Below are positions 1-21,424 of a stretch of DNA of 21,424 bases, in pieces. The stretch lies in IMG/VR virus record IMGVR_UViG_3300028829_002777, positions 1 to 21,424 of that record. One strand, given 5' to 3'. The translations under genes and the position numbers were made by a program. This stretch comes from a virus. Under the pieces are notes generated by a model, which saw nothing but the letters and a program-made list of their open reading frames with translations, was not told where the DNA came from and ran no database searches. Each line of letters opens with the position of its first letter. Position 1 is the stretch's first letter.

Positions 1-1
1 C

Positions 2-334
2 ATGAAGACCAGATTCAACAAACCATTTGAATCTGTGCAAGTCAAGATACCATATGAAACAGGTATGTCACCTTATTCAGGATTAGTAGACATGGCAGAG
101 AAAGCCAACATACTGGTCAAAGATGGCAACAGATTGAGATTTGGTGAAGGTGCTAATGAAATCAAGCAATTCAGAAAAGCATGGGAACTAAACACAGATG
201 GTTGTTTGGACAAAGTAATGGCCAACATTGCATCAGTTAAAGATGCTATGCCTGAAGAAACTGATGCTGAAATTGATATGGCAGTAGAAATAGAGGAGCC
301 TGTAGTTGACAAAAAAGTTCAACCCAAAAAATAA
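2..334 (+). CDS. uvsX: UvsX recombinase (RecA-like), C-terminal part only
   Basis: This is the 3' end of a gene whose 5' part lies outside the window; the reading frame is open to the left edge, so the first Met is probably internal. The 110 visible residues include the stretch YETGMSPYSGLVDMA, which resembles the T4 UvsX segment FDGGIDPYSGLLDMA just after the RecA core, followed by a lysine/glutamate-rich acidic tail. UvsX is the phage strand-exchange protein that coats gp32-free ssDNA during recombination-dependent replication. The Walker motifs are not in view, so the call rests on the C-terminal signature. The presence of a UvsY-like gene about 1.1 kb downstream and uvsW further on supports it. 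The last 29 nt overlap the next gene. Its 3' coding sequence also carries the ribosome binding site for that gene. Confidence 0.75.
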   Translation: MKTRFNKPFESVQVKIPYETGMSPYSGLVDMAEKANILVKDGNRLRFGEGANEIKQFRKAWELNTDGCLDKVMANIASVKDAMPEETDAEIDMAVEIEEPVVDKKVQPKK

Positions 335-1106
335 AACTTGTGTAGTCACAGGCGGATCAGCAGGCATAGGTCAAGCATTGTGTGTAGAACTTGCTAATAG
401 AGGAGCCAGTAATGTCATTAACATTGATATCAATCCTTCAACTATTGATAGTGATTATTACAATGTTGACGTAGGCAATCAGACAGAACTAATTAAAGCA
501 ATCAATGATATTAAATCCAAGTACGGTGCTATTGATTTGTACTGTTCAAATGCTGGTGTGGCTTCCATGGACAATCATGAAGATGATTTATCCTTGTGGA
601 AACATATTATGGATGTTAATTTTTATCCTAGTGTGATAGCCATGCAGACATGTTTACCTGATATGATTAAAGCCAAACAGGGAAATTTTTTAATAACTAG
701 TTCGGCCGCAGGATTGTTAACTATGCCTGGATCAGCCACATACACAGTGACCAAACATGCCGTTCGTGCTCTAGCAGAATGGATGGCCATGACATATACC
801 ACACAAGGAATTGGCACGCATGTATTGTGTCCACAAAAAGTTGATTCTCAAATGACTAATAACGATCATCCTTACCATATGAAACTAAACGAAGGTAATA
901 TACATGGCGAAAGCATGTCAGCCAGCGAAGTATCAACTATTGCTTTAGACACCATGGCACAAGGCAAATTTATGATTTCCACACACAAAGTACTACAAGA
1001 ATATGTAGAGCACAAAGCCACAAATATTGAAGAGTGGATGCGAATCAATATTGGAGTGTATGATACTTATATTCATGAACTTTTTACCTCCAAAAAAGTT
1101 GACTAA
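306..1106 (+). CDS. short-chain dehydrogenase/reductase (SDR)
   Basis: A classical-size SDR (266 aa), an NAD(P)(H)-dependent oxidoreductase with a Rossmann fold. Visible landmarks in order are the cofactor loop TGGSAGIG (residues 15-22), an acidic residue in NVDV near 55 that fits the adenine-contact site, CSNAG (80-84), N105 in the alpha-4 position, S132/S133, and Y146-x-x-x-K150. The Asn-Ser-Tyr-Lys tetrad is therefore intact and the enzyme is likely active, but the substrate cannot be read from sequence. The start is a TTG at 306. It is supported by the strong ribosome site AGAGGAG at 292-298 with 7 nt spacing, and the next landmark follows within 15 residues. It overlaps uvsX by 29 nt and is probably translationally coupled to it. 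Its stop codon overlaps the -35 box of the next promoter. It is an auxiliary metabolic gene candidate inside a recombination operon. Confidence 0.85.
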   Translation: MTKKFNPKNKTCVVTGGSAGIGQALCVELANRGASNVINIDINPSTIDSDYYNVDVGNQTELIKAINDIKSKYGAIDLYCSNAGVASMDNHEDDLSLWKHIMDVNFYPSVIAMQTCLPDMIKAKQGNFLITSSAAGLLTMPGSATYTVTKHAVRALAEWMAMTYTTQGIGTHVLCPQKVDSQMTNNDHPYHMKLNEGNIHGESMSASEVSTIALDTMAQGKFMISTHKVLQEYVEHKATNIEEWMRINIGVYDTYIHELFTSKKVD

Positions 1107-1128
1107 CTGCTAATTATACATATATAGT
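1099..1128 (+). promoter_or_regulatory. sigma70-type promoter
   Basis: TTGACT (1099-1104) and TATAGT (1123-1128) are separated by 18 nt. A second TATAGT follows at 1128-1133. The -35 box overlaps the stop codon of the SDR gene. Predicted transcription would begin near 1135, giving a leader of about 17 nt that contains AAAGGA (1141-1146) in front of the ATG at 1152. This would uncouple the acidic-protein, UvsY-like and methyltransferase genes from uvsX read-through. Confidence 0.6.
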
Positions 1129-1151
1129 ATAGTAAAACATAAAGGATACAT

Positions 1152-1481
1152 ATGACAGAAGATTCTTATCAAATATATTTAATTGCTAAAGAACATCTGA
1201 ATCCTAGTGACTATGAATCACTAGCACATCAGACCATAGACTATAATCCTGGCGACTATGAAACACTAGCACATCAGACCATAGACTATCTAATAGATCA
1301 AGGTGGATACGATTTAGCGGAAATCAAAGAGTCTCCTTTTTGGCAGGACGAAACATTTCAGTCAGTGTTGATTGAATACTCAGATGGCGAACTTGAAGAT
1401 GATGATGACGGATTAGATCCATGGGGTGATGAAATTGATCCTTATGCTGATCCAGATGATGAAGAACCAGAGGACTACTGA
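1152..1481 (+). CDS. acidic protein with internal tandem duplication, function unknown
   Basis: The product is 109 aa and strongly acidic. Its C-terminal third is almost entirely Asp/Glu with Gly, Pro and Tyr, including a run of four aspartates in ELEDDDDGLD. The N-terminal part holds a perfect in-frame duplication of 15 residues, NPSDYESLAHQTIDY followed by NPGDYETLAHQTIDY. The start is set by AAAGGA at 1141-1146, 5 nt before the ATG, downstream of a sigma70-type promoter. The stop overlaps the next ATG by one base, which suggests translational coupling to the UvsY-like gene. I do not recognise a family. A small, extremely acidic phage protein could be a DNA mimic or a partner of a basic recombination protein, but that is speculation. 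Confidence 0.7.
   Translation: MTEDSYQIYLIAKEHLNPSDYESLAHQTIDYNPGDYETLAHQTIDYLIDQGGYDLAEIKESPFWQDETFQSVLIEYSDGELEDDDDGLDPWGDEIDPYADPDDEEPEDY
1200..1289 (+). repeat. 45-bp direct tandem duplication inside a gene
   Basis: Two adjacent 45-nt units, 1200-1244 and 1245-1289, differ at only three positions (agt/ggc in codon 3, and tca/aca in codon 7). The length is a multiple of three, so the frame is kept and 15 residues are doubled. The near-identity points to a recent duplication. Confidence 0.95.
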
Positions 1482-1933
1482 TGTGGTATTCCAAAGTCAC
1501 TAAAAACATTGCTGAAATACCCAACATGTTGTTGTATTATGAGAATGAGTTGATCACTGCTAAAAAAGAATGCACAGTGTTTGGCAACGTAGAAAAAAAC
1601 ATACGTGATCTTCCTGGTATCACAGAACATAGATTCAATCAATTACAAGAAGTAGAAGCCATACTAAATTATTTGAATCTACAACTAAGAAAAACTAGAC
1701 GCAAACACTTTCAAAAGTATTTAGAAGCATATCAAAGAGCATTAACATCACGTGATGCTGAAAAGTATGTGGACGGCGAAGATGAAGTCATTGACATGGA
1801 AACATTGATCAATGATGTAGCATTATTGCGTAACAAATGGTTGGGCATATTAAAAGGATTTGAATCCAAAAACTTCATGCTTGGACACATTGTGAGATTG
1901 CGTACATCAGGCATGGAAGACATCAGTGTATAA
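1481..1933 (+). CDS. UvsY-like recombination mediator candidate
   Basis: A 150-aa protein that looks almost entirely alpha-helical, with a basic central segment (RKTRRKHFQKYLEAYQRAL, about residues 71-89). A conserved-looking C-terminal half follows (AEKYVDGEDEVIDMETLIND, then a helix ending near the stop). Size, helical make-up, basic patch and position two genes after uvsX fit UvsY, the small hexameric mediator that loads UvsX onto gp32-covered ssDNA. Similarity to T4 UvsY itself is too weak for me to claim by eye, so no symbol is given. The ATG shares one base with the upstream stop (TGATG). The 3' end overlaps the methyltransferase gene by 8 nt. An alternative is an unrelated conserved phage helical protein. 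Confidence 0.45.
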   Translation: MWYSKVTKNIAEIPNMLLYYENELITAKKECTVFGNVEKNIRDLPGITEHRFNQLQEVEAILNYLNLQLRKTRRKHFQKYLEAYQRALTSRDAEKYVDGEDEVIDMETLINDVALLRNKWLGILKGFESKNFMLGHIVRLRTSGMEDISV

Positions 1934-2693
1934 AAGATTTGCTACAGACCAAGAATCACACGCACATTCGTTGCAGTGTTTGACATACTTAGAACAATTT
2001 GGATCATTTATGGAATCTGTTGAAACTGTATTAGACATAGGGTGTAACACAGGCATGGATGCACATTGGTGGGCCACACGTACCATGCTGGATGATAGTG
2101 ACAATAACATTCCGTTAAACATTCGTTGCACTGCCATAGATATTCAGAACAAATTTGATCGTAAACACAAACATGTGAACATTGAATTCAAAGAAATGGA
2201 CTTTGAAAAACTTAAATTTAAAAATAATTCATTTGATGTGATATGGGCACATGATGTATTACAGTATGCAATCAATCCATTAAGGACTATACGTGAATGG
2301 TGCAAGATAGCCAGAGACAATGCCATGTTATGTATAGCAGTACCTGAAACCACAGATCTTGTACACAATAGAATACAAGCAGATCAATATCATAATGAAT
2401 ATTATCATTACACCTTGGTTAATCTAATACACATGCTGTCTGTGAACGGATGGGATTGTAATGATGCATCATTCTATAAACGCAGAGGAGATCCTTGGTT
2501 ATGGGCAGTGGTGTACAAAGCACCTAAATTTAAAAAATTAGATCATAGAACAGCCACTTGGTTTGACATAGCAGAGCAAAATTTGTTGCCAAAATCTGTG
2601 ATTGATTCTATGAATAACTATGGGTACGTGAGATTCCAAGATCTCAAACTGATGTGGTTAGATAAAAATTGGCAGGACTTTAGTCACTACTAA
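1926..2693 (+). CDS. class I SAM-dependent methyltransferase
   Basis: A 255-aa Rossmann-fold methyltransferase. Motif I is VLDIGCNTG (35-43), an acidic residue at the end of strand beta-2 is D72 in AIDI, and the motif IV region is FDVIWAHDVLQY (103-114). The layout resembles the Methyltransf_11/UbiE-like group that acts on small molecules or sugars rather than a DNA methyltransferase; there is no DPPY or NPPF motif. The GTG start at 1926 is supported by GGAAGA at 1915-1920 with 5 nt spacing, and it overlaps the UvsY-like gene by 8 nt. It sits directly before a glycosyltransferase block, so methylation of a glycan is a reasonable guess. The C-terminal 80 or so residues, rich in Trp and Tyr, do not belong to the core fold. 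Confidence 0.75.
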   Translation: MYKRFATDQESHAHSLQCLTYLEQFGSFMESVETVLDIGCNTGMDAHWWATRTMLDDSDNNIPLNIRCTAIDIQNKFDRKHKHVNIEFKEMDFEKLKFKNNSFDVIWAHDVLQYAINPLRTIREWCKIARDNAMLCIAVPETTDLVHNRIQADQYHNEYYHYTLVNLIHMLSVNGWDCNDASFYKRRGDPWLWAVVYKAPKFKKLDHRTATWFDIAEQNLLPKSVIDSMNNYGYVRFQDLKLMWLDKNWQDFSHY

Positions 2694-2696
2694 ATA
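2690..2696 (+). promoter_or_regulatory. candidate late-type promoter (CTAAATA)
   Basis: CTAAATA overlaps the methyltransferase stop codon and ends 5 nt before the ATG at 2702. It resembles the T4 late -10 consensus TATAAATA but lacks the first bases. The spacing to the ATG is identical to that at 17365-17372, and no ribosome site lies between. Supported only by that parallel. Confidence 0.3.
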
Positions 2697-2701
2697 CCTA
2701 C

Positions 2702-4438
2702 ATGGGTATTCAACAAGTCATAGACGTATTCATTGGATACGATTCCAGAGAAGATATAGCCGCACAAGTTTGCAAGTACTCTTTGCAAAAACATGCTTCT
2801 ATACCAGTGCGAGTGCATATGCTACGTCTACAACATTTAGAAGACGAAGGCATACTGTGGCGTGAACGTGAAAAGAATGCCTCCACTCAATTTACATATT
2901 CAAGATTTTTAGTTCCTTCGTTAATGAACTTTCAGGGGTGGGCCGTATTTTGTGATTGTGATTTTTTATGGACTGGAGATATTGCAGATTTGTTGGCATT
3001 GCGTGATCGTACCAAAGGTGTGTTTGTAGTACCACATGAACGTTATGGATACAAACCCAAAACTAATACAAAGATGGATGGCAAAGCACAAACTTTTTAT
3101 CCTAAGAAAAATTGGTCATCATTGATGATGTTTAATTGCTCACACCCCAGAGTAAGAACCAATTTAACTAGAAAACATGTCAATCAAGAATCCATGCAGT
3201 ATCTACATAGACTTAATTGGCTTAGAGATGATGATGTAGGATTTCTTACACCCGAGTGGAACTGGTTGTCTGGATACTACGACGAAATAGACATGAAACC
3301 CAAAGCCATACATTACACAGATGGTGGTCCTTGGTTTGACGACAAAGACATACCCAAAGAAATGGGCATTGAATCTTGGCGTGATGTAGACTACGGCGAT
3401 CTATGGATTGAGTATAGAAAAAATTATCAACAAGCAGACAAAGATCAAAAACGTGAAATTAGAAATGTTGAACTGGGATCTTTGACATATTCAGATACAT
3501 GGAACAAACATTACACTGATTTACAAAATGTACTGTTGGATCCATATAATGTATACAATGTAGGATCAAATATCAATAAGTTGATAAAAAGAATCAAAGA
3601 TCATCAAAAGAACGCAACAGTAATAGGAGTATCAGATATGACAGAACTCACAGAGTCAATGAAAAAGAAAGGATTCAAATGGGATAGGTTAGTAGATGCA
3701 TTCGTCAAAGGTGCCAATGGTATTATATGCGACTGGGAAACTGTATTGAAAAATACCAAAGATACTAGACCTATTGCATTCAGAGGCATATCCAAAAGAC
3801 ACATACATGAATATTGTGTGGACAACAAAAGAGATTATTACTTTGTGGACACAGGATACTTTGGCAATCAAGGTAAGAATAAACTATGGCACAGGATCAC
3901 ACTAAACGATCTACAATACTGTGGTAAGTTACGCAGTGTGTCATCAGACAGATTTGACAAAGCATTTGGGTATACCAATAGATTTAAAACAGGTTCTAAA
4001 ATATTGTTGTGCCCACCTTCAGACAAAGCCATGAAGTTTTACAAAGAAGATTTAGACACATGGATGAAAAAAACATTGAGTGAAATTGCTGAACACACAG
4101 ACAGAGAAGTTGTGGTGAGATTAAAAGCACCCAGAAAGCAAAGAGTGTATGTGAATACCATACAAGAAGCACTGAACGATGATATACATTGTTTGGTCAC
4201 ATACAATTCTATTGCGGCAGTTGAAGCATTAATGGAAGGCGTACCTGCTATTGTGTTAGGACAAAATGCGGCTTCGTCATTGTGCTCAAACACATTGGAC
4301 AAAATTGAGCATCCAAAAAAACCTTCTGAAGACGAAGTGTATTATTTGTTATGTAATCTTGCATACTGTATGTACACACAACACGAAATATTAGACGGCA
4401 GAGCATGGCGTATGTTAGAGGAGTGGTATGCACAGTGA
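2702..4438 (+). CDS. two-domain glycosyltransferase (GT8-like GT-A + GT-B-like)
   Basis: A 578-aa fusion. Residues 6-240 look like a GT-A enzyme of the GT8 type. They show VIDVFIGYDSRE near the N-terminus, the metal-binding DCD (85-87) in FCDCDFLW, and a late HYTDGGPW (204-211) that fits the GT8 metal/acceptor histidine. Residues from about 290 form a second domain that ends with VTYNS (499-503), ALMEGVP and GRAWRML. This C-terminal pattern recurs in the genes at 4435 and 6212, so it is a paralogous GT-B-like or capsule-synthesis-like domain. The usual conserved Arg-x-His-Pro of that family reads VRLKAP here, so this copy may have altered activity. The gene probably adds sugars to a phage- or host-surface glycan, but DNA is not excluded. 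No ribosome site is visible; see the adjacent late-type box. Confidence 0.7.
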   Translation: MGIQQVIDVFIGYDSREDIAAQVCKYSLQKHASIPVRVHMLRLQHLEDEGILWREREKNASTQFTYSRFLVPSLMNFQGWAVFCDCDFLWTGDIADLLALRDRTKGVFVVPHERYGYKPKTNTKMDGKAQTFYPKKNWSSLMMFNCSHPRVRTNLTRKHVNQESMQYLHRLNWLRDDDVGFLTPEWNWLSGYYDEIDMKPKAIHYTDGGPWFDDKDIPKEMGIESWRDVDYGDLWIEYRKNYQQADKDQKREIRNVELGSLTYSDTWNKHYTDLQNVLLDPYNVYNVGSNINKLIKRIKDHQKNATVIGVSDMTELTESMKKKGFKWDRLVDAFVKGANGIICDWETVLKNTKDTRPIAFRGISKRHIHEYCVDNKRDYYFVDTGYFGNQGKNKLWHRITLNDLQYCGKLRSVSSDRFDKAFGYTNRFKTGSKILLCPPSDKAMKFYKEDLDTWMKKTLSEIAEHTDREVVVRLKAPRKQRVYVNTIQEALNDDIHCLVTYNSIAAVEALMEGVPAIVLGQNAASSLCSNTLDKIEHPKKPSEDEVYYLLCNLAYCMYTQHEILDGRAWRMLEEWYAQ

Positions 4439-5367
4439 AGGTAGCAGTATACCTATCTGGACTGCCTAAAAAGTCCAAAAACGAATTTAAGAAAATGATT
4501 CTAAATGCGTGGTGCACAGGTGTGCAACAATGTGGGGATCAAGTGATACAAGTAGAAGATAACCGCATTGTAGCCTGCGATTTAGCAGTTATACAAGGCT
4601 ATGTACACGAGCACGGTAAACAAGCACCACACTTGCAAATTAGACGTAATGCTATTGTACATCAAAAGACTCAAGGCAAACATGCATTAATTATTGATTC
4701 TAATTTATATCAATTTTTAGATATCACAGACATCAACAAATATTTAAGATATTCTATTAATGGTATATTTCCAAATGATGCTTGGTACTTTGAAAAAAAT
4801 ATGGATATGGGCAGATGGCATGTCATTAAAAAAGATTATGGATTTGAAGAACGCAATTATTCCAACAAAGAAGATGGCCCAATATTGATATGTTTACAAC
4901 GTAATGGCGGATGGTCTATGGGCGGTATACCTGCACAACAATGGATTACCAAAACCATTGCACACATACGTAGAACAACCACAAGACCAATTGTGGTTAG
5001 AGGACACCCTGGAGATAAGAAAACATTAGATCTATTACAAGTTAATATGTTTGCTCAAGTAACTAAACAAACCCCTGATGAAATACCATTGCGTAAACAA
5101 CTAGCACGTTCATGGTGCACCGTCACATATAATTCATCACCAGGTGTGGCATCTTTGTTGTACGGTACTCCGGTGTTTGTCACTGATCCTGTGCCTGCAC
5201 ATTCACAATGTTTTCCAATATGCAACACTGACTTGAACAAAATTGAATCACCCAACGCATATGATCGTACAGATTGGTATCACAAATTAGCACAGTTTCA
5301 TTGGACCACAGAAGAAGTGAGATCAGGACAAGCATGGAGATTCATGCGAGATAGACTGCCTACTTAA
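4435..5367 (+). CDS. GT-B-like glycosyltransferase, capsule-synthesis type
   Basis: 310 aa from a GTG at 4435 (MKVAVYLSGLPKKSK), which overlaps the upstream stop as GTGA. AGAGGAG at 4417-4423 lies 11 nt upstream. Earlier in-frame starts would only add a hydrophobic tail read from the upstream gene. The C-terminal half carries VVRGHP (187-192), VTYNS (230-234), LLYGTPVFV and a final GQAWRFM. This set is shared with the second domain of the preceding fusion and with the 6212 gene. It resembles the nucleotide-sugar-binding half of capsule polysaccharide (KpsC/KpsS-like) transferases. The gene probably arose by duplication within this island. Donor and acceptor are not readable. The 3' end overlaps the convergent - strand gene by 8 nt. 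Confidence 0.65.
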   Translation: MKVAVYLSGLPKKSKNEFKKMILNAWCTGVQQCGDQVIQVEDNRIVACDLAVIQGYVHEHGKQAPHLQIRRNAIVHQKTQGKHALIIDSNLYQFLDITDINKYLRYSINGIFPNDAWYFEKNMDMGRWHVIKKDYGFEERNYSNKEDGPILICLQRNGGWSMGGIPAQQWITKTIAHIRRTTTRPIVVRGHPGDKKTLDLLQVNMFAQVTKQTPDEIPLRKQLARSWCTVTYNSSPGVASLLYGTPVFVTDPVPAHSQCFPICNTDLNKIESPNAYDRTDWYHKLAQFHWTTEEVRSGQAWRFMRDRLPT

Positions 5368-6193
5368 CTATTCTTTTCCAATATTTGATATTTGAATTTA
5401 AATTTTGATTGCGTATGGTAACATCATCAGGCAATGAATGCCCTAAATCTTTGCGTCTAGTTCCTTTCATATGATCCATCACAGTGCCTAACTCAGAAGC
5501 AATAAATGGATGGCCTGGACCTTTGCCGGGTAAGTCTGGTGATAGGTTGTAAAACTTCACACCTTTGTCTTGATATTGTTTGCGTAACACATCAAACACA
5601 AATGAATCATGAAACTCTTTTAAAGTAAACACACCTTCATTCATATACAAGTCACGCCAATCACGCATGAAGTATTTGCATTGTGGATCACGTATATTGT
5701 ATCCAACCCAGCCGCACTCTGAATGATACTTTACACGTCTGCCCAAGTAACTGACAAAATTATCTTTAGGGCACACTGTGGCCAAAAACTCTTTGGTAAC
5801 AGGAGCAAAAGTTTTAACATCAGCATCTAACCATATGACCCAATCTGCATCGATGGTTTCACAGGCATGTATGACAGCAAACACTTTGTTAGAAAAACGT
5901 ACGGCATCCCATTTAAAGTTGTTAGCATCAAAGTTTAATCCTGTGTCTTTCATTTGCATACCATTGGCCCAAGGTACATTACGAAACTTGTTTTTAAACT
6001 GCACAAGGTCCGTGCAACATTCGTGCAAATTTTTTATTATGATATTATTTTTTGTGGCTTTTGGAGAACAATCTTCTGCATAACAATGTAGTTCAACCTC
6101 ATCAGGCCAGAACTGTTCAAATGTATCAATCATGTTTTGAGCATACTTGTCTAGGCCAGGCTTGTGAAATGTTGTTACCACTGCATATTTCAT
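5360..6193 (-). CDS. GT-A glycosyltransferase
   Basis: 277 aa on the opposite strand to its neighbours. It begins MKYAVVTTFHKPGLDKYAQNM, has a DxD metal site in WLDADV (D123, D125), and has a conserved-looking C-terminal HMKGTRRKDLGHS. These are features of small phage GT-A enzymes that I associate with marine T4-like genomes. The reaction would be transfer of a sugar from a nucleotide donor to an unknown acceptor. The start ATG is at 6191-6193, only 18 nt from the divergent ATG at 6212. The stop overlaps the convergent 4435 gene by 8 nt, so this gene is inserted head-on in a + strand run and needs its own promoter, which I could not identify. Confidence 0.75.
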   Translation of the reverse strand: MKYAVVTTFHKPGLDKYAQNMIDTFEQFWPDEVELHCYAEDCSPKATKNNIIIKNLHECCTDLVQFKNKFRNVPWANGMQMKDTGLNFDANNFKWDAVRFSNKVFAVIHACETIDADWVIWLDADVKTFAPVTKEFLATVCPKDNFVSYLGRRVKYHSECGWVGYNIRDPQCKYFMRDWRDLYMNEGVFTLKEFHDSFVFDVLRKQYQDKGVKFYNLSPDLPGKGPGHPFIASELGTVMDHMKGTRRKDLGHSLPDDVTIRNQNLNSNIKYWKRIVK

Positions 6194-6211
6194 ATAAGTA
6201 ATTATGATAAA

Positions 6212-7129
6212 ATGACAACACTTGCATATTTCCCACGTTACACCGCATTGAATTCCAAACCCGTACTGTCTGCATTTTTAGACTCTGCCAAACACAAATA
6301 CACTGTCAAAGAAAACAACATGGATTGTGATGCGGCAGTGATATGGTCATGTTTATGGAAAGGTGCAATGGCACCCAATCAAGACATTTACAATCATTAT
6401 AGATCACTGAACAAACCAGTGTTCATCATTGAAGTGGGTGCATTGAAACGCAACATCACATGGAAGATTGCTGTCAATCATATCACTGCTGACGGCATAT
6501 ATGGACACAAACAGAATGTAGATGCAGACAGGCCAAAAAAATTACAGTTGCCTGAACTACAATCCATGCAATCACATCACGATGCTAAAAAGATATTGAT
6601 ATGTATGCAACACACAGATTCAGAACAGATGTCCAAATTAAACTATGATCAAATGTCTTGGTTGAATGATACCATAGCAAACATACGCAAACATGAGCCT
6701 GAAAGAGATATTGTGATTAGGTCACATCCAAGATCAGCATTTCAAGGTTTATCAGGGCAAGGTATTATCACAGAGAAGCCAAGATTTGTTGCAGGTACAT
6801 ATGATGATTTTGATCTGGACTTTCATGATACCAAAAAACTTAATTCATATTATTCTGGATCAGCACATTCAGGTGAAGGTCCATGGTGGTGCATGATCAA
6901 TTACAATTCAGCAGGGCCGGCCTTTTCAGCATTGATTGCCGGAGTACCTATCATAGTTGATTCTACTTCATTGGCCCATGAACACTCAGCCACATTTGAT
7001 AGATTATACAATCCATGGTTAGGTATTAGAGATACATGGTATCAACAAATAGCACACACAGAATACACAGTGGATGAAATACAACAAGGACGTTGGCTGG
7101 AGAGGTTACAATGGGCAATAAAACCATAG
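6212..7129 (+). CDS. GT-B-like glycosyltransferase, paralogue of the 4435 gene
   Basis: 305 aa beginning MTTLAYFPRYTALNSK. An upstream in-frame ATG at 6164 would overlap the divergent gene and adds a cysteine-rich stretch with no family look, so 6212 is preferred. No clear ribosome site precedes it. Landmarks are VIRSHP (168-173), MINYNS (228-233), ALIAGVPIIVD and a closing GRWLERL. These match the pattern of the other two GT-B-like copies but with substantial divergence, so the duplication is old. Residues about 195-225 (DFDLDFHDTKKL onward) form a segment not seen in the others. It overlaps the following glycosyltransferase gene by 19 nt. Confidence 0.65.
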   Translation: MTTLAYFPRYTALNSKPVLSAFLDSAKHKYTVKENNMDCDAAVIWSCLWKGAMAPNQDIYNHYRSLNKPVFIIEVGALKRNITWKIAVNHITADGIYGHKQNVDADRPKKLQLPELQSMQSHHDAKKILICMQHTDSEQMSKLNYDQMSWLNDTIANIRKHEPERDIVIRSHPRSAFQGLSGQGIITEKPRFVAGTYDDFDLDFHDTKKLNSYYSGSAHSGEGPWWCMINYNSAGPAFSALIAGVPIIVDSTSLAHEHSATFDRLYNPWLGIRDTWYQQIAHTEYTVDEIQQGRWLERLQWAIKP

Positions 7130-7774
7130 ATGTAGGATGTCTGATTCATGGTAATTATTATTCATGGGACTATGTAGACATACTGCACCAAAATATTCGC
7201 AATAATTTATCATGTGATATACGTTTCCATGTATGGACTGAACGAGATCGTGCAGTTCCACCACACATGATCAAACATGCGTTGATAGAACAATATCACG
7301 ATGGTCCTAAAAAAGCATGGTGGTATAAAACACAGTTATTCAATGTCAATGAATATGCAGGGCCAATGTTGTATTTTGATTTAGATCTAATGATCATTGG
7401 TGATCTGAACTGGATGCGTAAATTAGATCTAAAGCACTTTCATGCAGTCAAAGACTTCAAATGTTTATGGCGTAAACACAGACAAGCCATTAACTCATCT
7501 ATTATGGCATTTGACAACAGACTGTATGAACATTTATGGGTTAAATTCAGAGACAACAAAGATCGCATCATGCATCAGTATCATCAAAATAGAATCATAT
7601 AGATGGCAGGTGTTACATGGCGGCATGGATTTTCGCACACGCACATACCCAAAACAACATGAATGTGATGTCAAAATAGGAGACGATACTGCTATTATAG
7701 TATTTCATGGAGAACCAAATCCACATGAGATCAGTAATAATAAACTAAAACCCTATTGGCGTTTGCATAAATAA
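7111..7774 (+). pseudogene. GT-A glycosyltransferase broken by a frame change
   Basis: The first frame starts at ATG 7111, with GGAGAGG at 7099-7105, and runs to TAG 7600-7602 (163 aa). It has the GT-A metal motif YFDLDLMIIGDL (D90, D92) and a serine-rich INSSIMAF segment. The expected C-terminal part continues in the +1 frame from about 7590 to TAA 7772-7774. It includes YRWQVLHGGMDFRTRTYP and VFHGEPNPHE, the HGxPxPH ending typical of phage and bacterial relatives. One indel, possibly a small deletion, near 7580-7602 splits the gene. Residues that usually lie between the two halves seem to be missing, which favours a real deletion over a sequencing slip. A programmed frameshift is possible, but I see no convincing slippery heptamer or downstream pseudoknot. 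The first half alone lacks the closing motif. Confidence 0.65.
7766..7773 (+). promoter_or_regulatory. candidate late promoter (CATAAATA)
   Basis: CATAAATA matches the T4 late -10 octamer TATAAATA at seven of eight positions. It lies 49 nt before the start of a probable virion protein gene, in the only non-coding gap of this area. Transcription would start near 7779 and give a leader of about 44 nt. The leader contains the perfect palindrome AAATCGCGATTT (7789-7800) and GGAG (7808-7811). Confidence 0.5.
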
Positions 7775-7822
7775 TGCTGTCGTAAGACAAATCGCGATTT
7801 AAATTACGGAGAAAATAACGAA

Positions 7823-8530
7823 ATGGCAAATAGAACTTTTAAAGTATATGGAGCAGGATATGATAGTGCAAGTTCAATAAACTTAGTACTAACCATAGGC
7901 GGCTCTGAGGTGTTCAATGGTGCTGTCACAGTGGGTTCAACTAATGTATATGGTGCAGATATGACAGATTCTGAGTTGTGTACATTTGATTTAGACGAAT
8001 CAGTAACTGGAGATGTTGCATGGCAATCATCTATAACAGGTACTAGTGATGATTCAAAGATATGGATCAGTAAATTAGAATGTAATCTAGTAGAACCAAA
8101 CATGACCATAGCAAGATCATGGTTCCAAAGTATTAATGCTACACATTTAGCAAACGGCGGCGGAGATTTTACAGGTCTTAAGAACACAGCAGAAGAACAG
8201 ACAAAAATGGCCACAGACATTGGCCAAACAAGACTTGATGCACAATCTTCAGGACTATATGATAGATTGGTGGCAGGCAATGCTTTGATTCAAGGTGGTG
8301 ACGGTTATTATGTTGTTAAAGCCAACGAATCAGGTGGCACATCTACAACTGCTTATCATGAATGTGCTCACGTATGGAGCAATGGCGTTAAAGATGGGGA
8401 GGCATATGCTACACCTACAGGAGGATGGCCAAGACTGTCATCTGGCTCAACGTTGAATGCAACATTAACATTAGGTATTCCAACTTATGTGTATGAGAAT
8501 CCAGCAGTAGTACATCCAGACGACGAATAA
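7823..8530 (+). CDS. probable virion-associated protein, family not recognised
   Basis: 235 aa, rich in Gly, Ser, Thr and Asn, with few charged clusters and an obvious beta-strand alternation. The N-terminal 90 residues (FKVYGAGYDSASSINLVL, then an isolated GGSEVFNG) resemble beta-sandwich, carbohydrate-binding-like modules. The middle (about 115-150) is a polar helix, TAEEQTKMATDIGQTRLDAQ. The C-terminal part returns to Gly/Thr-rich strands. It carries its own late-type promoter and terminator, so it is a one-gene transcription unit, which fits a structural or adhesion protein made late. GGAG at 7808-7811 sits 11 nt before the ATG. Function is inferred from composition and context only. Confidence 0.55.
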   Translation: MANRTFKVYGAGYDSASSINLVLTIGGSEVFNGAVTVGSTNVYGADMTDSELCTFDLDESVTGDVAWQSSITGTSDDSKIWISKLECNLVEPNMTIARSWFQSINATHLANGGGDFTGLKNTAEEQTKMATDIGQTRLDAQSSGLYDRLVAGNALIQGGDGYYVVKANESGGTSTTAYHECAHVWSNGVKDGEAYATPTGGWPRLSSGSTLNATLTLGIPTYVYENPAVVHPDDE

Positions 8531-8551
8531 GACTTCTTTTCAGATCTTACT

Positions 8552-8578
8552 AAAAAAGGCACTACGGTGCCTTTTTTT
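8552..8578 (+). terminator. intrinsic terminator with UACG tetraloop
   Basis: AAAAAAGGCAC (8552-8562) pairs with GTGCCTTTTTT (8567-8577) around the loop TACG, followed by a T run. C(UACG)G is one of the most stable RNA tetraloops. The A run on the left makes the structure usable in both directions. It closes the virion-protein unit and isolates it from the early promoter downstream. Confidence 0.92.
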
Positions 8579-8585
8579 ATGACCT

Positions 8586-8603
8586 GTTGCAAAAATACAA
8601 CAC
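8586..8603 (+). repeat. 18-bp repeat, copy 1 (GTTGCAAAAATACAAC core)
   Basis: GTTGCAAAAATACAACAC is repeated exactly at 9363-9380. It contains a short inverted repeat GTTG...CAAC around an A-rich centre. It lies 44 nt before the -35 box of the next promoter. It could be an operator or an RNA element. The role is unknown. Confidence 0.85.
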
Positions 8604-8647
8604 TGAAAAATTAATTTAAAAAAGATTGAAAATAATGGTTTTTTTGG

Positions 8648-8676
8648 TTGACCTATGGATGCAATACCTATATACT
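8648..8676 (+). promoter_or_regulatory. sigma70-type early promoter, cassette A
   Basis: TTGACC (8648-8653) and TATACT (8671-8676) are separated by exactly 17 nt. The predicted +1 is 8683, which is the A of ATGTTAAGC, an ATG in frame with the start of the next gene at 8713. The whole promoter-leader block is nearly duplicated at 9406-9480. It is placed directly after a strong terminator, as expected for a new early unit. Confidence 0.8.
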
Positions 8677-8712
8677 CATAGTATGTTAAGCAATAAAAAT
8701 AAAGGAGCAAAC

Positions 8713-8973
8713 ATGCAAAACAAAATTGATTTCATTTCAGCATACAACGGTAAGTTAGAACTACACGCAAAGTCACAAGTAGTTGTTAAATCATCAGACA
8801 TTAAAACATTGATACAAACAGTATTAAAGCACAAGTTGGCTCATACTGTATTAAAGTCTTCATCTATAGACTTTGCCAGTGAGTATGGTTTTAACACTAA
8901 TAGAGATGCTATGGATATGTGGTTAGACATAGTAAGAGAGTATAATGCAATTGAAAACAAAGTGTTTGGGTAA
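8713..8973 (+). CDS. small early protein, function unknown
   Basis: 86 aa from ATG 8713, chosen because AAAGGAG at 8701-8707 lies 5 nt upstream. An in-frame ATG at 8683 coincides with the predicted transcription start and would add ten residues (MLSNKNKGAN). The protein begins MQNKIDFISAYNGKLE and looks mixed, with strands first, then two helices (about 32-50 and 65-82). There are no cysteines, signal peptide or membrane segment. It is the first gene behind a strong host-type promoter, so it is probably expressed immediately after infection. I do not recognise a family. Confidence 0.75.
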   Translation: MQNKIDFISAYNGKLELHAKSQVVVKSSDIKTLIQTVLKHKLAHTVLKSSSIDFASEYGFNTNRDAMDMWLDIVREYNAIENKVFG

Positions 8974-9000
8974 TTCAATAAAATAATAATAGGAGTGATT

Positions 9001-9363
9001 ATGATAAAAGATATTAAAGTAAATTCAGAAAAGATGTTACAAGCAATATTTGATAAAGCACATTATGAGGCTGAAAAAGCAATGGACTATGCTTTAAAAA
9101 AGTGGAGAATAGAAAATCCTGATAATGTAGGTGGTGGATATCACGAGCCAATGTATTGTGGATTTGCCTGGGTAAACATTGAAGTAAATGGTGCTACTAA
9201 ATTAGGTAGATTAATGAAGAAGATGGGTATTGATCGAAGAGTTGGTAATCCAGGTGGATACAGAGGTCAAAGCATGGATATCAGAGAAGTTGGTGCAGAA
9301 AAATTTGTAGAAGTTATGAGAGCAAACAACTTTCATGCACATGCATATAGCAGAGCAGACTAG
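9001..9363 (+). CDS. small early protein, function unknown
   Basis: 120 aa from ATG 9001, set by AGGAG at 8991-8995 with 5 nt spacing, 27 nt after the previous stop and in the same transcription unit. The N-terminal 40 residues are a charged helix (KMLQAIFDKAHYEAEKAMDY). The rest contains glycine-rich turns (NVGGGYHEP, GNPGGYRGQS) and the segment CGFAWVNIEV followed by LGRLMKKMG. I associate this with small conserved proteins of marine phages but cannot name a function. Two glycine-rich loops flanking a strand are compatible with a nucleic-acid-binding fold. The stop codon touches the second copy of the 18-bp repeat. Confidence 0.75.
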   Translation: MIKDIKVNSEKMLQAIFDKAHYEAEKAMDYALKKWRIENPDNVGGGYHEPMYCGFAWVNIEVNGATKLGRLMKKMGIDRRVGNPGGYRGQSMDIREVGAEKFVEVMRANNFHAHAYSRAD

Positions 9364-9380
9364 TTGCAAAAATACAACAC
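9363..9380 (+). repeat. 18-bp repeat, copy 2
   Basis: Exact copy of 8586-8603, starting on the last base of the stop codon of the 9001 gene and lying 25 nt before the -35 box of promoter cassette B. Both copies therefore occupy the gap between the preceding gene or terminator and a TTGACC promoter. Confidence 0.85.
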
Positions 9381-9405
9381 CCCTAAAAATAATTTATTTT
9401 AGGGG
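9380..9405 (+). other. 9-bp hairpin directly upstream of a -35 box
   Basis: CCCCTAAAA (9380-9388) pairs with TTTTAGGGG (9397-9405) around an 8-nt AT loop. The right arm abuts TTGACC. There is no T run after the stem, so a classic terminator is unlikely in this direction. It may be an operator or an RNA 3'-end stabiliser for the upstream gene. Confidence 0.5.
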
Positions 9406-9434
9406 TTGACCATTAGACTGTACTACTATATAAT
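9406..9434 (+). promoter_or_regulatory. sigma70-type early promoter, cassette B
   Basis: TTGACC (9406-9411), 17 nt, then consensus TATAAT (9429-9434). The predicted +1 at 9441 is again the A of an ATG (ATGTTAGGC) in frame with the gene start at 9480. It shares TTGACC, the 17-nt spacing and the segment CATA(G/T)TATGTTA(A/G)GCAATAA with cassette A. Confidence 0.85.
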
Positions 9435-9479
9435 CATATTATGTTAGGCAATAAGTTAGGAAACAAAAAAGGAGCGATT

Positions 9480-10307
9480 ATGCAAAACACACAAAAAACA
9501 ATAAAATTTCAAAAAGAAACTGATGATCAAGTCATAGAAAGAATCTCAAAAAGATTTAAGATTTTAGACGACATGACTAATGCTACAATCAGAGGCGATA
9601 TCAAAGCCATGATAGTAGTTGGCCCTCCAGGTGTTGGTAAGTCATATGGCGTAGAAACACAATTAGAAAAAGCATCATTGATGCATGATTTGTCAGGTCA
9701 TAGAAGACCATACGAAGTAGTCAAGGGTGCAATGAGTGCCATTGGTTTATACTGTAAGTTACATGAGTATAAGAAGTCTGATAACGTATTGGTATTTGAT
9801 GATTGTGATTCAGTGTTACAAGACGAATTATCACTGAACATACTAAAGGCCGCATTGGATTCTAAGAAAGATAGAAGAATTTGTTGGAACACTGATTCGT
9901 ACAAGTTAAGAAACGAAGGTGTGCCTGATTCATTTACTTTCAGGGGATCTGCAATTTTCATAACTAATATTAACTTTGAAAATGTAAAGTCTAAGAAGTT
10001 ACAAGATCATTTAAGTGCAGTGCATTCAAGATGCCATTACTTAGATCTAACATTAGACACTGCAAGAGATAAGTTATTGAGAATTAAACAGATTGCAGGC
10101 ACAGGTGCTCTTTATCAGGATTATGACTTTTCCAAAGAGCAAGTTCAAGAACAACTAGACTATCTTGAGTCCAACAAAGATAGACTAAACGAGTTAAGCC
10201 TGAGGATGGCACTGAAGATCGCAGATCTAAGAAAAGTGTCAAACACAGGTTGGAAGGAATTGGCGGACGTCACTTGTATGAGAAGACGTGTCAATACTGC
10301 CGGATAG
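9480..10307 (+). CDS. AAA+ ATPase
   Basis: 275 aa from ATG 9480, chosen for AAGGAG at 9469-9474 with 5 nt spacing. An in-frame ATG at 9441 lies at the predicted transcription start. Walker A is GPPGVGKS (48-55), Walker B is VLVFDDCD (103-110), a sensor-1-like ITN sits at 161-163, and a possible arginine finger is in HSRC (R184). The fold is a single AAA+ module with a short helical lid, comparable to the MoxR/CbbQ or clamp-loader-like groups. No nuclease, protease or helicase domain is attached. Strong early promoter placement suggests a role in early takeover or replication set-up. I cannot name the substrate. Homologues are, from memory, common and unnamed in marine phages. Confidence 0.8.
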   Translation: MQNTQKTIKFQKETDDQVIERISKRFKILDDMTNATIRGDIKAMIVVGPPGVGKSYGVETQLEKASLMHDLSGHRRPYEVVKGAMSAIGLYCKLHEYKKSDNVLVFDDCDSVLQDELSLNILKAALDSKKDRRICWNTDSYKLRNEGVPDSFTFRGSAIFITNINFENVKSKKLQDHLSAVHSRCHYLDLTLDTARDKLLRIKQIAGTGALYQDYDFSKEQVQEQLDYLESNKDRLNELSLRMALKIADLRKVSNTGWKELADVTCMRRRVNTAG

Positions 10308-10338
10308 TTTTCGCTCCTAACATTTTCTATTCGGTTAG

Positions 10339-10376
10339 AAAAGGTATACTTTCACTCCAATTTTAGTATACCTTTT
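10339..10376 (+). terminator. inverted repeat, probable terminator
   Basis: AAAAGGTATACT (10339-10350) pairs perfectly over 12 bp with AGTATACCTTTT (10365-10376) around a 14-nt loop. The trailing four T bases are within the stem and only a short pyrimidine stretch follows, so termination may be weak. The repeat lies between the ATPase stop and the uvsW promoter. It could also be an operator. Confidence 0.55.
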
Positions 10377-10386
10377 CACTACGACA

Positions 10387-10395
10387 TGCTATAAT
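10387..10395 (+). promoter_or_regulatory. extended -10 promoter for uvsW
   Basis: TGCTATAAT is a perfect extended -10 (TGnTATAAT), and no good -35 box lies 17 nt upstream, as is common for such promoters. The predicted +1 is 10402, the A of the uvsW ATG. No ribosome site exists between the box and the ATG, which agrees with a leaderless transcript. Confidence 0.65.
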
Positions 10396-10401
10396 TAAAC
10401 A

Positions 10402-11853
10402 ATGAAACAATGTAATATCATAGTCAAAGACGAAGTAAACATCAAGATAGACGGTCTTGATCTGGACACCCGTAAGACTTTGACCAACATGTTCAAATAT
10501 GAAGTGCCAGGTGCTAGGTATATGCCAGCAGTGAGATTGGGCAGATGGGATGGCAAAGTGGGATTCTTTCAATTGGGAGGATCATCATATGTGAATTTGT
10601 TATCAGAAATTATTCCTGTGTTAGAAAAAGATCATTATGACATTGATGTCACAGACACAAGAACGTACTCAACCACATATGCATTTGAATCAGTCAACGA
10701 ACAATCATATGCTCATTATCAATGGCCACCCAAACATCCTTCAGCAGGCGAACCTATTGTGTTGAGAGATTATCAAGTGGAAGTGATCAACAAGTTTATG
10801 GAAAATCCACAATGCATACAAGAAGTGGCCACAGGTGCAGGTAAAACTTTGATCACGGCAGTGTTATCACATAGATGTGAAGCACATGGTCGTACCATTG
10901 TGATTGTGCCCAACAAATCATTGGTCACACAAACAGAAGCAGACTACATCAACATGGGATTAGATGTAGGTGTGTTCTTTGGTGATCGCAAAGAGTTTGG
11001 CAAAACACACACCATATGCACATGGCAATCATTGAACGTGCTAATGAAACGTACCAGAGCCAAAGACATTGATATCACCATAGATGAGTTTTTACATGAT
11101 GTGGTATGTGTGATGGTAGATGAAGTACACATGGCCAAAGCAGATGCACTCAGAACATTGCTCACAGGACCCATGAGTCACATACCCATACGTTGGGGAC
11201 TCACAGGCACAGTGCCTAAGGAACAATACGAGTTTATGAGTTTACGTTGTTCGTTAGGAGATGTCATAGGCAGACTGTCAGCATCTGAACTACAACAAGA
11301 AGGTGTGTTAGCAAACTGTCATGTCAACGTGGTGCAATTACAGGACCACAAAGAATATAGATCATATCAAGACGAACTCAGGTATTTGTTGGCCACAGAA
11401 GACCGTATGTCATACATTGCCAAACTCATAGATTCAATCAAAGATTCCGGCAACACATTGATTCTAGTAGATCGTATTGCGGCCGGACAATTAATAAATA
11501 GCAAGATAAAAGGATCCACCTTTATTTCGGGAGGTACGAAAAATGTTGATCGTAAAGAAAATTATGAACGTGTTAGTGACGGGGATGGACTGGTGCTTAT
11601 TGCGACCTATGGTGTTGCTAGTGTTGGTATCAATATTCCTCGTGTGTTTAATCTTGTCCTTATTGAACCCGGCAAATCATTTGTTAGGGTTATACAAAGT
11701 ATTGGCAGGGGCATACGGAAGGCTCAAGACAAAGATTTTGTTCAAATCTGGGATATAACATCCACTTGTAAGTTTGCCAAAAGGCATTTAACTAAACGCA
11801 AGGCTTTTTATAGAGAAGCCAATTATCCGTTCACAACAGAATGGCAGGAATAA
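10402..11853 (+). CDS. uvsW: UvsW helicase
   Basis: 483 aa, close to T4 UvsW in length and layout. The N-terminal 95 residues form the small UvsW-specific domain (VRLGRWDGKVGFFQ, 44-57). SF2 helicase motifs follow: LRDYQ (121-125), Walker A ATGAGKT (143-149), DEVH (240-243), LTGT (267-270) and motif VI QSIGRGIRK (432-440). UvsW is an ATP-driven branch-migration and annealing helicase that resolves R-loops and replication forks, shifting T4 from origin to recombination-dependent replication. In T4 it is made late; here it sits behind an extended -10 promoter instead. From about 11470 the codon choice changes (more GTT, CTT, GCG) and stays so to the end of the gene. The 3' end overlaps the next ATG by 13 nt. 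Confidence 0.95.
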   Translation: MKQCNIIVKDEVNIKIDGLDLDTRKTLTNMFKYEVPGARYMPAVRLGRWDGKVGFFQLGGSSYVNLLSEIIPVLEKDHYDIDVTDTRTYSTTYAFESVNEQSYAHYQWPPKHPSAGEPIVLRDYQVEVINKFMENPQCIQEVATGAGKTLITAVLSHRCEAHGRTIVIVPNKSLVTQTEADYINMGLDVGVFFGDRKEFGKTHTICTWQSLNVLMKRTRAKDIDITIDEFLHDVVCVMVDEVHMAKADALRTLLTGPMSHIPIRWGLTGTVPKEQYEFMSLRCSLGDVIGRLSASELQQEGVLANCHVNVVQLQDHKEYRSYQDELRYLLATEDRMSYIAKLIDSIKDSGNTLILVDRIAAGQLINSKIKGSTFISGGTKNVDRKENYERVSDGDGLVLIATYGVASVGINIPRVFNLVLIEPGKSFVRVIQSIGRGIRKAQDKDFVQIWDITSTCKFAKRHLTKRKAFYREANYPFTTEWQE

Positions 11854-12497
11854 CATATCTAAACTTGCCTATTATTGAACCAGGCTTAACGCAAAAACTC
11901 ATTGAAGAAGGATTAAAAATTCCTAACTATACTATGCCTGGCAATTTTGAGGCTCAGTTGCATGGTCGTCCAGGCATAACTAATTCCAATACAGACAACT
12001 GGGGTGCTTCATTGAAGCAAAATTACAGAGGTGAAGTAGCAGATGGTAGTATATATAAGTTACCACAACAATGTGTGGATGACTTAATTGAACAGTTTCA
12101 GCCATATTTCAAACATGATATTTTCCCCACACTGGTTAAATTTCATAACAATACAGGCGAACCCATGGGAGACTGTGGTCCGCATTGCGATGCTTGGAGA
12201 ACTGTTGGTATCAATTACCATTTACAATTAGGTGGAGAAAATGTTATAACTTGTTCGTATGCTCAAACTAGAAAAGATTGGAGTAATTTGTTAACAGATG
12301 GCGAAAACGCAAAATATAATGATGTTGATTTGTTGTGTGAGCATCATGTACCTGCTAACACGTGGCATGTGTTAGATGTACAGAGATATCATGCAGTACA
12401 CAATGTTGAACATGATAGAATTTTTGTATCATTAGCATATGCAGAACAAATACCTTATCGTGACTTTTTAAAACAATACAGTGATTTAATTATATGA
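11841..12497 (+). CDS. Fe(II)/2-oxoglutarate dioxygenase-like protein, paralogue 1
   Basis: 218 aa beginning MAGITYLNLPIIEPG, inside the end of uvsW. Central GPHCDAWRTVGINYHLQLGG (114-132) contains a His-x-Asp pair (H115, D117). The distal part WHVLDVQRYHAVHNV (175-189) followed by R193 supplies a second histidine and a basic residue. This order (HxD, then His, then Arg about 6-10 residues later) is that of the cupin-fold 2OG oxygenases, for example prolyl-hydroxylase-like phage enzymes. Substrate unknown. No ribosome site is visible, and expression is probably coupled to uvsW. The similarity to the next gene shows a tandem duplication. The call is by motif only, and an inactive relative is possible. 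Confidence 0.55.
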   Translation: MAGITYLNLPIIEPGLTQKLIEEGLKIPNYTMPGNFEAQLHGRPGITNSNTDNWGASLKQNYRGEVADGSIYKLPQQCVDDLIEQFQPYFKHDIFPTLVKFHNNTGEPMGDCGPHCDAWRTVGINYHLQLGGENVITCSYAQTRKDWSNLLTDGENAKYNDVDLLCEHHVPANTWHVLDVQRYHAVHNVEHDRIFVSLAYAEQIPYRDFLKQYSDLII

Positions 12498-13147
12498 ACT
12501 CAGGAATAACATATTTAGATTTACCTAAACTGGATCAATCATTGCATGATCGTTTGGTTCAAGTAGCAGACAACATGCCCACGCAACCTGCTGAAACAGA
12601 CTGGGTGTCTAACTATCATGGATACAGAAACTTAGACTTTTCGTACACTGATAATTTTGGCAAAGGCAAACAACGTGATGGAGAAACAGGCACAATACCT
12701 TGGGACATCATTGAAGAATTACGTGAGCAGTTTCGACCTTACTTTGGTACAGTGTATCCATCTATCATACAATTTGTAAACTCTGAACCTACACAAGGCC
12801 CCACACATGCTGGGCCACATTGTGATATGTTTAGACCTGTAGGGTTAAACTATCAATTACGTGCTGGTGGATCTGATGTAGTTACTAGATTTTTTACAGA
12901 AACCAGAAGAGAACCAGATAAAACATTGATACAATCAGAACACGAAAGAGAAGAGAATTTACAAGTACACAAAGAATATTCTGTGCCCATAGCCACATGG
13001 CATGTGGTAGAAACACAGAGATTTCATATGGTAGCCAATGTAGAAACTAAAAGATCAGTGTTGGCATTGGTACTAGAAGATTTACAACTAACTTATCAAA
13101 CATTCTGCGATAGGTACAAACATTTAATAATTAAGGATCCTACATGA
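12494..13147 (+). CDS. Fe(II)/2-oxoglutarate dioxygenase-like protein, paralogue 2
   Basis: 217 aa; its ATG overlaps the previous stop as ATGA. It starts GITYLDLPKLDQSLHDRL, parallel to paralogue 1. It repeats the core AGPHCDMFRPVGLNYQLRAGG, with H109 and D111 as the candidate metal pair. Distal histidines sit at 170 (TWHVVETQRFH) and 178, and a basic residue at R187. An acidic, charged insertion (about 133-160) replaces the corresponding part of paralogue 1. The pair is diverged outside the metal-binding core, so the two may act on different substrates or form a heterodimer. The stop overlaps the GST start by 4 nt, keeping the three genes in one translationally coupled block. Confidence 0.55.
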   Translation: MNSGITYLDLPKLDQSLHDRLVQVADNMPTQPAETDWVSNYHGYRNLDFSYTDNFGKGKQRDGETGTIPWDIIEELREQFRPYFGTVYPSIIQFVNSEPTQGPTHAGPHCDMFRPVGLNYQLRAGGSDVVTRFFTETRREPDKTLIQSEHEREENLQVHKEYSVPIATWHVVETQRFHMVANVETKRSVLALVLEDLQLTYQTFCDRYKHLIIKDPT

Positions 13148-13767
13148 TATTATATAACTTTGCGACAGCACCCAATGGACTGAGAGTCAATATTTTTGTC
13201 CGAGAAAAAGGATTGACTATTCCTACTAAGAATGTGAATTTATTGAAATTAGAAAATCACTCTGAAGAAATACAAGCATTGAATCCAGCAGGCACTGTGC
13301 CTTTTTTAAAACTAGATAACATAGTGATTACAGAGTCTATGGCTATATGTAGATACTTAGAAGCCAGATATCCAGATGTTCCTATGTTTGGCATAGAACC
13401 TGAAGAGCAAGGTATCATTGAAGCCATAAGACGCAGAGTAGAGTTTGAAGGATTGCTAATGGTATCAGATCAATTGAGAAACAGTTCCCCATTTTTCAAA
13501 GACAGAGCATTGCCTGGCAAAAAAGGTGTGCCACAAATTGCTGAATTGGCTGAAAGAGGTGCAAAACAAGTAAACAAGTTCTTAGAGTGGGTAGACGAGC
13601 ATCTATCAAACAATGAGTACATGGCAGGGGATAAATTTTCTATTGCAGATATTGACACATATGTTACAATAGATACAATGAAGATGATTAAGGTATATCC
13701 TGATCAACAAAATATAACACAATGGATGACAAGGATGCAACAAAGACCAGCATTCAATAAGGATTAA
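13144..13767 (+). CDS. glutathione S-transferase-like protein
   Basis: 207 aa with full two-domain GST architecture. The thioredoxin-like N-domain has MILYNFATAPNGLRVNIF, the cis-proline loop NPAGTVP (47-53) and the gamma-glutamyl-binding ITESMAICRYLE, with E64-S65. The helical C-domain contains the N-capping motif GDKFSIADI. The usual catalytic Ser or Cys at the start of helix 1 is replaced by Ala/Asn around residues 8-11 (TAPN). Catalysis may therefore use another residue (T8), or the protein may only bind glutathione. GSTs conjugate or reduce with glutathione and protect against oxidants. A phage copy is unusual and may have come from a host. ATGA overlap with the dioxygenase gene indicates coupling. 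Confidence 0.85.
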   Translation: MILYNFATAPNGLRVNIFVREKGLTIPTKNVNLLKLENHSEEIQALNPAGTVPFLKLDNIVITESMAICRYLEARYPDVPMFGIEPEEQGIIEAIRRRVEFEGLLMVSDQLRNSSPFFKDRALPGKKGVPQIAELAERGAKQVNKFLEWVDEHLSNNEYMAGDKFSIADIDTYVTIDTMKMIKVYPDQQNITQWMTRMQQRPAFNKD

Positions 13768-13771
13768 ACAC

Positions 13772-14272
13772 ATGAGAATATTGACGTTAGATAATATCAA
13801 ATACGAATTAGATGTATTACCAGAACAAGTAGATGACATGAGGTTTTCAGTGATGGATAATTCAGATCCTGCTAATCCAGATCATCTTTGGATTCCATTG
13901 ATATTTTTGGAATCATTTAATTCGCCAGCATTGGTATTAAACATTGGAAAACACACTATCAAAATGCCCATGGATTGGCAAATACTCATAGGTGAACCTG
14001 AAGTAGGCAACCTTGAAGTATTACCTTTAACTGCTATCAATGACAGAGGATTCAAAGCATATAACTTTAATCCGTTAACAGGCTTTCGACCAGACTTCCT
14101 TGACATTGAAATAGTTGATGTGTATAATGATGTTAACTGGTACTGTCCTAAACTAAAAAACGGACAACTGTTGACAGTGCCATTACAAGACAAGGAAAAA
14201 CCAGACTGTGTGTATTTTGTCAAGGAAATATCCAGAAACTGTGAAGTAGTACAATATGATAAAATATTTTAA
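13772..14272 (+). CDS. unrecognised beta-rich protein, probably conserved in marine T4-like phages
   Basis: 166 aa from ATG 13772, with AAGGA at 13759-13763 and 8 nt spacing. Predicted mostly beta. Notable stretches are LWIPLIFLESFNSPALVL, IKMPMDWQILIG, EVLPLTAINDRGFKAYNF and WYCPKLKNGQLL. There are no transmembrane segments, nucleotide-binding loop or metal-ligand cluster. I recall similar sequences from cyanophage genomes without a named function, but cannot verify this. Its stop shares a base with the next ATG (TAATG), so it is coupled to the following replication-type gene. That placement hints at a replication or late-transcription accessory role. Confidence 0.7.
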   Translation: MRILTLDNIKYELDVLPEQVDDMRFSVMDNSDPANPDHLWIPLIFLESFNSPALVLNIGKHTIKMPMDWQILIGEPEVGNLEVLPLTAINDRGFKAYNFNPLTGFRPDFLDIEIVDVYNDVNWYCPKLKNGQLLTVPLQDKEKPDCVYFVKEISRNCEVVQYDKIF

Positions 14273-14751
14273 TGCCACAAGATAAATCATCACCATTACA
14301 CATCAGTAATGAGATGCGAGGATTAGATGCCAAAGATCGTGCATACTATGATAGATTCACTGATGAAGAAAAGAAACAGTTTTCCACATATCTGATGTTG
14401 AGATACGCGGCTTCTGTGGGTGGATCAGATGAACTACAAGCATACTATCTAATGGCATGTAACAAATACATGAACAAACACTTTTTTGATTTAAACAAAC
14501 ACCCAAAACTGCAATGGTTAATGGCCACCGCAGTGTCACCGGGTATGGGCAATCAGTTTCATTATTGGTTGGCCGCAAAAAAGAAAGAAGGTAAGTCAAC
14601 CAACAAAGAACGCAAGGTCATACAAAATTTATTTCCAAACATGAAGTCAGATGAAATAGATTTGTTTTTACAATACAACGATAAGAAAGCCATTAAGGCA
14701 TTGGTCAAAGAATATGGATGGGACGACAAAAGAATCAAAGCAGACTTATAA
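14272..14751 (+). CDS. helical protein, possibly clamp-loader small subunit (gp62-like)
   Basis: 159 aa, predicted all-helical, with Lys-rich ends. Landmarks are FTDEEKKQFSTYLMLRYAAS, LNKHPKLQWLMATAVSPGMG, a basic WLAAKKKEG and a C-terminal GWDDKRIKADL. The pattern of an aromatic YLxxR helix followed by a basic Trp-containing segment recalls gp62, the lid-less subunit that joins gp44 in loading the gp45 sliding clamp. However, gp44 and gp62 are usually adjacent and no gp44 is in view, so the match is uncertain. The start overlaps the upstream stop, with no ribosome site. The 3' end overlaps the zinc-finger gene by 38 nt. Confidence 0.45.
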   Translation: MPQDKSSPLHISNEMRGLDAKDRAYYDRFTDEEKKQFSTYLMLRYAASVGGSDELQAYYLMACNKYMNKHFFDLNKHPKLQWLMATAVSPGMGNQFHYWLAAKKKEGKSTNKERKVIQNLFPNMKSDEIDLFLQYNDKKAIKALVKEYGWDDKRIKADL

Positions 14752-15415
14752 GTGCAAGTACTGTGAACGAGAATTCAGGCGAGAGTCTACTCTGGCAGTG
14801 CATGTCTGTGAACAGAAAAAGAGACATCAAAACAAAGGCACTCCTGCTTCACGTATTGCATACAAGAACTACATAAACTTTTATGAAATGACACAAGGAT
14901 CTGCTAAGACCAAAACATTTGAAGACTTTGTGACATCAGCATATTACAAAGCATTCTTCAAGTTTGGCACATATTGTGTCAACGCCAGAGTAATTAATTC
15001 AGAACGTTTTGCTGAATGGTTGCTGAAGAACAACAAACGCATAGACTATTGGGGATCAGATAAACTGTATGAGGAATGGCTCAAAGACTACATATTCAGA
15101 GAGCCAGGTGGTGATGCCATGACCAGAGCATTAGAAACAGGTATTGCATATGCAGAACAAACCAATACACCACAAGAACATTTTCTAAGACATGGCAACG
15201 CCAACAAGATATGTCATATGATTACCACAGGCAGAATCACTGGATGGACTATATTCTGTTGTGATTCAGGACATGAGTTTGTGCAATCGTTGAATGAAGA
15301 ACAGTTACAAATTGTGTATGAGTTTATCAATCCAGATCGTTGGCAACAGATATTACGAGATTATCCAGGTGACACAGAATACAATAGAGAAATGTTAAGT
15401 AAGGCAGGATGGTAA
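14714..15415 (+). CDS. zinc-finger protein, function unknown
   Basis: 233 aa. The N-terminus carries a C2H2-like finger, YKCKYCEREFRRESTLAVH, with C14, C17 and H30. C32 or H38 in VCEQKKRH can serve as fourth ligand. The body (45-233) is a helical, Trp/Tyr-rich domain with TQGSAKTKTFEDFVTSAYY, KNNKRIDYWGSDKLYEEWL and GRITGWTIFCCDSG. I remember similar finger-plus-domain proteins from T4-like phages without a role. A finger plus a larger domain fits DNA or RNA binding, perhaps transcription control. The ATG at 14714 lies inside the upstream gene, has little ribosome-site support, and would give a 13-residue lead before the finger. No other ATG fits. The stop shares a base with the next ATG. Confidence 0.7.
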   Translation: MDGTTKESKQTYKCKYCEREFRRESTLAVHVCEQKKRHQNKGTPASRIAYKNYINFYEMTQGSAKTKTFEDFVTSAYYKAFFKFGTYCVNARVINSERFAEWLLKNNKRIDYWGSDKLYEEWLKDYIFREPGGDAMTRALETGIAYAEQTNTPQEHFLRHGNANKICHMITTGRITGWTIFCCDSGHEFVQSLNEEQLQIVYEFINPDRWQQILRDYPGDTEYNREMLSKAGW

Positions 15416-16011
15416 TGGCTAAATTTGATGCAGACATAGACATAGACTTTGCAGACAGAACAGATATCTTAAAACATATCACACATTGTTCTGCAAGGCA
15501 AGAACGTGATGAAGGTGTACGTAAACACAACTCTGGTGTGTATGTCACTGAAGTGCCGTATGATCCTATCAACGATTGTGCATCCATAGACTATGAATCA
15601 GCAGAACAACGTGGATATATCAAAATAGATTTTTTGAATGTTAACGTGTACAAGTTAATACGTGACCAAGCACACTATGAAGAAATGTTAAACAAAGAAC
15701 CACCTTGGTCAAGATTACAAGAGCCAGAATTTGTAGAAAAATTAATACATGTGGGCAATCATCATAAATTAATATGCAACATGAATGTAAATTCAATTGC
15801 AAGAATGGCCATGTTTCTAGCATTGATACGTCCAGGTAAAAGACACTTGCTAGATCAAACATGGAATAAAATTGGGCAAGACATTTGGACCATACCAGAA
15901 GATGGTTCTTATTATTTTAAAAAAGCACACGCAGTATCTTATGCAGTACTGGTGGCATTACATATGAATTTGATTGATGAACAAGAAAATATATCTACAC
16001 AAGAACAGTAA
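15415..16011 (+). CDS. miniature DnaE-like (family C DNA polymerase-like) protein
   Basis: 198 aa from ATG 15415 (TAATG overlap; the ATG at 15409 is an alternative). Segments match bacterial DNA polymerase III alpha in order. ADIDIDFADRTDILKHI (6-22) parallels PDFDVDFCMEKRDQVIEHV of E. coli DnaE, which holds two catalytic aspartates. VRKHNSGVYVTEVP (35-48) parallels the GKHAGGVVI loop. GYIKIDFLNVNVYKLI (67-82) parallels GLVKFDFLGLRTLTII with the third aspartate, here D72. ARMAMFLALIRPG (129-141) parallels DMIALVALFRPG. FKKAHAVSYAVL (168-179) parallels FNKSHSAAYALV. PHP, thumb, most of the fingers, beta-binding and OB regions are absent. It may be an active minimal enzyme, a regulatory decoy or a structural relic. 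Comparison is from memory of DnaE. Confidence 0.65.
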   Translation: MAKFDADIDIDFADRTDILKHITHCSARQERDEGVRKHNSGVYVTEVPYDPINDCASIDYESAEQRGYIKIDFLNVNVYKLIRDQAHYEEMLNKEPPWSRLQEPEFVEKLIHVGNHHKLICNMNVNSIARMAMFLALIRPGKRHLLDQTWNKIGQDIWTIPEDGSYYFKKAHAVSYAVLVALHMNLIDEQENISTQEQ

Positions 16012-17005
16012 ACTAATACCATTTATACCTGATCATAAAACGTATGACAGTCATTCGTTGAAATATCTCAACACTGATGGCATCATAATGATTGTACCTA
16101 TTAGCACATACATAGAGTCTGAAGAACGCACTGCATTGATCAAGTATGCACAACAATCAGACCATCACATATACATAGAAGATTGTGTGGAAGGATCATC
16201 TACATTTATCAAACATCTTGACAAATATGGATTGCTGAAACGAGCATTGAACAAAGACATATCCATAATTGCATCAGGAGAAATGCCTGAGCAAATGTCA
16301 GCAGTGGCCATCAATTACATGATGTACATGACAGGATTGGTGAACGAATCACACAGAAATATTAGCATTACTAAAAAGAACAAGCCTTATACATTTTTAT
16401 ATTTGAACAATAGAGTACGTTCACACAGAACTCATTTATTAATGGAAATAAAAAGATTAGGATTATTGGATCAATCATTATGGTGCAATGTACATAATGA
16501 TGAATTAGGACACACATTGCCTAAAAACAAATTACCTGAAGCATATGATCCACAAACAGGCAAAGCATTAACAGATTGGAACACATGGGCCGCTGGACCA
16601 GTGATTAAAAAACAATATCAAGACACATCATTCTCATTGGTGTGTGAGTCAGCAGTCATGCATAGATACGCATTTCCCACAGAAAAAACTTGGAAGCCAA
16701 TCATTGCTGGGCACCCTTTTATGACATTGGCCAATGCCAGACATTATCCATACTTGAAAGAACTTGGTTTTAAAACATTTGATTCAGTGTTGTATGAAGC
16801 ATGGGCAGGCATGACTCGTTGGCCTGATGCCATCAAGTGGCTGGGCAAACAAGTGGTTACTACTACAGAAAGTGATCTTGAAGACTTTGTGCAACAGTGC
16901 AAGAAGATTACTACACACAACAAAAAACAGTTCTGGTTACTGTATGACGATTATATTGCTAATACAGAGTCTAAACTCAATCAACTCTTCGAACAAGTTG
17001 AATAG
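15977..17005 (+). CDS. glycosyltransferase-like protein (GT10-like C-terminus)
   Basis: 342 aa from ATG 15977, which overlaps the DnaE-like gene by 35 nt. The TTG one codon earlier is less likely. The central YLNNRVRSHR (142-151) and the C-terminal CESAVMHRYAFPTEKTWKPI (223-242), GHPFMT and GFKTFDS (264-270) resemble the donor-binding half of GT10 fucosyltransferase-like enzymes, whose signature is ...fTEK...kPi..g.pPf. This type is frequent in marine phages as an accessory gene. Expected role is sugar transfer to a surface glycan or phage protein. No ribosome site is seen. The 3' end overlaps the convergent - strand gene by 29 nt. Confidence 0.6.
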   Translation: MNKKIYLHKNSKLIPFIPDHKTYDSHSLKYLNTDGIIMIVPISTYIESEERTALIKYAQQSDHHIYIEDCVEGSSTFIKHLDKYGLLKRALNKDISIIASGEMPEQMSAVAINYMMYMTGLVNESHRNISITKKNKPYTFLYLNNRVRSHRTHLLMEIKRLGLLDQSLWCNVHNDELGHTLPKNKLPEAYDPQTGKALTDWNTWAAGPVIKKQYQDTSFSLVCESAVMHRYAFPTEKTWKPIIAGHPFMTLANARHYPYLKELGFKTFDSVLYEAWAGMTRWPDAIKWLGKQVVTTTESDLEDFVQQCKKITTHNKKQFWLLYDDYIANTESKLNQLFEQVE

Positions 17006-17354
17006 ATCTTTTCTTGGTACGTTTTTTATTTAACTCTGCTAAAGAAGTTGCAGGGCCATACATGATATCAAAGTCTTTGTTAATGAATGTTTGCAGATAA
17101 GGTTTAAACACTGCCCATTCATCACGTAAGAATATGTTGATTGGTATAGAACGATTAGATTCCCACCACCAAACTTCAGCAAATTCTAAAAACTTCTTTT
17201 TTAATTCAATGTCAGTGATACGACCAAAGTCATACATGGTAGTGACCAACTTGTCTCTATTTTGTATAATACCCACATATTCTGTGTTGCCGTACATCAC
17301 TACTGTGATGAAAGGATACTTTTCTGACAGTTGTTTAAAGAAGTCGTTTGACAT
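16977..17354 (-). CDS. unrecognised protein encoded on the opposite strand
   Basis: 125 aa starting MSNDFFKQLSEKYPFITVVMYG at 17354; a TTG two codons upstream is not needed. Notable parts are EYVGIIQNRD, the Trp cluster EVWWWESNRSIPINIFL, and a basic tail KKRTKKRSIQLVRR. The tail suggests contact with nucleic acid. I recall close relatives in T4-like marine phages, but without function. It is one of two - strand genes in the window. It overlaps the 3' end of the GT10-like gene by 29 nt and starts 23 nt from the divergent ATG of a virion-type gene. Its own promoter is not evident, and head-on transcription could act as interference. Confidence 0.65.
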   Translation of the reverse strand: MSNDFFKQLSEKYPFITVVMYGNTEYVGIIQNRDKLVTTMYDFGRITDIELKKKFLEFAEVWWWESNRSIPINIFLRDEWAVFKPYLQTFINKDFDIMYGPATSLAELNKKRTKKRSIQLVRRVD

Positions 17355-17364
17355 TTTCAATCCT

Positions 17365-17372
17365 GATAAATA
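17365..17372 (+). promoter_or_regulatory. candidate late promoter (GATAAATA)
   Basis: GATAAATA differs from the T4 late -10 octamer TATAAATA at one base. It ends 5 nt before the ATG at 17378, so the predicted +1 falls on the ATG itself. No ribosome site lies between. It is placed in the divergent gap in front of a virion-type gene, as expected for a late promoter. Confidence 0.6.
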
Positions 17373-17377
17373 TTGCT

Positions 17378-18133
17378 ATGTATAACACGCAAGTATATTT
17401 ATATGACCAAGAGCAAACCATAATATTAAATGATTATGCAAACTCAGAACTTATTTCAGTGAGGTGGACGCCAGTGTACGCAAAGGACTTAAAACTACAT
17501 AAAGGTACAGATAATGTGCTGACCTTTAGATTTCAAAATCAGGATCAAAAGCCTGTAAACTTAACAGATACCACAGTGACGTTTAGACTGATCAGTCAAG
17601 ATGGTACAGAAGTATTGTTGTCAGAAAACTTAGAAACAATATCAGCAGTCAAAGGCACTGCCAAAGTTACCATATCAGAATCAGAACTTGATGCAGTCAG
17701 CATACAAAAAGCCACATACTCATTGGAAAGAAAACTCACTACACGTTCCACATACGATCCTGCGTTCATGGACGATAATGCCACTGCAAGAGGATCTGTA
17801 GAAATTATGGATTCAGTGATGGCTACTCATACTGCATCACAAACAATTACAATTCCTGCACATGGTGACGATACCACATATTATTCCTCACAATGGTCAG
17901 GCAATGATGTAAACTTGCACACACTACAATACAAACCTTCTGCATTCACAGGTTCCATACAAGTACAAGGTGCAGTAGATTCCACAGAAGGATTATGGTA
18001 CGACATTGGATCCAAGACAAATATTACAGCCTCTTCTGTGACAGGATACATAAACATAGATGGATTTCATCCTTATTTAAGAGTTGAGATCATAGAAACA
18101 TCTGGATCAATTAGTTCACTAGCAGTAAGGTAA
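17378..18133 (+). CDS. probable virion structural protein, beta-sandwich
   Basis: 251 aa from ATG 17378; a TTG at 17348 is in frame but precedes the promoter. The first 110 residues (RWTPVYAKDLKLHKGTDN, then TFRFQNQDQKPVNLTDTTVT) read like the BppU/baseplate N-terminal-type immunoglobulin sandwich found in tail proteins. The remainder is Ser/Thr-rich strands with ITIPAHGDDTTYYSSQWSG and a C-terminal ITASSVTGYINIDGFHPYLR. No enzymatic motif is visible. A dedicated late-type promoter supports a structural role, probably tail or baseplate. Three nucleotides separate it from the SGNH hydrolase gene, so the two are likely co-expressed. Confidence 0.6.
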   Translation: MYNTQVYLYDQEQTIILNDYANSELISVRWTPVYAKDLKLHKGTDNVLTFRFQNQDQKPVNLTDTTVTFRLISQDGTEVLLSENLETISAVKGTAKVTISESELDAVSIQKATYSLERKLTTRSTYDPAFMDDNATARGSVEIMDSVMATHTASQTITIPAHGDDTTYYSSQWSGNDVNLHTLQYKPSAFTGSIQVQGAVDSTEGLWYDIGSKTNITASSVTGYINIDGFHPYLRVEIIETSGSISSLAVR

Positions 18134-18136
18134 TAC

Positions 18137-18844
18137 ATGAAATTAGCAGTATTCGGAGACTCCTGGACATGGGGCGACGAACTCATAGACCCCAAACACC
18201 CTGATTGGGAATGTTGTTACACACAAAATAATTCATACAGATTAAAACATTGTTTTTCAGGACAGATTGCCCAACACTACAACTGTGAATTAGAAAATTA
18301 TGGTCATCCAGGAGCATCATTGCAATCTATTATATGGACTTTTCTTTGGTGGTTGCGTCAAGACATTGATCACAAAGATTATGTGATATTGATTGGACTC
18401 ACTGCCGCTGATAGACAATCATGGTATAACCCTAATCATGTATCATACTCCAATGATCCTGTGTGGAACAAATATATACACAATGTTTGGGTAAACTTTG
18501 GTTCATCTATAGTGCCTGATGAATGGAGAGACATGGTCAAAGCATGGACAGTGTTATCACAATCTAACGAATTATCTGAATACAACTACGAATCAGCAGT
18601 GTATCTGTTTGATGGTGTTGCACATGCTCAACAATTACAATTGGCACAATACAATATATTTCAACCACCTAAAGTCATAGATGTTACAACCATGTGGTGG
18701 CCTAATGACAACTATAGATCCACATTATTACAACATCCTATGCGTGAAGACATACATGCCAAAGGCGATCATCCCAATGAAAATGGACATCAAATTATAT
18801 CAAAACAGTTGATTAAACAAATAGATTCCTGTATACTAACTTAA
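18137..18844 (+). CDS. SGNH/GDSL-family hydrolase
   Basis: 235 aa with block I GDSWTWGDEL (7-16, nucleophile S9), a block II glycine in YGHPGAS (55-61) and block V GDHPNENGH (210-218) bearing the catalytic Asp/His. The block III Asn is not obvious; IGLTAADRQSWYNP (86-99) stands at its place. Members are esterases or deacylases of lipids, polysaccharides or glycans. In phages they can trim host surface acetyl groups or decorate virions. AAGG at 18127-18130 precedes the ATG by 6 nt. It follows a virion-type gene under a late-type promoter, which suggests a virion-associated or lysis-stage enzyme. Its stop shares a base with the primase ATG. Confidence 0.75.
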   Translation: MKLAVFGDSWTWGDELIDPKHPDWECCYTQNNSYRLKHCFSGQIAQHYNCELENYGHPGASLQSIIWTFLWWLRQDIDHKDYVILIGLTAADRQSWYNPNHVSYSNDPVWNKYIHNVWVNFGSSIVPDEWRDMVKAWTVLSQSNELSEYNYESAVYLFDGVAHAQQLQLAQYNIFQPPKVIDVTTMWWPNDNYRSTLLQHPMREDIHAKGDHPNENGHQIISKQLIKQIDSCILT

Positions 18845-19815
18845 TGTTAGATATCACCACCGTTATTCCTGGCCGGAGAAAACGTACATCTTCAGGCTGG
18901 ATATCATTCAACGCAGTGTGTTGTGAACACAATGGAGAATCCAGAGATACGAGATCTCGTGGTGGTATTAAACAACAAGGGCATGATTGGTCTTATCATT
19001 GTTTCAATTGTGGATTCAAAGCATCATTCAAACTGGGTCGTACATTAGGATACAAAGCACGTAAATTGTTATCCTGGATGGGTGTAGATCAAAATGAAAT
19101 TGCAAGACTGAATTTAGAAAGTCTAAGACACAGAGACATACATTCAATCATAGAAGAACGTACTGCACCCAAAGTACACATTGATTTTAATGTGTTGAAC
19201 TTGCCTGACCAATGGCGTTTGATGGAAAACACAGATGAAGAGTACATTGCATATCTAACAGCCAGACACATCAAATGGCAATCCTATCCTTACATGATAG
19301 ATAAAGAAGAGTCTGGAAGAAAACGCATTGTGATTCCGTATACGTATGCTGGCAACATTGTGGGATGGTCTTCTAGATTTTTAGATGACAAAACTCCCAA
19401 GTACATCAATGAACATCAACAAGGTTATGCATTTGGATTAGATCTACAACAAGAACATTGGACACAATTAATAGTCACAGAAGGTGTGTTTGATGCACTG
19501 GCAATCAATGGTGTGGCAGTGTTGCACAACACCATATCAGACAATCAAGCATCTTTGATCAGACAACAACCCAAACAAATCACAGTGGTGCCTGATCAAG
19601 ACGAGTCAGGAGTAAAGATGATAGACCGTGCTGTTGAGTTAGGGTGGGCAGTGAGCATACCTGAATGGCCAGCACATATCAAAGATGTTAATGATGCAGT
19701 CAAACATTATGGCAGACTGGGTACATTGATAACTATTATGGGCCACAGAGAAACTTCAAAAATTAAAATTGAATTGGCAAAGAGACGACTTGCAAAAAAA
19801 CTTAAGGAAAGTTAA
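18844..19815 (+). CDS. DNA primase, gp61-type (TOPRIM)
   Basis: 323 aa, near T4 gp61 in size. The N-terminal zinc site candidates are C27 and H29 paired with C53 and C56 (CFNC). The TOPRIM domain has the catalytic TEG (212-214) in IVTEGVFDALAINGVAVL and PDQDESG (250-256) with the metal-binding D251/D253. Primases of this kind synthesise short RNA primers for lagging-strand synthesis together with the gp41 helicase, which is encoded next. The lysine-rich C-terminal helix (KIELAKRRLAKKLKES) fits contact with DNA or helicase. The ATG overlaps the SGNH stop (TAATG), so it may be translated from the late unit as well as from its own message. The gap to gp41 is 8 nt. Confidence 0.9.
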   Translation: MLDITTVIPGRRKRTSSGWISFNAVCCEHNGESRDTRSRGGIKQQGHDWSYHCFNCGFKASFKLGRTLGYKARKLLSWMGVDQNEIARLNLESLRHRDIHSIIEERTAPKVHIDFNVLNLPDQWRLMENTDEEYIAYLTARHIKWQSYPYMIDKEESGRKRIVIPYTYAGNIVGWSSRFLDDKTPKYINEHQQGYAFGLDLQQEHWTQLIVTEGVFDALAINGVAVLHNTISDNQASLIRQQPKQITVVPDQDESGVKMIDRAVELGWAVSIPEWPAHIKDVNDAVKHYGRLGTLITIMGHRETSKIKIELAKRRLAKKLKES

Positions 19816-19823
19816 TATAACAC

Positions 19824-21236
19824 ATGGCTGACACAAAAGAATACACTATAGAAATGCAGAAATTGTTTTTGGAAATGATGTTGAACGATGCTGAATCGTA
19901 TATCAGAGTACAGAACATATACAATCCTAAAAACTTTGATAGGTCGTTACAACCTGTGGCTGAGTTTATCAAAGAACATGTGGACAAGCACAAAGCCATA
20001 CCTACTTTAGAACAAGTTTATGCAGTGACTAGGACCAAGTGCCAAGCAGTGCCAGACATCAGAGATGATCATTACTCTTGGTTTTTTGAAGAGTTTGAAT
20101 CATTTACTAGACGTCAAGAACTAGAACGTGCTATTCTTAAATCAGCAGACATGTTGGAGAAGGGCAATTATAATCCTGTAGAAAAATTAATCAAAGATGC
20201 AGTGCAAATATCATTGACCAAAGACATGGGCACAGATTACTTTGAAGATCCCAAAGGTAGATTAGAATTGTTGAAAGCATCCAACGGACAAGTCAGCACA
20301 GGATGGCCCATGGTAGATAGACCATTGTATGGTGGATTCAACAAAGGCGAACTGCAAATATTTGCTGGTGGATCAGGATCTGGTAAGAGTTTGTTCATGC
20401 AAAACTTATCCGTGAACTGGGCACAACAAGGATTAAATGGTGTGTACATCACATTAGAACTATCTGAAGGATTGTGTGCCATGCGTATAGACTCCATGAT
20501 GACTAACACTGCATCCAATCAAATATTCAAAAACTTAGATGAAGTAGAAATGAAAGTCAAGTTAGTGAAAAAGAAAGCAGGTAACTTGCAAATTAAATAT
20601 TTGCCTGCACAGAGCAATGTCAATGACATCAGAGCATATTTAAAAGAACTAGAAATCAACAAAGGATACAAGATTGAATTTTTATGTGTGGACTATTTGG
20701 ATTTGATCATGCCAGTGTCAGCCAAAGTATCACCCAACGATTTGTTTGTGAAAGACAAGTATGTGTCTGAAGAGTTGCGTAACTTGGCCAAAGAGTTGGA
20801 CATTGTGTTTGTGACTGCTTCGCAGTTAAACAGATCAGCAGTGGAAGAAGTAGAGTTTGATCATTCACATATTGCAGGTGGACTGTCAAAGATCAATACT
20901 GCAGACAATGTGTTTGGTATATTCACAAGTAGAGCAATGAGAGAACGTGGTAGATATCAAATACAGTTAATGAAAACTAGAAGTAGTTCAGGTGTAGGCA
21001 CCAAAGTGGATTTAGAGTTTAATGTAGGTTCATTGAGAATCATTGACTTAGGTGAAGAAGGACAACAATCACATTCTAGAGAAGCACCATCAGAACTGAT
21101 GAAGTCTATTAAAACCACAACTACTGTGGGCGAAAAGCCTGTGCAAACACAAGAAACACAAGAACAACCCAAGGTAACGGCAGAAGTACAGAGCACAAAA
21201 CTCAAGTCTATGCTGAACAATTTAAAATCACAATAA
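19824..21236 (+). CDS. 41: replicative DNA helicase, gp41/DnaB-type
   Basis: 470 aa, T4 gp41 length. An N-terminal helical collar (about 1-150) precedes the RecA-like motor. Walker A is GGSGSGKS (182-189), Walker B is LCVDYLDL (287-294), the DNA-binding TASQLNR is at 331-337, and MKTRSSSG (from 383) fits the arginine-finger/sensor region. The helicase is a hexamer that moves 5'-3' on the lagging strand and stimulates the gp61 primase encoded directly upstream. A loose ribosome site AAGGAAAG (19804-19811) lies 12 nt before the ATG. The C-terminal 60 residues are low-complexity Gln/Thr/Glu, possibly a gp59-like-loader or primase contact. The gene order 61-41 fits a T4-like module. Confidence 0.93.
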   Translation: MADTKEYTIEMQKLFLEMMLNDAESYIRVQNIYNPKNFDRSLQPVAEFIKEHVDKHKAIPTLEQVYAVTRTKCQAVPDIRDDHYSWFFEEFESFTRRQELERAILKSADMLEKGNYNPVEKLIKDAVQISLTKDMGTDYFEDPKGRLELLKASNGQVSTGWPMVDRPLYGGFNKGELQIFAGGSGSGKSLFMQNLSVNWAQQGLNGVYITLELSEGLCAMRIDSMMTNTASNQIFKNLDEVEMKVKLVKKKAGNLQIKYLPAQSNVNDIRAYLKELEINKGYKIEFLCVDYLDLIMPVSAKVSPNDLFVKDKYVSEELRNLAKELDIVFVTASQLNRSAVEEVEFDHSHIAGGLSKINTADNVFGIFTSRAMRERGRYQIQLMKTRSSSGVGTKVDLEFNVGSLRIIDLGEEGQQSHSREAPSELMKSIKTTTTVGEKPVQTQETQEQPKVTAEVQSTKLKSMLNNLKSQ

Positions 21237-21263
21237 CATAATATTAGTTTGGTTGAATCTAAC

Positions 21264-21271
21264 GATAAATA
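21264..21271 (+). promoter_or_regulatory. candidate late promoter (GATAAATA)
   Basis: GATAAATA sits in the 57-nt gap after the gp41-type gene. The predicted start near 21277 leaves a 17-nt leader containing GGAG (21284-21287) before the ATG at 21294. It has the same octamer as 17365-17372. Confidence 0.55.
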
Positions 21272-21293
21272 CTTGTTGGATTCGGAGAAACCT

Positions 21294-21424
21294 ATGCAAC
21301 GTAAAACAAGAAGCATACTAGAAGAACTTAACACTATGTCAATCCGCAAGGATAAAAACCACATAGTAGAAAGTCGTGCAAACAATATCATACACAGTGC
21401 AATCAATATCTTTGAACAGATTGA
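21294..21424 (+). CDS. partial gene, N-terminus only, function unknown
   Basis: An open frame from ATG 21294 runs off the right edge of the window; the visible part has 43 residues, begins MQRKTRSILEELNTMS and continues as a charged helix with no stop. GGAG at 21284-21287 with 6 nt spacing, and a late-type promoter, support the start. Small helical proteins of this kind follow gp41 in some T4-like marine phages, from memory, but I cannot name a role. Confidence 0.65.
   Translation, partial: MQRKTRSILEELNTMSIRKDKNHIVESRANNIIHSAINIFEQI

Follow-up and report, generated by a model that had tools for sequence, protein, structure and literature searches.

Bacteria have leaderless genes, and so does phage lambda with cI, so the kind of gene organization considered here is already familiar. 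In bacteria, as described for TA-led genes (PMC3160421) and for Caulobacter (PMC4117421), a -10-like box lies just 5' of the start codon and the mRNA has no leader; in Caulobacter, this class comprises about 10% of the genes (PMC4117421). The cI transcript of lambda is a phage mRNA that is translated from a 5'-terminal AUG (PMC3160421, PMC9031893), and AUG is the codon preferred for leaderless initiation in E. coli (PMC9031893). A second point of reference is provided by the late promoters of T4 (gp55/gp33/gp45), which have a TAAATA core and no -35 element and precede packaging and structural genes (PMC2988020, PMC1524935). The T4 late box occupies positions -13 to -6 (PMC1524935; PMC2988020) and lies well upstream of the gene, which leaves room for a Shine-Dalgarno (SD) site.

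The DNA analyzed here, referred to as the window, is a stretch of 21,424 nucleotides (positions 1 to 21,424 of IMG/VR record IMGVR_UViG_3300028829_002777) and represents part of the genome of an uncultivated phage of the T4 type. The same phage is present, at 99.8-100% identity, in the 51-kb contig IMGVR_UViG_3300028844_002676, and a megablast search of the window against phages gave no matches. The closest cultured relatives found for its uvsW gene, at 47-52% identity, are the jumbo phages Phosso (of Sinorhizobium), Atu_ph07 (of Agrobacterium), and PA5oct (of Pseudomonas). The lineage was surveyed in 14 related contigs (1.33 Mb) of large T4-type phages from a little-known group, with genes called by a simple ORF method; three of these contigs (G003, G010, and G012) are mutually close, so that contig counts are only partly independent. 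Like the bacterial leaderless genes, many genes of this lineage carry a promoter box just 5' of the start codon, but here they belong to phages and fall into two promoter classes, one of which is phage-specific. Like T4, the lineage has TAAATA boxes without a -35 element before packaging and structural genes, but a second class of these boxes is located only 4-8 nt from the ATG. Very probably, the lineage sets many of its promoters on the ATG and would thus make leaderless mRNAs; according to this reading, the uvsW promoter of the window (P3) is a genuine case, while two further promoters (P1 and P2) are duplicates that drive SD-led genes and have an incidental ATG at their +1.

The uvsW-like helicase gene (10402..11853, + strand) is preceded by P3, the TG-extended -10 element TGCTATAAT (10387..10395, + strand), in which TATAAT (10390-10395) is followed after 6 nt by the ATG, with a predicted +1 at 10402; in the window, P3 has no good -35 element. 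The promoter abuts a terminator-like hairpin located between the ATPase gene and uvsW (10338..10377, + strand; fold -18.4 kcal/mol, z -5.4), and visually similar hairpins are found in several relatives. An in-frame TAA at 10396-10398 makes 10402 the earliest possible start of uvsW, and homology of the protein starts from residue 1. The +1 was placed by the rules of E. coli and T4, which may not be those of the host or its sigma factor; by these rules the 6-nt discriminator is normal, and the +1 is thus predicted to be the A of the ATG at P1, P2, and P3. The uvsW mRNA would therefore begin with AUG, without an SD site.

Conservation of this arrangement was analyzed in 53 non-redundant uvsW representatives with upstream DNA, including the window. 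An exact TATAAT lies 6-8 nt before the ATG in 12 of them, compared with 0.25 on average and at most 3 in shuffled upstream sequences, and a near match or better is found at this distance in 16 of the 53, none of which has an SD site (0/16). All six rows of the window's clade on the uvsW tree (support 99/96) have the arrangement, which is missing from about 70% of the representatives in the search set. The initial annotation had read the lack of a ribosome site at uvsW as fitting leaderless translation, and the relatives agree with that reading, with the exact TATAAT spacing present throughout the window's clade. The AUG start without an SD site also corresponds to what is expected of a leaderless gene, although the box sits where the SD site would be, so that SD absence is partly forced by geometry and was dropped as independent proof. 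A leaderless uvsW is nevertheless strongly supported at the level of sequence comparison, since the box-to-ATG spacing that would place the +1 on the start codon is conserved in diverged relatives and coincides with a peak seen across the lineage at this distance.

Within the window alone, TATAATN5-8ATG occurs three times per strand, and reversed-pattern controls occur 0 and 1 times; the pattern is weak at this scale, and its non-randomness is supplied by the relatives. In a de novo test on the 14 contigs, every hexamer was counted by its distance to 2,445 candidate ATG starts. Besides SD hexamers, those with the strongest position specificity include TAAATA and TAAGTA, both at 5 nt, as well as TATAAT at 6 nt. 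Once duplicates were removed, TATAAT was found 23 times at 6 nt before ATG, versus 3.3 per position, and TAA[AG]TA 61 times at 5 nt, versus 5.3 per position. The box peak is a feature of ATG only and was not seen at the GTG or TTG starts of these contigs, and the boxes are 13-27 times rarer before ATGs inside genes. About 10% of the called genes in the 14 contigs fit the box-on-ATG pattern, including replication and packaging genes, a share similar to that of Caulobacter and in contrast to the single cI gene of lambda.

A -35 element accompanies 24 of the 39 TATAAT boxes at 5-7 nt, versus 12.5% of all TATAAT, and a TGn motif accompanies 16 of the 39, versus 10.5%. In the late-box class, -35 elements are rare (4/99). 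The distances of TAAATA to the ATG are bimodal, with one group at 4-8 nt without SD and another at roughly 17-28 nt, mostly with SD; given the -13 to -6 span of the T4 late box, a 5-nt spacing is expected to make the A of the start codon the +1. TAA stop codons were considered as a source of the TAAATA peak and ruled out, because 38 of the 43 TAAATA boxes at exactly 5 nt do not overlap the upstream stop codon. Functions are divided largely as expected, with terminase and structural genes among the late-type cases and uvsW, primase, and DnaB among the sigma70-type ones, although the portal gene of one contig has a sigma70-type box and the split is thus imperfect. As a separate observation, the 314 sigma70-like sites of the 14 contigs show further ATG peaks at 2 nt (17), 30 nt (26), and 34 nt (20) past the -10 box, where about 6 are expected.

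The mechanism proposed for this lineage would involve two promoter classes. RNA polymerase with a sigma70-type factor would recognize a TATAAT box with a -35 element or TG extension, located 6 nt before the ATG, and start the RNA at the A, for instance at uvsW and primase. A late gp55-like polymerase would similarly start at the A of an ATG placed 5 nt after TAAATA or TAAGTA, in genes for packaging (for example, terminase) and for the virion. The resulting 5'-terminal AUG would then be used by ribosomes directly, without a Shine-Dalgarno site.

About four genes of the window are candidates for leaderless expression, with ATGs at 2702, 10402, 17378, and 18844. The DNA primase gene (18844..19815, + strand) is predicted to have a leaderless mRNA from the promoter TTGATT-17-TATACT (18809..18837, + strand), which is located within the end of the upstream gene, 6 nt before the ATG. 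Since a scan of viral contigs for primase yielded two loci only, this gene was tested on the related contigs, where 8 of the 9 primase relatives, 40-54% identical at the protein level, carry a -10 box 5-7 nt before the start. The other two candidates carry a T4-type late box, TAAATA, 5 nt before the ATG, and their leaderless mRNAs would be late ones, as presumed from the box. They are a virion-structural-like gene (17378..18133, + strand; box at 17367..17372, + strand) and a glycosyltransferase-8-like gene (2702..4438, + strand; box at 2691..2696, + strand). Both boxes have the TAAATA core and belong to the class without a -35 element, as late promoters do. For the virion-like gene, a box at 5-8 nt is also found in 5 of 9 related contigs. 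The case at 2691 is weaker, because the box spacing is not kept in distant homologues of the glycosyltransferase and the TAA of the box also terminates the preceding gene. Among 54 representatives of the terminase gene, 22 have a late box at 4-7 nt (exactly 5 nt in 16 of them), and the remainder of the 44 nt before the start holds a single box, compared with a mean of 0.41 and a maximum of 4 in shuffled sequences.

The initial annotation had described three early promoters in which a -10 box is followed after 6 nt by an ATG, at 8683, 9441, and 10402. Direct reading of the sequence confirms these coordinates and the three promoter elements, but the description is imprecise, since two of the promoters are duplicates and early expression of uvsW is presumed. 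P1 and P2 are of the sigma70 type. P1 (TTGACC-17-TATACT; 8648..8676, + strand, with TTGACC at 8648-8653 and TATACT at 8671-8676; predicted +1 at 8683) precedes a 5' leader (8683..8712, + strand) and an SD-led orphan gene of 86 aa (8713..8973, + strand; AAGGAG at 8702-8707). P2 (TTGACC-17-TATAAT; 9406..9434, + strand, with TTGACC at 9406-9411 and TATAAT at 9429-9434; predicted +1 at 9441) precedes the leader (9441..9479, + strand) of an SD-led NrdC.10-like AAA ATPase gene (phrog_1250; 9480..10307, + strand; AAGGAG at 9469-9474). Both can be aligned as one cassette that runs from the 17-mer TTGCAAAAATACAACAC through promoter and leader to the start, ending in ATGCAAAACA, and they are therefore copies from one event rather than two independent cases. 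The 17-mer is identical at 8587-8603 and 9364-9380, 5' of P1 and P2, and lies beside a terminator-like hairpin. The argument that three hits at one spacing look non-random thus does not hold for the three cases as such, but it does hold through the uvsW and lineage tests in relatives.

It had also been proposed that P1 and P2 are leaderless starts as well, so that each gene would give an extended form from the +1 ATG (MLSNKNKGAN- and MLGNKLGNKKGAI-extended, respectively) and a shorter SD-led form. The +1 ATGs are indeed in frame with the SD-led ATGs at 8713 and 9480, with no stop codons between them, a 9-nt difference between the leaders preserves the frame, and +1 ATGs are in use within the lineage. 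However, both promoters belong to one duplicated cassette, and AAGGAG precedes both downstream starts, contrary to the SD-free start expected of a leaderless gene. In addition, the SD-led start is retained in the closest ATPase relatives (69-80% identity), most of which have a promoter of their own, but the +1 ATG is missing from all of them except L091, where it is out of frame; in L008-L010, the leader holds an in-frame stop. A comparison of spacing in related phages, suggested at the outset, thus gives a divided answer, with the uvsW box-to-ATG spacing kept and the in-frame +1 ATG of P2 not kept. For the 86-aa gene, no homologue was found except its own copy. Two N-terminal forms are therefore unlikely, and the proposal remains unsupported. 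Most likely, the +1 ATG at P1 and P2 is incidental, with duplicated promoters and ordinary SD-led genes, and chance is its likely account there. In L091, the +1 ATG upstream of the ATPase gene opens a short out-of-frame ORF that overlaps the ATPase start, a possible leader peptide.

Chance, helped by A/T-rich DNA and the selection bias of a pattern-seeking reader, could be put forward for the whole pattern given the small motif count in the window alone, but for uvsW and the lineage it is contradicted by the shuffle and control tests in relatives and is extremely improbable. A/T-rich sequence is common near the start codons of SD-less genes, and the boxes could accordingly belong to longer mRNAs, as leader sequence that enhances translation or has little structure, instead of being promoters. 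This is very unlikely, since specific hexamers occur at one exact distance, TATAAT is enriched in -35 elements, the same TAAATA box is also found at 17-28 nt together with SD sites, and equally A/T-rich phages show no peak. A narrower question is the class of the uvsW box: the uvsW of T4 belongs to the late genes, and a clear -35 element is absent in the window, which would suit a gp55-type late promoter. The relatives, however, carry TATAAT rather than TAAATA, several of them (L091, L136, and L158) with a TTGAC-type -35 at 17 nt, and the window has a TGn motif, so that a late promoter is improbable at this gene and a sigma70-type one is favored.

Other T4-type phages were used as controls, and a comparable peak was not seen in T4, PA5oct, S-PM2, or the parts covered of KVP40, Atu_ph07, Phosso, and P-SSM2. 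The closest cultured relatives by uvsW thus differ from the window lineage in having no leaderless peak, and in Phosso and Atu_ph07 the primase gene has no box at this place. In the cultured Pelagibacter phage HTVC008M, TAAATA-5-ATG occurs 11 times versus 0.5 per position, a late-box peak as in the window lineage; unlike in that lineage, a clear sigma70-type peak is absent. The 11 HTVC008M boxes lying exactly 5 nt from the ATG (L313-L320) have in many cases the form TAAATAGTnnnATG, and the papers found do not describe this phage as having leaderless genes. Prediction of late promoters in pelagimyophages with the method used for cyanophages was unsuccessful (PMC7029224), and the close spacing of box and ATG is one possible reason. 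A uvsW scan of genome contigs for the host returned three metagenome-assembled contigs, likely misbinned phage and uninformative about the host. L345 and L347 (335 and 153 kb), which carry a uvsW of the phage type, come from a metagenome bin of Neomarinimicrobiota and are likely misbinned jumbo phage.

No report of leaderless T4-type genes was found in the part of the literature searched, and, to that extent, the systematic leaderless use of both promoter classes by a T4-type lineage seems to be new. T4-type late promoters are familiar from genes that have a leader and an SD site, while a common environmental group seems to set them directly on the start codons of key genes. Promoters of this kind could escape searches that presuppose a leader, and the arrangement offers a precise criterion for annotating start sites in these phages and is relevant to translation initiation in infected cells. 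It is reasonably likely that an entire clade within the T4-type phages runs a two-class leaderless program, in which promoters of the sigma70 type and late promoters of the gp55 type are both tied to the AUG. If so, infected cells would support leaderless initiation at scale, and the choice of +1 by the late polymerase would be under direct coding constraint.
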